Below, piece by piece: positions 1 through 64,000 of a stretch of 64,000 nt of DNA (the first letter of the stretch is position 1; each line of letters starts with the position of its first letter). Both the position numbers and the translations under genes were made by a program. Under the pieces are notes generated by a model, which was not told the DNA's origin, made no database searches, and saw only the letters and a list, made by a program, of their open reading frames with translations. The stretch covers positions 1 through 64,000 of the forward strand of contig JAJPHB010000032.1 in assembly GCA_021325525.1 (NCBI GenBank). Direction: 5' to 3'. Origin of the DNA: Alphaproteobacteria bacterium. GTDB lineage: Bacteria; Pseudomonadota; Alphaproteobacteria; ATCC43930; CGMCC-115725.

Positions 1-322
1 CGAAGATCTTGGCGACGCGGCCATCGGCGTCCCGGATCGGTGCCAGGATGACGCGGCGGGCGACGCGCCCTGAAGGCAGCTCGGTGTCGAGCTCGTATTC
101 GACGCGCCCCGCTCGCGCCCGCGCGACCGCAGCGTGGTAGGCATCGAGGTCGGCGGCGGGAATGCGCGAAAAGAAGGCGAAGGCGCTGCCGCTCGGGAAG
201 CCGGTGATCGCTTCGACATCGCCCGTCCGCTCGACCTTGTCCGAGCGGAAATCCCAGTCCCAGACCAGGAGCCGGCCCGCCGACAGGATGTCGGCAAGGA
301 GATCGTCCGTCGCTTCGGCCAC
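1..322 (-). CDS. PAS-domain sensory protein, N-terminal part (runs off the window)
   Basis: This frame was read directly from the minus strand. It opens with VAEATDDLLADIL and continues through LLVWDWDFRSDKVERTGD and RRVILAPIRDADGRVAK, which is the pattern of a PAS fold (WDWD near the start of the domain; final strand of the form 'I.D..G.v.'). The start chosen is the GTG at 320-322. A GGGGGAGG Shine-Dalgarno sequence sits directly upstream of it and overlaps an alternative in-frame GTG at 335-337. About 107 codons lie inside the window; the rest, probably a kinase, cyclase or regulator output domain, is outside, so the output is unknown. It is divergent from the FAD/GcvT gene, with about 150 bp shared between the two starts. 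Confidence 0.72.
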   Translation of the reverse strand, partial: MAEATDDLLADILSAGRLLVWDWDFRSDKVERTGDVEAITGFPSGSAFAFFSRIPAADLDAYHAAVARARAGRVEYELDTELPSGRVARRVILAPIRDADGRVAKIF

Positions 323-474
323 CCGCCTCCCCCGCACGTTGCGATCGGGCGCGAGGGTACAAGAATCCAGCGCCCTTCGGGAGTGGTCGCGTCGGTAGCC
401 TTTTTTGTCACGGCGATGGACGCCCCGCCACCGGCCGTGGCTCAATAACCCCGGCTCGGGGCCAGGGAGGGACC
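323..474. promoter_or_regulatory. divergent intergenic region between the PAS gene and the FAD/GcvT gene
   Basis: This is the only space that can hold promoters for both divergent genes. It contains a T-rich run at about 400-406. A short perfect hairpin, CCCCG-GCT-CGGGG (449-461), ends just before the AGGGAGGG ribosome-binding site of the gene at 475 and could affect initiation there. I see no convincing -35/-10 pair. Confidence 0.35.
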
Positions 475-2910
475 ATGAAATCGCATGCGCAAGCCGTGGT
501 GATCGGTGGCGGCGTCGTCGGCTGCAGCGTCCTCTATCACCTGACGAAGGCGGGGTGGCGCGATGTCGTCCTCCTCGAGCGCGATCAGCTGACCTCCGGC
601 TCGACCTGGCATGCGGCGGGCGGGTTCCACACGCTGAACGGCGATCCCAACGTGGCGAAGCTGCAAGGGTACACGATCGCGCTCTACGACGAGCTCGAAC
701 GGATTTCGGGACAGTCCTGCGGCCTCCACCGCTCTGGCGGACTGATGCTCGCCGATACGAAGGAGCGGATGGAGTGGCTCAAGATGGCGCATGCGCGCGC
801 CCGCTATCTCGGGCTCGACACGGCCCTGCTGAGCGCCAAGGAGGCGAAGGCGCTTTTTCCGCTGCTCGAGGACCAGTATTTCGTCGGCGCCATGCTCGAC
901 GCCGCCGACGGCAATCTCGACCCGGCCGGAACGACGCATGCCTATGCGAAATCGGCGCGCATCGCCGGCGCCGAGATCTATCAGCAGAACCGCGTCGTCG
1001 AGCTGCGCCCGCTTTCGGACGGGGGGTGGGACGTCGTCGCCGAAAAGGGGACGATCCGCGCCGAGCATGTCATCAATTGCGGCGGCCTCTGGGCGCGCGA
1101 GATCGGCCGCATGGCCGGCATCGAGCTGCCGGTGCTTGCCATGGAGCACATGTATCTCGTCACCGAGGACATGCCCGAGGTCATCGCCTTCAACAAGGAA
1201 AAGGGCCACGAGCTGCCCCATGCCATCGACTTCAAGGCCGAGATCTATATGCGCCAGGAGCACAATGGCATGGTGCTCGGCACCTACGAGAAGGCCTGCG
1301 TGCCTTGGCAGCCGCGGACGACGCCATGGGATTTCGGCACCGAGCTGCTGCCGCCCGATCTCGACCGTATCGCCCCCTCGCTGGAGCTCGGCTTCCGGCA
1401 CTTCCCGGCGATGGCGAAGGCCGGGATCAAGCGTGTCATCAACGGCCCCTTCACCTTCTCGCCCGACGGCAACCCGCTGGTGGGACCGGTCCAGGGGCTG
1501 CGGAATTTCTGGTGCGCTTGTGCCGTGATGGCCGGCTTCAGCCAGGGCGGCGGCGTCGGCCTCGCGCTCTCCCAATGGATGGTGAATGGCGATCCGGGAT
1601 TCGATGTCTGGGCGATGGATGTGGCGCGCTTCGGCGAATGGGCGACGCGCAGCTATACCAACGCCAAGGTGCGCGAGAACTACGCGCGGCGCTTCTCGAT
1701 CCGCTTTCCCAACGAGGAATTGCCGGCGGCGCGGCCGCAGCAGACGACGCCGCTCTACGACGCGATGCTGGCGCAGGGCGCCGTCATGGGCGATAGCTGG
1801 GGCCTCGAGACGCCGCTATGGTTCGCGCCGCCGGGCGTCGAGGCGAAGGACGTCGTCTCCTTCCACCGCTCCAACGATTTCCCGCATGTGAAAGCGGAAT
1901 GCCTGGCAGTACGCAATGGCGTCGGCGTCACCGAGATCGCGAATTTCGCCAAATACGAGGTCTCGGGGCCGGGCGCCGAAGCCTTCCTCTCGCGCCTCAT
2001 GACGAATCGGATGCCGCGGCTGGGACGCCTCGTCCTGACCCCGATGCTGAATCACAAGGGCAAGCTCATCGGCGATTTCACCATCGCGAGAGCGGCGGAG
2101 GAGCGTTTTCTCGTCTGGGGCTCCTCGCAGGCGCAGAAATACCATATGCGCTGGTTCGAGGGACAGCTGCCCCCCGACGGCTCGGTGCGCATCCGCCGCT
2201 TCGACATGGCGCTCGTCGGCCTCTCGATCGCAGGCCCGCAATCGCGCGCGGTGTTGCAGAAGCTGACCGATGACGACGTCTCGAACGCCGCCTTTCGCTT
2301 CCTCGATCACCGCGCGGCCGAGATCGCCAACGTCCCGGCGCTCGTCAACCGCGTCACCTATACCGGCGACCTCGGCTACGAGATCTGGGTCGCGCCCGAA
2401 TATCTGCGCCGCCTCTATGCGGAGGTAATGGCGGCGGGGCGCGAATTCGGCATCGTCAATTTCGGCATGCGGGCGCTGCTCTCGCTCCGCCTCGAGAAGA
2501 ACTTCCCGACCTGGTATCGCGAGCTGCGCCCGATCTACGGTCCCTTCGAGGCGGGGCTCGACCGCTTCGTCGATCTGGAAAAGGCCGACTTCATCGGCCG
2601 CGAGGCCGCGGCGACCGAGAAGGCCGGCGGCGGCGCGCTGCGCCGCGTTTGCATGATGGTCGATGCCGATGACGCCGACGTCCTCGGCGACGAGCCGATC
2701 TGGCATGGCGGCGAGGTGGTCGGCTGGGTCACCTCGGGCGGCTACGGCCATTTCGTCGACAGGTCGCTGGCGCAAGGCTATGTGCCGCGCGCCTTGGCCA
2801 GCGAGCTCGCCCCGGGCGCCTTCGCCATCGAGATCATCGGCGCGCGCCGCGCCGCCACCATCATCCCCGAGCCCCTCTTCGATCCCGAGGGCCGGCGCAT
2901 GCGGATGTAG
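475..2910 (+). CDS. FAD-dependent oxidoreductase with GcvT domain (dimethylglycine/sarcosine dehydrogenase-like)
   Basis: The predicted enzyme has 811 aa, close to the usual 810-830 aa of this family. It starts with a Rossmann FAD motif (VVIGGGVVGCSVLYHL, residues 8-23) followed by LLERDQLTSGSTWHAAGG, the region around the covalent flavin site in dimethylglycine-type dehydrogenases. Residues 1 to about 370 form the DAO oxidase domain, about 370-430 the linker, and about 430-800 a GcvT-like aminomethyl/folate domain (YTGDLGYEIWV, MRALLSLRLEKNFPTW). Family members remove an N-methyl group oxidatively and pass it to tetrahydrofolate. The substrate is inferred only: dimethylglycine, sarcosine or a relative. 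A strong AGGGAGGG ribosome-binding site precedes the ATG. livF follows 44 bp downstream on the same strand, which ties the enzyme to the LIV importer. Confidence 0.88.
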   Translation: MKSHAQAVVIGGGVVGCSVLYHLTKAGWRDVVLLERDQLTSGSTWHAAGGFHTLNGDPNVAKLQGYTIALYDELERISGQSCGLHRSGGLMLADTKERMEWLKMAHARARYLGLDTALLSAKEAKALFPLLEDQYFVGAMLDAADGNLDPAGTTHAYAKSARIAGAEIYQQNRVVELRPLSDGGWDVVAEKGTIRAEHVINCGGLWAREIGRMAGIELPVLAMEHMYLVTEDMPEVIAFNKEKGHELPHAIDFKAEIYMRQEHNGMVLGTYEKACVPWQPRTTPWDFGTELLPPDLDRIAPSLELGFRHFPAMAKAGIKRVINGPFTFSPDGNPLVGPVQGLRNFWCACAVMAGFSQGGGVGLALSQWMVNGDPGFDVWAMDVARFGEWATRSYTNAKVRENYARRFSIRFPNEELPAARPQQTTPLYDAMLAQGAVMGDSWGLETPLWFAPPGVEAKDVVSFHRSNDFPHVKAECLAVRNGVGVTEIANFAKYEVSGPGAEAFLSRLMTNRMPRLGRLVLTPMLNHKGKLIGDFTIARAAEERFLVWGSSQAQKYHMRWFEGQLPPDGSVRIRRFDMALVGLSIAGPQSRAVLQKLTDDDVSNAAFRFLDHRAAEIANVPALVNRVTYTGDLGYEIWVAPEYLRRLYAEVMAAGREFGIVNFGMRALLSLRLEKNFPTWYRELRPIYGPFEAGLDRFVDLEKADFIGREAAATEKAGGGALRRVCMMVDADDADVLGDEPIWHGGEVVGWVTSGGYGHFVDRSLAQGYVPRALASELAPGAFAIEIIGARRAATIIPEPLFDPEGRRMRM

Positions 2911-2954
2911 CGAGGCTTCGCCCGGCCCGTCTCGCATGGCATAGTCGCCCGCGC

Positions 2955-3695
2955 ATGAGCCGTCCTGCGCCTCAACCTTTGTCGGCCCCGCCGCTCCTCG
3001 CGGTCGAGCACCTCGCCTATGCCTATAGCGGCGCGCTCGCGGTGCGCGATGTCTCGCTCACCGTCGGCGCGACCGAGATCGTGGCGCTGCTCGGCGCCAA
3101 CGGTGCCGGCAAGTCGACGACCGTCAACATGATCGCCGGAGCCTTGCGCCCGTTCTCCGGCACGATCCGCTTCGCCGGCGAGGCGCTGCACGACAAGCCG
3201 AGCCATGTCGTCGTGCGCAAGGGGATCACGCTCGTCCCCGAAGGCCGCCTCGTTTTCCCGCAAATGACCGTGCTCGAAAATCTGCAGATGGGCGCTCTGA
3301 CGCAGCCGGCGCGTGCCCATGCCGCTCTGCTGGACGAAGTCTTCACGATTTTCCCGCGCCTCGCCGAGCGGCGCCGCCAACCGGCGGGGCTGATGAGCGG
3401 CGGCGAGCAGCAGATGCTCGCCATTGCCCGCGGCCTGATGAGCGCGCCCCGCCTAATGATTCTCGACGAGCCCTCCCTCGGCCTCATGCCGCGGATGGTG
3501 CAGGATCTCTTCCGGCTGATCGCCCTCGTCAACAGGCGCGGCATCGCCATTCTTCTCGTCGAGCAGAACCTGCATCAGGCGCTCGCCATCGCTCATCGCG
3601 GCTATGTGCTCGAAAAGGGCGCGGTCGTGCTCGAAGGGTCGGGCGCCGAGCTGCTCGGCAACAGCTTCGTCCAGCGCGCCTTCCTCGGGCGGTGA
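2955..3695 (+). CDS. livF: branched-chain-type ABC transporter ATP-binding protein LivF
   Basis: This 246-aa ATPase has Walker A GANGAGKST (about 50), signature MSGGEQQML and Walker B LMILDEPSLGL. The LVPEGRLVFPQMTVLENL stretch is typical of LivF rather than LivG. It should couple ATP hydrolysis to import of an amino acid, amide or similar small polar solute. Its LivG, LivM, LivH and binding-protein partners lie immediately downstream on the opposite strand, converging on it with only 17 bp between stop codons. The other importer in this window has the usual single-strand order. The gene is transcribed with the FAD/GcvT enzyme. Confidence 0.9.
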   Translation: MSRPAPQPLSAPPLLAVEHLAYAYSGALAVRDVSLTVGATEIVALLGANGAGKSTTVNMIAGALRPFSGTIRFAGEALHDKPSHVVVRKGITLVPEGRLVFPQMTVLENLQMGALTQPARAHAALLDEVFTIFPRLAERRRQPAGLMSGGEQQMLAIARGLMSAPRLMILDEPSLGLMPRMVQDLFRLIALVNRRGIAILLVEQNLHQALAIAHRGYVLEKGAVVLEGSGAELLGNSFVQRAFLGR

Positions 3696-3712
3696 TGCCG
3701 GACCCGCGGACG

Positions 3713-4465
3713 CTACGCGCCGGCGCTTGCCGCCGGCGCCGGCTCGGGCGTGCCGAGATAGGCGGCGACGACGCGCGGGTCGCTCGTCACTTGCGCCGGC
3801 GTGCCTTCCGCGATCTTGCTGCCGGCATCGAGGACGAAGACGAGATCGGAGACTTCCATCACCGCCGCCATGTCGTGCTCGACCAGCAGGATGGTGACGC
3901 CCGAGGCGCGAATCTCGCGCAGGATGCCGACGAGCTCGGCGGTCTCGGTGGGGTTGAGGCCGGCGCAAGGCTCGTCGGCGAGGAGCAGCTCCGGCCGGGT
4001 CGCCACGGCGCGCGCGATCTCGAGACGGCGGAGCTGGCCGACCGTCATCGCCCCGGCCGGCGTCTCGGCGAGTTCGGCGAGCCCGGCAAGGTCGAGCGCG
4101 CGCCGTGCCGTCGCGTCGACGTCGCGGGCGCCGCTCTTTCCGAACATCCCCGCGATGCGGAGGTTGTCGGCGACGGAGAGATCGCGGAAAGGCCGGGCGA
4201 TCTGGAAGGCGCGGGCGATGCCGAGCGCGGCGATGCGGTGAGTGGCAAGGCCGGCAATCGGCCGCTCGCCGTAGAAGATCGCGCCCGCAGTGACGGGCGC
4301 GTAGCCGGTGATGAGGTTGAAGAGCGTCGATTTCCCGGCGCCATTCGGGCCGATGAGGCTGGCGATGATGCCGCGCGGCACCACGAGCGATACGTCGTTG
4401 ATGGCGAGAAGCCCGCGGAAGCGCTTCGTCACATGCTCGATGCGCAGGATGGGATCATCGCTCAT
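3713..4465 (-). CDS. livG: branched-chain-type ABC transporter ATP-binding protein LivG
   Basis: This 250-aa ATPase has Walker A GPNGAGKST, a signature MTVGQLRRLEIARA in place of the usual LSGGQ, and Walker B LLLADEPCAGLNPTE. The atypical signature is common in LivG proteins, which often have L.YGxQR there. It is the last gene of a minus-strand unit (binding protein, livH, livM, livG) and overlaps livM by the ATGA coupling at 4462-4465. It pairs with the convergent livF to form the ATPase heterodimer. Confidence 0.88.
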   Translation of the reverse strand: MSDDPILRIEHVTKRFRGLLAINDVSLVVPRGIIASLIGPNGAGKSTLFNLITGYAPVTAGAIFYGERPIAGLATHRIAALGIARAFQIARPFRDLSVADNLRIAGMFGKSGARDVDATARRALDLAGLAELAETPAGAMTVGQLRRLEIARAVATRPELLLADEPCAGLNPTETAELVGILREIRASGVTILLVEHDMAAVMEVSDLVFVLDAGSKIAEGTPAQVTSDPRVVAAYLGTPEPAPAASAGA

Positions 4466-5427
4466 CGCCGCACCTTCTTGCGGCCGACGAGCTTCCGCGC
4501 AAGGCCGACGAGGCCGGAGGGAGCGAGGAGGACGAGAAGCACGAGCAGGAGCCCCGTCGCGAACATGTGGAAATCGAGGAAGTCGCCGAGCACCACATGC
4601 GTCAGCACGACGAGGATGGCGGCGCCGATGATGGGGCCGATCAGGGTTCCCATGCCGCCGAGGAGCGAATAGACAATCGCGTTGAGGTTGGTGTCGTCGC
4701 GATAGACCGAGCCCGTCGTAATGTAGCCGAGGCTGTGCGCGTAGATGAGGCCGAGCACGCCGGCGATGACCGCGCTGACGACGAAGGCGGCCGCCTTGTA
4801 GTGCTCGGTCGGAACGCCCAGCATGCGCGCCGTATCCTCGTCCTCGCGGATGCTGAGGAGCCCGTAGCCGAAGCGCGAGCGCCGGATCAGCCAGGCAGCG
4901 AGCAGCGTCGCCGCAGCCGCGACGAGAAAGAGCTCATAATAGAAGACATGGGGGTCGAGTCCGGCGATGCCGATATTGGGAAAGGTGAGGCCCAGCGAAC
5001 CCTGGAAGATGTCGATGTTGTTGTTGAGCTCGGCGAAGACGTGCGCGACGCCCAGCATCGCGATCGCGAAATAGATGCCGCGCAGGCGCAGCACGGGATA
5101 GGCGAGGAGGGCGGCGATGACGGCGCAGGCAGCGCTCCCGGCGGCAAGCCCGACGAGGAATTGCAGCGCCGGCGGGGCGGTGGCGAGTTCGGCCTCGGCC
5201 AGGCCCCCGACGAAAGCGCCGATGCCGATGAAGGCGCTCTGCCCGAAGCTCCAATAGCCGGCGAAGCCGCCGAGGATCGCCCAGGCGAGGCCGAGTGCCG
5301 CGGAATAGAGGACGAGCTGGCCGACGCGGACGTAGAAGGGCGCAAGGACGAGCGGCGCCAGCGCCGCCGCGACGAGTGCGGCAAGGCTGAGGCAGATCCA
5401 GGTGCGCTCGCTCCGCTGCCGCGTCAT
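4462..5427 (-). CDS. livM: branched-chain-type ABC transporter permease LivM
   Basis: This 321-aa inner-membrane permease has about nine hydrophobic segments and the LivM features GYWSFGQSAFIGIGAFVGG and LGGMGTLIGPIIGAA. The chosen start, ATG at 5425-5427 (MTRQRSERTW), overlaps the livH stop as ATGA. The open frame extends further upstream, but that part is an arginine-rich shadow inside livH. A short basic cytoplasmic tail (RKLVGRKKVRR) ends the protein. Confidence 0.86.
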   Translation of the reverse strand: MTRQRSERTWICLSLAALVAAALAPLVLAPFYVRVGQLVLYSAALGLAWAILGGFAGYWSFGQSAFIGIGAFVGGLAEAELATAPPALQFLVGLAAGSAACAVIAALLAYPVLRLRGIYFAIAMLGVAHVFAELNNNIDIFQGSLGLTFPNIGIAGLDPHVFYYELFLVAAAATLLAAWLIRRSRFGYGLLSIREDEDTARMLGVPTEHYKAAAFVVSAVIAGVLGLIYAHSLGYITTGSVYRDDTNLNAIVYSLLGGMGTLIGPIIGAAILVVLTHVVLGDFLDFHMFATGLLLVLLVLLAPSGLVGLARKLVGRKKVRR

Positions 5428-6302
5428 CGCGAGGGGCTGAAGGCGTTGCCGAGAAGGCCGCTCGGCCGCACCAGCAGCATGAGGACGAGAATGAGGAACA
5501 TCGTCGCGTTGGGAAAGGCGGGGCCGACATATTGCGCCGTCAGCGTGTTGACGATGCCGAGCAGCAGCCCGCCGACAAGCGCGCCCGCCGGGCTGCCGAC
5601 GCCTCCCAGTGTGACGACGACGAAAGCGTTCAGCGTCCAGAACGCCTCGTCGGGCGGGGCGAAGGGCAGCACCATGCCGATGGCGATGCCGGAAGCGCCG
5701 GCGAAGGCGGCGGAGACGCCGAAGGTGAGGGCGTAGACATGGCGCGCATCGACGCCGCAGAGCCGCGCCGCCAAATTCTGCTGCGCCGTCGCTCGGACGA
5801 TCCGCCCGAACCGCGTCCAGTGGAGCGCCGCCGCGAGAAGGCACAGGAGGACGAGGCTGGTTGCCAGCGCGCTCACCCTGACGAGATCGAAGGTGAGCTC
5901 GCCGAGATGGAAATGGACGAAGGCGTAGGGGGGCGAGATCGTCTTGAAATCGGGCGAGAAGATCCAGACGAGGATGTTGCGCAGCATGAGCGCGACGCCG
6001 AAGGTCAGCAGCATCGAGGCAAGAAGGCTCGACCGCTCGACCGCGAGCTGGACGAGCCAGCGCTGATAGGCGTAGCCGAAGACGAAGAGCGCCGCCATGA
6101 CGAGAGGGATCGTCAGCAGCGGATCGACGGCGAGGAGCCGCGACAGGATGAGGGCGAGGTAGGCGCCGATGACGACGATGACGCCATGGCTCAGATTGAT
6201 AACCTGCATGACGCCGAAGATGAGCGAGAAGCCCACTGCCGCCAGCGCATAGATGCCGCCGAGGACGAGGCCGTCGGCAAGCGTCTGGAGAATGAGGTTC
6301 AT
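5424..6302 (-). CDS. livH: branched-chain-type ABC transporter permease LivH
   Basis: This 292-aa membrane permease is recognised by GGIYALAAVGFSLIFGVMQV near the N-terminus, NLSHG at about 35, and VTLGGVGSPAGALVGGLLLG near residue 240. All are hallmarks of the LivH family, including the EAA-like loop that contacts the ATPases. It lies 62 bp downstream of the binding protein and is translationally coupled to livM. Confidence 0.87.
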   Translation of the reverse strand: MNLILQTLADGLVLGGIYALAAVGFSLIFGVMQVINLSHGVIVVIGAYLALILSRLLAVDPLLTIPLVMAALFVFGYAYQRWLVQLAVERSSLLASMLLTFGVALMLRNILVWIFSPDFKTISPPYAFVHFHLGELTFDLVRVSALATSLVLLCLLAAALHWTRFGRIVRATAQQNLAARLCGVDARHVYALTFGVSAAFAGASGIAIGMVLPFAPPDEAFWTLNAFVVVTLGGVGSPAGALVGGLLLGIVNTLTAQYVGPAFPNATMFLILVLMLLVRPSGLLGNAFSPSR

Positions 6303-6364
6303 CGGGCCGTTATCGAGGCGATCTGCGCATCCTCACCCGCCACGCCCGCGAGAGCCGGCGCCTC

Positions 6365-7600
6365 TCACGCCTTCTTGTCCCAGGGCGGCACCGGGTAGAT
6401 GGTCGGCGCCGTCCGCGCGTTCTCGGGGAAGACGAGCTCCAGCTTCCCCTTCTGCACCTGTGCCATCGACGGTCCCATGAGAAGCGGGTCGCCATCGCCG
6501 TCCGGCGTGAATTTGATGCGGCCGTAGAAGGTCTCGTAATCCGCCTTGGCGAGGGCGTCGCGCACCTTCGCGGGCTCGGTGCTCTTGGCGTCCTGCATCG
6601 CCAGGATATAAGTCACGATGCAGGCGGCGGCGCCGGCGACATGGTAGGTGATCGGGCGCGTGAACTTGCTGTGGTAGTATTCGGCGAATTTCGCTGCTGT
6701 CGGGAAGAACTTGCCCTTGAACGGCGCGTCCGGTTCCCAATAGGTGTGGACGCAGATTCCCTCGGCATATTTGCCGAGCGATTCGCGGTATGAGGCGAGC
6801 TGCGGGCCCAGCTCCTGCAGCAGCAGCTTGACGTTCGTACCGGTCGCGATCATCTGGCGCGCGATCAGCAGCGAATCCTGATCGTGCGTGACGCAAGCGA
6901 GGATGTCCGGCGTCTTGGCGCGAATGGCGGCGAGAACGCTCGAGACATCCGTGACCTTCTCCGGCAGCTCGTAGGTGCCGAGCACCTCGAAGCCCGCCGC
7001 CTTGCAGTCATTCACCATCCCCTGCGCCGAGGTCTTGGAGAAGGCGTCGTTCGTCAGCACGACCGAGATGGAGCGCGGCTCCGGCTTCAGCCCCTTGAAG
7101 AATTCCGGCGTCGAGCGCGTCTGCCGCGAGGCGCGCGGATACATGCCGAAGATGTTCTTGTAGCCCTTGGTGAAGATCTGGTCGGAGCCGCCGCCCGTCT
7201 GCACCATGAGCTTGCCGGCGCGCTCGACGACCGCTGCCGTCGGCAGGACGATGTTGCTGCCGAAGGAGCCGAGGAAGAATTGCGTGCCTTCGTCGAGCTG
7301 GCGCTGGATCAGCGTGACGGCGCGCGAGGGATCGCTCGCATCGTCGAAGAGGCTGAGCTTCAGCTGATACTTCTCGCCGCCGATCTCGACCCCGCCATGC
7401 TCGTTCAAATAGTCGACGGCCGTGATGTAGCCGTTGTTGACGTTGAGCCCGGTCTCGGCCGCCGCGCCCGAAAGCGGCACCGAGCCGCCGAAGACGAGCG
7501 TCTTGCCGGATTGCGCGGCGGCGCGCGAGACGAAGGGCGCGGCGATGCCGCCCGCGACGAGCCCGGCGCTGAGTCCGCGGATGACGTCCCGACGATGCAT
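6365..7600 (-). CDS. Tat-exported LIV-type substrate-binding protein
   Basis: This 411-aa periplasmic protein (Leu/Ile/Val-binding fold, type I) starts MHRRDVIRGLSAGLVAG, a twin-arginine signal, with likely cleavage after SRAAAQ near residue 30. The mature part begins with LVFGGSVPLSG, the usual first strand of amide/amino-acid receptors. ATG 7598-7600 was chosen because GGGGGAGGGA lies about 9 bp upstream and the longer frame adds only a non-conserved leader. It leads the livHMG unit. A promoter-like element (7634-7664) lies in front. The ligand is not readable from sequence. Confidence 0.87.
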   Translation of the reverse strand: MHRRDVIRGLSAGLVAGGIAAPFVSRAAAQSGKTLVFGGSVPLSGAAAETGLNVNNGYITAVDYLNEHGGVEIGGEKYQLKLSLFDDASDPSRAVTLIQRQLDEGTQFFLGSFGSNIVLPTAAVVERAGKLMVQTGGGSDQIFTKGYKNIFGMYPRASRQTRSTPEFFKGLKPEPRSISVVLTNDAFSKTSAQGMVNDCKAAGFEVLGTYELPEKVTDVSSVLAAIRAKTPDILACVTHDQDSLLIARQMIATGTNVKLLLQELGPQLASYRESLGKYAEGICVHTYWEPDAPFKGKFFPTAAKFAEYYHSKFTRPITYHVAGAAACIVTYILAMQDAKSTEPAKVRDALAKADYETFYGRIKFTPDGDGDPLLMGPSMAQVQKGKLELVFPENARTAPTIYPVPPWDKKA

Positions 7601-7633
7601 GCGAGGATCCCTCCCCCTTTCTCTTGGCCGGGC

Positions 7634-7664
7634 CGAGCCTAGACGACGGGCATTGTCGAAACAA
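7634..7664 (-). promoter_or_regulatory. candidate promoter of the Tat-exported binding-protein operon
   Basis: Read on the minus strand: TTGTTT (7659-7664), 17 bp, then TAGGCT (7636-7641) inside the nonamer CTAGGCTCG (7634-7642), about 35 bp before the ATG. The same nonamer stands in the -10 position of two other genes in this window. Confidence 0.45.
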
Positions 7665-7733
7665 GCCGCGCGCCCGCTCGATCCGGCAGCCTTGCCATGC
7701 ACCGGGCGGGGTGGTGCTCTGCCGCGGCGCCGC

Positions 7734-7763
7734 TTTACCGCCGCCCGGCCTCTGCCCTAGGCT
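7734..7763 (+). promoter_or_regulatory. candidate promoter of the 2OG oxygenase gene
   Basis: TTTACC (7734-7739), 17 bp, then CTAGGC (7757-7762) within CTAGGCTCG (7757-7765). It is followed by a GGAGGA ribosome-binding site (7775-7780) and the ATG at 7787. The spacing fits a housekeeping promoter with a short leader. Confidence 0.45.
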
Positions 7764-7786
7764 CGCCTGCTTTCGGAGGATCGCGC

Positions 7787-8767
7787 ATGGGTTCGGTTCC
7801 GGTGATCTCGATCGGCGAGAGCTTCAGCGCCGCTGAGGCGGCGGCGCGGCGGCGGGCCGCCGCCTTGGCCGATGCGCTCGCGACGATCGGCTTCGCCTAT
7901 ATCGTCGACCACGGCGTGGCGCCCGGCCTCGTTGACGCCGCCTTCGCCGCCTCGCGCGAATTCCATGCCTCGGACTCGGAGTTGAAGCGCTCGCTCGCGA
8001 TCAACGAATTCCACCGCGGCTATATGGGTCTTGCCACCTCGACCATCGTCACTTCGAGCGTGGCGCGCGTCACCAAGCCCAATCTCAGCGAATCGCTGAT
8101 GCTGATGCACGAGCTCGCGCCGGACGATCCCGATCTCCTTGCACGCAAGCCGCTGCAGGGGCCGAATCAGTGGCCGGAGTGGCTCCCGAGCTTCCGGCCG
8201 ACCATCTCCGCCTACATTGCGGCGCTCGACGCCGTGGCGCGCCGCCTCATCCGCATGATCGCCGTCGGGCTCGGCCTCGGCGAAGATGCGCTCGACCGCT
8301 ATTTCGCAAAGCCGACGACCTTCCTGCGGCTGCTGCACTATCCACCGCATCCGCCCGACGCGCCGGGCGGGCAGTTCGGTGCGGCGCCGCATACCGATTA
8401 CGGCATCATCACGATCCTGGCGCAGGACAGTCAGGGCGGGCTCGAAGTCCGGCCGCGCCATGCCGACTGGATCGCGGCGCCGCCGCTTCCCGGCGCCTTC
8501 GTTCTCAATGTCGGCGACATGCTGGCGCGCTGGACCAATGGCCGCTTCGTCTCGACGCCGCATCGCGTCGTCAACCGCTCCGGCGGCGACCGCTATTCGC
8601 TTCCCTACTTCTTCGATACCGGCATGGACGAGGTGATCGCCTGCCTTCCCGGCTGCAGCGACGCCGCGAACCCGCCGCGCCATCCGCCGGTGCGCTATGG
8701 CGATTACCTGATGGAGCGCCTCGAGAAGAACTACGCCTACCGGCAACGGGTCGGTGCCGGCGGATGA
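7787..8767 (+). CDS. 2-oxoglutarate/Fe(II)-dependent oxygenase, isopenicillin-N-synthase-like
   Basis: The 326-aa protein contains the full DIOX core. The iron ligands are H202-x-D204 (APHTDYGIITIL) and H259 (STPHRVVN). The 2OG-binding RxS is R269-S271 (DRYSLPYFF). The N-terminal part (IGFAYIVDHGV, EFHASDSELK) matches the DIOX_N module. Such enzymes hydroxylate or demethylate small molecules. The ATG at 7787 has a GGAGGA site 6 bp upstream; the frame before it is not conserved-looking. It is divergent from the LIV binding-protein operon, so it may act on the imported solute, but that is inference. Confidence 0.86.
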   Translation: MGSVPVISIGESFSAAEAAARRRAAALADALATIGFAYIVDHGVAPGLVDAAFAASREFHASDSELKRSLAINEFHRGYMGLATSTIVTSSVARVTKPNLSESLMLMHELAPDDPDLLARKPLQGPNQWPEWLPSFRPTISAYIAALDAVARRLIRMIAVGLGLGEDALDRYFAKPTTFLRLLHYPPHPPDAPGGQFGAAPHTDYGIITILAQDSQGGLEVRPRHADWIAAPPLPGAFVLNVGDMLARWTNGRFVSTPHRVVNRSGGDRYSLPYFFDTGMDEVIACLPGCSDAANPPRHPPVRYGDYLMERLEKNYAYRQRVGAGG

Positions 8768-8772
8768 GCAGG

Positions 8773-10584
8773 CTACGCCGCCTCCTGCCCGCCTTCGCGC
8801 ACCGCAGCGCCTTCCGTATAGGCGAACCACAGCGCACGGAAGCCGGCTTGGCGCTTGAGGAGTTCATCGAGGCTGCCGGCGTCGACGATGCCGCCGTCGG
8901 CCATGATGACGACCGTGTCGAAGCGCGGCAGCAGATGCAGCCGATGGATCGCCGAGACGATGCAGGCGCCGGGAAAGGCGGCGAGGAGATTGTCATAGAT
9001 GCGCGCCTCGGTTTCGGGATCGAGGCTGCTCGTCGGCTCGTCGAGAAGGATGAGGGAGCAGCTTTCGGCGGCGAGAATGCCGCGCGCGAGGGCAAGGCGC
9101 TGCTTTTGCCCGCCCGACAGGTTGATGCCGCGCTCGGCGATATGGGTGGCGAGACCTGACGGCAGCGCCGCGAGGATCGGCGCGAATTCCGCCACGGCGC
9201 AGGCGCGGTGGATCGCCGCCGGCGGATAAGCGAGGCCCATGGTGATGTTCTGCCCGATGCTGCTCTCGAAAATCTCGGGCTCCTGCGGCACCAGCATGGC
9301 GATGGCGCCAAGATCGCGCAAATCGGGGCGCGAGGTTCCATCGATGGCAAAACCGGCGCGATCGGGCCGGTAGAGGCCGGCCAGAAGGCGCAGCAGCGTG
9401 CTCTTGCCGGAACCCGATGGGCCGATCAGCGCGATGCGGCCGCCGCGCCGGAGAGTGAGCGAGATGTCGCGGAGCGACGCGGCGCGGCGCCGCTCTCGCG
9501 CATAGGCGAAGGCGAGGCCTTGCACGCGAATCTCGCGCCACGCCGCGGGGATGGGACGCGCGCCGCTCGCCGCTGGCGGGGCGAGGTCGAGGATGGGCGC
9601 GGCATCGGCGAAATCGGTCTGATAGCGCACCAGCTCCTGGTAGTTGCCGGCCATCGAGCTGACGACGCTGCCCGCCTGCTGGGCGTATTGATAGACCATG
9701 ACGGCGCTGCCGAGCAGGATGCCGCCTTGGCTGCGATAGGCGAGCCAGGCGTAAAGCACGACGAGGAAGCAGCGGATGCCGTTGTTGAGGAGGTCGATCG
9801 CGCACCATTTCGCCTCGTTGAGGACGATGCTGCGGCGGAGCGGCACGAACACGGCTTCGAGGCGGTCGCCCAGCATCCGCCGCGTCGCTTGCTGGAGGCG
9901 CAGCGCGATCACCGTCGAGATGTTGCCGAGGCAATCGGCGAGCGCCGCGCCGAATTGATGCTCGGCCGCGTTCTGCGCGCGATTGAGGCGGACCATCCGG
10001 GCGTCGAAGACGACGAGGACGATCGCGATCGCGACATAGCCGAGCAGCGCCGCGATCCCGGTCGGCACCGACAGGAGAAAAAGCGCGGCGATCGGTCCGG
10101 CGAGGTTAACGCCGTTCTGCAGGTAGATGAATTGATGCTGGGAGAAGTTGAAGAGCGCCGCGGCGGCGCGGTCGAGGCGCTGGATGGTGGCGCCGGAATG
10201 ATGGTCCTCGTGCCAGCTCATCGGCAGGCCGGCGATTTTGGCATAGAGCGCGTCGGTGAAGCGGCGGCGGATGCCGGTCGCGACCAGGCGCTCGATGACC
10301 CGTCCCGGCCCGTGCAGCACCCAGCCGAGAAGGCAGGCGGCGAAAATGAGCGCCATGTCCCGCGCCGCCAGGGCAAGGTGAGGCCCGCCCGCGCGCTGCA
10401 TGGCGTCGACCGCCTCGCCGGTCAGATAGGGAATGGTGAGCTTCACCGCCTGCGAGGCGAGGAGCAGCGCGGCGAAGCCGACGACGCGCGGCCGCTCGGC
10501 GGCGGCATAGTGCCACAGGGCGCAGTAAAGCCGGCCGAGCGCGCTGCCCCGCGGCGCCTGAAGATTCTGGCCGGTTCCTCTCAT
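8773..10584 (-). CDS. ABC transporter, fused permease and ATPase (exporter type)
   Basis: This 603-aa half-transporter has about six membrane segments in residues 30-320, then a nucleotide-binding domain with Walker A GPSGSGKST (about 390), signature LSGGQKQRLALARG, Walker B LILLDEPTSSLD and the switch histidine (SAIHRLH). It should work as a homodimeric exporter of the MsbA/MdlB kind. It converges on the 2OG oxygenase with 5 bp between stops. The substrate is unknown. Confidence 0.85.
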   Translation of the reverse strand: MRGTGQNLQAPRGSALGRLYCALWHYAAAERPRVVGFAALLLASQAVKLTIPYLTGEAVDAMQRAGGPHLALAARDMALIFAACLLGWVLHGPGRVIERLVATGIRRRFTDALYAKIAGLPMSWHEDHHSGATIQRLDRAAAALFNFSQHQFIYLQNGVNLAGPIAALFLLSVPTGIAALLGYVAIAIVLVVFDARMVRLNRAQNAAEHQFGAALADCLGNISTVIALRLQQATRRMLGDRLEAVFVPLRRSIVLNEAKWCAIDLLNNGIRCFLVVLYAWLAYRSQGGILLGSAVMVYQYAQQAGSVVSSMAGNYQELVRYQTDFADAAPILDLAPPAASGARPIPAAWREIRVQGLAFAYARERRRAASLRDISLTLRRGGRIALIGPSGSGKSTLLRLLAGLYRPDRAGFAIDGTSRPDLRDLGAIAMLVPQEPEIFESSIGQNITMGLAYPPAAIHRACAVAEFAPILAALPSGLATHIAERGINLSGGQKQRLALARGILAAESCSLILLDEPTSSLDPETEARIYDNLLAAFPGACIVSAIHRLHLLPRFDTVVIMADGGIVDAGSLDELLKRQAGFRALWFAYTEGAAVREGGQEAA

Positions 10585-10598
10585 GAATGTGCTCCCAA

Positions 10599-10666
10599 GG
10601 TTCTCTCTCGCAACGGCACCGGGATCATCGGCGCCCTCATCCGAAGAAACGGTTAGGGAGAGAACC
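10599..10666. repeat. inverted repeat between the ABC exporter and lacI-type gene
   Basis: GGTTCTCTC (10599-10607) is matched by GAGAGAACC (10658-10666), nine perfect base pairs around a 50-nt interval. It lies just upstream of the ABC exporter start on the minus strand. It could be a binding site or leader structure. No function is evident. Confidence 0.35.
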
Positions 10667-10720
10667 GGGAAAACATGGCCGTTTCTGGACGAAAGTGGGT
10701 CAACGGTGGAGCGAAGGCTT

Positions 10721-10798
10721 CGTCATGGCGAGCGGAGCGAAGCCATCCAGCCCGGCGTCCCGGCTCCTGGATCGCCGCACCGGTTCGCGGGTCACGAT
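10721..10798. repeat. REP-like imperfect inverted repeat
   Basis: The left arm GTCATGGCGAGCGGAGCGAA...CATCCAG (10722-10750) is followed by a GC spacer and an imperfect complementary arm CTGGATCGCCGCACCGG...GGGTCACGAT (10767-10798). It resembles the dispersed 'TGGATTGCTTCG...GCAATGACG' extragenic palindromes common in alphaproteobacterial genomes. Only this copy is evident in the window. Confidence 0.45.
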
Positions 10799-10811
10799 GT
10801 AAACGTTTACA
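10798..10811. promoter_or_regulatory. LacI-family operator, perfect 14-bp palindrome
   Basis: TGTAAACGTTTACA is perfectly symmetric with the central CG typical of LacI/GalR operators. It lies 44 bp before the first ATG of the LacI-type gene and is AT-rich against a very GC-rich background. It most likely binds that regulator, giving autoregulation of the whole transport operon. Confidence 0.8.
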
Positions 10812-10842
10812 AAAACCGCTTTCGGGACCTTCTCGGCATTGC

Positions 10843-10848
10843 TAGCAT
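10843..10848 (+). promoter_or_regulatory. possible -10 element of the lacI-type operon
   Basis: TAGCAT at this position would put transcription start at about 10855, exactly on the first ATG, implying a leaderless message. No good -35 is present (TTTCGG at 10820). The placement is suggestive only. Confidence 0.25.
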
Positions 10849-10854
10849 CGCCGC

Positions 10855-12930
10855 ATGGCGAGAGAAAAGCCGATGCCGACGGTGAAGGACGTGGCCGCCC
10901 GGGCGGGGGTCTCGATTGCCACGGTCTCGCGCGTCATCAACGAGCGGGGCGTGACGCGGGCGGAGACGGCGCGGCGGGTGGCGGCCGCCATTCGCGAGCT
11001 CGGCTTCCGGCCCCACGGCATCGGCCGCAGCCTCAAGACGGCGCGGACGCGCACAATCGGCATCGTGATCCCGGACCTCGCCAATCCCGTCTTCGCCGAG
11101 GCGGTGAGCGGCATCGGGGTCATGGCGAAGGCCGTCGGCTACAGCCTCCTCCTGGCTTCGACCGCGTATCGCGTCGACGAAGAGCGGGCGGCCGTCGAGG
11201 CGCTCCGCTGCCGCGGCGTCGACGGGCTCATCCTCACCGTCGCCGATCCGCAGCGCAGCCCGGCCCTGGACGAGCTCGACCGCGACCGCATTCCCTATGT
11301 GCTCGTCTACAACGCCCCGGCGGAGGCGGCGCGGCCGACCGTCACCGTCGATAACGAGGCGGCGGGCCGCGAGATCGTCGGGCGCCTCGTCGCCCGCGGC
11401 CATCGCCGCCTCGGCATGGTGGCGGGCAGCTTCGCCGCCTCGGACCGGTCGCGCGCGCGCCACCGTGGCTTTCTCGCCGGTGCGGCCGAGGCGAAGCTAG
11501 CCGAACCCGCCCTCATCGAAATCGATTTTTCCGAGATGCGGCTCGCTTCGACCCTGGCGCCGCTCTTTGCGAGGGGCGACCGCCCGACCGCGCTCTTCTG
11601 CTCGAACGACCTCGTCGCCATTGCCGTCATCGGTGCGCTCCGCGAGCTCGGGTTTCGCGTTCCCGCCGACGTCTCGGTGATCGGCTTCGACGGCATCGCT
11701 GTCGGCGCTCTCATCGACCCGACGCTCGCCACCATCGTCCAGCCCTCGCGCGAGATGGGCAGCGAGGCGGCGCGGGCGCTGCTCGATTTCCTTTCCCGCG
11801 GTGTCATGCCGGGCCACGCGATCCTGGCGCACGATTTCCGCCCCGGCGGCTCGCTCGATGCGGCGCCTTTCCGCGGCCCCGTTCCGATCCCCACAACAGC
11901 AAGCGGAGGAAGCCGACCCATGCTCGGACGAATTCTGCGCGCCGCCTTCGTGGCTGCCGCGTTTGCCGCGATGGCCGCCGGAACGGCCTCGGCGCAGGAC
12001 GTGATCTGCTACAATTGCCCGCCGGAATGGGCCGATTGGGGCACCATGCTGAAGGCGATCCAGCAGAATCTCGGCATCGCCATCCCGCAGGACAACAAGA
12101 ATTCCGGCCAGTCGCTGGCGCAGCTCATCGCCGAGAAGGCGAACCCCATCGCCGATTTTGTCTATCTCGGCGTCTCCTTTGGCATCGAAGCCAAGGAAAA
12201 GGGCGTGACGCAGCCCTTCAAGCCGGCGAATTGGGACAAGATCCCGGCCGGCCTCAAGGATCCGGAGGGCTACTGGTTCACAACGCATTACGGCACGCTC
12301 GGCCTCTTCGTGAACAAGGCGGCGCTCGGCGGCAAGCCCGTGCCGCAATCCTGGGCCGATTTGCTGGATCCGAAATACAAGGGCCTCGTCGGCTTCCTCG
12401 ATCCGACAAGCGCCTTCGTCGGCTATGCGGGCGCCGTCGCCGTCAACAAGGCGCTGGGCGGCAACCTTCAGGACTTCACGCCGGCCATCGACTATTTCAA
12501 GAAGCTGATGAAGAACGATCCGATCGTGCCGAAGCAGACGGCCTATGCCCGCGTGCTCTCCGGCGAGATCCCGATCCTCTTCGATTTCGACTTCAACGCC
12601 TACCGCGCCAAATACAAGGACAATGCCCAGGCCGAGTTCGTGATTCCGAAGGAGGGCACGATCATCGTCCCCTACGTCCTCAGCCTTGTCAAAGGCGCGC
12701 CGCATGCCGAGAAGGCGAAAAAGGCGCTCGACTTCATTCAGTCGCCGAAAGGTCAGGCGATATGGGCCAACGCCTTCCTGCGTCCGGTGCTGACCGACGC
12801 CATGCCTCCTGAGGTCGCAAAGAAGTTCCTGCCCGAAGCCGACTACGAGCGGGCGAGCTCCGTCGACTATGCGGCAATGGCGGCGGCCGAGAAGAGTTTC
12901 ACCGAGCGCTATCTGCGCGAGGTGCGCTGA
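10855..12930 (+). CDS. LacI-family regulator whose frame runs without a stop into the solute-binding protein
   Basis: Residues 1 or 7 (second ATG at 10873, PTVKDVAARAGVS) to about 345 are a standard LacI/GalR repressor: a helix-turn-helix with IATVSRVINERGV and a hinge around GRSLKTARTRT. The periplasmic-binding-like sensor runs from TIGIVIPDLANPVFAEAV to SVIGFDGIAVGALIDPTLATI. A LacI protein would normally end near residue 340-350. Here no stop occurs in frame, and the two other frames are also open up to the next start at 11920. The reading frame therefore continues through the complete binding protein (691 aa in total). Either a true fusion is made, or the repressor stop has been lost and the binding protein is made from its own internal start. 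See the separate entry at 11920. Confidence 0.7.
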   Translation: MAREKPMPTVKDVAARAGVSIATVSRVINERGVTRAETARRVAAAIRELGFRPHGIGRSLKTARTRTIGIVIPDLANPVFAEAVSGIGVMAKAVGYSLLLASTAYRVDEERAAVEALRCRGVDGLILTVADPQRSPALDELDRDRIPYVLVYNAPAEAARPTVTVDNEAAGREIVGRLVARGHRRLGMVAGSFAASDRSRARHRGFLAGAAEAKLAEPALIEIDFSEMRLASTLAPLFARGDRPTALFCSNDLVAIAVIGALRELGFRVPADVSVIGFDGIAVGALIDPTLATIVQPSREMGSEAARALLDFLSRGVMPGHAILAHDFRPGGSLDAAPFRGPVPIPTTASGGSRPMLGRILRAAFVAAAFAAMAAGTASAQDVICYNCPPEWADWGTMLKAIQQNLGIAIPQDNKNSGQSLAQLIAEKANPIADFVYLGVSFGIEAKEKGVTQPFKPANWDKIPAGLKDPEGYWFTTHYGTLGLFVNKAALGGKPVPQSWADLLDPKYKGLVGFLDPTSAFVGYAGAVAVNKALGGNLQDFTPAIDYFKKLMKNDPIVPKQTAYARVLSGEIPILFDFDFNAYRAKYKDNAQAEFVIPKEGTIIVPYVLSLVKGAPHAEKAKKALDFIQSPKGQAIWANAFLRPVLTDAMPPEVAKKFLPEADYERASSVDYAAMAAAEKSFTERYLREVR
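11920..12930 (+). CDS. extracellular solute-binding protein (type II, iron/polyamine/phosphonate class)
   Basis: The internal ATG 11920-11922 has a GGAGGA site 10 bp upstream. It begins a 336-aa protein with a clear Sec signal peptide (MLGRILRAAFVAAAFAAMAAG, cleavage near ASAQ). The mature part reads DVICYNCPPEWADWGTM, with GYWFTTHYGTLGLFVNK and LLDPKYKGLVGFLDPTSAF. This is the fold of Fe(III), putrescine and 2-aminoethylphosphonate receptors. The signal peptide and ribosome-binding site make separate translation more likely than a cytoplasmic fusion with LacI. It is followed 3 bp later by the first permease. Confidence 0.85.
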   Translation: MLGRILRAAFVAAAFAAMAAGTASAQDVICYNCPPEWADWGTMLKAIQQNLGIAIPQDNKNSGQSLAQLIAEKANPIADFVYLGVSFGIEAKEKGVTQPFKPANWDKIPAGLKDPEGYWFTTHYGTLGLFVNKAALGGKPVPQSWADLLDPKYKGLVGFLDPTSAFVGYAGAVAVNKALGGNLQDFTPAIDYFKKLMKNDPIVPKQTAYARVLSGEIPILFDFDFNAYRAKYKDNAQAEFVIPKEGTIIVPYVLSLVKGAPHAEKAKKALDFIQSPKGQAIWANAFLRPVLTDAMPPEVAKKFLPEADYERASSVDYAAMAAAEKSFTERYLREVR

Positions 12931-12933
12931 GCC

Positions 12934-13773
12934 GTGGCCGCGCCGCGCCGCCATCCCCGCAGCGAAGCGCCGCTCCTCGCGGCGCTCACCCTGCCGGCCT
13001 TGGCGGCGGTCGTCGCCTTCTTCGTCCTGCCGATGATCCGCCTCGTCATGCTCGGGGCCGCCGGACCGGAGGGGCTCGGCGCCTATGCCGCGGCGCTGAC
13101 GACGCCGCGCTATGTCGAGAGCCTCGCCGCCACCATCCTGCTCTCCGCCGGCGTCACCCTCGTCACCCTCGCGATCGCCGCTGCCAGCGGCCTCTTCCTC
13201 GAACGCAATCGCTTCCGCGGACGGCAGGTGCTGATCGCGATCCTGACGCTCCCCCTTGCGTTTCCGGGCGTCGTCATCGGCTTCATGGTCATCATGCTGG
13301 CCGGCCGCCAGGGGCTGATCGGGTCGATTTCGGCGGCGCTGACCGGTCAGAAGATCGTCTTCGCCTATTCCGCCGCCGGGCTCTTCATGGGCTATGTCTA
13401 TTTCTCGATTCCGCGCGTCATTCTCACCATCATGGCGGCGGCCGAGAAGCTGGATCGGGCTCTCGAAGAGGCGGCCCGCTCGCTCGGCGCCTCGAATTGG
13501 CAGGTCGTCCGCGATGTCGTCCTGCCGGCGCTGAGGCCGGCGCTCATCGCCTCGGGCGCCATCTGCTTCGCCACGGCGATGGGCGCCTTCGGCACCGCCT
13601 TCACCCTTGCCACCAACATCGACGTGCTGGCGATGACGATCTATACGGAATTCACGCTGCAGGCGAATTTCGCCATGGCGGCGGCGCTCAGCATCGTCCT
13701 CGGCGCCATTACCTGGGTCGCGCTCACCGTCGCACGCTCGCTGACGGGCGCCACCGTCGCCGCGGCGGGGTAG
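12934..13773 (+). CDS. ABC transporter permease (PotB/ThiP-like)
   Basis: The 279-aa protein starts with GTG, 3 bp after the binding-protein stop. It has about six membrane helices and the EAA loop EEAARSLGASNWQVVRDVVLP (about 180-200), which docks on the ATPase. It is the first of two non-identical permeases in this importer. Confidence 0.86.
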   Translation: MAAPRRHPRSEAPLLAALTLPALAAVVAFFVLPMIRLVMLGAAGPEGLGAYAAALTTPRYVESLAATILLSAGVTLVTLAIAAASGLFLERNRFRGRQVLIAILTLPLAFPGVVIGFMVIMLAGRQGLIGSISAALTGQKIVFAYSAAGLFMGYVYFSIPRVILTIMAAAEKLDRALEEAARSLGASNWQVVRDVVLPALRPALIASGAICFATAMGAFGTAFTLATNIDVLAMTIYTEFTLQANFAMAAALSIVLGAITWVALTVARSLTGATVAAAG

Positions 13774-13775
13774 CC

Positions 13776-14609
13776 ATGAAGCGCGCCGGCCTTTTCTATG
13801 CCCAGCTCGCCTTCACGATCCTCGTCTGCGCCTTCATGGTCGTGCCGGTGGTGCTTTCGATCCTCGCCGGCGTCACCGCGAACTTCTTCCAAGGGATCGG
13901 CAGCGGGCTGACGCTGCGCTGGGTCGTGCAGGTCTGGGGGCTTTATGCGGACACGATCCGCCTCTCAGTCATCATCGCCCTTGCCTGCCTCGCGGCGACG
14001 CTGATTGCCGGCGTGCCGACCGCCTATGTTCTGGCGAAGCGGCCGGGGCGCGTCGCGCGCCTCATCGAGGAGCTCCTCGTCCTGCCCATCGCGATTCCAG
14101 GCCTTGCCATCGCGCTCGGCCTCATCACCACCTACGGCGCCTTCGAAGGCTTCCGCAAGAGCTGGCTCTTCATCCTCGCCGGGCATGTCGTCTTCACGCT
14201 GCCTTTCATGGTGCGCGCCGTGCTGGCGGTGCTGCTCGCCATCGACTTCCGCACGCTCGAAGAGGGCGCCGCCAGCCTCGGCGCCGGCTTCTGGCAGCGC
14301 TTCCTCGGCGTCGTCCTCCCCAATTGCCGTCCCGGCATCCTCGCCGGCTCGCTGATGGTCGTCACGCTGTCGCTCGGCGAGTTCAATCTCACCTGGATGC
14401 TGCACACGCCCTTGACCAAGACGCTCCCCGTCGGCCTCGCCGACAGCTACGCCTCGATGCGGCTCGAAGTGGCGAGCGCCTATACGCTCGTCTTCTTCGT
14501 CATCCTCGTCCCGCTCCTCGTCCTGCTGCAGCGCTTCGGCCAGCCGGCGCGGCGGGCGGAGAGGGCGGCACCGGTCGCCGCGACCGTGCCGGAGAGGGCG
14601 CCCGCATGA
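13776..14609 (+). CDS. ABC transporter permease (PotC-like)
   Basis: This 277-aa second permease starts at the ATG 2 bp after the previous stop. It carries the EAA loop LEEGAASLGAGFWQRFLGVV and about six hydrophobic segments. The open frame further upstream is a shadow of the first permease. The stop overlaps the ATPase start (ATGA at 14606-14609). Confidence 0.86.
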   Translation: MKRAGLFYAQLAFTILVCAFMVVPVVLSILAGVTANFFQGIGSGLTLRWVVQVWGLYADTIRLSVIIALACLAATLIAGVPTAYVLAKRPGRVARLIEELLVLPIAIPGLAIALGLITTYGAFEGFRKSWLFILAGHVVFTLPFMVRAVLAVLLAIDFRTLEEGAASLGAGFWQRFLGVVLPNCRPGILAGSLMVVTLSLGEFNLTWMLHTPLTKTLPVGLADSYASMRLEVASAYTLVFFVILVPLLVLLQRFGQPARRAERAAPVAATVPERAPA

Positions 14610-15697
14610 CCGGCGCCTCGATCGCCCTCGCCGATTGCGGCAAGACCTTCGCCGATGGAACCGTGGCGCTCCACCGGCTCGATCTCGAAATCGCCGGCGG
14701 CGAGACGGTCGTCCTGCTCGGGCCCTCGGGATGCGGCAAGACGACGTTGCTGCGCCTCATCGCCGGGCTCGAAAGCCCCGATCCCGGCGGGCGCGTGCGT
14801 TTCGGCGGCGAGGATGTGACGGCGCGCCCCATCGAGCGGCGCAATGTCGGCATGGTCTTCCAATCCTATGCTCTCTTCCCGAACATGACGGTCGAGGAGA
14901 ATGTCGCCTACGGCCTCAAAGTGCGCCGGGTCCCGCCAAAGGAGCGGGCGCGGCGCACCGCCGAGATGCTGGAGATGATGCATATCGGCGCGTTGCGCCG
15001 CCGCCGCGTCGACCAGCTCTCGGGCGGCCAGCGTCAGCGCGTCGCCCTCGCCCGCGCCATCGCCGTGCGCCCGACCGTGCTCCTCCTCGACGAGCCGCTG
15101 ACGGCGCTCGATGCGCTCTTGCGCGAGCGCCTGCGCGTCGAGATCGACGCGCTGTTGCGCGGGCTCGGCATCACTGCGATCTACGTCACTCACGACCAGG
15201 CCGAGGCGATGGCGCTCGGCGACCGCATCGTCGTCATGCGCGAGGGGCGGGTCGCTCAGATCGGCACGCCGCGCGACGTCTACTTCCGGCCGGCGAACCC
15301 GTTCGTCGCCGACTTCATCGGCACCATCAACCGGCTCGTCGGCGTTGCGCGGAACGGCGCCGTCGAGATGCCGGGCGGCCGCTTTTCCTGGCGGGCGGAT
15401 GCGGCGGGGCCGGTCGAGCTGCTGTTTCGGCCGGAAAGCGCTCGCCTCCTGCCGCCGGAGGGTGCGCCCTTGCGCGGGCGCGTCGCCAGCGCGCTCTTCA
15501 TGGGCGACCGGACGCGCCTCGTCATCGCCGGGATCGGCGAGACGCCGATCATCGTCGATACGACCGAGCGCCGCCAGTTCCATGCGGGCGAGGAGGTCGG
15601 CATCGGCCTCGATCCGGAGGGGCTCTTCACCCTGGCCGAGGCCGCCGCGCCCGATCCGCAGCCGCGCGAAGGCGCCGCCGAGCGGGTGACCGCGTGA
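14606..15697 (+). CDS. ABC transporter ATP-binding protein (PotA/FbpC-like)
   Basis: This 363-aa ATPase has Walker A GPSGCGKTT, the Q-loop (VGMVFQSYALFPNMTVEENV), signature LSGGQRQRVALARA, Walker B LLLDEPLTALD and the switch histidine in YVTHDQAEAM. The C-terminal 120 residues form a TOBE-like regulatory domain. It completes the importer and overlaps the phosphoesterase start (GTGA). Confidence 0.9.
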   Translation: MTGASIALADCGKTFADGTVALHRLDLEIAGGETVVLLGPSGCGKTTLLRLIAGLESPDPGGRVRFGGEDVTARPIERRNVGMVFQSYALFPNMTVEENVAYGLKVRRVPPKERARRTAEMLEMMHIGALRRRRVDQLSGGQRQRVALARAIAVRPTVLLLDEPLTALDALLRERLRVEIDALLRGLGITAIYVTHDQAEAMALGDRIVVMREGRVAQIGTPRDVYFRPANPFVADFIGTINRLVGVARNGAVEMPGGRFSWRADAAGPVELLFRPESARLLPPEGAPLRGRVASALFMGDRTRLVIAGIGETPIIVDTTERRQFHAGEEVGIGLDPEGLFTLAEAAAPDPQPREGAAERVTA

Positions 15698-16512
15698 TCT
15701 TCGCGCAGATCAGCGATACCCATATCCGTCCGCCGGGGCGCCTTGCTTATCGCAAGGTCGACACGGCGGCGGCGCTGGAGCGGTGCGTTGCGCATCTGAA
15801 CGCACTCCGCCCGCGACCCGCCTTCGCCGTCGTTACCGGCGATCTCGTCGATTTCGGTTCACCCGCGGAATATCGTCGATTGCGCGAGCTGATGGCGCCG
15901 CTCGCCATGCCCTACTACGTCATTCCCGGAAACCATGACGAGCGCGGCGCCTTGCGCGACGCCTTGCGCGACGCCGCCTACCTGCCTTCCGAGGGCGAGT
16001 TCCTGCACTATACGATCGAGGGATACGAGCCGCGGTTCCTCGCTCTCGACAGCGTCGTCGCCGGCGCGCCTTACGGGGAGCTCGGCCCCGCGCGGCTCGC
16101 TTGGCTCGAGGCGCGCCTCGGCGAGGCGCCGGACCGACCGACGGTCCTCCTCATCCATCACCCGCCCTTCCTCACCGGCATTCGCCACATGGATGTGCAG
16201 AATTGCCGGGACGGCGCCGCACTCGGAGCTGTCGTCGAACGCCACAGGCAGGTCCGGGCCCTCCTCTGCGGGCATGTGCACCGCTTCACGACGACGCTCT
16301 GGCACGGCATCGCCGCCACGATCTGTCCCAGCCCCTCGCATGCGGTGGCGCTCGACCTCGACCCCGCCGGTCCCTCGGCCTTCGCGCTCGAGCCGCCATC
16401 CTGCCTCGTCCATCTCTGGAGCGAAGGCCGGCTCGTCTCGCATGTCAGCTTCATCGGCAGCTTCGACGGCCCTTACCCTTTCTACGACGCCGAGGGCAAG
16501 CTCATCGACTGA
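15694..16512 (+). CDS. metallophosphoesterase, CpdA-like phosphodiesterase
   Basis: Start GTG 15694 (MIFAQISDTHI) overlaps the ATPase stop; the protein has 272 aa. All calcineurin-fold metal motifs are present in order: SDTH, GDLVD, GNHDE, LLIHHPP and GHVHR. No signal peptide is seen, so it works in the cytoplasm. CpdA relatives hydrolyse cyclic nucleotides or glycerophosphodiesters. Coupling to the importer suggests it cleaves the incoming compound. The stop lies 3 bp from the convergent kinase gene. Confidence 0.87.
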   Translation: MIFAQISDTHIRPPGRLAYRKVDTAAALERCVAHLNALRPRPAFAVVTGDLVDFGSPAEYRRLRELMAPLAMPYYVIPGNHDERGALRDALRDAAYLPSEGEFLHYTIEGYEPRFLALDSVVAGAPYGELGPARLAWLEARLGEAPDRPTVLLIHHPPFLTGIRHMDVQNCRDGAALGAVVERHRQVRALLCGHVHRFTTTLWHGIAATICPSPSHAVALDLDPAGPSAFALEPPSCLVHLWSEGRLVSHVSFIGSFDGPYPFYDAEGKLID

Positions 16513-16515
16513 AGG

Positions 16516-19182
16516 TCATCCTCCGACGGCCTGGCGCTGCGCTGCCCCCGCCTCGCGGTGCGGCGCCCGCAAGACACGCGCTTCCGGCAGCCAAGCGGTG
16601 ACCGTCGTGCCGAGTCCGGGCTCGCTCTCGAGATGCAGCTCGCCGCCATGCAGCTCGACGAGGCGCTTCGTCAAAGGCAAGCCGAGGCCGGTGCCTTCCT
16701 GCCGGCGGTTCAAGCCATGGTCGATCTGCCCGAAAGCCTCCATGACGCGCGGCATGTCCTCGGCCGCGATGCCGATGCCGCTATCGGCGACGACAATCGA
16801 GACGCCGCCGCGGTCGGTGCCGCTCGCTGCCGACAACGTCACGGTGACCCGGCCGCCGGCGGGGGTGAATTTGATCGCGTTCGAGACGAGGTTGAGCACG
16901 ATCTGCTTCAACCGCCGCTCATCCGCACGCAGGCCCAGCACGTCGCCCGGCAGCTCGTTGCGCAGCCCGATCTCGAGCTGGGCGTCCGCGGCGCGAGTGC
17001 GCAGCATGCGGAGCGCTGCGCCGACTGTCGCCACGATGTCGACATCGTCCTCCTGCAGCTCGAGGCGCCCGGCATCGACTTTGGAGAAGTCGAGAATATC
17101 GTTGATGAGATCGAGAAGATGCCGGCCGCTATCGACGATGTCGCGGGCGTATTCGACGTAGCGCGTGTCGCCGAGCGGCCCGAAAGTCTGTTGCGCCATG
17201 ATCTCGGCGAAGCCGATGACGCCATTGAGCGGCGTCCGCAGCTCATGGCTCATATTGGCGAGAAAGGCCGATTTCGATCGGCTCGCGCCTTCCGCCACCT
17301 CGCGCGCCCGAGCGAGGTCCTCCGCCGTCGCGCAGAGCGCCGCCGCCTGCTGTTCGAGCCGCTCGGACGCGTCGCGCAGCTCGTGCTCGCGCGCGACCTC
17401 CTCGGTCACGTCGCGATAAGCGCCGAGCCAGCCGCCATCGGCGGTCGGCACGCCGCGGATATCGAGCCAGCGCCCACTTTCGCCTTGCCGGCGGAAATGG
17501 ATCGGGCGACCGGCCCGCGCCGTCGCCTCGCGGCCTTCGACGAGGACATCGGGATCGCCGGGGCCGTAATCGCCGCGCTCGGCGAGCGCGTAGCGGAAGG
17601 CGCGGCCGGGATTGGGCGCTGCGAGTATCCGCTCGCGCTCCTCCGAGGTGAAGTCGGCGAGCTCGAAGAGCTGGTCGTTCCAGGCGATCATGCGCCCATC
17701 GCGGTCGAAGATCTGAATCCCGTCCGGCATTTCGCGGAGGACCGCCGAGAGCGTCGCGTTCTTCTCGGCAAGCGCCTCTTCCGCGGCCTTGCGCGCCGAG
17801 ACGTCACGGAGCGCGGCGACGAATTCCCGCGCGCTCCCTTGCGCGGCATCGACCGCCAAGCGAAAGGCGGCTTCGATCCAGACATAGGATCCGTCTTTCC
17901 GTCGCCAGCGATGCGTGTCGAGCGCGATCGTGTTGCCGGCGCCGTGGAAGGCGAGATCCTCGAGAAGATCGCTGACGCGGCCGGCATCGCTCGGATGAAT
18001 GAGGGTCGTGACCGGCACGCCGAGGATCTCGTCCGGCGCATAGCCGAGCACTTCTCGCGCCGCCGGCGAGACGTAGCGCGGCGTCCGGTCGAGGCCGAGA
18101 GCGAGAATGACGTCGGTCGCGTTCTCGGCGAGGAGGCGATAGCGCTGCTCGCTCTCGCTTGCCGTATGCTCGGCCCGGCCGCGGCGACGCAACTCGGCCC
18201 CGAGCGCGAGCCCCAGCAGACCCGCGGTGCCGGCAAGTCCCAGCACCACCAGTCCGATGATCACCGCCTTCTGTCGCCATTCGAGCAGGATCGTGTCGGT
18301 CGCCTGGCCGAAGCTGAGGACCAGCGGCACCTCGCCCACTCGGCGATAAGTGTAAAGGCGGCGCACGCCGTCCACGGCGGCGCTGACAACGAAGGAGCCG
18401 GATGGCGCCTGGCGCAGATATTTGAAGAGCACCGCCGCGCTCCGGTCGCGCCCGATCTCGCGAGCGTCGAACGGCGCGCGCGACATCATCATACCGTCGG
18501 TTCTGAAGAGCGAGATCGAGCCGTTGCGGCCACGTTCGACGCTCTCGAAGAGCCGGCGGATGTAATCGACGTGGAACGAGCCGGCGACGACCCCGCCGAA
18601 ACTGCCGTCCGGCCGATCGACGCGTCGGGAAAGCGGGATGGACCAATCTCCCGTTTGCGGATCCTGCACCGGCGCGCCGACGCGGAGGTTGGTATCGGCG
18701 TGATCTCGATGCCAGCGGAAGTCTTCGCGATCGGCCAGATTTTCGGCCGGCGGGGTCAGGGAGCGCGAATCGAAGATCTGTCGACCGGTCTCGTCCAGCA
18801 CGATGATCGCGCCATACTGCTCGGCATCGGCGGCGCGATCAAACAGGATGAGCCGGCGGGCCTGCGGGCTCACCGTGCGTGTCTCGGGAAGCTTCAGCCC
18901 ATCGATAACCGATTGCAGCGAAAGGTCGTAATTTTCGATGACGTGCCTTAGATCGAGCGCCAGCGTGCTGACGACGTTGTCCGAGTAGAGGGCTGCCTGC
19001 TCCCAGGCGAGCCGCTGCGCATCCCAAATCATCCAGGCGGCGACGGCGACGACGCCCATGATGAGCAATCCCGCGCCGATGAAGAGGACGCGCGTCTGCC
19101 GTGCCGCGACCCCGCTTATCCAATGGGCGGCCGCGCTCAGCAGATCATGGACTCGGGACCGCTCGGTCGCGGCTTCCCGCAT
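16516..19182 (-). CDS. membrane sensor histidine kinase with two PAS domains
   Basis: This 888-aa protein has transmembrane helix 1 at about 32-53, an extracellular Cache-like sensor at about 60-300 and helix 2 at about 306-330. PAS1 spans about 345-465 and PAS2 about 475-595. The HisKA domain carries phospho-acceptor H646 (NMSHELRTPLNG), followed by a HATPase_c domain with N box IVLNLVSNAIKFTP, G1 DSGIGI and G2 GTGLGLPL. No receiver domain is attached and no response regulator is adjacent, so it is an orphan kinase. The ATG at 19182 gives a short cytoplasmic N-terminus before helix 1. Confidence 0.9.
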   Translation of the reverse strand: MREAATERSRVHDLLSAAAHWISGVAARQTRVLFIGAGLLIMGVVAVAAWMIWDAQRLAWEQAALYSDNVVSTLALDLRHVIENYDLSLQSVIDGLKLPETRTVSPQARRLILFDRAADAEQYGAIIVLDETGRQIFDSRSLTPPAENLADREDFRWHRDHADTNLRVGAPVQDPQTGDWSIPLSRRVDRPDGSFGGVVAGSFHVDYIRRLFESVERGRNGSISLFRTDGMMMSRAPFDAREIGRDRSAAVLFKYLRQAPSGSFVVSAAVDGVRRLYTYRRVGEVPLVLSFGQATDTILLEWRQKAVIIGLVVLGLAGTAGLLGLALGAELRRRGRAEHTASESEQRYRLLAENATDVILALGLDRTPRYVSPAAREVLGYAPDEILGVPVTTLIHPSDAGRVSDLLEDLAFHGAGNTIALDTHRWRRKDGSYVWIEAAFRLAVDAAQGSAREFVAALRDVSARKAAEEALAEKNATLSAVLREMPDGIQIFDRDGRMIAWNDQLFELADFTSEERERILAAPNPGRAFRYALAERGDYGPGDPDVLVEGREATARAGRPIHFRRQGESGRWLDIRGVPTADGGWLGAYRDVTEEVAREHELRDASERLEQQAAALCATAEDLARAREVAEGASRSKSAFLANMSHELRTPLNGVIGFAEIMAQQTFGPLGDTRYVEYARDIVDSGRHLLDLINDILDFSKVDAGRLELQEDDVDIVATVGAALRMLRTRAADAQLEIGLRNELPGDVLGLRADERRLKQIVLNLVSNAIKFTPAGGRVTVTLSAASGTDRGGVSIVVADSGIGIAAEDMPRVMEAFGQIDHGLNRRQEGTGLGLPLTKRLVELHGGELHLESEPGLGTTVTAWLPEARVLRAPHREAGAAQRQAVGG

Positions 19183-19433
19183 CGCCGGCTCCGTTTCACC
19201 GCAAAGCCGGCGATCATGCCCAAATCTTGCTTAACAAATGGCGAAGGGGGGACGGAGCGTCCCGAGACAGCGCCTCGCGGGTATGGCTGGATGGGGCGGA
19301 ATCGCCCGGCCGGGCGTTCCCTCTTCGAGTGGGATGCGGAGCGGCCGCCATCCCCGGCGAGCGGGGCCAGAGGGAATGCCATGCGCTGCCCGATTGGTGC
19401 CATTCCGGGAACGCCGGTCGGCCATGTCATGGT
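19183..19433. other. non-coding stretch with nested inverted repeats (possible structured RNA)
   Basis: No convincing gene is present: the short frames here lack ribosome-binding sites and have arginine/proline-rich shadow composition. Several complementary segments nest. CCGGGCGTTCCC (19310-19321) pairs with GGGAACGCCGG (19407-19417) with one bulge. TTCCCTC (19317-19323) can alternatively pair with GAGGGAA (19370-19376). GGGACG and CGTCCC flank a tight loop near 19250-19264. The pattern is compatible with a structured RNA or an operator region for the kinase gene. Confidence 0.35.
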
Positions 19434-19461
19434 TTGACACGGCGGCTCGACGCGCTAGCAT
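19434..19461 (+). promoter_or_regulatory. sigma-70-like promoter upstream of the small orphan gene
   Basis: TTGACA (19434-19439), 16 bp, TAGCAT (19456-19461). This is the best -35 match in the window. Transcription would begin near 19468, about 225 nt before the next start codon, leaving a long leader. Confidence 0.55.
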
Positions 19462-19570
19462 TACTGACGCGCCATTCGGTCCTAGTCCCTCTGCCGCGCG
19501 CGGTCCGGAACGCAAGCGGCTGACACCAAGGCCCAGGGCGACGATCCGGCTCCGGACGCATGTAGGGGTA

Positions 19571-19626
19571 GGGAACCCCGGCGCGGACATCGCGTCGGGC
19601 TTCCCTCGATCGGGGGCCGGGTTCCC
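19571..19626 (+). other. leader stem-loop before the small orphan gene
   Basis: GGGAACCCCGGC (19571-19582) pairs with GCCGGGTTCCC (19616-19626) with a single bulged base around a 33-nt GC-rich loop. It lies between the sigma-70-like promoter and the gene at 19694, so it would sit in the 5' leader. No U-tract follows, so it is not a classical terminator. Confidence 0.4.
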
Positions 19627-19693
19627 GCCATCGTCCTGATCTGGACATCGCCGTCATGCGGCCGTCCGCGGCCGCGCCAGAACTGAGGTGAGC

Positions 19694-19984
19694 ATGAAGC
19701 AACCCGAGGAAATGACCCTGAACGAACTTCGCACCGAGCTGCGCCAGATGGGCGTGACCGACCGGCTGACGGCTCTCGTCCGCCGCGAAATGCAGGCGGC
19801 CGAGCAGCGCGTCGCCAAGGCGTCCGGAAAAGCCGGCAGCGGCAAGGCGAAATACGACCCCCTGCGCGCCCAGCTCTTCGTCCTCAAGGCGAACGGCATG
19901 ACCAACCCCGACCTGACGCTGAACCGGAAGGGGATGCTGTTCGTCACCCTGACGACCCGTGAGGAGATCGAGCGGGCCGCCTGA
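19694..19984 (+). CDS. small conserved-looking protein of unknown function
   Basis: This 96-aa soluble protein is not recognised. It starts MKQPEEMTLNELRTEL, continues with a helical basic/acidic segment (ALVRREMQAAEQRV) and a Gly/Lys/Ala linker (KASGKAGSGKAK), and ends in VLKANGMTNPDLTLN and a Thr/Glu-rich tail. The first half looks like a short SAP-type or coiled helix pair. ATG 19694 was chosen because GAGG lies 5 bp upstream; a GTG two codons earlier overlaps that site. It converges on the PLP enzyme with 3 bp between stops. Confidence 0.62.
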   Translation: MKQPEEMTLNELRTELRQMGVTDRLTALVRREMQAAEQRVAKASGKAGSGKAKYDPLRAQLFVLKANGMTNPDLTLNRKGMLFVTLTTREEIERAA

Positions 19985-19987
19985 GTT

Positions 19988-21325
19988 TCAGGAGCTGCCG
20001 CCGCGCACGAAGCGCAATGTCCGGAAGGCGCGGCGGAAGCCGATCACCTCCTCCCTCACCCGCGCCGGCTCTTCGCCGGCCCGCGCCGCCCGGGCGATGA
20101 AGCGGGCGATCGCCGGCATATCGGCCGGCGTCATGCCCCAGCGCGTGACTTCCTGCGTGCCGATGCGGATGCCGTTGAGGTCGCCCTCGACCGGCGGCAG
20201 CGGCAGGCCGATGCCGCAGAGCAGGAGATTGGCGGCGGCGAGGCGCTTGGACGCGCGCTGACCGCCGCCGAAGGGCGCCGCGGCCAGCGCCAGATGGTGA
20301 CTCTCGGTATAGCCCCGCCCGGCGACAGCGTGGACGGGGAGGCCTTCTTCGGCGAGCGCCGCGCCGAGGGCGCGCGCATTGGCAATGCACATTCCAGCAT
20401 AGTCCCGGCCATGCTCGATGAGGTCGAGCGTCGCCAAGGCGAGAGCTGCCGTCTTGCCGAGGTCGAAATTCGCCGTCAGCCCGGGATAGGCGATTTGGTC
20501 GATGCGCGCCGCGAGCTCGCGCTCGGTGGTCAGCACCAACCCGGCGGGTGGGCCGCCATAGGCTTTGTAGGTCGACATCGTCATGAGATGGGCGCCTTCG
20601 GCGAGCGGCGCCTGGAAATGCCCGCCGGCGATGATGCCGCCCATATGCGCGGCATCGTAGAGGACATAGGCGCCGACCTCCTCGGCGATGGCTCGCACCT
20701 CGCGCACCGGATAGGGGAAGAGGCAGAGCGAACCGGCGAGGGTGATGAGCTTCGGGCGGAGCCTGTGCGCCTCCGCGCGCAGCCGGTCGAGATCGACGGT
20801 CATGCGCGCTCCCTCATAGGGCACAGGGTGCGTCTCGATGCCGTAAAGCCCCGCGGCGCCCGCTCGGTGATGCGTGACATGGCCGCCCATTTCGGCGGGG
20901 AAGGCCATGATGCGGTCGCCCGGCCGGTAGGTCGCCATGAAGGCGTAGAGATTGGCCAGCGCGCCGGAGCCGACGCGGATTTCGGCATAAGGGGCGCCGA
21001 AGAGGCGGCGGACCAGCCCCTCCGTCATCACCTCGATCTGCTCGGCGAATTCCATTCCCATCTCGTATTTGTCGCCGGGATACCCCAGCGACGGGCGGTT
21101 GCCGAGCGAGCGCGACAGCAGCGCCGCCGCGCGCGGGTTCATCACATTCGTCCCGGCGTTGAGGCCGATGCTCTCGAAGTCCATGTGGCGCTCATGCGCG
21201 TCGATGAGCCCCATGAGCCGCGTCTCGATCTGGTCGGCGCTGTTCGAGAGCAGCCGCGCTTCGGCCTCATCGACGACGGCGCGGCATTCGGGAGGAAGCC
21301 AGTGTTTTTCCGGAAGGGCGGACAT
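19988..21325 (-). CDS. SHMT-like PLP enzyme (divergent glycine/serine hydroxymethyltransferase family)
   Basis: The 445-aa protein belongs to the fold-type I SHMT family. It has GYPGDKYEMG near 80-90, a PLP aspartate in YDAAHMGGIIAG (D224, H227), the Schiff-base lysine K254 in MSTYKAYGGPPAG, and GIRIGTQEVTRWGM near the C-terminus. Canonical SHMT has STTHKTLRGPRGG and an early LIPSEN motif; here these read STYKAYGGPPAG and IGLNAGTNVMNP. Housekeeping GlyA is therefore unlikely, and a side activity (threonine/phenylserine aldolase or alpha-methylserine type) is possible. A YkuD-fold gene lies 12 bp upstream on the same strand. Confidence 0.78.
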   Translation of the reverse strand: MSALPEKHWLPPECRAVVDEAEARLLSNSADQIETRLMGLIDAHERHMDFESIGLNAGTNVMNPRAAALLSRSLGNRPSLGYPGDKYEMGMEFAEQIEVMTEGLVRRLFGAPYAEIRVGSGALANLYAFMATYRPGDRIMAFPAEMGGHVTHHRAGAAGLYGIETHPVPYEGARMTVDLDRLRAEAHRLRPKLITLAGSLCLFPYPVREVRAIAEEVGAYVLYDAAHMGGIIAGGHFQAPLAEGAHLMTMSTYKAYGGPPAGLVLTTERELAARIDQIAYPGLTANFDLGKTAALALATLDLIEHGRDYAGMCIANARALGAALAEEGLPVHAVAGRGYTESHHLALAAAPFGGGQRASKRLAAANLLLCGIGLPLPPVEGDLNGIRIGTQEVTRWGMTPADMPAIARFIARAARAGEEPARVREEVIGFRRAFRTLRFVRGGSS

Positions 21326-21337
21326 GTCTCTGGTTTC

Positions 21338-21838
21338 TCAGCTTTCTTCGATGACAACGAGCGAGGTTTCGTCGGCCTCGGCGAGGACGGCCAGCAGGTC
21401 GGGCAGCGCCAGCGCGACGCATCCCGCGGTCGGCGCGAAATCGGCCTGCGCCAGATGGAGGAAGATAGCGCTGCCGGCGCCCGGGACGGCCGGGGCATCG
21501 TTGTAGCCGAGCGGCACGACAAGATCGTAGATGCGGTCCTCGCGCCACAGGCACTCGGCGCTTGCGGCATAGGGGAGTTTCACCGGGCGATTGTAGTTGC
21601 GGTCGGCGGGCGCATCGCACCAGCCGTCATCCGGTGCGATGGGCGAGGCTGCCAGGAAGGTGGTCGGCCGGTCGACGCGGTCGGCGCGGTAGAGAAGGCG
21701 GCGCATGGGCCAGGACCCGACGGGCGTCGTCCCATCGCCCTCGCACTTGCGGGCGCTCACCCCGCCGCGACCGAGGGCGCAACGCAAGCGCGCGCCGCGC
21801 CAGAATGCCCAGCCCTCGCGGCTGACTGCCAGATCCAT
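21338..21838 (-). CDS. L,D-transpeptidase/YkuD-fold protein
   Basis: The 166-aa protein has no signal peptide. It has the catalytic-site pattern GSAIFLH...PTAGCVAL, with H and C as the YkuD catalytic residues (about H137 and C149). The N-terminal RFRCALGRGGV-like segment (ARLRCALGRGGV) and GDGTTPVG belong to the short cytoplasmic YkuD family frequent in alphaproteobacteria. Classical L,D-transpeptidases are exported, so the role here is uncertain. ATG 21838 is chosen because the longer frame has no conserved sequence. A TATAGT (21846-21851, minus strand) stands where a -10 would give a nearly leaderless message. Confidence 0.78.
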   Translation of the reverse strand: MDLAVSREGWAFWRGARLRCALGRGGVSARKCEGDGTTPVGSWPMRRLLYRADRVDRPTTFLAASPIAPDDGWCDAPADRNYNRPVKLPYAASAECLWREDRIYDLVVPLGYNDAPAVPGAGSAIFLHLAQADFAPTAGCVALALPDLLAVLAEADETSLVVIEES

Positions 21839-21845
21839 GCATGGG

Positions 21846-21851
21846 ACTATA
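21846..21851 (-). promoter_or_regulatory. possible -10 element for a leaderless YkuD-fold transcript
   Basis: Read on the minus strand this is TATAGT, ending 7 bp before the ATG, so transcription would begin at or next to the start codon. The -35 position holds TCGCTT. The start codon also lies in the palindrome CCATGCATGG. Weak evidence. Confidence 0.3.
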
Positions 21852-21971
21852 CGCGCGGCTCCGATCGGAAGCGATCCTGCTCGGCGCTGCCCTGCCGGTT
21901 TCGGATCGATGTCGGAACGGTTAATCTCGTCAGCCGGCCGCCGATGCGCGGCATTAGAGGAGGGGCGGGCC

Positions 21972-23287
21972 ATGCCGCAGCCGTATCGCAGCGAAGCCGA
22001 GCTTCTGGAGAAGGCGGCGCGCTATTCGTTTCGCGCCCGGATGGACAAGAAAACGGCGGAAGGCCCGGTCTTCGCCTCGGCCAAGGGCTCGACGGTCGTC
22101 GATGTCAACGGCAAGGAGTATCTCGACTTCAATTCGGGCCAGATGTGCGCGGCGCTGGGCCACAACCACCCGACGGTCGTCGCCGCCATCAAGGAGGCGT
22201 GCGAGACGATGCTGCACGCCCACAGCAGCCATTACAATGTCAAGGAGATCGAGCTTGCGGCCCGGCTCGGCGCCATCATGCCGGCGCCGCTGCAAAAGAG
22301 CCTGTTCGGGGAATCGGGGTCGGACGCCAATGAGATGGCGATGATGATCGCGCGGAAATATACGGGCGGCCGCGAGATCGCCAGCCCGCATCTCAGCTTC
22401 CACGGCCTCTCCGATGCAACGCGCGCCGTCACCTTCGCCGGTTGGCATGCCGGGCATGGCGAGCTGCCGGGCGGCACCTGCGCGATGGTGGCGCCTTATT
22501 GCTACCGTTGCCCGCTCAACCAGACCTTCCCCGCATGCGAGTTCGCCTGCCTCAAGACCAGCTTCGAGCTGATCGATGCGCAATCGACGGGTCGACCCGC
22601 CGCCGTCATCACCGAGCCGCTCTTCAGCGCCGGCGGCGTCGTCGAGCCGCCGCCCGGCTGGCTGAAGCGCCTGCAGGAGCTGTGCCGCGAGCGCGGCATG
22701 CTGCTCATCCTCGACGAGGAGCAGACCGGGCTCGGCAAGCTCGGCGCGATGTTCGGCTTCGAGCGCGATGGCATCGTTCCCGATATCGTGACGCTTGCGA
22801 AGCATTTCGGCGGCGGCGTCGGGATCAGCGCCGTCACCACATGCGCCGAGATCGAAGAGAAGGTGGTTGCCGCCGGCTACGCCGCGACGCATTCGCACAG
22901 CAACGATCCGCTCATCTGCGCCGCGGCATCGCCAGCCTCGACGTAATCGAGGGGGAGGACGTGCCGGCCAAGGCGCGCGCCATCGGGACCCGAATGCGCG
23001 AGCGCCTCGCGAGCCTGATGCAGCGCTACGAGATGATCGGCGATGTCCGCGGCCGCGGCCAGCTCATCGGTGTCGAGCTCGTGCGCGATCGCCAGCGGAA
23101 GGAGCCCGCCTGCGAGGAGGGGCGCGCGATCGGCCGCTACTGCTTCGAGCGCGGCCTCATTTTCAGCCTGCGCCGGAACGGCAGCGTGCTGCGCTTCGTG
23201 CCGCCGGCGACGACGAGCGCCGATCAGATCGACCGCGCCATGGACATTCTCGGCGCCGCGTTCGAGACGGTCAGCGCCAGGGCGTGA
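21972..23287 (+). pseudogene. class III aminotransferase (glutamate-1-semialdehyde/omega-type), broken by a one-base frameshift
   Basis: The first frame starts at ATG 21972 after a GAGGAGGGG site and encodes a PLP class III aminotransferase: VNGKEYLDFNSGQMCAALGH, FGESGSDANEMAMM, LLILDEEQTGLGKLG. The lysine region reads IVTLAKHFGGGVG. It stops at 22944-22946 (PLICAAASPAST). The missing C-terminal domain continues in the next frame as GIASLDVIEGEDVPAKAR to the stop at 23287. A single missing G in the GCGG run at 22923-22926 accounts for the shift (GCC GCG GGC restores the frame). With the base restored the protein would have about 438 aa, the normal family length. It could be a real mutation or a homopolymer sequencing error. 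Confidence 0.82.
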
Positions 23288-23397
23288 AGGACAGGATGCA
23301 GAGCAGCCTCTCTGCTCGCCGGCTTTGCTCGTGCACGCCGTCTCTCCCCGAATTGTAGTTTGAAGGAACCGTTTTATGCCGTTCCCGTTGAGCGGAC

Positions 23398-24579
23398 ATG
23401 CCGCGTCGTCGCACAACAGGCGATGTCGCTGACGCTCCTGGAAGCCGAGACCGTCTCAGACAGTATCACCGCGTCGCCATCGCCTTCAGCAAAGATGCGC
23501 TCGGCAGCAGCGATCCCGCATCGCTCTTGCAACGCGCGACCGAGCGGGTGGCGGAAGGTATGGGCGTCGCGCGCGTCAAGGTGCTGGAGTACCGGGCGGA
23601 AACGGATGATCTCCTCATCTGCGCCGGTGTCGGCTGGCATGAGGGTGTCGTCGGCCAGGCATCATTGCCGAGCGATATGGCCTCGCCGCCGGGACGCTCG
23701 TTCCGCACGCGCCGCTCGGTCCGAATCGCGAATTTGCCCGCGAGCCGCGCCTTCAAACGGTCCGACCTTCTGCGCGCGCACGGCATCGTCTCGCTCCTCA
23801 ATGTGCCCATCCTGACCGATGATCGGGCCTGGGGCGTCCTCGAGGTCGACAGCGCTTCGCCGCGCCGCTTCACCAAGGACGATGAGGAGTTTCTGCTCGG
23901 ATTTGCCGGCGTCCTCGGCGATGCCATCGAGAGCAAGCGCCGGGCCGCGGCGGTAGCCTCGACCCATATCGAACGCGCCATTCTGCTCGAAGAACGCGAG
24001 CTCCTGTTTCGCGAGCTTCAGCATCGGATCGCCAACAACTTCCAGAGCATCATGGGCTTGCTTCAGACCGCCAGCCGCGCCGTCGCCGATCCCGTCGCCA
24101 AGCAGCGCCTCGCGCATGTCCTCGAGCGGACGAGCGCAATCGTGCTCGCCCATGAGCGCCTGTCGCTCCGCGAGGTCGAGGAGGATATCAGCCTCGGTTC
24201 CTACCTCTCGGACCTGTGCGCCAATATGCATGGTCCGGAGAACGTTCGCATCGACCGAAGCTTCGCCAATGCCGCCGTCCCGGTCCGCACCGCCGTTCGC
24301 CTCGGCCTCGTCCTCAACGAGCTGGTGACGAACAGCTTGAAGCATGCATTCGGCGAGGCGGGCGGGGTGATCGCGGTGAGCCTCGCCGTCAATCCCGATC
24401 GCGGCGAGGGACGGCTCGTCGTCGCCGATAATGGGCGCGGCATGGCGCCCGCGCGCCGGCGGGGTGCCGGGCTCGGCCTCATTACGTCCCTCGTCGATCA
24501 GATCGGCGGCGCCCTGTCGCAGGCGAGCGAGCCCGGCAGAGGGACAACAATGACGGTCACCTTTCCGCTCCAGCCTTGA
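23398..24579 (+). CDS. soluble GAF sensor histidine kinase of the HisKA_2 type
   Basis: The 393-aa protein has a GAF domain at about 35-180 (LLQRATERVAEGMGVARVKV, WGVLEVDSASPRRFTKDD). A HisKA_2 box follows with phospho-acceptor H209 (ELQHRIANNFQSI), then HATPase_c with N box VLNELVTNSLKHAFG, G1 DNGRGMA and GLGLITSLV. These kinases are common in alphaproteobacteria and often feed general stress or light responses through stand-alone regulators. No membrane segment is seen. The start is uncertain because only a weak GAGCGG precedes it. Confidence 0.85.
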   Translation: MPRRRTTGDVADAPGSRDRLRQYHRVAIAFSKDALGSSDPASLLQRATERVAEGMGVARVKVLEYRAETDDLLICAGVGWHEGVVGQASLPSDMASPPGRSFRTRRSVRIANLPASRAFKRSDLLRAHGIVSLLNVPILTDDRAWGVLEVDSASPRRFTKDDEEFLLGFAGVLGDAIESKRRAAAVASTHIERAILLEERELLFRELQHRIANNFQSIMGLLQTASRAVADPVAKQRLAHVLERTSAIVLAHERLSLREVEEDISLGSYLSDLCANMHGPENVRIDRSFANAAVPVRTAVRLGLVLNELVTNSLKHAFGEAGGVIAVSLAVNPDRGEGRLVVADNGRGMAPARRRGAGLGLITSLVDQIGGALSQASEPGRGTTMTVTFPLQP

Positions 24580-24594
24580 TCCGCGACGGCGCGG

Positions 24595-27500
24595 CTACTC
24601 TGCGACCTCGGCGCGCGCGCCCGCGATTTGGCGCTGGACGAGGCGGGCATAGAGCCCCTCGCGCGCCAACAGCTCGGCATGGGAACCGGCCTCGACGATC
24701 CGTCCGCCGTCGAGCACGACGATGAGATCGGCGTTGCGCACCGTCGACAGGCGATGGGCGATGACGATGGTCGTGCGCCCCTGCATCAAGGCGGCGAGCG
24801 CATCGCGCACCTGCGCCTCGCTGAGCGCGTCGAGATGCGAGGTCGCCTCGTCGAGGATGAGCGTCGGCGCGTTCTTCAGGAACGCGCGCGCGATGGCGAC
24901 GCGCTGGCGCTGCCCGCCCGAGAGCTGAACCCCGCGCTCGCCGACCCGCGTCTCGAGCCCGTCCGGCAAGGAGGCGACGAAATCGCCGAGCGCTGCCTGC
25001 GCCAGGGCGCGGCGGACCGCCTCCTCATCGGCATCGGGCCGCGCCAGCAGGACATTGGCGCGCAGCGTGTCGTTGAAGAGGTAGGTGTCCTGCGCGACGA
25101 GCGCGATGCGGCGCCGCAAATGATCGAGGCGGCAGCGGCGCAAATCGACGCCGTCGACGCGGATCTTCCCCTCCGTGGGATCCCAGAAGCGCAGCAGCAG
25201 ATTGGCGATCGTCGTCTTGCCGGCTCCCGAGGGGCCGACGAGCGCGACGGTGGCGCCCGGGGGAATGTCGAGCCGGATGCCCGAGAGGGCCGGCCGGCAC
25301 GCTTCTGGATAGGTAAACCCGACGCGGTCGAAGGCGATGGCCGAACCGGCGCGGGGCGCCGGCGGTTCGAGCGTGCCATCCGTGACGGCCGGACGCTCGC
25401 GATGGACCGCATCGAGGCGCCGCGTCGAGGCGATGGTGTCGGCCAGCTGCCGGCCGACCTGCGCGATCTCGGAAATGGGCAGGAACGACGCGCCGGCGAG
25501 CAGGATGAGGAGGGGGAGTGTGGTGGGCGCGAACTCGCCCGCGGCCACCCAATAGGCGCCGACGACGGCGACTGCGAGGCCGCCGAGCCCGGAGACGATC
25601 TCGAGCTGTGCGCCTTGCCATGAGAGGTCCGTCTGGACGGCAAGGCGGAGGGTCCCGTATCGGCGGAGCAGCGCCACGAAACCGTCGCGCCGCCGCGTTA
25701 CCGCCTGGAAGGCGATGAGATCGGCGAGGCCCTGGATGGTTTCGGTGAGATAGGCGGCGGTGCTTGCCAGCGCGCCGCGCGCCTGCGCGCCGAGCGCGTC
25801 GATCCGTCGCCGCGCCAGGACAGGGCCGAGCCCGGCATGGAGGACGAAGGGCAGCAGAGCCAAAGCGACCGGCCAAGCCATCGCCGCAAGAGCGGCGAGG
25901 ACCGCCGTGGGCACCAGGATTGCCACCGCCGCCGGCCCTACCGTATGGGCGAAGAAATACTCGATCGTCTCGATATCCTGCGTCGCCAGCGCGATGAGAT
26001 CGCCCGAACGGCGGCGCAGGAGATAGGCGGGCGCCAGGCTGTCGAGCTTGCGGAAGAAGTCGATCCGCATCTCGGCGAGAAGGCGATAGGCCATGTCGTG
26101 CGCGAGCCAGGATTCGACCCAGTGCAGCAGCCCGGCGAGCGGGGCGGTCAGGGCAAGGGCGAGGAGCAGCCAGCCGAAGGGCAACGCGCTCTTGACGGCT
26201 CCGACCGCCAGCGCGCTGACGACGCTGACGCCGATCATCGCGGCGACGCGGCCGATGCCGGAGCCGACGATTGCGGCGAGCTGCCGGCGCCACGGGCGAA
26301 CGAAGCGAAAGAGGCTGGCGAGGGTCGCGCCCCAGCGCAGGGTGCTCTCGCTGGCGAGCCGCGATTCGGCCGCCGCCTCGGGCGCGGCGCCGTCTGACAT
26401 TGCCCGCGCCGACGGCAAAGTCGGCGCTTCCTCGCCGATCAATCCGATATCTGCATCTTCGGCCTGCGATCCCATGAGGCGACGGTACGGGCCGTCGCGG
26501 CGGATGAGCGCGGCATGGCGACCCTCTTCGACGGCACGCCCCTCCTCGATCACGATGATGCGGTCGGCATCGATGACGCTCGACAGACGATGCGCGAGAA
26601 TCAGCGTTGTCCGGCCCTGGGCGAGGCGATCGAGCGCTTCCTGAATGACCGCCTCGTTCTCGGCGTCAACCGAGGACAGCGCCTCGTCGAGGATGAGGAT
26701 CGGCGCGTCGCGCAGCAGCGCGCGGGCGATGGCGAGGCGCTGGCGCTGGCCGCCCGAGAGGGTGACGCCGCGCTCGCCGATGACGGTCGCATAGCCCCGC
26801 GGCAGGCGCTCGATGAATTCATGGGCATTAGCGGCGCGCGCCGCCGCCTCGATTGCCTGGCTGTCGGCATCAGGACGGCCGAGGCGGAGGTTCTCTTCGA
26901 CGGTGCCGTGAAAGAGGTAGGTGTCCTGATGGACGATGGCGATCATCCGCCGCACGGCTTCGGGATCGAGTTCGCGGACATCGCGGCCGGCGATCCGTAT
27001 GCATCCCGAAGACGGGTCATGGAGGCGAAGCAGCAGGCGAGCGATCGAGGATTTCCCGGAGCCGCTCGGCCCGACGATGCCGACCCGCTCTCCTGCGCCG
27101 ATGCTGAAGGAGAGGCCGTCATGCGCGGCGCGCCGCCCGCCCGGATAGACGAAGCGGACATCGGCGAATTCGATCTCGGGCGTGAGCACCGCATGGGCCG
27201 TCTCGCTCTCCCGCATGCGCGTGAGGGCCGCCCCGGCGTTCCGGCGTGCTTCCCGGACGGGCGAGGCGGGCGGCGGCTCCCCGTCGCTTTCATCCTCTTC
27301 CCGAGGCGAGGGGACATGTCTCGGCAGCGCCGATCGCGCTTCGAGCAGAGCGTGGATGGCGCTCGCCGCCGATTGTCCGACCATCCCCTGATGCAGGACG
27401 GCGCGGAGATCGCGCAGCGGCCGGAACACCTCGGTGCCGGCCATGAGAACGACGAGGAGCGCGGCGATGCTCATCGCGCCTTGCTCGACGCGCCAGGCGC

Positions 27501-28281
27501 CGAGGGCCAGCGCGGCGGCGGCCCCGATCGCGATCGCCCCATCGGTGACGCCGCGCGTCATGAGGCTCGTCGAGAGGACCCAGAAAGTGCTCTCCGACAG
27601 CGCGCGCGCCTTCGCCGCCAGCTTCTCGCCGAAGGCCGCGCTCTGACCGAAGGCCTTCAAAGTGGGGAGCCCTTGGACGGCGTCGAGGAATTCCGAGCCG
27701 AAGGCCTTCATCGCCTGCGAGCGCGCGAGGCTCGAGCGTTTGTCGAGCCGGTGGAACGCCATTGGTGCGACCAGCGCCAGCAGCGCGAAGCCGAGCATGA
27801 CCGCGGCAACCGGCGCGTCCCACCAGGCGATGACGGCGAAGATCGCGACGGGCGTCAGGGCGGCGACGCTGAGCTGGGGCAGATATTGGCCGAAGAAGGT
27901 CTGAAGCTGCTCGACCCCGTCGACGACCGCGAGCATGACGCCGCCCGTGCGCTCGCCGGCGAACCAGGCGGGGCCGAGCGCGGCGATGCGATCGTAGAGG
28001 CGACCGCGCAGCGCCTCCTGGATGCGGGCCGCGTTGCGATTGGCGATCGTCGTGCGGGAATGGTCGAGGAGCGCGCGCAGGATGACGGCGGCGGCGACCG
28101 CCGCCGCGAGCGGCATGAGCTGCGTCAGCGGCGCACGCTCGAAGACGCGCGCCAACAGCATGCCGAGGAACACGAACCGGGCGATGCCGAGCGCCGCCGC
28201 GGCGAGGCCGAGCGCGACGGCCGCGGCGATGCGCAGGCGCACGCCTTTCGTCATTTCCCACAAGCGACGGTCGAAATACAT
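24595..28281 (-). CDS. double ABC exporter in one chain (CydD-CydC-like arrangement)
   Basis: This 1228-aa protein contains two complete half-transporters in tandem. TMD1 is at about 15-310 and NBD1 at about 385-600 (GPSGSGKSS, LSGGQRQRLAIARA, LILDEALSSVD). TMD2 is at about 670-960 and NBD2 at about 1000-1220 (GPSGAGKTT, LSGGQRQRVAIARA, LILDEATSHLD). The TMD1 stretch VEQLQTFFGQYLPQLSVAAL resembles CydD, which exports thiols for cytochrome bd assembly, but no cyd oxidase genes are nearby, so the substrate stays open. Start ATG 28279-28281 overlaps the PAP2 stop (TGATG); the longer frame is a shadow of the PAP2 gene. Confidence 0.86.
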   Translation of the reverse strand: MYFDRRLWEMTKGVRLRIAAAVALGLAAAALGIARFVFLGMLLARVFERAPLTQLMPLAAAVAAAVILRALLDHSRTTIANRNAARIQEALRGRLYDRIAALGPAWFAGERTGGVMLAVVDGVEQLQTFFGQYLPQLSVAALTPVAIFAVIAWWDAPVAAVMLGFALLALVAPMAFHRLDKRSSLARSQAMKAFGSEFLDAVQGLPTLKAFGQSAAFGEKLAAKARALSESTFWVLSTSLMTRGVTDGAIAIGAAAALALGAWRVEQGAMSIAALLVVLMAGTEVFRPLRDLRAVLHQGMVGQSAASAIHALLEARSALPRHVPSPREEDESDGEPPPASPVREARRNAGAALTRMRESETAHAVLTPEIEFADVRFVYPGGRRAAHDGLSFSIGAGERVGIVGPSGSGKSSIARLLLRLHDPSSGCIRIAGRDVRELDPEAVRRMIAIVHQDTYLFHGTVEENLRLGRPDADSQAIEAAARAANAHEFIERLPRGYATVIGERGVTLSGGQRQRLAIARALLRDAPILILDEALSSVDAENEAVIQEALDRLAQGRTTLILAHRLSSVIDADRIIVIEEGRAVEEGRHAALIRRDGPYRRLMGSQAEDADIGLIGEEAPTLPSARAMSDGAAPEAAAESRLASESTLRWGATLASLFRFVRPWRRQLAAIVGSGIGRVAAMIGVSVVSALAVGAVKSALPFGWLLLALALTAPLAGLLHWVESWLAHDMAYRLLAEMRIDFFRKLDSLAPAYLLRRRSGDLIALATQDIETIEYFFAHTVGPAAVAILVPTAVLAALAAMAWPVALALLPFVLHAGLGPVLARRRIDALGAQARGALASTAAYLTETIQGLADLIAFQAVTRRRDGFVALLRRYGTLRLAVQTDLSWQGAQLEIVSGLGGLAVAVVGAYWVAAGEFAPTTLPLLILLAGASFLPISEIAQVGRQLADTIASTRRLDAVHRERPAVTDGTLEPPAPRAGSAIAFDRVGFTYPEACRPALSGIRLDIPPGATVALVGPSGAGKTTIANLLLRFWDPTEGKIRVDGVDLRRCRLDHLRRRIALVAQDTYLFNDTLRANVLLARPDADEEAVRRALAQAALGDFVASLPDGLETRVGERGVQLSGGQRQRVAIARAFLKNAPTLILDEATSHLDALSEAQVRDALAALMQGRTTIVIAHRLSTVRNADLIVVLDGGRIVEAGSHAELLAREGLYARLVQRQIAGARAEVAE

Positions 28282-28937
28282 CAGCGCCTCGCCGCTTGGC
28301 CCATGCCGGCCGAAGCCGCCACGGCGCCGGAGGCGGCGCCGAGATAGCCGCCGGCGATGATGTCGCTCAGCCAGTGATAATCGGCGCCGAGAAGGCCGAT
28401 GGCAACGAGCGCCGTCACCGCCGCATAGAGCCAGCGGAAGCGCGGCCAATGCACCCAGAGCACGGCAGCGATGGCGCAAATAGTCGTCGTGTGGCCGGAT
28501 GGAAAGGACGCCCAACCCTGCCCGCCGTGGAGCGGAAAGAAGCCGAAGGTGCCGTTGCCGATGAAGGAGGGGTTGTTGTTGACCCAGGTCTCGGGCCAGG
28601 TCCGCCCGAAGACGTATTTGAGCTCGTCCTTCACCATCAGCGCCGCTGCGAGGCTGACCGAGCAGCGCAGCAGCACCATGCCGAGCGGTCCCCAGAGCCG
28701 GCGGCGCGCCCGGCTGAGGGCGAAGGCGATGAGAATGAGGGCGGCGAGCCCGGCGAGGACCTCGGGGATGTGGGTGAGCGCCGGGAAGATAGCGGCGCCG
28801 TGCAGGTGCCGATGCGCGAAGATCGCCAGCGGTCGGTCGGCGAATTCGAAGGCCGCCGCCGTGCTTGCAGCGCAGGAGCCGACCGCGAGGAGGAGCCGGG
28901 CGGGCCCACGGCGCGCGACGATTACGGCTTCCGTCAT
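28281..28937 (-). CDS. PAP2-family membrane phosphatase
   Basis: The 218-aa protein has about five membrane helices and the three acid-phosphatase motifs: KYVFGRTWP, PSGHTTT and LLGADYHWLSD. It is therefore a lipid-phosphate or undecaprenyl-diphosphate-type phosphatase acting on the outer face of the inner membrane. ATG 28937 is chosen because the upstream extension lacks conserved sequence. One base overlaps the double ABC exporter start, suggesting coupled translation and perhaps handling of the same lipid or phosphate compound. Confidence 0.85.
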   Translation of the reverse strand: MTEAVIVARRGPARLLLAVGSCAASTAAAFEFADRPLAIFAHRHLHGAAIFPALTHIPEVLAGLAALILIAFALSRARRRLWGPLGMVLLRCSVSLAAALMVKDELKYVFGRTWPETWVNNNPSFIGNGTFGFFPLHGGQGWASFPSGHTTTICAIAAVLWVHWPRFRWLYAAVTALVAIGLLGADYHWLSDIIAGGYLGAASGAVAASAGMGQAARR

Positions 28938-29074
28938 GGGGCGTTCGACTCTCCCGAAAGCTGCGGCGACCGCACAGCCTGCATCAGCACCGCGGCAGTT
29001 TCGAGACTTTTCCGCCGCTTGCGCCGCGAGGCAGCCCCGCTGACGCAACATGGCTGGCGGGGTGTCGGCGCGGC

Positions 29075-29785
29075 TCAGGCGCCGAGATAGGCGCGGCGAA
29101 TCTCGGGCCGGCGAAGCAGATCGGCGGCGGCGCCGGTCGCCGCCACCTTGCCGAGCTCGAGAATGACGGCGCGCCCGGCGAGGCTCAGCGCCCAGTTGGC
29201 GTTCTGCTCGGCCAGGATCACTGCGAGGCCCTCGGCCACCTGAATCTCGCGCAGGATCTCGCCGATCCGCTCGACGATGATCGGGGCGAGGCCGAGCGAG
29301 GGTTCGTCGAGCAGGAGAAGCCTCGGCCGCGGCATGAGCGCCCGGGCGATCGCGAGCATCTGCTGCTCGCCGCCGCTGAGGCTGCCGGCGCGCTGACCCG
29401 CTCGCTCGGCCAGGCGCGGGAAATAGTCATAGAGGCGCCGGATGCGCGCGGCGTTGTCGTGGGCGGATCGCGCAAAGCCGCCGACGCGCAGATTCTCGCT
29501 GACCGACATGGCGGAAAAGACGCGGCGCCCCTCGGGCGCGTAGCCGATGCCGTGCCGCACGATCTCGGAGGGCTTGCACCCGCGAAGCGCCGCGCCCGCG
29601 AAGGAAATCGCGCCCGCAGGATAGGGCGCCATGCCGAGGATCGCTTTGAGCGTGCTGCTCTTGCCGGCGCCGTTGCTGCCGACGAGGGCCAGAATCTCTC
29701 CGTCGTCCAGGGCGAAGGAGATGCCGTCGGTCCCGATGATCGGACCATAGCGGACGCCGAGATCGGCGACTTCAAGCAGCGCCAT
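29075..29785 (-). CDS. livF: branched-chain-type ABC transporter ATP-binding protein LivF (second importer)
   Basis: This 236-aa ATPase has Walker A GSNGAGKSS, APEGRRVFSAMSVSENL, signature LSGGEQQMLAIARA and Walker B LLLLDEPSLGLAP. It is the last gene of a five-gene minus-strand importer and overlaps livG by 14 bp. Confidence 0.9.
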   Translation of the reverse strand: MALLEVADLGVRYGPIIGTDGISFALDDGEILALVGSNGAGKSSTLKAILGMAPYPAGAISFAGAALRGCKPSEIVRHGIGYAPEGRRVFSAMSVSENLRVGGFARSAHDNAARIRRLYDYFPRLAERAGQRAGSLSGGEQQMLAIARALMPRPRLLLLDEPSLGLAPIIVERIGEILREIQVAEGLAVILAEQNANWALSLAGRAVILELGKVAATGAAADLLRRPEIRRAYLGA

Positions 29786-30545
29786 GGCCGCGCCCGAGAT
29801 AGGCAGCGATGACGGCGCTGTCCGCCAGCACTTGCTGCGGGGTTCCCTGTGCCAGCTCCTGGCCGTGATGGAGAACGACGAGGCGGTCGCAAAGACCCGA
29901 GATGAAGCGCATGTTGTGATCGACGACGATGAGGGTCACGCCGCGCTGGCGGATGCGCCGAATCGTCTCCAGCACCTGGTCGGCCTCCTCTGCCGCCAGC
30001 CCGGCCACCGGCTCGTCCAGCATGAGGAGGCGCGGCCTGGCGGCGAGCGCGATGACCATGCCGAGCGATTTCTGGCGGCCATAGGGAAGGCTGCCGGCAA
30101 TCGCCTCGCCAAGATGGTCGAGGCCGAACCAGGCGAGCAGCTCGGCGATGCGGTCTTCCGTCTCGCGGCGGCGGGCACGGGCGCGGAGGGTGCCGAGGAA
30201 AGCCGGAACGACCCCGGGATAAAGGCCGAGAAAGGCGCCGCGCAGCGCGTTCTCGCGGACGGTGCGATGGCCGTAGACGACAGTCGATTGGAAGGTCCGC
30301 ACCAGCCCCTTGCGCGCCAGATGATGAGGGGGGAGCCCGGTCACCTCCTCGCCGGCGAAAACGACGCGCCCGGCATTGGGCTTGATGACGCCGCTGAGGA
30401 GATTGATCGCCGTCGTCTTGCCGGCCCCGTTGGGACCGATGAGGCCCAGGATCTCGCCTTCCGCCACCGCGAAGCTCAGTCCGGCGACGGCGCGCAGCCC
30501 GCCGAAGCTGCGGCTGAGCCCGCTCGTTTCGAGGAGGCGGCTCAC
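29772..30545 (-). CDS. livG: branched-chain-type ABC transporter ATP-binding protein LivG (second importer)
   Basis: This 257-aa ATPase has Walker A GPNGAGKTT, the LivG signature region SLPYGRQKSLGMVIALA and Walker B LLMLDEPVAGLAAEE. It overlaps livM by ATGA at 30542-30545 and livF by 14 bp. Confidence 0.9.
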   Translation of the reverse strand: MSRLLETSGLSRSFGGLRAVAGLSFAVAEGEILGLIGPNGAGKTTAINLLSGVIKPNAGRVVFAGEEVTGLPPHHLARKGLVRTFQSTVVYGHRTVRENALRGAFLGLYPGVVPAFLGTLRARARRRETEDRIAELLAWFGLDHLGEAIAGSLPYGRQKSLGMVIALAARPRLLMLDEPVAGLAAEEADQVLETIRRIRQRGVTLIVVDHNMRFISGLCDRLVVLHHGQELAQGTPQQVLADSAVIAAYLGRGHGAA

Positions 30546-31513
30546 CGTGCCTTCCCCAGCGCCCGCAGGCGGGCGCCGATCTCGATGATGCCGCCGGGCA
30601 GGGCGGCCATGACGATGATGAGGATGATGCCGAAGAAGACTCGCTGCATCTCTACATAGCCGCGCAGCAGCTCGGGCAACGCCGTCAGGAAGAGGGCGCC
30701 GATGAGTGCGCCGGCGAGGCGCTGCATTCCGCCGATCACGTTCATGACGACGAGGTTCAGCGATTCGACGATACTAAAGGTGGTGGGGTCGATGAGGCGG
30801 AGATAGTGCGCCTGGAGCACGCCTTGAACGCCGGCCAGCGCGCAGGCGACGACGAAGACGGCGACTTTCCAGCGGATGACTGGCACGCCCGAGCATTCGG
30901 CGAGACGCTCGGCTTCGCGCAGCGCGTCGATGGTGCGGCCGATCTCCGAGCCGAGAATGCGGGCGACGATGCCGACGCAGAGCACGGCCGCGCCGAGCGC
31001 GAGATAGTAGAAGCCGAGCGGCGTCGCGAAGACTGGAGCCGGCGGCGGCACGTCGAAGATGCCGTTTGAGCCGCCCGTCACCGCGGTCCACTCGGTGAAG
31101 ACGAGGCGCAGGATCTCGCCGAAGAGAAAGGTGACGAGGACGAAATACTTGCCGGTGACGCGGAGGATGAGCGGCCCGATCGCCAGCGCCACCGTAGCCG
31201 CCGCAAGGCAGCCGAGCGGGAGCGCGGCGGCGAAGGGCAGGCCGAGGCGCATCTGGCTCAGCACCGCAACATAGCCCGCGACGCCCATGAAGCCGGCATG
31301 GGCGAAGGAGACATGGCCGGTGCGGATGATGAGATGGAGGCTGGCGGCGCCGATCGCGTAAAGCGCGACGAGCGTCGCCAAGGCGAGGAGGAATTTGTTG
31401 CCGAAGACGAGCGGCCAGAGCGCCAGGAGAAGGGCAGCACCAGCGACAAGGCCGTGCAGCGCCGAGATCCGGGGACGCGTTGATCGGGCCGCCGCGCCGA
31501 TGACGCTCGCCAT
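30542..31513 (-). CDS. livM: branched-chain-type ABC transporter permease LivM (second importer)
   Basis: This 323-aa permease has about nine hydrophobic segments and family motifs such as GHVSFAHAGFMGVAGYVAV and VIGGMQRLAGALIGA. It is 4 bp downstream of livH and coupled to livG. Confidence 0.88.
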   Translation of the reverse strand: MASVIGAAARSTRPRISALHGLVAGAALLLALWPLVFGNKFLLALATLVALYAIGAASLHLIIRTGHVSFAHAGFMGVAGYVAVLSQMRLGLPFAAALPLGCLAAATVALAIGPLILRVTGKYFVLVTFLFGEILRLVFTEWTAVTGGSNGIFDVPPPAPVFATPLGFYYLALGAAVLCVGIVARILGSEIGRTIDALREAERLAECSGVPVIRWKVAVFVVACALAGVQGVLQAHYLRLIDPTTFSIVESLNLVVMNVIGGMQRLAGALIGALFLTALPELLRGYVEMQRVFFGIILIIVMAALPGGIIEIGARLRALGKAR

Positions 31514-31517
31514 CCCG

Positions 31518-32384
31518 CTACTCCGGCGTGCCCAGGAGGCCCCAGGGGCGGAAGATGAGGAGAAGGATCACGACGCCGAACGAGACGAAGGCCGACAGCG
31601 TTGCGCCATAGAAGGTCGAGAGAAAGCTCTCGGTGAAGCCGAGAATGAGGCCGCCGAGCGCGGCGCCCGGGATGCTGCCCATGCCGCCGAGAATGACGGC
31701 GATGAAGGCAACGACCAGCGGCCGGTCGCCCATGAAGGGCGAGAGCGCATAGATCTGCGCATAGAGGCCGCCGGCCAACGCCGTCATGAAGATCGCGATG
31801 AAGAAGGCGAGGCGGTAGGTCGAGAGCGTGTCGATGCCTTGCGCCTCGGCGATCTCGACATCCTGCGCCGCGGCCCGCATCGCGAGGCCCCAGCGCGAGC
31901 GGCTCATGAACAGCCAGAAGAGGGCGAGAATCGCCGCGGCAATGGCGACGACCATCAGCCGGTCGAGCGGCAGGATGACGCCGCCGAGCTGCAGCATGCC
32001 GTTGAAGGCTGGCGGGATCGCACGCTCATAGGTGTCCCAGATGATGACGCTGCCGAAGACGAGCGCCATGTTGAGCCCGAGCAGGCCGATCATGCTCTGG
32101 AACATCTTCTGGTAGAACCAGCGGAAGACGCAGCGCTCGAGCAGGAGCGAGATCACGGCGACGAGCAGCGCCGAGAGCGGCACGGCGAGGATGTAGGGCA
32201 GGCGGTACTGGCCGTAGAGGTAGTAAAGAGCGTAGCCGCCGAGCACGGCGAAGGCGCCGTGGGCGAAGTTGACCACCCGCATGATGCCGAAGAGCAGCGT
32301 GAAGCCCAGCGCGACCAGCACGTAGATGGCGCCGAGGCTGAGGCCGTTGACGACGACTTGCGCGAGGAGCGTCGGCGTGAACAC
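31518..32384 (-). CDS. livH: branched-chain-type ABC transporter permease LivH (second importer)
   Basis: This 288-aa permease is identified by GAIYVLVALGFTLLFGIMRVVNFAHGAF near the N-terminus and ILGGMGSIPGAALGGLILG near residue 230. It follows the binding-protein gene by 41 bp. Confidence 0.89.
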   Translation of the reverse strand: MFTPTLLAQVVVNGLSLGAIYVLVALGFTLLFGIMRVVNFAHGAFAVLGGYALYYLYGQYRLPYILAVPLSALLVAVISLLLERCVFRWFYQKMFQSMIGLLGLNMALVFGSVIIWDTYERAIPPAFNGMLQLGGVILPLDRLMVVAIAAAILALFWLFMSRSRWGLAMRAAAQDVEIAEAQGIDTLSTYRLAFFIAIFMTALAGGLYAQIYALSPFMGDRPLVVAFIAVILGGMGSIPGAALGGLILGFTESFLSTFYGATLSAFVSFGVVILLLIFRPWGLLGTPE

Positions 32385-32425
32385 GGCTCAGGAGCGATCT
32401 TCCGCCGCCCGCCGCACGCCCGCGC

Positions 32426-33598
32426 TCAACGCTGCTCGGGCTGAAGCTCGGCGCGAGTCACGCGCTTGCCGTCCTTCACCTCGACGATGAGGAACTTCAG
32501 GAGGAGCTGGTGATTGACGCCGTAATCGGCCATGCCGCCCCAGCGCACGGGGCCGAAAAGCCCGGCATCGTAGCCGTCGAGCTTCTCCAAGGCGTCGCGC
32601 ACCTTGTCGACATCGGTCGTGCCGGCGCGCCGCATGGCCTCGAAGAGAACCTTCGCGGCGTTGTACCAGGCCGGCGCCTGGGCATTGATGATGCCGGGCC
32701 ATTGCTTGTGGTAGGTGGCGACGAACTTCGCCGCCGCCGGCGAATCGAAATCGAAGACGTCATAGGAGAGAAAACCGTCGGCGAGCGGACCCGCCACCGC
32801 CATGATCTCGTCGACCGAGGGGCCGCCGACCTGCCAGATGCGCCCCTTGTAGCCCGCCTGCCGCGCCTGTTTCAGCAGCAGCCCCGCCTCTGTCGGCGCA
32901 TTGAAGTTGAGATCGAAGAGGTCGACGCCTTGCGCGATCATGCGCGTCATCAGCGGCGTGAATTCCTTGGTGCCGCGGTCATAGAGCTCGGACCAGACCT
33001 CGTAGCCCGCCTTCTTGTAGGCGTCGATGAGGAGCGGCAGCGCCGCCTGGCCGACGGCGTCGTTGGTGCAGACGAGGCCGATCTTCTTCACCTCGGGCAT
33101 ATTCTGCTTGAGCCAGGCGATCATCGCCGGGGTGAATTCGACATTGCTGTTGAGGGCGCGGAAATTGTAGGCGGCCTTCGCCTCGTTCTTGAGGATGGCC
33201 GGCGCATAGCCGTCGGAGAGGACGATGACCTTCGCCGGATTGGTGACGCCGATGACGGCGAGCGCCGGCGGCGAGCCCGCGGGACCCAGGATGAATTTGA
33301 CGCCATCCGAATTGACGAGCCGCTCGGCCGCCGTCTTGCCGCCGGTCGAGGTGTATTGGTCGTCATACATGACGAGCCGCGGCTTGTAGGTCTTGTCGCC
33401 GAGCTTCAGCCCGCCCGCCGCATTGACCTCATCGATAGCCATCTGGGTCCCGCGCTGAATCGCGAGCCCCCAGGCGGTGCCGCCGCCCGACAGGCTGCCG
33501 ACGGCGCCGATCTTGAGCTCTTCCTGCGCCGTGGCCGCGCCGGCGCAAGCCAGCGCCACAGTTGCCGCCGCGATCAGCGCCAGCAGCGCTCTCGTCAT
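32426..33598 (-). CDS. LIV-type substrate-binding protein (second importer)
   Basis: This 390-aa protein has a Sec signal peptide (MTRALLALIAAATVALACAG, cleavage near ATAQ) and a mature part starting LKIGAVGSLSGGGTAWG. This is the type I receptor fold for amino acids, amides or aromatic acids. GGGAGGG precedes the ATG. It heads the livHMGF operon and has a promoter-like element upstream (33661-33692). The signal is Sec type, whereas the first importer's receptor uses Tat. Confidence 0.89.
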   Translation of the reverse strand: MTRALLALIAAATVALACAGAATAQEELKIGAVGSLSGGGTAWGLAIQRGTQMAIDEVNAAGGLKLGDKTYKPRLVMYDDQYTSTGGKTAAERLVNSDGVKFILGPAGSPPALAVIGVTNPAKVIVLSDGYAPAILKNEAKAAYNFRALNSNVEFTPAMIAWLKQNMPEVKKIGLVCTNDAVGQAALPLLIDAYKKAGYEVWSELYDRGTKEFTPLMTRMIAQGVDLFDLNFNAPTEAGLLLKQARQAGYKGRIWQVGGPSVDEIMAVAGPLADGFLSYDVFDFDSPAAAKFVATYHKQWPGIINAQAPAWYNAAKVLFEAMRRAGTTDVDKVRDALEKLDGYDAGLFGPVRWGGMADYGVNHQLLLKFLIVEVKDGKRVTRAELQPEQR

Positions 33599-33660
33599 GG
33601 CACCCTCCCTCGGTGTGGTCGCCGCCTCGCTTTCGACGGGCGAGCGGCCGTTTTGATCAG

Positions 33661-33692
33661 CGAGCCTAGCCAGCCGCCTCGGCCATCGTCAA
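33661..33692 (-). promoter_or_regulatory. candidate promoter of the second LIV operon
   Basis: On the minus strand: TTGACG (33687-33692), 17 bp, CTAGGC (33664-33669) within CTAGGCTCG (33661-33669). This is the best example of the CTAGGCTCG promoter type seen three times in the window. Confidence 0.55.
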
Positions 33693-33707
33693 CACGAGGC
33701 GCCTTCC

Positions 33708-34904
33708 TCAGCGCTCCTCGCCTCGGAACTCCGTCGTGGCGGCGATCGCCGCGACCGCGATGGCGCAGAGGCCGATGGGGGCGAAGCCGGCGAGGGGCAG
33801 TCCGGTCGCGTCCCAGAGCAGCCCGCCGAGGATCGGCGTCAGAACGGCGACGGTATAGCTGATCGCGAACATGCCGGCCGAAGTGCGGTGGACGTCCTCC
33901 GCCTTGCTGACGAGCGCCGGCACGGCAAGGCCGAGGATGAGCGCCGCCGCCAGGGCGAAGCCGAGCGTTCCCGCCCAGACGACGACCCATGCGCCGGGCG
34001 TTGCCACAATCCCGAGAATGCTGAGGAGAGCGAGGCCGCCCGTTCCGACATAGGCCCAGCGCTGCAAGGCGAGGCGGCCGGCGAAGACCAGCATCAGCAC
34101 CGAAGCCGGAAGCTGCATGAAATTGAGCGCGGTCAGCGCCGCGCCGATGAGCTGCGGGCTGCCCGCCGCCGTCAAATAGTCGGGAAGGAAATGGTTGGTC
34201 GCGAAATAGGTGCTGTTGACGCAGCCGAGGATGAGACCGAGGCGCCAGATGAAGGGCCGCCGCCAATCGGGCCACCAGAGGCGCGGCGCTGCCCCGGGGG
34301 CCGCGGGCGGGCGCGGCGCGAGGACCGCGACCAGCAGCAGCGTCGCGATGATCGGCAGGGTCCAGAGGATGAAATTCCAGCGCCAGCTTCCGCCGGTCAG
34401 CGGCAGGATCACCGGAATCGTGAGAGCCACGACCAGAACTTCGCCGGCCAGCAAGCCATTGCTGTAGAGCGCCGTGCCGAAGCCGATGCGCCGCGGCAGC
34501 CAGGCGCGCACGAGCGGCGGCAGCGCCGGCTGCATCAGCGCGACGCCGCACCCCATGACGATGGTCGCGGCATAAAGCAGCGCGGCGTTCGGAACGGCGG
34601 CGCGCGCCGCCGAGCCGGCCGCGTTGAGCAGCAGGCCGACGATCAGCGTCGGCACCGCGCCGAAGCGGGCGATCAGCAGCGATCCCGGCAGCGCTGCCAC
34701 CGCGAAGAGCAGCGAGACGACGCTTGACAGCATGCCGATCTCGGTCTCGGAGAGATGGAGGTCGGCATGGAGGCGCGGCACGACCGGCGGGACGGCCAGC
34801 ACCGTCAGGCGCAGCGCGACGCCGGAGAGCCACAGCAGAGCGTAGCAGGTGAAGGGCCGCGCGATGCTGCGATCGCCGCCGCGGGCGAGGGGGTGGACGC
34901 TCAT
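33708..34904 (-). CDS. major facilitator transporter (cyanate/2-nitroimidazole-type)
   Basis: The 398-aa protein has about twelve hydrophobic segments. The sequence PPVVPRLHADLHLSETEIGMLSSV near helix 1, with LPGSLLIARFG between helices 2 and 3, resembles the CynX/NimT branch of MFS. No substrate can be named. It ends about 100 bp from the LIV binding-protein gene and is read in the same direction; it may be transcribed with the second MFS gene 31 bp upstream. Confidence 0.83.
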   Translation of the reverse strand: MSVHPLARGGDRSIARPFTCYALLWLSGVALRLTVLAVPPVVPRLHADLHLSETEIGMLSSVVSLLFAVAALPGSLLIARFGAVPTLIVGLLLNAAGSAARAAVPNAALLYAATIVMGCGVALMQPALPPLVRAWLPRRIGFGTALYSNGLLAGEVLVVALTIPVILPLTGGSWRWNFILWTLPIIATLLLVAVLAPRPPAAPGAAPRLWWPDWRRPFIWRLGLILGCVNSTYFATNHFLPDYLTAAGSPQLIGAALTALNFMQLPASVLMLVFAGRLALQRWAYVGTGGLALLSILGIVATPGAWVVVWAGTLGFALAAALILGLAVPALVSKAEDVHRTSAGMFAISYTVAVLTPILGGLLWDATGLPLAGFAPIGLCAIAVAAIAATTEFRGEER

Positions 34905-34935
34905 GAGGGGGAAGGGCGGCTCCGGTCGATGCGGG

Positions 34936-36174
34936 TCACGCGCCCGAGCGCGCCACCTGCCGCAGCGCCGGCCGCAGCCGCCAGGCGAGAGGCAGCGTCG
35001 TCAGCACGATGGCGGCGACGAGCACCATCATGAGCGGCACGCCGGCGGCATCGCTGAAGAGGCCATAGAGGACGGGGGCAAGCGCGCCGCCGCCGATCGT
35101 CCCCGTGTAGAAGACGCCGAAGGCGTGCTCGCGCCGCTCGGCCGGGACGAGCTCCGGCACGGTGCCGTAGAGCACCGACGAGGTGCCGTTGAGAGCGACG
35201 CCGATGACCGGCAGCAACGCTAGCCCGCCGGCGAGCGGCAGCGGCAGCAGCGCCAGGATGCCGGCTGCGGTCAGCCCCTCGGTGAGGAAGACCGTCGCCA
35301 GCACGCCGAGCCGCGCTCCCAAGAGCCCGCAGACGAGCTTCCCGGCGGCGCCGCCGGCGAAGATCAGGGTCAGCGCCATTCCGACCATCGGCACATCGGC
35401 GCCTTTGGCCTTCAGCAGGAAGGGCAGAAACGTCAGGAAGCCCATGCGCGTCGCGCTATCGATGATGCCGATGACGAGCAGTACCGGAAAGCCGCCGGGC
35501 GCCGGAATGGAGGCGCTTTTCGCCGTTCCCGTCGTCGCCGCCGCATGCGAAGGCGCGGCCGCGGCAGGCGCGCCGCTTTCGCCGCGGAGCAGCCCGGCGA
35601 TGAGCGCCGCCGCCGCGAGACCGACAAGGCCCAACACCATGATGCTGGGGCGCCAGGGCATGAGATTGACCAGCCAGGCGGTGGCCGCCGGCAGCGCCAT
35701 CTTGCCGAGATCGCCAGCGAAATTGTAGGTGCCGAGCGCGGCACGCGAGCTCCGCCCCTCATATGCGCGGGCAACCAGGCTGGAAGCGATCGGGTGCTGC
35801 GTGCTGGAGCCGATCCCGCCGAGGATCAGCATCGCGGCAAGGAAGAGAAAGCCGGTGCTGACGCCGGCGAAGAGATAGGCGAGGGCGGCAAGCGCAGTGC
35901 CGCCGACCAGAACCGCCGGGCCGCCGAGACGGCGCGACAGGACGCCCGCCGGGACCTGCAGACCCGCCATGGCGCCGGCATAGATGGCACGCAGCGCCCC
36001 GACCGCGGCGTAGCCGAGCGCGAATTCCGTCTGCCAGATCGGGAGGAGCACATAGAGCAGATCGGTGTATCCGTCATGGAGCGCATGCGCGCCGCAGGCC
36101 GTGGCCAGCACGCGGCGCGGGTGCTCCTTGAGCCGTCCCGTTCCCCCCCTCACCATGCCCGACAGCGCGACCAT
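34936..36174 (-). CDS. major facilitator transporter (fosmidomycin-resistance-like)
   Basis: The 412-aa protein has about twelve membrane helices. The N-terminal ACGAHALHDGYTDLLYVLLPIW and GILSTQHP-like segment (GGIGSSTQHPIASSLV) are typical of the Fsr family. These proteins export antibiotics or small acids. Starts at 36174 or at the second Met (36156) are both possible. A large central loop (residues 200-225, Ala-rich) separates the halves. Confidence 0.82.
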   Translation of the reverse strand: MVALSGMVRGGTGRLKEHPRRVLATACGAHALHDGYTDLLYVLLPIWQTEFALGYAAVGALRAIYAGAMAGLQVPAGVLSRRLGGPAVLVGGTALAALAYLFAGVSTGFLFLAAMLILGGIGSSTQHPIASSLVARAYEGRSSRAALGTYNFAGDLGKMALPAATAWLVNLMPWRPSIMVLGLVGLAAAALIAGLLRGESGAPAAAAPSHAAATTGTAKSASIPAPGGFPVLLVIGIIDSATRMGFLTFLPFLLKAKGADVPMVGMALTLIFAGGAAGKLVCGLLGARLGVLATVFLTEGLTAAGILALLPLPLAGGLALLPVIGVALNGTSSVLYGTVPELVPAERREHAFGVFYTGTIGGGALAPVLYGLFSDAAGVPLMMVLVAAIVLTTLPLAWRLRPALRQVARSGA

Positions 36175-36254
36175 CGACCGTCTCTCCGAGTGGCGGGCTG
36201 CATCTTGGCGGCCGCCGCGACGGCCGGCAAACGCCTTTTCGTGATTGGCGCTAC

Positions 36255-36275
36255 GCGCCGAACGCGTGTCGGCGC
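36255..36275 (-). terminator. stem-loop after the polysaccharide locus
   Basis: GCGCCGA (36255-36261) and TCGGCGC (36269-36275) form a perfect 7-bp stem with a 7-nt loop, 13 bp after the last stop codon of the minus-strand glycan locus. No U-tract follows, so it may stall or protect the 3' end rather than terminate on its own. Confidence 0.45.
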
Positions 36276-36288
36276 ATGACCTGCGCCA

Positions 36289-37515
36289 TCATGGCATGTC
36301 TTTTGCCGCCGCGAGGGCTTCGAGAACGGCGCGCGCCTGCCGCTCGCGGCTGTGACGGGGCGCCGCGGCGAGGCTGGCCGAAGCGAGCCGCCGGCGCAAT
36401 CCCTCGTCATCGGCGAGGCGCCGAATCGCGGCGGCGAGCGCTTCCGGATCGCCGGCGGGAACCCAGAGGCCGGCTCCGCTCTCTTCGAGGACCGTCCTTG
36501 CTTCCCCGTCCGGGGAAGCAAGGAGGATCGGCAATCCCATTGCCATCGCCTCGAAGATCTTCGAGGGAATGACCTCGGCAAAGGCGGGTGCGTCCTTCAG
36601 GTGGACGAGAGCCACGTCGCACAGCGACCACACGCGAGAGATCGTCTCCTTCGGCTGCATCGGCTGAAAGACGACGTTGTCGAGGCCGCGGCGCTTCGCC
36701 TCGATGATGAGCCGTTCGCGCTCGGCGCCGGCGCCGACGAAGAGGAAGCGCGGGGTCGGCGACGGGCGAAGCAAGGCCGCGGCGTCGAGCACGCGCGACA
36801 GGTCATGCGCCATGCCATGCGTGCCGAGATAGCCGATGACGAAGGCGTCGGCGAGCCCCCAAGCGCGCGCAAGCACCGCATCGCGCGGCCGCGGCGCGTA
36901 GCGCGGCAGGTCGACGCCGTTGCGGATCACCGTGATCTTGTCCGGGCGAATCCCGCGGCGGGTCAAATCGTCCTTGAACGCCTGGGTCAAGGCGATGACC
37001 TTGCGGGCGCGGCGGTAAAGAAAGAGCTCGAGCCGCTCGAGGGCGGCGATCGCCGCGCCGTTGCGCAGGGCGCCGACGGCCAGGATCGAGCGCGGCCACA
37101 GATCGCCCAGCTCGAAGACGAACGGGATGCGCCGGCACGCGCCGATGGCCCAGCCGGCGACGGCGGTGAAGAATTGCGGCGACGTCGCGACGACGACGTC
37201 GGGCCGGCGCTCGAAAAGCCCGGCGAGATAGCCGTTCGCCATGAAGCTGAGGAAATCGAGAGTCCGCAGGACGACGCCCTCGTTGCGGGCGATGAAGGTC
37301 TTGACCCGGAGGACCTCGATGCCGTCGGCGCGCTCGCGCTGACGCCAGCGATTGGCGTAGCCCGGGAAGAGCTTGCCTTGCGGAAAATTGGGCGCCGAGG
37401 TGATGACCGTCACCTCGTGGCCCCAGCGCGCCCAGTAGACGGCCCTCTCGTAGACGCGCGTCGCCGCGGCGTTCGTCTCGGGCGGATAGTTCTCGGTCAG
37501 GAAGAGAATGCGCAT
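36289..37515 (-). CDS. glycosyltransferase family 4 (WbuB/fucosaminyl-transferase-like)
   Basis: This 408-aa GT-B enzyme has an N-terminal domain MRILFLTENYPPETNAAATRVYE, typical of WbuB-like transferases. The C-terminal donor site is around PSKIFEAMAMGLPILLASPDGEA. ELGDLWPRSI and VIRNGVDL are further family landmarks. It should add a sugar to a lipid-linked oligosaccharide in the cytoplasm. It is the last gene of the long minus-strand locus, 12 bp after the asparagine-synthase-like gene. Confidence 0.88.
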   Translation of the reverse strand: MRILFLTENYPPETNAAATRVYERAVYWARWGHEVTVITSAPNFPQGKLFPGYANRWRQRERADGIEVLRVKTFIARNEGVVLRTLDFLSFMANGYLAGLFERRPDVVVATSPQFFTAVAGWAIGACRRIPFVFELGDLWPRSILAVGALRNGAAIAALERLELFLYRRARKVIALTQAFKDDLTRRGIRPDKITVIRNGVDLPRYAPRPRDAVLARAWGLADAFVIGYLGTHGMAHDLSRVLDAAALLRPSPTPRFLFVGAGAERERLIIEAKRRGLDNVVFQPMQPKETISRVWSLCDVALVHLKDAPAFAEVIPSKIFEAMAMGLPILLASPDGEARTVLEESGAGLWVPAGDPEALAAAIRRLADDEGLRRRLASASLAAAPRHSRERQARAVLEALAAAKDMP

Positions 37516-37527
37516 GCGGCGCGGAGA

Positions 37528-39396
37528 TTACGCGGCCTGCTCATGCGCGTGCCAGAGGTCGAGGACGAGAAGAGCCCAGATTTTGAGGGCGTGGTCGCGC
37601 AAGCCGCGGCGATGCTCGGCCAGAAGCCGCTCGACCGGCTCCCAGGCGATTCCCAGCGCCGCGAGGCGATGGGGTTTGAGGCGCTCCGCCACGAGCGGCG
37701 CCAAATCGCGGCGCAGCCAGACGCCCATCGGCGGATTGAAGCCGCGTTTCGGTCGGCGCAGAATCGCGGGCGGCAGCAGGCGCGCCGCGAGCGCCTTCAG
37801 CAGCGTCTTCTGGCCGCGCGCAAAGCGCAGCGCCGGCGACAGCCGGCCGACCGCCTCGACGAGCCGATGGTCGAGAAAGGGCAGGCGCAGCTCCAGCCCG
37901 TGCGCCATGCTCATCGCATCGCCGTAAGCGAGGAGGTTGCCCGGCAGGAAGGAGAGCAGGTCCGTTTGCTGCATGGCGTCGAGCGGCGCCGCCGATGGCG
38001 CCGCCCGGTAGAGCGCGGCGATCGGACTCCGCGGCGGCGCGGACTCGCCGAGGAGCGCGGCGCGTTCCTCTGTTGTGAAATACTCGACCCAGCCCGCATA
38101 CATCTCGGCGTCGGGGGCGCCCGCGCCCTGCAGGAACTCGCGGGCGCGGCGAAGGCCGTGAAGGCCTCGGCTGCTCTCCGGAATGAAGGCGGCGAGCGGC
38201 GCCGCCACGCCGTCGCGCAGCATCGCCGGAAGCCGCCGATAGCGCTGCGCGAGGAGCCCTCCGCGATAGCGCGGATATCCGGCGAAGACCTCGTCGCCGC
38301 CGTCGCCGACAAGCGCCACCGTGACGTGCTCGCGCGCTTGGCGCGACAGTTCCTCGACGAGGAGCGCCGTCGGATTGCCGAAGGGTTCGCCGAAACGCGC
38401 GACCATCGCCATCGCGCGATCGGCGAGATGCGCGCCGGCGCGCAGCTCGGTGTGTCGGCTGCCGATCCTTGCGGCGACCTCGCGCGCCGGCTCGCTCTCG
38501 TCGTAGGCCGCCTCGTCGAAACCCATCGTGAAAGTGCTGAGCGCCGTCCCGCCGCGCTGCCGCAGCTCCTCGGCCATCAGCGCCGCGATGACCGCGCTGT
38601 CGACGCCGCCCGAGAGAAAACAGCCGACCGGCACATCGGCCACCATATGGTCGGCGATGGCGCGGCGGAGCAGCGGCATCAGCTCCTCGACGGCATCGTC
38701 CAATCCAAGCTCGCGCCCACCAGTGAATGCCGGTTGCCAGTAGCGCTCGATCGCGATGGGCCGTTGCGGTGCCCAACGCAAGACATGGCCGGGCGGAAGC
38801 TTGCGGATGCCGCGGTGAATGGTGCGCGGCGCCGGGACGTAAAGGCAGGCAAGATATTCCGAGAGGGCGACGCGATCGAGGGCAAGGTCGAGTCCGGGAT
38901 GACGGCGCAGCGCCGCCATCTCCGAGGCGAAGGCGAGGTCGCCGCCCGGAAGAGCGGCGTAGAGAAGCGGCTTGATCCCGAGCCGATCGCGGCCGAGCAG
39001 CAGCTCGTGCCGCTCGCGGTCCCAAAGCGCAAAGGCGAACATGCCGACGACCCGGTCGAGACCGGCGGCGCCTTGGCGCTGGAGGAGACGCAGCAGCACC
39101 TCGGTATCGCTTTCGGTTCGGAAACGTTCGCCGCCGGCTTCGAGAGCCGCGCGCAACGGGCGGTAATTGAAGATCTCCCCGTTATAGGTGAGGGCGAAGC
39201 GGCCATCCTCGGAGAGCTGCGGCTGCGCCCCGCCTGGCGAAAGGTCGATGATGGCGAGCCGGGTATGGACGAGGCCGGCGCCGCTCGTCGGGTCGCGCCA
39301 GAGACCGCTTCCGTCGGGCCCGCGATGGCTCAGGCAAGCCTGCATCGCCGTCAGCACCTCGGGCGCGGCGTCGGTGCTGCCGGCTATGCCGCACAT
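37528..39396 (-). CDS. asnB: asparagine-synthase-like glutamine amidotransferase, copy 1
   Basis: The 622-aa enzyme has nucleophile Cys2 (MCGIAG) of the class II glutaminase, with SHRGPDGSG and YNGEIFNY. The synthetase domain has PP-loop SGGVDSAVIAAL near 265. The start is fixed by the family N-terminus MCGI, because Cys2 must be exposed; the longer frame upstream is a shadow of the glycosyltransferase. Homologues in surface-glycan loci are thought to amidate uronic acids rather than make asparagine. It overlaps the tandem glycosyltransferase by 13 bp. Confidence 0.9.
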   Translation of the reverse strand: MCGIAGSTDAAPEVLTAMQACLSHRGPDGSGLWRDPTSGAGLVHTRLAIIDLSPGGAQPQLSEDGRFALTYNGEIFNYRPLRAALEAGGERFRTESDTEVLLRLLQRQGAAGLDRVVGMFAFALWDRERHELLLGRDRLGIKPLLYAALPGGDLAFASEMAALRRHPGLDLALDRVALSEYLACLYVPAPRTIHRGIRKLPPGHVLRWAPQRPIAIERYWQPAFTGGRELGLDDAVEELMPLLRRAIADHMVADVPVGCFLSGGVDSAVIAALMAEELRQRGGTALSTFTMGFDEAAYDESEPAREVAARIGSRHTELRAGAHLADRAMAMVARFGEPFGNPTALLVEELSRQAREHVTVALVGDGGDEVFAGYPRYRGGLLAQRYRRLPAMLRDGVAAPLAAFIPESSRGLHGLRRAREFLQGAGAPDAEMYAGWVEYFTTEERAALLGESAPPRSPIAALYRAAPSAAPLDAMQQTDLLSFLPGNLLAYGDAMSMAHGLELRLPFLDHRLVEAVGRLSPALRFARGQKTLLKALAARLLPPAILRRPKRGFNPPMGVWLRRDLAPLVAERLKPHRLAALGIAWEPVERLLAEHRRGLRDHALKIWALLVLDLWHAHEQAA

Positions 39397-41807
39397 TGGC
39401 CGGCCTTCCGTCCCGCCGCCTCGCGCAGCACCGCCGCGGTCCGGGCAGCGCAGTCCTGCCACGAGAAGTGGCGGGCGCGTTCGAGCGCAAGGGCGCAGAG
39501 GCGCTGCCGCAGCGCCGCGTCGCCGATGACGCGCTCGATTGCTGCGGCAAGGGCAGGCGTGTCTTCCGGGTCGACGAGCAGCGCCGCGCCGCCGACGATC
39601 TCCGGCATGGCGGCGCGCCGGGATGCGACGATGGGGGCGCCGCACGCCATCGCCTCGACGAGCGGCATGCCGAAGCTCTCCTCCAGCGAGGGGAAGACGA
39701 AGGCGGCACAGCTCCGGTAGAGCTCGATCAGCGCATCCTGCGGGCAGCGGCCGAGAAAGGTGACGGCATCGGCGAGGCCGAGCGCTGCCGCTTGCTTGCG
39801 CAAGGACATGGCGTATTCGCCGTCGATCGCGGCGCCGGCAATGCGCAGGCCAAGAGTTGGCCGCCCGCGGCGGATGATCGCCAGCGCCTCGACGAGCCGA
39901 TGGAGATTCTTCTGAAGGTAGAGGTCGCCTACGGCGAGGAGAAAGGGATGTGGCGCGACGCTCGGCTTCGGCGTGAAGGTCTCATCGACCCCGTGATGAA
40001 TGACGGTCGGCGGCCGCACCGAACCGGTTTCCTCTGCGACATAGCGCGACACGGCAATGGCGCGGCAGGCACCGCGCAGCGAGAGCCGTGTCATGAGGCG
40101 AAGCGCCCACCAGTAGAGCTTCTTGCTCCAGCGCCGCTCGAAAGCGCCGACGCCGAGAGCGTTCTGCAGCACGATCACTTGCCGCCCGAGGGCGAGCGGC
40201 CCGAAATTCGCCGGCGACAAGACAACATCGTAGCCGATCCGCCGCGCCCGCAGCGGCAGCGCGATCTGCTCCCAGAGAAGGAGCGGCAGCCACCCTCTCG
40301 GCGCGCCGATCGGGTGAACATGGATTCCGGGTCCGGCGAAGGCCTGCGCTTGGCTCGGATGCGGCACGACATGGATGTCGAAGCCGCCCTCGCGTGCAAG
40401 CCGCGGCAGGAGTTGGCGCAGATAGGTGAGGCCGCCCCCGGCGCGTGCATGAATGGCGTTGACAAGGAGGCGGATCGGCTTCGCGGCGCCGCTCGGCGCA
40501 GGGCCAGAGACGTCGTCCTTGGCCGGCGCAATCAACCTGTCATAGGCCGCGCCGATTCGCTCGATGCCGTAAGGTTCGACAATCCGCCGTGCGGAGGCGG
40601 GGTCGATGCGCGGCGGCGCCTCGACGAAAGCGAGCACCGCCGCGATTGTCGCCTCCCCGGGCTCGCCTGCCGCATCGACAGTGAGCGCGGCGGGATGCTC
40701 GGCAAGGAACGCGACCGAAGTGTCGGCGGGGCCGGCGGCGAGGTTCAGAATCGGCCGCGCCGCCGCCACATACTCGACGAGCTTGCTTGGCAGCTGATGC
40801 GGGGTGCGATTGCCGATATTGACGAGGATGTCGGCCGAACGCATCGCGGCAGCGATGCTGTCGCGCGATACCATTCCATGGAGATGCAGGCTGCCGCCGA
40901 GCGCCGCGCGGTGGCGGGCGATGGACGGCGCGCAGTCGTTCAGCGCGCCGAAGATGTGGAGGTGAAGATCGGGCCGCCGACGACGCAGCGCCGCGAAGAG
41001 CACAAGAAGATATTCGGGATCGCGGAGAGCACGATAGAAGGTGCCGATGCAAACGAGGTGAATGCCGCGATCCGCGAACGCGAAATCGGCGGCGGGGCCT
41101 TCCGCTGGCAGCGAGAGCAACGGCGGAACGACGGCAATCTTGTCGACGCTTTCGGGAAAGGCCTCGGCATAGGCGACGCGGCAGCTTTCGACGGTGACGG
41201 CGACGGCATCGCTGCCATGCAGCACCGCGGCCTCGACGCGCCGGTTCAATCGGCCGTAAAGGCGCTCATTATTGAGCGGGATTTCGCGCAGCAGGCTGAA
41301 GGGATCGCCGATATCGGCAACCCACCGCAATTCCGGATGAGCGCGTTTCAGCACGAGGCCGACGAGATGCGGGGTGAAGGGATGGGATACCGTGACGATC
41401 GCATCGAATCCGCGCTGGCGCAGCAGCCGGCGCGCTTTTCTCAGCGCCGGCCCGTACCAGTGGAAGGCGTAATCCGGCCAGAAGAGCTGCTTCAGAGTGA
41501 GGGCGTAGGCCGCCTTTGCCGCCCGTCGTAGCCGATTCACTCTGGTATGCGTCGGATGCTCGATATCGGATTGGGCACGGTGGCTCGCTTGGTGGAGCAT
41601 GCCGCGAAGACGCTCGACGATTGCGCCGCCGACGCGGTGAATGACGACTCCTCCTTGCGCCTCGCAGCGCGCATCGCCCGCCTTCCACGCGGCGACGACC
41701 TCCACTTCCCGCCCCTGTGCCGCCCAGCGCTCCGCAAGCGCGGTCCAGCGATAGGCGCGAGGCGAGCGGTCGGGCGCGTAGATGTAGCTGAGGATGAGCA
41801 GCCTCAT
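39384..41807 (-). CDS. tandem glycosyltransferase, two GT-B (family 4) units in one chain
   Basis: The 807-aa protein has two complete GT-B enzymes. The first (1 to about 400) begins MRLLILSYIYAPDRSPRAYRW and ends with RTPHQLPSKLVEYVAAARPIL. The second (about 425-807) begins IRLLVNAIHARAGGGLTYLR and contains GDLYLQKNLHRLVEAL and FPSLEESFGMPLVEAMACG, the classical family 4 donor-site helix. A Pro/Ala/Gly linker (SGPAPSGAAKP) joins them. The start overlaps the heparinase stop (ATGA). It may add two successive sugars. Both halves keep the expected glycines and acidic residues. Confidence 0.86.
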   Translation of the reverse strand: MRLLILSYIYAPDRSPRAYRWTALAERWAAQGREVEVVAAWKAGDARCEAQGGVVIHRVGGAIVERLRGMLHQASHRAQSDIEHPTHTRVNRLRRAAKAAYALTLKQLFWPDYAFHWYGPALRKARRLLRQRGFDAIVTVSHPFTPHLVGLVLKRAHPELRWVADIGDPFSLLREIPLNNERLYGRLNRRVEAAVLHGSDAVAVTVESCRVAYAEAFPESVDKIAVVPPLLSLPAEGPAADFAFADRGIHLVCIGTFYRALRDPEYLLVLFAALRRRRPDLHLHIFGALNDCAPSIARHRAALGGSLHLHGMVSRDSIAAAMRSADILVNIGNRTPHQLPSKLVEYVAAARPILNLAAGPADTSVAFLAEHPAALTVDAAGEPGEATIAAVLAFVEAPPRIDPASARRIVEPYGIERIGAAYDRLIAPAKDDVSGPAPSGAAKPIRLLVNAIHARAGGGLTYLRQLLPRLAREGGFDIHVVPHPSQAQAFAGPGIHVHPIGAPRGWLPLLLWEQIALPLRARRIGYDVVLSPANFGPLALGRQVIVLQNALGVGAFERRWSKKLYWWALRLMTRLSLRGACRAIAVSRYVAEETGSVRPPTVIHHGVDETFTPKPSVAPHPFLLAVGDLYLQKNLHRLVEALAIIRRGRPTLGLRIAGAAIDGEYAMSLRKQAAALGLADAVTFLGRCPQDALIELYRSCAAFVFPSLEESFGMPLVEAMACGAPIVASRRAAMPEIVGGAALLVDPEDTPALAAAIERVIGDAALRQRLCALALERARHFSWQDCAARTAAVLREAAGRKAGQCAA

Positions 41808-44038
41808 GGGCCGGTAATGGCGCGGTCGCGATGGCGCTTGCCGTAGCCCGGCGAGAACGCCACGGCGGGCGGGAAGCGGGCAAGGAGAGCGCGCTGGCCG
41901 ACGCAGCGAATCCGGGCCTCGCTCTCCTCGAAGGGGAGGCCGCAATCGCGCACCACGATCGTCGTCTCGCCGATCACGATGTGGCGCCGCACGATGGCGC
42001 CGAAGCCGCGATGCTCGCCGACGAAGCCGTTCTCGTCGAAGCGCAGGCACTGCGCCTTCGCCTCGTCGCCGAGCCAGAAATCGCCGAGGTCGAGCCGCGC
42101 CGGCTCGCGCGCCTCGCAACGGGGCGCGAAATGCGCCGTAACCGAGCGGTAGGCGTTCCGCAGCCGCCGGTCGGCGGTATAGATCGGGCTTCCCGGATCG
42201 GCGATCCAATCGGTACCGTCGATTGCGAGCTCGATCGCGAGCTGGTCGTTGTGGTCGTGCGCGCCGCGCCCGCCATAGCCGAGCGGACCGCAGCGCACCG
42301 CAAGGAAGAGGCGCCGCGAACGGACGATCCAGAGCCCGAAATCCGGAAAGGCCTCGAGCGAGAGACCGCCGCGCAGATCGGGGCCTGTGGCGACGATCTC
42401 GATCTCGCGGCAGGGCTGCGGGTCGGCGCCGATCTCGAGAGCGGCGGGCCGAGCGCTGCGGCGTGCCGCCGCGATGGGCGCCGATCCGGTGTTCTTGCCC
42501 GCAAGCGCTTCGACGAAGGCGGCATCGAGCCAGCCCGTGCCGGCGAAGTCGGCGAGGTCGCGCCGTCGCGTTAGCGCCGCGGCGGCGGCGACAAACGGCC
42601 GGTGGTCGAGAATCTCCTCGTCGAGATAGGCGGCATTCGCCGGCAGCCCGTCATAGCCATCGAGATTGGCGTAGACGATGCGCGCTTCGGCGACGCTGCG
42701 CGTGGTGAAAATGGGATGCAGCTTCAGGAACCGGCCGCTGTCATTGTCGCCGATCTGCGCGACGCGCCCGTTCGGCTTGGTGACGGCGCGGCTGAATTCG
42801 GCCATGGCGGCGATGCGGGCCAGGTGATCGCGATCGGGGAAGCGGCGCTCGGGTTGGAGGCGCCGGCGCGGGCGCGTGCGCAGCAAGCCAGGATCGGCGC
42901 CGCGCAATGCCGCGAGGCGACCCTCGGGAAGACCAAGCATCAGCGCCGTCGCGAACACCACCATCTCGGCAGCGAGGCGGTGATAGCTCGTCGAGCCCTC
43001 GAATGTCGCGCCATCGGCGCCGAATTGATGCGTGGTCTCGATGCAGAGCTCCTGCGCGGCGAAGGCGAGCCAGGCGTCGGTCTCGGGGCTCTCCGGCAGG
43101 GCGGCCGCGATGAAGGCGAGGCCGCAGATATCGGCGAGGTAATGATTGCCGCGGCCCTCGGGGTAGAGTTCGAGATGAGCGAGAATATGGCTCGCATGAT
43201 CGGCAAGGCTCGCGCTCAGCATCGCCGTGAAGGGCGCATCGAAGGCGGCGCCGAACAGACGAAAGAGATCGTAGGCGGCGACCCAATTGGCGGCGCGAAT
43301 GGCGACGTCCATGGTGCAGCGCCAGTTGATGCCGAAGCGCGGCGGATTGGTCGCGATAAAGTCGAGCACCACGTTGCGGAACTCGGCGCGATAGCGTTCG
43401 GCCGGCTCCAGCCCCGGCTCGTCCGCAGCCGCGAGCGCATAGGCCCAGGCGAGGGTCGACAGGTGCTGCATCCGCGCCAGCTCCCAGGGCAGCTTGACAT
43501 CGACGCCGGGCAGGTGGCCGATGGGCAAATCGGCCGACCACGCGCTGTCGCTCCAGCGAAACCCCGACTTCACGTCGCGCTGCCAATCAATTGGCTGATA
43601 GCCGGGATCGACGAGGCGCCAGACGCGCCGGCTGTCGGCAAGAGCCGCGGCCGGCATTCTGCCGCAGAGCCACGCGCCGTCCGGATCGGCCGATACCGGC
43701 GAGGCGGCGTCATAGCGGATGCCATCGAGGCCGCGGCAGGGGGCGCCATGCGCGACCGTGACCCAGCCCGAGCCGAGGAGATCGAAGATGTGGCGGCAAT
43801 AGAGCGCCGCGGCAGGCGCAATCCATGAGCTGGCGGCCCGTACCGTCTCGAAGGGGATGGCCGAGCGGAGAAGAGGCCGCAGCGTGCCGGCCGTTCCGAT
43901 ATCGCCGTAGGTGCTGCGACGCTGATCGAGAAACCGCTTCGCCGCCGCGCGCGGCCGCCGCTCGATGACGCCGAGCGCGCGTCGGGCGACGGCGCTCGGC
44001 GGGAGTCGCCGCAGCAGGGCGAAGCGCCGGTCCATCAT
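41804..44038 (-). CDS. heparinase II/III-family polysaccharide lyase
   Basis: The 744-aa protein has an alpha-toroid domain (about 90-400; NWRCTMDVAIRAANWV, RGNHYLADICGLAF, FEGSTSYHRLA). A beta-sheet domain follows with the catalytic-region motif GGRGAHDHNDQLAIEL and DWIADPGSPIY. These are the hallmark motifs of heparinase/alginate-lyase proteins found in exopolysaccharide loci, which trim or depolymerise uronate-containing chains. No clear signal peptide is visible at the N-terminus (MMDRRFALLRRLPP), unusual if it acts in the periplasm. It is coupled to both neighbours. Confidence 0.86.
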   Translation of the reverse strand: MMDRRFALLRRLPPSAVARRALGVIERRPRAAAKRFLDQRRSTYGDIGTAGTLRPLLRSAIPFETVRAASSWIAPAAALYCRHIFDLLGSGWVTVAHGAPCRGLDGIRYDAASPVSADPDGAWLCGRMPAAALADSRRVWRLVDPGYQPIDWQRDVKSGFRWSDSAWSADLPIGHLPGVDVKLPWELARMQHLSTLAWAYALAAADEPGLEPAERYRAEFRNVVLDFIATNPPRFGINWRCTMDVAIRAANWVAAYDLFRLFGAAFDAPFTAMLSASLADHASHILAHLELYPEGRGNHYLADICGLAFIAAALPESPETDAWLAFAAQELCIETTHQFGADGATFEGSTSYHRLAAEMVVFATALMLGLPEGRLAALRGADPGLLRTRPRRRLQPERRFPDRDHLARIAAMAEFSRAVTKPNGRVAQIGDNDSGRFLKLHPIFTTRSVAEARIVYANLDGYDGLPANAAYLDEEILDHRPFVAAAAALTRRRDLADFAGTGWLDAAFVEALAGKNTGSAPIAAARRSARPAALEIGADPQPCREIEIVATGPDLRGGLSLEAFPDFGLWIVRSRRLFLAVRCGPLGYGGRGAHDHNDQLAIELAIDGTDWIADPGSPIYTADRRLRNAYRSVTAHFAPRCEAREPARLDLGDFWLGDEAKAQCLRFDENGFVGEHRGFGAIVRRHIVIGETTIVVRDCGLPFEESEARIRCVGQRALLARFPPAVAFSPGYGKRHRDRAITGP

Positions 44039-44039
44039 G

Positions 44040-44855
44040 CTAGCGCAGCCCCCAGCGCCGCTCGTTGAGACGCTTGCGCCAGCGGGCCCAGGCGCTGCGC
44101 CGCCATCGCGCGGCTCTCGGTGGCCGGACCGGGCGCAGCTCGAACATCCAATCGCTGGCGCACCAGGCCGGCAGCCTGTCCGCGATCCCGGCGTTCAACG
44201 CGGCGAGGCGCGGCTGCCGCAACAGGCTGTCGGCAAGATAGCCGCAGAGAACCGTGCGCGGCCGATAGCGCTCGACGGCGAAGCCGAGATCGGCGAAGAG
44301 CCGTCCGAGTTCGCCGAAGGCGAAAAAATTGATATGCGGGCTGACGGCAAGCGTCGTCGGCGCCGCATTGAGTCCGCTGTCTTGGCGCCTTTTGAGCCGG
44401 CGGAGCCTCGCTTGAACGCCGGAGAGGTTGAGCAGGGCTTCGATGAGCGCCAGCCATTCGAAGCCGCCATATCCGTTCGGGACAGTAAGAAGCAGCGGCG
44501 CTCGCTCATCGAGACGGGCGCGCAAGGCGAGGAGGAAATCCGGAGGGTCGGGGACGTGCTCCAGCACCTCCGAGGCGATGACGAGATCGAAGCGCTCCTC
44601 CGCCGCGAGCGCCGCAGGCGCGAGAAAGCGGATGTTGCGCGCGCGGACATGCTCGCGAGCCCAGGCGAGCGAGTCCGGGTCTTCGTCGATCGCGGTGATC
44701 TCGATCGCGGGGAACCGCGCGGCCAGCGGTGCCGTGAGCTGGGTCCCGGCGCCGCAGCCGACATCGAGAACGCGCCGCGGCGAGCGCGCCTCGATGGCAG
44801 CGCAGATGAAGTCCAGCCGTTTGGCGCGCCCATAGGAATCCTCAGGCAGCGACAT
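44040..44855 (-). CDS. class I SAM-dependent methyltransferase
   Basis: The 271-aa protein has motif I VLDVGCGAGTQLTAPL, motif II around ITAIDEDPDSLAWAREH and VIASEVLEHVPDP. The start MSLPEDSYGRAKRLDFI overlaps the next amidotransferase stop by 14 bp. The C-terminal third is very Arg/Trp rich (RPPRAARWRRSAWARWRKR). It is likely a glycan or lipid-carrier methyltransferase. The acceptor is unknown. Confidence 0.82.
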   Translation of the reverse strand: MSLPEDSYGRAKRLDFICAAIEARSPRRVLDVGCGAGTQLTAPLAARFPAIEITAIDEDPDSLAWAREHVRARNIRFLAPAALAAEERFDLVIASEVLEHVPDPPDFLLALRARLDERAPLLLTVPNGYGGFEWLALIEALLNLSGVQARLRRLKRRQDSGLNAAPTTLAVSPHINFFAFGELGRLFADLGFAVERYRPRTVLCGYLADSLLRQPRLAALNAGIADRLPAWCASDWMFELRPVRPPRAARWRRSAWARWRKRLNERRWGLR

Positions 44856-46743
44856 ACGATTCCCACCACAGCGCGAAATTGAGGAGATACCAGCTCTGGG
44901 CGCCGCGGCCCTCGCCGAGCAGTGCCTCCACCTCGGCACGGTCGAGGAAATCGGTATCGCGGCAGAAGCGGTCGAGCGTCGCCCGCGTCTCCTGGCCGAG
45001 CTTGCCGTAGAACCATTCGCGCACCGGCACGCCGAAGCCTTGCTTCGGACGGTTGAGGATCTTCGGCGGCAGCAGCGACGCGACGGCGCGCTTCAGGAGA
45101 TATTTCAGCTCGCCATTGCGGGTCTTCGCGGCGCTCGGCACGCCGAGCGCGAAGGCGACGATCTCGTGGTCGAGATAGGGCACCCGCGCCTCGAGTCCGA
45201 CCGCCATGGTCATTTTGTCGACGCGCATCAACAAAAGCTCGGGAAGCCGCAAATTGAGATCGAGATAGGTCATCCAGTTGAGCATCGACGGCTCCGCGGC
45301 GCGCTCATGGAAGCGCCGATGGAGCGGCGCCAGCACGTCCCACGAGCTCAGCTCCTGGAATTCGCGGCGCAGGCGCGGCGAGAGAAGGCGCCGCTTCATC
45401 GTCTCGCCGAAGGCCTCGGCGCCGCCCCAGAAGATCGACTGGCCGGCGGCGGCGCGGCGCAGCAGCTCGGTGTAGCTGCGCGCGCCATGGCCGACGCCTT
45501 CGAGAATGCCGACTCCCATCCGCTTCAGCCCGGCCGGGACCGGCAGCGCGTTGAGGCGCTGCAAACGGTCTACTGTCTTCCAGCCTGGATATCCCCAAAA
45601 GAGCTCATCGGCGCCTTCGCCCACCTGACAGGCTTTGACGCCGTTCTCGCGCGCGAGCTTCGCCACGAAATGCACGGGTACGCAGACCGGGTCGGCGATC
45701 GGTTCGTCCTGAAGCTCGACGAGGCGCGGCAGGAAATCGAGAAGGTCGGCCTGCGTGAGGCGCAGCTCGTGATGCTCGGCGCCGACGCTCTCCGCCATCA
45801 GGCGGGCGAAGGGCAGCTCGTCGGCGACGCTCGTATGCGCGCCCGCATAGCCGATCGAGAAGGAGCGGACGGGCCCACTCTCGCCCTCGGCGAAAAGGCG
45901 GAGATTCGTCGACGAGTCGATGCCGCCGGAAAGAAACACGCCTTGCCCGACATCGGCGACCTTGTGATAGCGGATGGACTCGCGCAGGAGCGCAAGAAGC
46001 CGCTCCGCCAGCGCTGCATCCGTCTCCTCGGTCGCGGCCTGCGCTTCGTCGAGCGGATCCCACCAACGCTCCTCGCGCATCGCCCCGTCGGCCGAGATGC
46101 GCAGCCAATGCGCCGCCGGCAGCTTGCGGACGCCTTTGAAGAGCGTGCGCGGCGCCGGCGCCGTCAAAAAGGAAAGGAAGTGGAAGAACGCTTCCTCATC
46201 GACGGCGCGCGGCAGACTCGGATCGCGCAGCAGAGCCTTGATCTCCGAAGCGAAGGCGATCCCGTGCTCGCCCGGCGCGTAATAGAGCGGCTTGATGCCG
46301 AGGCGGTCGCGCACCAGCCAGAGCTGGCGCTCTGCCACATCCCACAGCGCGAAGGCGAACATGCCGCGAAAACGGTGAAGGCAGGCGATGCCCCATTCGG
46401 CGAAGGCGTTGAGGATGACTTCGGTGTCGCAGTGATCGGTCCGCCATTGCGTATGCCCGCGCGCCTCGAGCTCACGGCGGATCTCGCGGTGATTGTAGAT
46501 TTCGCCATTGTAGACGATCCGGAATCGGCCATCGCGGCTCGCCATCGGCTGGGCGGCCGCGGCGGAAAGATCGATGATGGCGAGGCGCCGGTGCGCGAGG
46601 CCGATCCGCCCATCCTCGGCGAGCCATAACCCTTCGCCATCGGGACCGCGATGCGCGACCGCCTCGCCCATGTCAAGGAGGAGGCGCGAATCGACCGGCT
46701 GACGGTCCGGCACGAAGGAAAGGATCCCGGCGAGGCCGCACAT
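44842..46743 (-). CDS. asnB: asparagine-synthase-like glutamine amidotransferase, copy 2
   Basis: The 633-aa enzyme starts MCGLAGILSF with nucleophile Cys2 and has AHRGPDGEG, YNGEIYNHREI and PP-loop FLSGGIDSSTNLRLF. The VGEGADELFWGYPGW segment is the acceptor/ATP site region. Sequence divergence from the two other copies suggests separate acceptors. The methyltransferase stop follows overlapping the 3' end; the upstream methyltransferase stop abuts its start. Confidence 0.9.
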   Translation of the reverse strand: MCGLAGILSFVPDRQPVDSRLLLDMGEAVAHRGPDGEGLWLAEDGRIGLAHRRLAIIDLSAAAAQPMASRDGRFRIVYNGEIYNHREIRRELEARGHTQWRTDHCDTEVILNAFAEWGIACLHRFRGMFAFALWDVAERQLWLVRDRLGIKPLYYAPGEHGIAFASEIKALLRDPSLPRAVDEEAFFHFLSFLTAPAPRTLFKGVRKLPAAHWLRISADGAMREERWWDPLDEAQAATEETDAALAERLLALLRESIRYHKVADVGQGVFLSGGIDSSTNLRLFAEGESGPVRSFSIGYAGAHTSVADELPFARLMAESVGAEHHELRLTQADLLDFLPRLVELQDEPIADPVCVPVHFVAKLARENGVKACQVGEGADELFWGYPGWKTVDRLQRLNALPVPAGLKRMGVGILEGVGHGARSYTELLRRAAAGQSIFWGGAEAFGETMKRRLLSPRLRREFQELSSWDVLAPLHRRFHERAAEPSMLNWMTYLDLNLRLPELLLMRVDKMTMAVGLEARVPYLDHEIVAFALGVPSAAKTRNGELKYLLKRAVASLLPPKILNRPKQGFGVPVREWFYGKLGQETRATLDRFCRDTDFLDRAEVEALLGEGRGAQSWYLLNFALWWESYVAA

Positions 46744-47511
46744 CTATTTCATCGCACGGATGGTGATGAACATGCCCCAGCGCTGCGGCATCCAGGCGGC
46801 GATTGCCGGCGGCCAGTGCTGGAGGTCGTAGGGCGTCATATATGTGGCGAGCGAGCGCCGGCGGAAGGCGGCGAAGAGCCGATCGACCTCGCGCAGCGTA
46901 TAAGCCTTGGTGCCTACGCTTTCGAAATGGTGCCACAGAATGTCGGCGAAGCTCCGCCACGGCTTACCGGCAAGGAGCCCGTGCTTCAGCCATTCGGCGA
47001 AGACCGAGAGCGAGCGGCGATTGTAGAGCATGCCAAGGAAGAGTCCGCCGGGCCTGAGCACGCGGTGGATCTCGGCGATAATGCGGTCGGGGTTCTCCGA
47101 ATGGTGGATCACGCCCCACGACCAAACGAGATCGAAGCTGCCATCGGCGAAAGGCAGCGCCTCGGCGTCGATGCGCCGGAGCTCCGAGGAAAAGCCGTGC
47201 AGCGCCAGATGCGCGCGCGTCGTCTCGATCGCCGCCTGCGTCAGGTCGACGCCGTGACAGAAGCAGCCGGCGCGCGCCCATTGCAGATGATCGGTGCCGG
47301 CGCCGACGCCGATCTCGAGGAGACGCTTGCCGCGATGGCGCGTGAATTGCGCAACGGCGTGGATGAACGGCTCATTGGCGTAGCGATTGTCCTCGACGCG
47401 CTGGAACCAGGCAGGAGAGCGCGGCTCGGCGGCGCCGGTAATGCGCCAATCGGTGCCGACCGGGCCGCGCTCCCAGAAGGCGCGGACCTTATCGTTGAGC
47501 GGCTCAGGCAT
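46744..47511 (-). CDS. class I SAM-dependent methyltransferase
   Basis: The 255-aa protein has motif I LLEIGVGAGTDHLQWA, the acidic residue in CHGVDLTQAAIE and VWSWGVIHHSENPDR, followed by HRVLRPGGLFLGMLYN. This is the methyltransf_11 pattern. The start MPEPLNDKVRAFW gives an 8-bp overlap with the glycosyltransferase upstream. The role is probably modification of a sugar in the locus. Confidence 0.82.
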   Translation of the reverse strand: MPEPLNDKVRAFWERGPVGTDWRITGAAEPRSPAWFQRVEDNRYANEPFIHAVAQFTRHRGKRLLEIGVGAGTDHLQWARAGCFCHGVDLTQAAIETTRAHLALHGFSSELRRIDAEALPFADGSFDLVWSWGVIHHSENPDRIIAEIHRVLRPGGLFLGMLYNRRSLSVFAEWLKHGLLAGKPWRSFADILWHHFESVGTKAYTLREVDRLFAAFRRRSLATYMTPYDLQHWPPAIAAWMPQRWGMFITIRAMK

Positions 47512-48817
47512 GAGAGACCTGCCGTCTCGCGCCGGCGAGCGTCGCCTGGAAGCGCGGCCGGATGGTCGCGGCATCGTGCCGCGCGGCAGCGCTCCGCTGC
47601 GCCGCCGAGAGTTGGCGGCGCAGCGTCATGTCGCTGGCCAGACGCCGGATCGCCGCGCCGAGCGCCGCCGGGTCGCGACGGTCGACGACATGCGCCCAGC
47701 CGCCGGCGCGCGCATAAGCGATCTGCGCCGTCTCGGGCGGGCCATAGGCCAGCACCGGCGTGCCGCTGACGAGATAGGCGGGCACCTTGGTCGGCATCGA
47801 GAGGCGGATGTAGCGCTGCGAATGCGCATCGAAGTTCACCGGCAGCAGCAGGATATCGGCGGCAGCGAGGGTGCGGAAATAGTCCTCGTCCGCGGCGATC
47901 GTGTCATGAATGCGGACGGCGCCGCCGCACTCGAGGCGATGGCGCAGCGGCGCCGTTTGCGACAAGGGGCTGTGGATGTCGAGGGTGATCGCCAAACCCT
48001 CGCCCGCGAGCGCGGCGACGACGGCGCAGCAATCGGCAAGGCTCGCCGCCTGCGCGAAGCCGAGGACCGATCCCGTATAGAGCAGGCGGATCGGCGTTCC
48101 GACAGCAAGATCGCGCTTGGCGAAGGCGCGCCACCGCGCGACGTCGACCGCATTCTGAAACGGCGTGAAGGAGCGGCCCCAACGCCGCGCATAATCCTCG
48201 CACATCGCCTCGCAAATGCCGAGACGCACCTCGGCCGCGGCGACCAGCCGCGCGACCAGCCTCTGCATCTGACGGCGCTGCAAGGGCGAGAGAAACCCGC
48301 CGCGATGGATCGCCGCTTGCCAATCGTCCATGAAATGAAGGGCAAGCGGCAAGGCGAAGTCCCGGCGAACGGCCTCGATGAGCTCCATGAGTCCGATCCC
48401 ACCCAGAATTGTGTAGATGAGGTCGGGACGATACTCGGCAATCCAGGAACGAAGCCGCGGAGAGAGATGGCCGCGTTCCGGCAGCCCGTCGCCGAAGACG
48501 ATCGATTTGAGGCGGTGTCGGAGGCGGGGATTTGCCGCGCCGGAGCCGAGCGCCGCAGCGCTCGACGCTGCGGGGCCGCGCAGGCGGCGAAGCAGGAGCC
48601 AGGTCGCGATCTCCGCCTCGCCCAGCCGGTAGTAGCGCTCGCAGATATCGGTGGTGACCGGCGTTGGATCACTGTGCACCGTCGCGATGCGGTCTTTCGG
48701 CCAGCCCCGAAACAAGTTGCTGAATGTGATGCCGCCGCCGCTCGTGCGATTGAACGCCGCCGGGGTGATGAAGAGAAGGCGCGGGAACGACCCGCGAAAA
48801 GGGGCGCTGTCGGGCAT
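47504..48817 (-). CDS. glycosyltransferase (GT-B, family 4-like)
   Basis: The 437-aa protein opens with FPRLLFITPAAFNRTSGGGIT (a glycine-rich first loop) and has ALHFMDDWQAAI. Its C-terminal half has RLLYTGSVLGFAQ, ADILLLPVNFD and MPTKVPAYLVSGTPVLAYG, the usual GT-B donor site layout with KVPEYL-like motif. ATG 48817 overlaps the upstream stop by one base (TGATG). Confidence 0.82.
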   Translation of the reverse strand: MPDSAPFRGSFPRLLFITPAAFNRTSGGGITFSNLFRGWPKDRIATVHSDPTPVTTDICERYYRLGEAEIATWLLLRRLRGPAASSAAALGSGAANPRLRHRLKSIVFGDGLPERGHLSPRLRSWIAEYRPDLIYTILGGIGLMELIEAVRRDFALPLALHFMDDWQAAIHRGGFLSPLQRRQMQRLVARLVAAAEVRLGICEAMCEDYARRWGRSFTPFQNAVDVARWRAFAKRDLAVGTPIRLLYTGSVLGFAQAASLADCCAVVAALAGEGLAITLDIHSPLSQTAPLRHRLECGGAVRIHDTIAADEDYFRTLAAADILLLPVNFDAHSQRYIRLSMPTKVPAYLVSGTPVLAYGPPETAQIAYARAGGWAHVVDRRDPAALGAAIRRLASDMTLRRQLSAAQRSAAARHDAATIRPRFQATLAGARRQVSHA

Positions 48818-50058
48818 CACGCCGCCGCCCGCGCGGCACGAAGCCGCTCGTAAAGGGCCAAGAACTCGCTGGCTTCGCGGTCCGCGCTGAAGGTGGTTCG
48901 CGTGAGTGCGATGCCGGCTGCCGAGAGCCGCGCGCGCTCCTCGGTGTCGGCGAGGAGATGGCGGATGCCGTCGGCGAGGGCGGCGTCGTCGCCGGGCGGC
49001 GCAAGCCAGCCGGTCTCGCGATGCCGCACCGCCTCGCCGATGCCGCCGGTGGCGAAGGCGACGACCGGAGTGCCGCACGCCATGGCTTCGAGAATGGCGT
49101 TCGGCAAATTCTCGACGCTTGCCGGTGCAAGCGCGAGGTCGGCGGCGGTATAAGCGGCCGCGAGGAGCCGCTCGTCGCGGATGAAGCCGAGGCGAAAGAC
49201 GGGGTGGGGAATGCGGCCTTGCCAGCGCTCGCCGCCGCCGCCGAGCAGGAGGACCGCGAGATCCTGCCGCGGCGGAATGCGTTGCAGCGCCGCGACGGCC
49301 GCGCCGCTGCCCTTGCGCGCATCGTCATCGACGCTGTGCGCGGCGAAGAGGATGAGCTGCTGCTCCTTCGGCAAATCCAGGATCTCGCGCGCCGCCAGCC
49401 TCGGAATGGGGCGGTATACGGCCGTGTCGACCGCCGTCGCGATATGGTGGACGGCGCAGCCGGCGAAGAGGGGACTCTGCCGGGCCAGATCCTCGATCCA
49501 ACGCGAAGGCGCGACGATGGTCGGCCGCGCCATGGCGTAGAGGCGCCGTTTCCGCCGCCACAGGAGAGCGCTCGTGTCGAAGGCGAGCGGCGGATAGCTG
49601 GCGAGATCGGGGCAGCGGCCGCAACCAGCCTGCCAGCGCTCGCAGGGTCCCGCATAGGCGCAGTGACCGGTCATCGCCCACATGTCGGAGAGGCGCCAGA
49701 CGATGGCTGCCCGGCGCGCCAAGGCCGGCAGCAGCCCGAGGCTTAGATACCCGCCGTGCAGGTTGTAGAGCTGGACGATGTCGGCCTCGGCGACCCAAGG
49801 ATGGCGCCGCACGCGCCGGCCCGATGGATACCAGACATATTGCAGCCCGACCCGCCGCGTCGCTTCCTCGGCGAGGCGATCGAGAATGCGGCGCATCCCG
49901 CCGCCATGGACAGTGGCCGCATCCGCGTCCTCGCTCGCGCGGGTGCCGACCAGCATGCGCGAGACATGGCCGCGTCGGCGCAGGCTCTGATGCAGCCGCC
50001 GCGCCGAACGCGCCGAGCCCCCTTCGCTGTCCGAGGTCGAGAAATGCAGGATCTTCAC
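48817..50058 (-). CDS. glycosyltransferase family 4 (WcaC-like)
   Basis: The 413-aa protein has MKILHFSTSDSEGGSARSARRLH, a Cys-containing SDMWAMTGHCAYAGPCERW segment typical of WcaC-like transferases, and the C-terminal NLPNAILEAMACGTPVVAFATGGI donor site. The four cysteines (HCAY.GPCERW.AGCGRCPD) could bind metal. It is coupled to the amidotransferase upstream (50055-50058). Confidence 0.88.
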   Translation of the reverse strand: MKILHFSTSDSEGGSARSARRLHQSLRRRGHVSRMLVGTRASEDADAATVHGGGMRRILDRLAEEATRRVGLQYVWYPSGRRVRRHPWVAEADIVQLYNLHGGYLSLGLLPALARRAAIVWRLSDMWAMTGHCAYAGPCERWQAGCGRCPDLASYPPLAFDTSALLWRRKRRLYAMARPTIVAPSRWIEDLARQSPLFAGCAVHHIATAVDTAVYRPIPRLAAREILDLPKEQQLILFAAHSVDDDARKGSGAAVAALQRIPPRQDLAVLLLGGGGERWQGRIPHPVFRLGFIRDERLLAAAYTAADLALAPASVENLPNAILEAMACGTPVVAFATGGIGEAVRHRETGWLAPPGDDAALADGIRHLLADTEERARLSAAGIALTRTTFSADREASEFLALYERLRAARAAA

Positions 50059-51899
50059 GCGGCGGAACGCTCGACGAGATCAGCGAGCGAGAAATCGGGC
50101 GCACCCGACCGCTCGATGAAGACCATGTGCCAGAGCTGGAACATGATGGCGGCCCAGACGCGGTTTGTGTGATCGGCCTTTCCTTCGACATGGGGGCGAA
50201 CGAAGGCGGCATGGAATTCCGGCTTGAAGATACCCTGCTCGGCGAGGCGGCGCGGCGCCAGCAATCGCTCGGCCAGCGGCCGCAGGCGGCCGCGTAGCCA
50301 CAGCTTCAAGGGAATGACGAAGCCGCGCTTCGGCGCCGCGAGCACCGTCGGCGGCAACAGCGGCGCCACGGCGCGGCGCAGCAAGCCTTTCAGATCGCCG
50401 CGTGCCGTGCGCAGCTCGGCCGGCACCGAAAGCGCCGTCTCGGCGAATTCGGCATCGAGGAAGGGCGTCCGCGCCTCCAGCGCATGCGCCATCGAGAAGC
50501 GGTCGGTCATCATCAGGAATTCCTCAGCGAGCTGCGTCTCTATATCGGTCGCGGCGACGCGGTCGCGGATGGTGCCTTCGGCTTCGCGGTAATGGGCAAA
50601 GAGGAGCGCGGCGGTCGAGGGCGGCGTGCCGGCTCCCGGCTCGGCGAGGACCCGCCGCCGTTTCTCCTCGTCCGAGAGGTAATAGTAGCGATCGACGAAA
50701 TCCGCGGCGAAACGTTCCGCATCGATGTCGCGCGCACCGAAAAGCCGCGCCCAGCCTCCGCCTTCGAGCCGCGTCCACTTGCCGTAATTTCCGAAGAGCT
50801 CGTCGCCGCCGGTACCGGTCAGGCCGACCTTGACCTCGCGCCCCATCGCCTTGAAGACCGCCCATGACGGAAGACCGCCGCCATAAGGCTCGTCGAGATG
50901 CCAGACCATGGCGACGAGGTCGTCGAGCAAGCTCTCGGGGTCGAGTATCAGCTCCTCGTGCCGTGTCGCCCAGCGCTCGGCGACCGCGCGCGCCTGGGGC
51001 AGCTCGTTCCATTGTCCCTCGCCTGCGCCGGTAAAGCCGACCGAGAAGGTGCGCGGCGTCAGCCCGCCCTCCGCAAGAAGGCCGACGATGCTCGACGAAT
51101 CGAGCCCGCCCGACAGCGAGCAGGCGATCGGCACGTCCGAAAGGCTCCAGCGTTTGACGGCCGCGCGCAACGCTTGGCGAAGCCGCCACGGCCATTCGGC
51201 AGCGGGTGTGCGGTAGTCGGGGCGGATCGTAGGACGCCACCAGCGCTCGATCGTGACCTCGCCGTCGGCGAGGCGGTAGCTGAGGCACTCGCCCGGGCCG
51301 AGGCGCTGCACGCCATCGAGGATCGTCGCCCGGCCGGGCACATACATGAGGCTCATGTAATGCCAGAGGCTGGCGCGATCGAGGCGGCGCTCCAGAAAGG
51401 GCAGCGCGAGGAGCGCCTTCAGCTCGGAGGCGAAGGCGAAGCGGCCGGCGGCCCGCGTCCAATAGACCGGCTTGATGCCGAAGCGGTCGCGGGCGAGGAG
51501 AACGGTTCCGGCGGCGCGGTCATAAAGGGCGAAGGCGAACATGCCGTTGAGGCGCGGCAGCGCGTTCTTGCCCTCGCACATGAGAAGGCGCAGCAGCAGC
51601 TCGGTGTCGGAATGGTCCGTCGAGAAGCGTTCCCCCACCGCCTCGAGGGCGGCGCGCAGCTCCGGCGCGTTGTAGATCTCGCCATTATAGACAAGGACGA
51701 AGCGGCCGTCCGCGCTCGTCATCGGCTGATGGCCTCCGGCGAGATCGATGATGGCGAGGCGTCGCATCGCGAGGGCGAGCCGCGCCTCGACGTCGCGGAA
51801 GACGCCGTCATCGTCGGGGCCGCGATGGCGCAGGCGCTCGCTCATCGCGAGAATAGCGCCGTCATGCTGAGGACCGTGCAGACCGGCGATGCCGCACAT
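50055..51899 (-). CDS. asnB: asparagine-synthase-like glutamine amidotransferase, copy 3
   Basis: The 614-aa enzyme begins MCGIAGLHGPQHDG. It has RHRGPDDDG, YNGEIYNAPELR, PP-loop SLSGGLDSSSIVGLL and TGTGGDELFGNYGKW. ATG 51899 is fixed by the required Cys2; the longer frame adds 18 non-conserved residues. As with the other two copies, amidation of a glycan carboxyl group is more likely than asparagine supply, judged by context. Confidence 0.9.
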   Translation of the reverse strand: MCGIAGLHGPQHDGAILAMSERLRHRGPDDDGVFRDVEARLALAMRRLAIIDLAGGHQPMTSADGRFVLVYNGEIYNAPELRAALEAVGERFSTDHSDTELLLRLLMCEGKNALPRLNGMFAFALYDRAAGTVLLARDRFGIKPVYWTRAAGRFAFASELKALLALPFLERRLDRASLWHYMSLMYVPGRATILDGVQRLGPGECLSYRLADGEVTIERWWRPTIRPDYRTPAAEWPWRLRQALRAAVKRWSLSDVPIACSLSGGLDSSSIVGLLAEGGLTPRTFSVGFTGAGEGQWNELPQARAVAERWATRHEELILDPESLLDDLVAMVWHLDEPYGGGLPSWAVFKAMGREVKVGLTGTGGDELFGNYGKWTRLEGGGWARLFGARDIDAERFAADFVDRYYYLSDEEKRRRVLAEPGAGTPPSTAALLFAHYREAEGTIRDRVAATDIETQLAEEFLMMTDRFSMAHALEARTPFLDAEFAETALSVPAELRTARGDLKGLLRRAVAPLLPPTVLAAPKRGFVIPLKLWLRGRLRPLAERLLAPRRLAEQGIFKPEFHAAFVRPHVEGKADHTNRVWAAIMFQLWHMVFIERSGAPDFSLADLVERSAA

Positions 51900-51903
51900 C
51901 GGA

Positions 51904-52632
51904 TCAGAGGACTCCGCGCGCGATGCAGACGAGATGAGGCGCGGCGGGCGCACGGCCGAGCAGTCTCTTGGCCATCCGCTTCACGGCGCCGCCCGGCTGC
52001 CGCCAAGGGGCTCGTGCGAAATCCGTGGCGAACACCCGCTCGACGGCGAGCCCTCGTGCCGCGAGGGCCGCGGTCAAACTCGGCCCCGACCAGCTCCGCA
52101 GATGCTGCCAGCGGTGAAAGACGTGGTTGCAGGCGGGGCAATAGATCTCGGCGGCGCGGAGATCCTCTTCATGCGGCGTCGTGATGATGGCGACGCCTCC
52201 GGGAGCGAGAAGCCGGCGCAGCGCGTCGAGGAAGCCATCGAGATGCTCATCGGCAAGGTGCTCGATGACCTCGATGGATATGACCGCGTCGTAACGCCGC
52301 TCGGCCGCCAGCAGTTCGTCCAAAAGCACGGCGCCGCGGAACCCCGCGATACCGTGATTCCGCGCGTTGGCGGCGGCGACGGCCTCGGGCGAGATATCGG
52401 TCGCGCTCACCTCCATGCCGAGTGCCGCCAGATGCGGCTCGAGGAAGCCGAGGCCGCAGCCGTAGTCGAGAACGCTGCGGCGGCCTTTCAGCCAGGGCCG
52501 CAGCTGGCGCGCGATGAGAGCGCCGAAGCGATGCGTGAAGTACTGGTCGGGAAATTGCGCTTGCCAGCGCCAATAGCGCGCGGCGAGCGCGTCGGTCCAC
52601 TGCATCGCAGGATAGGGCTGCGGTTCCGTCAT
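51904..52632 (-). CDS. SAM-dependent methyltransferase (UbiG/Coq3-like fold)
   Basis: The 242-aa protein has motif I VLDYGCGLGFLEPHL, DISPEAVAAANARN and SIEVIEHLADEHLDG, and a possible metal site CPACNHVFHRW (CxxC plus H). The start overlaps the upstream methyltransferase stop (ATGA). It is the third of the stand-alone methyltransferases in this locus. Confidence 0.82.
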   Translation of the reverse strand: MTEPQPYPAMQWTDALAARYWRWQAQFPDQYFTHRFGALIARQLRPWLKGRRSVLDYGCGLGFLEPHLAALGMEVSATDISPEAVAAANARNHGIAGFRGAVLLDELLAAERRYDAVISIEVIEHLADEHLDGFLDALRRLLAPGGVAIITTPHEEDLRAAEIYCPACNHVFHRWQHLRSWSGPSLTAALAARGLAVERVFATDFARAPWRQPGGAVKRMAKRLLGRAPAAPHLVCIARGVL

Positions 52633-53618
52633 GGGTCGAGCGGCTTTCGGCCGTTGCCGACGACGCCGTTGCCTCCTTCCCGGACGATGAAATCGCGGTA
52701 GCCGGCCGCGCGAAACCAGCCGCGAACCGCATCGAGCGTCACCGGAATGTCGTAGGCCGGTGCCAACGCGTCGAACGTGTCCATGATTGCCCAGCGCCGG
52801 CGCTCCGCCCGGCCGAGATCGGTATAGAAATAGTTGAAGCAGGGGACGATCGCGCCGAGATAGCGGCCGAAAAACGGTATCCGCTTGATTGCCGTGTCGA
52901 GCGGCAGCCATTTCGGGATGAACCATTCGAGGAACGCCAGCAGGCGCTCGGGCTCGATCCGTGTCGTGAGCGGCCGCCACAGATACTTCGCTTTCCAGGG
53001 CTGGATCTTGCCGTCCTTCAAATAGACATCGACCGAGATGCGACCGCCCGGGCGCAAGACGCGATCGAGCGCGCGGAACGCCGCCGCCGGATCGGGCGTG
53101 TGCTGAAGGACGCCGTGGCAGAAGACGCGGTCGAAGGCGCCGGCGCGGAATGGCATGTCGAGAATATCGGCCTGCAGGAAGATGGCGCCGCTGCCTTCGC
53201 CGAGATTGGCGGCGGCGACATCGACTGCGGTGCTGTAGTCGAACGAGACGAGCTCTGCGCCGCTCTCGGCGAGGAGCGTGGTGAAACGCCCGGCGCCGCA
53301 GCCGGCTTCGAGAACGAGCTCGCCGCGCAGATCCTCGAGACGCCATTCGGTTTCGCGGAGAAAGCGGTCGCGCGTCAGGCTGGTCCCGTTCACCGCATCG
53401 ATCTGCTCGCGCGCAAATTTGTGCCATTGCCGTGCGAAGGAGGCGTTGTAGCCGTCGCCCGTGCGAAACCGGAGAATGCCGTTGGTGATGGGAATGCTGC
53501 GGTCGCCGAGGCGCAAGCAATCCACGCCGAGCCGCAATGGCGAGTCGGGAAAGATCCGCCGTAGCCGGTCGACGAGCCGAAGATCGCCGATCTCACAATT
53601 CGAGATAGTCGATGTCAT
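52629..53618 (-). CDS. class I SAM-dependent methyltransferase with N-terminal Trm112-like remnant
   Basis: The 329-aa protein has motif I VLEAGCGAGRFTTLLA and SFDYSTAVDVA, then VFCHGVLQHTPDPAAA. The N-terminal LRLGDRSIPITNGILRF followed by YNASFARQWHKF resembles family members that carry a zinc-binding Trm112-like start, but the paired cysteines are gone here. The start at 53618 overlaps the next gene by 26 bp; a shorter start cannot be excluded. Confidence 0.8.
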   Translation of the reverse strand: MTSTISNCEIGDLRLVDRLRRIFPDSPLRLGVDCLRLGDRSIPITNGILRFRTGDGYNASFARQWHKFAREQIDAVNGTSLTRDRFLRETEWRLEDLRGELVLEAGCGAGRFTTLLAESGAELVSFDYSTAVDVAAANLGEGSGAIFLQADILDMPFRAGAFDRVFCHGVLQHTPDPAAAFRALDRVLRPGGRISVDVYLKDGKIQPWKAKYLWRPLTTRIEPERLLAFLEWFIPKWLPLDTAIKRIPFFGRYLGAIVPCFNYFYTDLGRAERRRWAIMDTFDALAPAYDIPVTLDAVRGWFRAAGYRDFIVREGGNGVVGNGRKPLDP

Positions 53619-55275
53619 TCCCGGCGGCCCAGACGGCGAAGCGGTGCAGATCGCCATTGGCGCGCAGCTCGGCCACGGAGCGCGCCACAGTGGCGAGATT
53701 CTGATCGAGCGCTCCGACGCCGCGCTCGCGCCTTTGAAACACGGACCGGAAGCTCGACATCGACCAGGGGCGCAGAATGAAGGCGGCATGCGCATGGCGC
53801 CGCGCCCGCAGGACGAGCTGCGGCGTCATCGGCGGCGCGTCCTGGAGCCGCGCGAGGCGGCCCAGATATTCCGCTCGGCTGCTCGAATCGACCGTGAAGC
53901 CCAGGCCCGAATAGCGTCCGGTCCCCGCCGTCAGCGTCGCCTTCCCGAAGCAGGGGAGCTCCATCCCGCATGTGCCGCGTACGGTCACTCCGAAATCGCT
54001 CGCGGCGAAGAGCGAGGCGGTGGAAATACGGGTGTCCGGCAGCAGCAGCCTCACATGCGGCGGCAGCGCCCCGAGACGCCGGCGAATGAGCGACAGCTCG
54101 GAATATTCGCCGGTCGCGCCGTCGCGCGCGCGCTTCCAGAGATTGGCCGGGTGCAGCTTGATCAGCCATGAGAGCGCGGGATTGCGCGCGGCGGCCCGCA
54201 CTGTCTCGATGAACCACTCGCCATAATCCTCGAAGAGATCTTCGCCATAGAAGAGATTGGCATCCCACAGCACATGCGAGAAGACGGTGGCAATCTTCTT
54301 TCCGGGATCGAGCGCCAGCATGCGCTTCAGCGCGCCCGGATCGGCGTCTTCGGTGTCGGGTTGGTTGCGGCGCTGCAGATACCATTTGCCGCTGTAGCGC
54401 GCCGCCAGAATCTCGTCGACCGCGCGCTCCTCCGCCATGCCCCAGGGCCGGCGCAGTACCGCCGCGAAACTCTCGGGCGAGACCGAGGAAGGATGCATGC
54501 GGCGGGTCTCGCGCGTCAGCCGCTTGAAGATGAGCGCATCGTCGCGCCAGGGCTGCGTCACCTGGATGACGGCGATGCCGCCGGCGATGAGGCGATCGAC
54601 GAAGGGGCCATAGACCGTGTAATTGGCCTCGATGACGAGGCCGAGATCGGCGCGCGCGGCCGCGACGACGCGCTCGGCCGCGCGGACGCGCCGCAGCACC
54701 TGCGGGAGCAGCGTCGCGATCTCGCCGCGCGTCGCCTCCTCGGCGGGATCGGGTGCGCCTTCGAGCCGGCGACGCGATACGGTCGAGAGAATCTGCGGGC
54801 CGATCCAGGAGCCTCCGAAGGTCCAGGCCTTGACCGCCTGGAAGGAGGGCGCGCCGGCCAGCAGCCGCGCCGCCTCGGCTTCGGCTTCCGCCGCCTCCTC
54901 GGCAGTGGGCGCGAAATCCTCGAGATAGAGGAAATCCGCGATCCCGAAGGCTGCGAAATAGCGTCGCGCCCGCGTATTTGCCCGCGCGTTGGTGAGGATG
55001 ATCGGCCGCCAGCCCGCGAGCTTCAGCGCCGCACCCAGCATCGCCTCGATCTTCAGCTGATAGACCATGTCGGAGAGCGAGACGATGAGAAGCCGCTTCG
55101 CCGCCAGCGTCGGCTCAGGCAGCGCCGCGCGGAGCCAGGCAAGCTCCTGCGCCGTTTGCCGCAGATCGGCCCGCACTGCCCTTTCGGTTTCGGGATCGCG
55201 CAGGCTGCGGGCGAGGTCGATGATGGCGGGGCCGATGACCGGCAGGCGCGCCACTTTGGCGGCTTTATGGCGCAT
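53593..55275 (-). CDS. capsule-type GT-B protein of unknown specificity
   Basis: This 560-aa cytoplasmic protein has a C-terminal half with SWLIKLHPANLW and the segment FGVTVRGTCGMELPCFGKA...GTGRYSGLGF. That pattern is seen in capsule biosynthesis proteins of the KpsS/KpsC and CDP-glycerol transferase-like superfamily (conserved K.HP and RGT.G.E..). The N-terminal half has a Rossmann-like LLIVSLSDMVYQLKIEAMLG. The sugar it transfers is not deducible. It overlaps neuA by 11 bp. Confidence 0.65.
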   Translation of the reverse strand: MRHKAAKVARLPVIGPAIIDLARSLRDPETERAVRADLRQTAQELAWLRAALPEPTLAAKRLLIVSLSDMVYQLKIEAMLGAALKLAGWRPIILTNARANTRARRYFAAFGIADFLYLEDFAPTAEEAAEAEAEAARLLAGAPSFQAVKAWTFGGSWIGPQILSTVSRRRLEGAPDPAEEATRGEIATLLPQVLRRVRAAERVVAAARADLGLVIEANYTVYGPFVDRLIAGGIAVIQVTQPWRDDALIFKRLTRETRRMHPSSVSPESFAAVLRRPWGMAEERAVDEILAARYSGKWYLQRRNQPDTEDADPGALKRMLALDPGKKIATVFSHVLWDANLFYGEDLFEDYGEWFIETVRAAARNPALSWLIKLHPANLWKRARDGATGEYSELSLIRRRLGALPPHVRLLLPDTRISTASLFAASDFGVTVRGTCGMELPCFGKATLTAGTGRYSGLGFTVDSSSRAEYLGRLARLQDAPPMTPQLVLRARRHAHAAFILRPWSMSSFRSVFQRRERGVGALDQNLATVARSVAELRANGDLHRFAVWAAGNDIDYLEL

Positions 55276-55975
55276 TGCGGCGCTCCCGGTCGGCGAGAAG
55301 GAGCTCGGCCAGACGCAGATCGTCCGGACCGTCGATATCGAGCGAGTCTTCGCGGCTCATCTCATAGCCGAAACTGCGGTCGGTGTAGAGCATGCCGGCG
55401 CGGACGATCTCGGGTCGCAGGACCAGCACGGCCGGGCCGTTGCGGGCCCAGAGCCGCTCCTTTTTCTGTCTCAGGTAAGATTGCGGGGTTGCGGCGAGGT
55501 ATGGCGTCACCCGCCCATCCTCCATCCGCATGAGCGAGGTCGGCGTGAACTGGTGCGGGACCGCGACGACACTGACCACCGAATCGGCCTCGCGCGCCTG
55601 GAAGAGCGCGACGGCCTCGTCGATATGCTGCGCCGTGCGAAAGGGCGAGGTCGGCTGCAGCAGGACGATTGCTTCAATGGGACCCGTGCCGTTCGCTTCG
55701 AGCCATTCGAGCGCATGGGCGATCACCGCGATCATCGGCGTGTCGTCGCCGGCGATCGCCGACGGCCGCAGGAACGGCGCTTCGAGGCCGAGGCTGCGCC
55801 CGAGCGCGGCGAGAGCGGGATCGTCGGTGGAGATGAGCCGGCGGTTGATGGCGCGGCTGCCGGCGGCCGCATCGGCGGTGTAGGCGAGCAAGGGGCGGCC
55901 GCCGAGCGGCGCCGCGTTCTTGCGCGGAATGGCCTTCGAGCCGCCGCGCGCCGGGACGAGCGCAATGATGCTCAT
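55265..55975 (-). CDS. neuA: acylneuraminate cytidylyltransferase (CMP-nonulosonate synthetase)
   Basis: The 236-aa enzyme has the CTP-binding motif ALVPARGGSKAIPRKNAAPL, followed by LISTDDPAL, VLLQPTSPFRTAQHID and DIDGPDDLRLAE, the metal-binding end segment. It activates a nonulosonic acid as CMP-sugar for transfer. The start gives ATGA coupling to the acyltransferase gene. Whether the sugar is sialic, legionaminic or pseudaminic acid is undetermined. Confidence 0.88.
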   Translation of the reverse strand: MSIIALVPARGGSKAIPRKNAAPLGGRPLLAYTADAAAGSRAINRRLISTDDPALAALGRSLGLEAPFLRPSAIAGDDTPMIAVIAHALEWLEANGTGPIEAIVLLQPTSPFRTAQHIDEAVALFQAREADSVVSVVAVPHQFTPTSLMRMEDGRVTPYLAATPQSYLRQKKERLWARNGPAVLVLRPEIVRAGMLYTDRSFGYEMSREDSLDIDGPDDLRLAELLLADRERRNAP

Positions 55976-57045
55976 CGGTCGTAGAGCTGGTAGCCGCGCA
56001 GCGAATTGCGCAGCCGGACGATCGGCCGCTCGACGAGAATGCGAATGAGGACCGCAAGCGCGAAGCTCGCGGCGACGGTGAGGCCGAAGGCGGCGCTGTT
56101 GCCGAGATGGAGCGTGATGACGGCGAAGATCACCGAGGGATGGACGAGATAGAGGGCGTAGGTGAGATCGCCGAGGCGCTTGTCGATGCGCTCGGCGGCG
56201 CGCGAGGCGCGCAGCGTCGTAAGTCCGACCATGAGCAGGAAGACGGTGATGAAGATCGCCGTCGAGGCCGTCACATGAAAGGACGGGCCGGCCGCGAGCC
56301 CGCGCGCGTTGTAGCCGAAATATGCATGGACCGCGAGAAGGAAGGCGACCGCGGCGGGCAGCGAGAGGCGTGCGTCGCCGCGGGCAAGGCGGAAATAGAG
56401 GAGCGCGCCGAGGATGAAGAACGGCGCGAATTGGAAGGCACCGTAAAAGCGCGCCTGCGCGCCGCTCCTCCAGACCCAAAGATAGAGAATGAGCGATGCC
56501 GCAGCTGCGAGCGGAAGCACGGGCATCCGCGGCAGAAGGCGCGTCGTTGCGAAGGCGGCGGCGGCGAGGAGATAGAACTGACATTCGACGATGACGGCCC
56601 AGGCGACGGATATGACGAGCAGCGTGTTGCCGTGCGGAAGATAAGCGGGCAGGAGCCCCAAATTCACGGCGATGCCGAAGGGGCTCCAATCGGCGGTTTC
56701 GCCCGCCCACAGCCGGGCGGCATAGGCGACCGGTACCGCCGCGAGGTAGGCGGGATAGATCTTGAGCGCGCGGTTGAGCAGGAACTTCGTTGTCGAGCGG
56801 CGGTAGAAGATGTCGAGCGCCTCGGAGATGACGAAGCCGGAGACGACGAAGAAAAGGAGGACGCCGACATTGCCGAGGGCCAAGGGACCGACGAATCCGG
56901 GCAGGAAGCCGCTCGCATGGCTGACGAGAACGAGACTCGCCAGGAGAAACCGGTAGGCCCCGAGGACGCGGTAGGGATGCGCCGTCACGCGCGGGACGGC
57001 GGCTGCCGTGCTCGGAGCGGCGGCGTCGAGCGCCAGCGTCTTCAT
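55972..57045 (-). CDS. acyltransferase 3 family membrane protein (glycan O-acylation)
   Basis: The 357-aa protein has about ten membrane helices, RFLLASLVLVSHASGFLP near the start with the conserved histidine, and VLLFFVVSGFVISEALDIF and RALKIYPAYLAAVPV typical of the family. These proteins move acetyl or related groups across the membrane onto surface sugars. It is coupled to neuA and 34 bp from the 2OG-type enzyme, so nonulosonate O-acetylation is plausible. Confidence 0.86.
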   Translation of the reverse strand: MKTLALDAAAPSTAAAVPRVTAHPYRVLGAYRFLLASLVLVSHASGFLPGFVGPLALGNVGVLLFFVVSGFVISEALDIFYRRSTTKFLLNRALKIYPAYLAAVPVAYAARLWAGETADWSPFGIAVNLGLLPAYLPHGNTLLVISVAWAVIVECQFYLLAAAAFATTRLLPRMPVLPLAAAASLILYLWVWRSGAQARFYGAFQFAPFFILGALLYFRLARGDARLSLPAAVAFLLAVHAYFGYNARGLAAGPSFHVTASTAIFITVFLLMVGLTTLRASRAAERIDKRLGDLTYALYLVHPSVIFAVITLHLGNSAAFGLTVAASFALAVLIRILVERPIVRLRNSLRGYQLYDR

Positions 57046-57079
57046 GTCGACCCGAGGAGCCGGCTCATCGCGCTGTTCA

Positions 57080-57922
57080 TCAATATCGCGGCGTAATGGC
57101 GGCGCGCTGCGCCGGAGAGAGCGCCGGCACCGCGGCGATGAAGGCGGCGCGGTCGAAGAGCGGCGCGCACCATTGCGGCGACAACGGCCGCGCCGAGTTG
57201 TAGCAGAAAAAGAGCGCGAGGCGGTCTGCGGTCGCGGCGATGCGGCCGCGGTGATAGACGCGGCAGGTATCGACGAAAACCGCGGTGCCGCGCTTGCCGG
57301 TGCAGCATCGCCAGCGCGCCGGCGGCACGAGCCGGGCCATCGCGGCATCGCTCGCGCGCGAGCCGTCGTGCGGAACGCGCCAGGACGCCGGCGTCAGCGG
57401 CCGCGGAATGAACTCGAACGGCCCGCCGTTTTCGTCCACATCGTTCAGATAGACGATGATCTTGAGGATTCGGTTGTCCTCATTGTCGCGATGCAGAAGA
57501 CGCGTCTCGACCTTGTCGCCGCCGACGATGTCGCGCCGCACGGTCAAGCCGCGATAGACGATTGGGAGCCCGATATAGTTTTCGGCGATGGCCAGCAGCC
57601 GCTCGTCGAGCCCCCAGCGGATGAGGTCGGGATAGCGCCCGATTTCCTCGGCCGCCGCCTGCACGCCGAAGCCGCCCTTGACCGGGGCGCGTCCTGCCAT
57701 CGCCCGCTGCAAGGCATCGCCCGCCGCCAGCATCGCCGCGGTTCCGGGGATCGCGAGATCCTCGAGGGACGTGGCCGCCCCGCCCTCGCCTTCGATGCGC
57801 CGTACCAGCGCGGCGTCCGCGGCCGAAAGGGCCGGCAATGCCGCGCGATGGCGCCGTCGCCGGTCCCAGTAGACGAGATTCCAGCGCTGCTCGTTCGCGT
57901 GCTGACGCAGATCCTGCATCAT
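57080..57922 (-). CDS. phytanoyl-CoA-dioxygenase-like 2OG/Fe(II) enzyme
   Basis: The 280-aa protein keeps the iron triad: H144-x-D146 (LLHRDNED) and H224 (VYHRGR), with R226 or R234 as the 2OG anchor. FVDTCRVYHRGR matches the distal motif of the PhyH family. ATG 57922 follows a GAGGGG site at suitable spacing; an upstream TTG start is possible but less likely. Its place between the acyltransferase/neuA and neuC suggests hydroxylation of a sugar or acyl group in the same pathway. Confidence 0.74.
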   Translation of the reverse strand: MMQDLRQHANEQRWNLVYWDRRRRHRAALPALSAADAALVRRIEGEGGAATSLEDLAIPGTAAMLAAGDALQRAMAGRAPVKGGFGVQAAAEEIGRYPDLIRWGLDERLLAIAENYIGLPIVYRGLTVRRDIVGGDKVETRLLHRDNEDNRILKIIVYLNDVDENGGPFEFIPRPLTPASWRVPHDGSRASDAAMARLVPPARWRCCTGKRGTAVFVDTCRVYHRGRIAATADRLALFFCYNSARPLSPQWCAPLFDRAAFIAAVPALSPAQRAAITPRY

Positions 57923-57933
57923 GGCGCCGCCCC

Positions 57934-59088
57934 TCAATAGGTGATGCGCTTCTGGATGTCGATGCGGCCGGTTGCGGCCAGCACCTCGGCGATGCGGCGG
58001 CCGGCCTCGCCATCGCCATAGATGGTGTCGGACGGGTAGCGGCGCTGCGCCGCTTGCCGGCGGAGCGCCGCAACGATCGCATCCTTCTCGTGCGGCACGT
58101 CGAGAACGTTGCGGCCGCGCTCGCGACCGGCCTGGCGCGATCCGATGTTGACGACGGGCGTGCCGATATAGGCGCCCTCGCGGATGCCGCTCGACGAGTT
58201 TCCGACGAGGCAGGCGGCGCGCGCCATCAGCCGGATATAGGTCTCGACCGGAAGATTCTTGAAAAAATGCATGCCCTGCGCGAGCCCGCGCTCGCGCAGC
58301 TTGCGGATGCCGCGCGCGATGTCCTCGGATCCGGCATCGGCATTGGGCCAGAGCACGATCGCGGGCAGGCCGATCTCGCGCACCGCTTCGAGAGTCGTCG
58401 TGATCTGCCGCTCGCCCTCGCCATATTCGGTCGTCACCGGATGCTGCGAGACGAGGAGGAAGGGCGCGTCGAGATCGAGGCGGTCGCCGACGCCGAGATC
58501 GAAGATGGCGGCATCGAGCGGCGCCGTGCCGTCGCCGAGGATCTCGGCGACGAGATCGACGCGCGGGCAGCCGACGAGGTGCACGGTCTCGGCCGGCTCG
58601 CCGAGCCGGATGATGCGCTCGCGCGCACCGCGGCTCGCCGGGAAATGGAGATGGGCGAATTTGGTGACCGCGTGGCGGATGCTCTCGTCGATGGTGCCCG
58701 AGACCTCGCCGCCCATCGTATGCGCGATCGGAATGTTCATATAGGCGGCCGCCAAGGTCGTCGCCATCGTCTCGAAGCGGTCGCCGACGGTGAGGACGAT
58801 GTCGGGCGCGAGCGTCGCGAAGACGGTCGGCAGTTCGAGGAGGCCGAGGCCGGTCGATTTCGCCATGGTGACCGGCGTCTCGCCCTCGATCAGCATGTGC
58901 ACCTTGGCGGCGATGGCGAAGCCGTCGCGCTCGATGAGCCGCGCGACGGCGCCATACCGGTCGAGCAGCGCCGAGGCGCCGGCGACGATCTGCAGCGATA
59001 GCTCCGGATGCGCCGCGATGGCGCGCAGCGCCGATTTGATGCTGCTGTAATTGGCCCTGGAGCCGATGACGACGCAGATCTTCTTCAC
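57934..59088 (-). CDS. neuC: UDP-N-acetylglucosamine 2-epimerase, hydrolysing (NeuC/LegG-like)
   Basis: The 384-aa enzyme begins VKKICVVIGSRANYSSIKSAL and has TVGDRFETMATTLAA, IPIAHTMGGEVSGTIDESIRH and VGNSSSGIREG near the C-terminus, the signature set of hydrolysing UDP-GlcNAc epimerases. It yields ManNAc or the 2,4-diacetamido analogue. GTG 59088 is preferred, because the family starts at this lysine-rich strand; an ATG at 59118 gives ten extra residues. It ends 11 bp before the dioxygenase gene. Confidence 0.88.
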   Translation of the reverse strand: MKKICVVIGSRANYSSIKSALRAIAAHPELSLQIVAGASALLDRYGAVARLIERDGFAIAAKVHMLIEGETPVTMAKSTGLGLLELPTVFATLAPDIVLTVGDRFETMATTLAAAYMNIPIAHTMGGEVSGTIDESIRHAVTKFAHLHFPASRGARERIIRLGEPAETVHLVGCPRVDLVAEILGDGTAPLDAAIFDLGVGDRLDLDAPFLLVSQHPVTTEYGEGERQITTTLEAVREIGLPAIVLWPNADAGSEDIARGIRKLRERGLAQGMHFFKNLPVETYIRLMARAACLVGNSSSGIREGAYIGTPVVNIGSRQAGRERGRNVLDVPHEKDAIVAALRRQAAQRRYPSDTIYGDGEAGRRIAEVLAATGRIDIQKRITY

Positions 59089-59145
59089 GCGATGCTCGCT
59101 CTCATCTAGTATGTGCATGTGCTTTGCATGTTAAGGAAAGAAGAT
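59089..59145. promoter_or_regulatory. divergent AT-richer promoter region between neuC and the RHH gene
   Basis: The 57-bp stretch is AT-richer than its surroundings and contains GTGCATGTGCTTTGCATG (59113-59130), a partly symmetric sequence suited to a ribbon-helix-helix operator. AAGGAAAGAAG serves as ribosome-binding site for the + gene. No firm promoter hexamers can be assigned. Confidence 0.35.
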
Positions 59146-59424
59146 ATGGCGCTTGCGACGGAGCGCGTCGTTGTCCTTATGACCAAACCCGAGCGGCGAG
59201 CTTTGGAAGCCAAGGCGCGGCGCATAAGGACCTCGACGGCGGAGCTCGTTCGCCGCTCGATCGCGGCATTCGATCCCGAGGCCGACGAGGCCGAGATTGA
59301 AAGCTTGCTCGACGCCCTGACGCGCTCTCATCAGGCGACCCTGGCCGCTCTCGACAAGGCCGAGCGGGAATTGGCCGAGACGCGGAAGCAGATCGCCGAG
59401 CGGATGGCCGCGAGAAATCCGTGA
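59146..59424 (+). CDS. small ribbon-helix-helix-like protein with C-terminal coiled coil
   Basis: The 92-aa protein starts MALATERVVVLMTKPERRAL: the beta-strand (ERVVVLMT) plus two helices (RRALEAKARRIRTSTAELVRRSI) fits a CopG/Arc-type ribbon-helix-helix DNA-binding domain. The second half (IESLLDALTRSHQATLAALDKAERELAETRKQIAERM) is a heptad-rich coiled coil. It is the only gene besides its neighbour on the plus strand in the 27-kb glycan locus. ATG 59146 has AAGGAAAGAAG upstream. It could be an antitoxin-like or autoregulatory factor. Confidence 0.74.
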   Translation: MALATERVVVLMTKPERRALEAKARRIRTSTAELVRRSIAAFDPEADEAEIESLLDALTRSHQATLAALDKAERELAETRKQIAERMAARNP

Positions 59425-59642
59425 GCATCACCGATCGAGTCCTCGAGGCGCTGAGAGCCGCCATCTTGCTCGAAGCGCGAGTCGGCTCTCTCGCTGAGAA
59501 CGTCGGCCAGTTGGCGCGCGATGTCCGAGACATCGACAAACGCCTCATACGCCTCGAGTCGCTCATCGAGTTCGGCTCTCGCCGCGGGGGCGCTGCTCGC
59601 CGCACAGACGCCCGGCTGCCGATAGAGAAGCGTGGAGAATAG
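59421..59642 (+). CDS. small coiled-coil protein partner of the RHH gene
   Basis: The 73-aa protein starts with GTG overlapping the previous stop (GTGA). The N-terminal helix ITDRVLEALRAAILLEARV and the heptads AENVGQLARDVRDIDKRLIRL predict a parallel coiled coil, followed by a basic tail (RRGGAARRTDARLPIEKR). It is not recognised as a known toxin fold, and too small for RelE-type toxins. It probably forms a complex with the RHH protein. It converges on neuB with 8 bp between stops. Confidence 0.66.
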   Translation: MSITDRVLEALRAAILLEARVGSLAENVGQLARDVRDIDKRLIRLESLIEFGSRRGGAARRTDARLPIEKRGE

Positions 59643-59650
59643 TTCGGCCA

Positions 59651-60685
59651 TCACGCGAAATCGGCTTCGCTGAATTTGTGGTCCCGCGGCACGGCGCGGC
59701 GGAGGCGGCGGCCGATGACGGCGCGGTGCTCCGAGACCGGAATGCCGTCGCCCGGTTTCTTGAAGGCGAGATCGCCGGCCGCGAGAACCGCGCCCGCGGC
59801 GAGCGGGCGTGAGGCGACGATGCTCTTCTCGAAGACGCGCTTCATCTCGCCGTAAGGTTCGAGATCGTCCTTGTCGACGGGATGAGCCAGCATCCTCCGG
59901 ACCTCGTCCAGTTGTCGCGCCAGCGCGGCGAAATCGGCGGGCTCCATGGCGTTGGCCGCATCCGAACCGTACATGAGCCGCGAGAAGGTCAGATGCTTCT
60001 CCACCGTGCGCGCGCCGAGCGCGACGGCGGCCAGCGCCGCCGCGGGCCCTGTCGAATGGTCGGAGAAGCCGACCGGCACGCCGTAGCGGATGCGCATCTC
60101 GCCGATCACATTGAGGCCGACGCGCTCGGGCGGGCAGGGATAGGCCGAGCTGCACTGCATCACCATGAGCGGGCCGCCGCGGCGCAGCACGGCGACGGCG
60201 GCGTCGAGCTCGGCCCAGGAGCTCATGCCGGAGGACAGGAGCGCGGGTTTGCCGGTGGCGGCGACGCGCTCCAAGAGCGGCAGGTTCGTCACCTCGCCCG
60301 ATGGAATCTTGTAGGCGCCGGCGCCGATCGCTTCGAGGAGATCGACGGCTTCGATGCTGAAGGGCGAGGAGAGAAAGGTGACGCCCGCGCTGGCGCAAGC
60401 TGCCTTCAGCCCCGCCCATTGCTCGCGGCTGAAGGCGGTCCGCTTGAAGTAGGCAAAGCGCGGCTCGCCGGTGAAATAGGCCGGCGCCGGGGCATCGGTC
60501 AGCGTCTCGGCCTCGGCGATATGCGTCTGGAACTTGACGGCGTCGGCGCCGCATCGCGCCGCCGTCTCGATCAGCTTCACCGCATTCCCGTAGGAACCGT
60601 CATGCACCGAGCCGATCTCGGCGATGAGGAAGGGAAACGGCTCCGCCCTGCCGTCAGGCCCAGGCGACGATGTCGGGAATGTCAT
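59651..60685 (-). CDS. neuB: N-acetylneuraminate/legionaminate synthase (NeuB family)
   Basis: The 344-aa enzyme has a TIM barrel (GADAVKFQTHIAEAETL, LSSPFSIEAVDLLE, AYKIPSGEVTNLPLLE, VGFSDHSTG, RTVEKHLTF), then a SAF domain from about 280 (VASRPLAAGAVLAAGDLAFKKPGDG). It condenses phosphoenolpyruvate with a six-carbon amino sugar. With neuC and neuA it forms a complete three-step core of nonulosonate activation. Start ATG 60685 overlaps the upstream methyltransferase by 32 bp. Confidence 0.89.
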   Translation of the reverse strand: MTFPTSSPGPDGRAEPFPFLIAEIGSVHDGSYGNAVKLIETAARCGADAVKFQTHIAEAETLTDAPAPAYFTGEPRFAYFKRTAFSREQWAGLKAACASAGVTFLSSPFSIEAVDLLEAIGAGAYKIPSGEVTNLPLLERVAATGKPALLSSGMSSWAELDAAVAVLRRGGPLMVMQCSSAYPCPPERVGLNVIGEMRIRYGVPVGFSDHSTGPAAALAAVALGARTVEKHLTFSRLMYGSDAANAMEPADFAALARQLDEVRRMLAHPVDKDDLEPYGEMKRVFEKSIVASRPLAAGAVLAAGDLAFKKPGDGIPVSEHRAVIGRRLRRAVPRDHKFSEADFA

Positions 60686-61568
60686 GTTTCACCGTGAAGG
60701 GGCTGGCATGCGGCACGAACCCGTCTTCGCAATCGTCGATCCGCTCGATTCGCGCGAAGACCTCGCGCAGGAGGGCGACGAACTGGACCTCGCTCGGATG
60801 AATGTTGTGGAAGGGGTTGGCGGGCTTGCGCTCGATCTCGTTGCTGAAGAGCGCGAAGCCGCCCGGCCGGAGCAGATTGCGGATCTGCCGAAGCGCCGCC
60901 GTGATATCGCAGGAATGGTTGAGAATATGGAAGGTGAAAACCGCGTCGTAAGGACCGGTCGCCAAAAACGGCCCGTCGAGGACGCCGTTGATATCGCCAT
61001 CGAGCGCGGTGAATTGCGGCAGCGCCTCCTGCGTGTAGCGCAAGCAGACGGCGGACATGTCGAGCCCGGCCGTTGCGGCGCCAAAGCGGTCCGCGACAAA
61101 GCGCGGCGCGGCGCCGAACCAGACGCGCAGGAAGAGCGCCGATGCGATGTTGGGGCGCTCGACAGCGAAAAACGCGTTCCAGCGTTCGAGCCGGCGGCCG
61201 AAGTGGCGCGCATTGAAGGCGGCGACGTGCTCTGCCGGCGGCGGATAGGCGGCGTAAGCCGTCTCGCTCGTCAGCGCATCCTTGCCGAGCGCGTTCAGCG
61301 CCTTCAGATGCTCGGGGCCAAGGCGGTTGAAATCCTGATAGAGGCCACAGATGACGCAGTAGCCGTTCTGCTTCATCAAGAAGGCGCGACGCAAAGCGGG
61401 TTCGAGCTTCGCCGGATCGAAATCGGGAACGACCCGGGTCGGCACCACATAAGCCTCCTCGCCGCCGCAATGAATGCAAGGCTTCACCGTGCGCTCGAGC
61501 CGTGCCGCGGCAGCGCCGCGCCGCCAGCGCGCAGAAGTGAGCGCAGCCAAGGCAGCGCCCAGGGTCAT
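60654..61568 (-). CDS. SAM-dependent methyltransferase with N-terminal zinc-ribbon-like cysteines
   Basis: The 304-aa protein has two CxxC pairs at 31-34 (KPCIHCGG) and 71-74 (YCVICG), spaced by 36 residues, suggesting a structural zinc site. A methyltransferase-like domain follows with AGLDMSAVCLRYTQ, VFTFHILNHSCDITAALRQ and LLRPGGFALFSNEIER. Motif I is less obvious than in the others (RFGAATAGLDMSAV). The start ATG 61568 overlaps the FkbM gene stop. Confidence 0.75.
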   Translation of the reverse strand: MTLGAALAALTSARWRRGAAAARLERTVKPCIHCGGEEAYVVPTRVVPDFDPAKLEPALRRAFLMKQNGYCVICGLYQDFNRLGPEHLKALNALGKDALTSETAYAAYPPPAEHVAAFNARHFGRRLERWNAFFAVERPNIASALFLRVWFGAAPRFVADRFGAATAGLDMSAVCLRYTQEALPQFTALDGDINGVLDGPFLATGPYDAVFTFHILNHSCDITAALRQIRNLLRPGGFALFSNEIERKPANPFHNIHPSEVQFVALLREVFARIERIDDCEDGFVPHASPFTVKHDIPDIVAWA

Positions 61569-62614
61569 CGGCCCGCCCCTGCAAGGCGCCGCAGCGCGAG
61601 GCCGAGGCCGCCGACGCGGCGATAGGCATTGGCCGGCAAGTTCTTCCAGGTCTCGGTCAAGCGGCGCGCCAGCGGGACGCGCCGCAGCGCCGTCTCGATG
61701 GCGCCGATCTCCCGCGGCGGGAGAAGGGCCGCGTCGCGCAGCAGCGAGACGGCGAAGGAGTGGAAGCTGAGCGCCAGATGCACCGCGGCGAGGCGTTGCA
61801 GTTCCGTCGCCGCGAGTTGGATGCGGTCGGGATCGAGGGTGAAATAGGCATCGCCTCCGTAAATCGGGCGGCGGTCGTTCTCTTCCGGGATCGCCGTGGG
61901 ATCGCGGCTGTAGCGGCGGCCATGCGCGTCGAAATCGAGAAGGCGAAACCCGCGCTCGGCGAGATGGATCTGCTGATCGCCGAGGCTCGGATGCTCGGCA
62001 TAGAAGGGCGCGAGGTTGAATTCGCTGAGGATGAAGAGAATGCGGTGCCGCGCCAGCAGCGCTTCGGCGCCGCGCAGGACGCGCAGCTCGCCGCCTTCGA
62101 CATCGATTTTGAGAAAATCGACGATATGGTCCGGGGCGAGCAGAGCATCGAGCCGACGGCACGCGACGGGCACCGTCTGGCGCACGGCGAAATGGCGGTC
62201 GTACATCGACTGCCCGCCGTCCTTGTTGATCCGGCCGCGATACATGCGCCCGGCAATGCGCGGATCGGCCTGCCCCATCATCGTCGCTGCGCCGACACCG
62301 GCGGTGATGTAGAACGGCCGCTCCTCCTCGCGGTCCCAGAGCGCGCAATCGAAGAATGACTCCTTGCGGAAGCGTGGCATCGCCACGCCGCCGAGAATGG
62401 CGTCGGTCCGCCGTCCGACCAGCTTCGCGTGCTCTTCCTTGTTCGGCTCGAAGCCGATGAGCTCGGCATGACGCGCGTAGCTGGCGGGCAGGCGGAACAT
62501 GCCGTTGCGCGCCCCGACATCGACGACGCTGAGCGTCGCGCCGCCGAGCGGCGCCAGCACCGTCTCGGCGATGCTGCGGCCGCCGGGGAGGCGAAGATCG
62601 AGGGCGTTCGGCAC
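61565..62614 (-). CDS. FkbM-family methyltransferase
   Basis: The 349-aa protein has motif I LSVVDVGARNGMFRLP, GFEPNKEEHAKL, and the FkbM hallmark FLKIDVEGGELRVLRGAE. GTG 62614 is the only start downstream of the preceding gene's stop that keeps the whole domain (VPNALDLRLPGG). These enzymes methylate a hydroxyl of a sugar or lipid. It is coupled to the zinc-ribbon methyltransferase. Confidence 0.84.
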   Translation of the reverse strand: MPNALDLRLPGGRSIAETVLAPLGGATLSVVDVGARNGMFRLPASYARHAELIGFEPNKEEHAKLVGRRTDAILGGVAMPRFRKESFFDCALWDREEERPFYITAGVGAATMMGQADPRIAGRMYRGRINKDGGQSMYDRHFAVRQTVPVACRRLDALLAPDHIVDFLKIDVEGGELRVLRGAEALLARHRILFILSEFNLAPFYAEHPSLGDQQIHLAERGFRLLDFDAHGRRYSRDPTAIPEENDRRPIYGGDAYFTLDPDRIQLAATELQRLAAVHLALSFHSFAVSLLRDAALLPPREIGAIETALRRVPLARRLTETWKNLPANAYRRVGGLGLALRRLAGAGR

Positions 62615-62625
62615 CGCTGGTTCCG

Positions 62626-64000
62626 CTACTCGCCCGCGATCCCGGCGGCGACAAGGCCGGCCGACATCGGTCGGGCCGCCGCGAAAAACCGCTGCTCGAC
62701 CGCCTCGCGAATGCGCCTGCAGGCGAGCGCCTCTGCGCCCTGCGGCGGGGACAGCGGACGGCGCATCGCTTCGGCGAGCCGATCCCCGAGCTCGGCCACG
62801 GAATAGGCGTAGAGGGCATCCGGCATGCGAAAAAGCGCGGCGCGTGGCGCGCCCTCGCGGGTCATGCCGTCGTGATCCATGATGACGAGCGGCTTGCCGA
62901 AGATTGCGGCGAGCAGATTGGTCGAGCAGCAATGCGAGACGACGAAGCGGCAGTAGGGATAGAGCTCGTGGATCGATGGCACATCGACGACCTTGAAGCC
63001 GGGCGTCGCCTCGACGAAGCGGTAGTCCTGCTTGCGGCAAAGCGGATGGAGCGACAGCACGACTTTCATGCCGGTCGCCCGCAGCGCCGCCATATGCTCA
63101 TGGAAGCGCCGCCAATGCGTGGCGGCCGGAACGTAGCTGTGCTCGAGGCCGGGCTCGACATTGTAGAGAATGAAGGGCTCGTCCACGGCGAGCCCGAGCT
63201 GGGCGAAGAGCGCGGCGCGGTGCTTCGCATCGCCGAGCTTCGCCACGATCTCGTCCAGCACCGGCATGCCAGCGACGACGATCTTCGCCGGATCGTAACG
63301 CGCCTCGAGCAACATGCGGCGTGAGAATTCGGAGAAGACGAAGACCGCATCGTAGCGCTCGGAGGGCCGCTGCCAGATATTGCGTTCGACGAGGCCGCGC
63401 AGCTTGGCGGCGAGGGTGCGGACCGGGTCCCAATAGAAAATAGTCACGCCGTCGCGGGTGCGCGTCCAGTGGGGGAAGAGACGGGCAATCGCGCGATTGA
63501 TCCAATCGTAGTCGCGGCGGATGTAGTTGCCGGCCATGCCATGCGCGAGATGTGTGAATTTGCCGCCGATATTGTTGGGCTCGCCGAGATAGGGAGAGAA
63601 GGAGAGGCAACAATAGGGAAGTCGCTTGCGGTTGCACCAGAGGGCAAAGCCGTTGTCGAAGGAGCCAGCCGCCTGCCACGGCCCGCCGAAGACGATGTCG
63701 GGCGCGATCGCCGTCAAGAATTGTCGCGCATAACGTTTGGCGAGCCCGGCGCGGTGAAAGGCGACGATGCCCTCGGCGAGGCGCCGTGGCGCGTGCAGAC
63801 GGCGTCGCATGAAGCCGGGGAGCCGCGCCGAGCGTGCCCGCGGCGGCGGCGGCGCCTCGCCCGCCGCCGCCGCGGCCGGCGCCTGATGATCGCCGTAATT
63901 GAGCGGCGGCGGGACCTCGTCGACTGCCATGCCGAGCGCTCGGCACTCCGCCGCCACGGCGGCGGCGGACGGTCCCGACCAGCCGATGAGGATATGGACC
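62626..64000 (-). CDS. large capsule/polysaccharide biosynthesis-like protein, C-terminal part (runs off the window)
   Basis: At least 457 codons lie in the window; the frame stays open upstream to the window edge (VHILIGWSGPSAAAVAAECRALG), so the N-terminus is outside. The C-terminal domain shows GGPWQAAGSFDNGFALW, VVLSLHPLCRKQDYRFVE and SHCCSTNLLAAIFGKPLVIMDHDG. This resembles the GT-B type donor site of capsule and CDP-alcohol-transferase-like proteins (HP near the sugar site, then CSTN and GKP). The specificity is unknown. An early proline/alanine-rich linker (PPPLNYGDHQAPAAAAAGEAPPPP) is unusual. Confidence 0.62.
   Translation of the reverse strand, partial: VHILIGWSGPSAAAVAAECRALGMAVDEVPPPLNYGDHQAPAAAAAGEAPPPPRARSARLPGFMRRRLHAPRRLAEGIVAFHRAGLAKRYARQFLTAIAPDIVFGGPWQAAGSFDNGFALWCNRKRLPYCCLSFSPYLGEPNNIGGKFTHLAHGMAGNYIRRDYDWINRAIARLFPHWTRTRDGVTIFYWDPVRTLAAKLRGLVERNIWQRPSERYDAVFVFSEFSRRMLLEARYDPAKIVVAGMPVLDEIVAKLGDAKHRAALFAQLGLAVDEPFILYNVEPGLEHSYVPAATHWRRFHEHMAALRATGMKVVLSLHPLCRKQDYRFVEATPGFKVVDVPSIHELYPYCRFVVSHCCSTNLLAAIFGKPLVIMDHDGMTREGAPRAALFRMPDALYAYSVAELGDRLAEAMRRPLSPPQGAEALACRRIREAVEQRFFAAARPMSAGLVAAGIAGE

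Follow-up and report, generated by a model that had tools for sequence, protein, structure and literature searches.

The tailoring of sialic acids known so far in bacteria consists mainly of acyl, amino and methyl changes. In animals, CMP-Neu5Ac is hydroxylated by CMAH; a 2019 review states that no bacterium had been shown to make Neu5Gc (PMC6724515). KdoO, an Fe(II)/2OG enzyme, turns Kdo into Ko (PMC8533242), and in the open-access literature we found no 2OG enzyme in any nonulosonate or sialic-acid pathway. A dedicated hydroxylase within a neu operon would, if true, be a new reaction in bacterial sialic-acid tailoring, and a 2OG hydroxylase of sialic acid would be the first such bacterial enzyme as far as we found in the literature.

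We analysed a window of 64,000 nucleotides (G000:C135:1-64000) from the 4.79-Mb draft genome of an alphaproteobacterium, rated 100% complete; statements about that genome as a whole rest on family searches. The first-pass annotation had placed neuA, an acyltransferase 3 protein, a PhyH-like dioxygenase, neuC and neuB together, and all five are present with family matches on the minus strand, running from 60685 to 55265 in the order neuB, neuC, dioxygenase, acyltransferase-3, neuA (Table 1). Two features go beyond that account: an insert of ~560 bp lies between neuB and neuC, and neuA is followed by a glycosyltransferase gene, designated gt560, which is coupled to it by an overlap of 11 bases. 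The same locus holds many further tailoring genes.

Table 1. Genes and other features of the nonulosonate locus, in positions of the window.
Feature	Position	Strand	Basis
neuB, nonulosonate (N-acetylneuraminate-type) synthase	59651..60685	-	Pfam NeuB + SAF, TIGR03569, PDB
neuC, hydrolysing UDP-GlcNAc 2-epimerase	57934..59118 or 59088	-	TIGR03568, PDB score pair, tree
dioxygenase, 2OG/Fe(II), predicted PhyH-type fold, putative accessory tailoring enzyme	57080..57922 (or TTG 57937)	-	alignment, model, Foldseek
acyltransferase-3, membrane O-acyltransferase	55972..57045	-	Pfam Acyl_transf_3
neuA, CMP-nonulosonate synthetase	55265..55975	-	CTP_transf_3, PDB
gt560, 560-aa GT-B-like glycosyltransferase, candidate nonulosonyl-transferase	53593..55275	-	orthologue Capsule_synth match, neighbourhood, model
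insert of ~558 bp between neuB and neuC	59093..59650	.	8-bp direct repeats TCACGCGA

The first steps of the pathway had been described as standard sialic-acid-like chemistry, and our comparisons bear this out and sharpen it. NeuB matches Pfam NeuB (E 2.3e-70), carries a SAF domain, and has the meningococcal SiaC/NeuB as its best match in the PDB. It scores 324.6 bits against TIGR03569, compared with 223 bits for PseI; this is under the N-acetylneuraminate synthase equivalog cut-off of 399.65, so the exact acid is not fixed beyond the Neu5Ac type. NeuC scores 394.6 bits against TIGR03568, the hydrolysing UDP-GlcNAc 2-epimerase family (cut-off 235.9). In the PDB it matches human GNE at 273 bits and the diNAcBac epimerase at 212 bits, whereas a control NeuC encoded beside LegC in G151 gave the reversed pair (178 and 336 bits, respectively). 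In a tree of 67 alphaproteobacterial NeuC sequences, the window protein falls within a clade of 28 with support of 100/100; the single Leg-labelled locus in this clade (L126) additionally bears a distinct Leg operon that includes another NeuC. A family search of the window's genome gave no match over the cut-off for the LegC aminotransferase. NeuA matches CTP_transf_3 (E 2.3e-16), and its best PDB match is the CMP-N-acetylneuraminate synthetase 6ifd (126 bits).

Judged by sequence, NeuC is of the UDP-GlcNAc type and not of the legionaminate type. Together with the lack of a LegC match, this points to a core route in which NeuC would hydrolyse UDP-GlcNAc to ManNAc, NeuB would condense ManNAc with PEP to a Neu5Ac-like acid, and NeuA would form the CMP-sugar. 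The product of the operon would most likely be a sialic acid of the Neu5Ac type. The pathway itself is common, as NeuC exceeded the cut-off in 76 of the 385 alphaproteobacterial genomes sampled. The view that the neu genes serve a legionaminic or pseudaminic pathway was rejected for NeuC on the control scores, the tree and the absent LegC. There is, though, a second NeuB at the contig end, outside the window (L014:4961-8650; G000:C135:88961-92650). It is accompanied by a GNAT acetyltransferase, an NAD-epimerase and a PseC-like aminotransferase, and the group may form a further nonulosonate pathway of this cluster.

The insert between neuB and neuC is bounded by two copies of the 8-bp direct repeat TCACGCGA (59085-59092 and 59651-59658) and sits at the position where neuB and neuC overlap by 4 bases in relatives. 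The repeat includes both the neuB stop codon and the neuC GTG start, and the likely native start of neuC is the GTG at 59088, as in relatives. Direct repeats of this kind are what a target-site duplication would leave. The insert is present in a single copy in the window's genome. It holds a plus-strand open reading frame (59149-59424) for a 91-aa, ribbon-helix-helix-like protein with no Pfam match, as well as an overlapping 72-aa frame seen by direct reading of the sequence. It resembles a small mobile cassette, though one that has no transposase.

Searches of Pfam, NCBIfam and the PDB with the dioxygenase sequence gave no match, and the orthologue from a Lake Baikal MAG (G295) reaches 18.5 bits to Pfam PhyH, where the gathering cut-off is 22. 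The predicted structure (pLDDT 81.8, pTM 0.84) is weakest in the stretch around the HxD motif, with pLDDT <50 at residues 140-147. Its Foldseek matches (E 5e-11) are SnoN, ColD, proline hydroxylase H11, GriE, EctD, HygX and AviO1, all of them 2OG enzymes. The iron triad had been called intact, and it is: the ligands H144, D146 and H224 are invariant in an alignment of ten homologues, as is the 2OG-binding R234. The model clearly predicts a PhyH-type 2OG fold with its double-stranded beta-helix, and from it we expect the protein to work like a PhyH-type 2OG oxygenase; membership of the PhyH family by sequence is not claimed. With an aspartate among the iron ligands, hydroxylation, desaturation or epimerisation is more to be expected than halogenation, and a halogenase reading was rejected because this residue is present. 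The Rieske iron-sulphur domain of CMAH was not found in the protein, which has the predicted 2OG fold instead. Membership of the KdoO family was likewise rejected, as the window protein has no Pfam match and its orthologues have either a PhyH match or none. A phage or virus origin was rejected too, with no match to the dioxygenase in viral contigs or phage records.

The dioxygenase is rare. A scan with conserved peptide patterns, which missed more distant relatives found later, located it at four loci in 84,980 species genomes. In the window the gene comes directly after neuC, and so it does in G042, a genome of the same genus recorded as a Rhodospirillales MAG. There, the neuC stop and the dioxygenase start share one base, and the gene order is neuB-neuC-dioxygenase-unknown-acyltransferase-3-CysD-CysNC-neuA-gt560. 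In a Bradyrhizobiaceae MAG, whose dioxygenase is 46% identical, the order is dioxygenase-methyltransferase-neuB-neuC-asnB-neuA. The Lake Baikal gene (38% identity) adjoins a gt560 homologue; no neu gene was found within 20 kb of it, and the genome, at 63% completeness, yielded neither NeuB nor NeuC. Homologues at 33-36% identity on Rhizobium and Methylobacterium plasmids lie outside nonulosonate operons, as does one in G838. Linkage to neu genes is seen in two independent lineages only, and a nonulosonate link for the whole PhyH-like family was rejected on these stand-alone homologues and those of G264 and G119.

In a tree, the dioxygenases of the window, G042, L023, L025 and G295 are split from the stand-alone relatives (Rhizobium, Methylobacterium, G838) with support of 100/100. 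Shortly before the HxD motif, members of the first clade carry four charged residues close to the iron site, R124, R129, D131 and E139, which are absent from the sister clade and suggest a shift of substrate towards an acidic sugar. Distant homologues were also seen near neuB or neuA in G070, G337, G320 and G784. The relative in G784 (L146:1119-11400) has neuB-like and neuA-like genes in its vicinity, along with a weak gt560 homologue, and may be a third lineage of the grouping.

Operon position in two lineages and the clade-specific residues together support a functional tie between the dioxygenase and the nonulosonate genes, as had been suggested from the place of the gene in the window. We read the operon as a set of Neu5Ac-type nonulosonate genes with add-on tailoring in which the dioxygenase hydroxylates the sialic acid, a reading that we regard as evenly balanced between right and wrong. 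In the order of steps that we infer, the 2OG/Fe(II) dioxygenase would most likely work in the cytosol and hydroxylate the sugar at the stage of the precursor, the free acid or the CMP form; the GT-B-like gt560 would probably move the nonulosonate of the CMP-sugar onto the surface glycan, and acyltransferase-3 would then probably O-acylate the glycan. That a bacterial 2OG/Fe(II) subfamily, unrelated to CMAH, hydroxylates sialic acid or its CMP form to Neu5Gc or to a backbone-hydroxylated nonulosonate is a proposal whose chances we put somewhat short of even.

The Lake Baikal gene and the homologues of Rhizobium, Methylobacterium and G838 count against a sialic-acid hydroxylase. An enzyme that adjoins a gt560 homologue where no neu genes were found would suit a different explanation, in which the target of the dioxygenase is a different portion of this surface glycan, or the glycan's lipid or acyl substituent, and the gene stays in the operon on account of the common glycan and not because sialic acid is the substrate. 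The locus is, moreover, rich in genes for other tailoring. The same surface-glycan region of the contig also encodes, outside the window (L013:11199-12035; G000:C135:75199-76035), another dioxygenase that is clearly PhyH (46.7 bits), so the company of PhyH-type enzymes is not limited to neu genes. However, in two lineages the gene lies inside the neuB-neuC-neuA group and not elsewhere in the cluster, and we consider action on another residue rather unlikely, if a serious contender.

A comparison with G138 bears on whether the dioxygenase takes part in the pathway at all. In this close relative the order is neuB-neuC-neuA-gt560, where neuB overlaps neuC, and neuA overlaps gt560, by 4 bases each. 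These genes include neither the dioxygenase nor the acyltransferase; both therefore look like accessory tailoring genes, to judge from gene content. An operon without the dioxygenase in close relatives would also be expected if the gene were a passenger that plays no part in the sialic-acid pathway, and the locus did take up other DNA in the form of the neuB/neuC insert. We hold a passenger to be very improbable: the active site is intact, the reading frames are coupled in two species of the genus, and the arrangement recurs independently in another lineage.

If the dioxygenase does act on the sialic acid, two positions of attack come into question besides others on the sugar; we give these two equal weight, and each of them, taken singly, seems improbable. 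One is the N-acetyl group, whose hydroxylation would yield a glycolyl (Neu5Gc-like) form and make the enzyme a 2OG counterpart of CMAH. Hydroxylation of a methyl group is typical 2OG chemistry, and a Neu5Ac-type core is supported, but no sequence feature indicates the N-acyl group. The other is C3 of the 3-deoxy-2-ulosonic acid, in the manner of KdoO, which sets the example of a 2OG enzyme with a 3-deoxy-ulosonic acid as its substrate (PMC8533242). Close to the iron site, the arginines peculiar to the clade could bind a carboxylate. Against C3 it can be said that the dioxygenase is, as far as Pfam shows, outside the KdoO sequence family, and that KdoO takes lipid-linked Kdo rather than a cytosolic sugar. 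C3, or another glycan residue, fits as well as the glycolyl form.

The remaining genes of the operon would act on the glycan. Acyltransferase-3 has Acyl_transf_3 as its sole domain (Pfam, E 5.3e-24), with no SGNH domain found by Pfam, and its orthologue in G042 scores 290 bits. The window's gt560 has no Pfam match of its own, and an orthologue matches Capsule_synth at 21.5 bits. Its model is of low confidence (pLDDT 59.5), with GT-B folds as the best structural matches, and for that reason we use only the resemblance to GT-B. The family adjoins neuA in five loci (the window, G042, G138, G183 and G236), which suggests that it transfers the nonulosonate and makes gt560 a candidate for a new family of nonulosonyl-transferases. 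The G042 operon differs in that sulphate-activation genes, CysD and a fused CysN/CysC, separate the acyltransferase from neuA (L011:4779-7584), which hints at a sulphated sialoglycan.

Several known systems offer a measure for this locus. With the PhyH-type oxygenases PhyH, EctD, SnoN, HygX and AviO1, the window dioxygenase has the fold and the HxD...H...R site in common; unlike them, it has no significant sequence-family match and stands in a nonulosonate operon. KdoO, the Kdo 3-hydroxylase, is also an Fe(II)/2OG enzyme for an ulosonic acid of a surface glycan, but it belongs to another sequence family and acts on lipid-linked Kdo in LPS. CMAH would be a functional parallel should the dioxygenase act on the N-acetyl group, although as a Rieske-type enzyme it has an unrelated fold. 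In gene content the locus resembles the neuBCA pathway for Neu5Ac, all three enzymes of which are encoded in one operon here, with a NeuC of the UDP-GlcNAc type. The window departs from that pathway in its NeuB, which is under the Neu5Ac equivalog cut-off, in a coupled glycosyltransferase for which no close characterised relative was found, and in the 2OG dioxygenase and acyltransferase-3 that lie between neuC and neuA.
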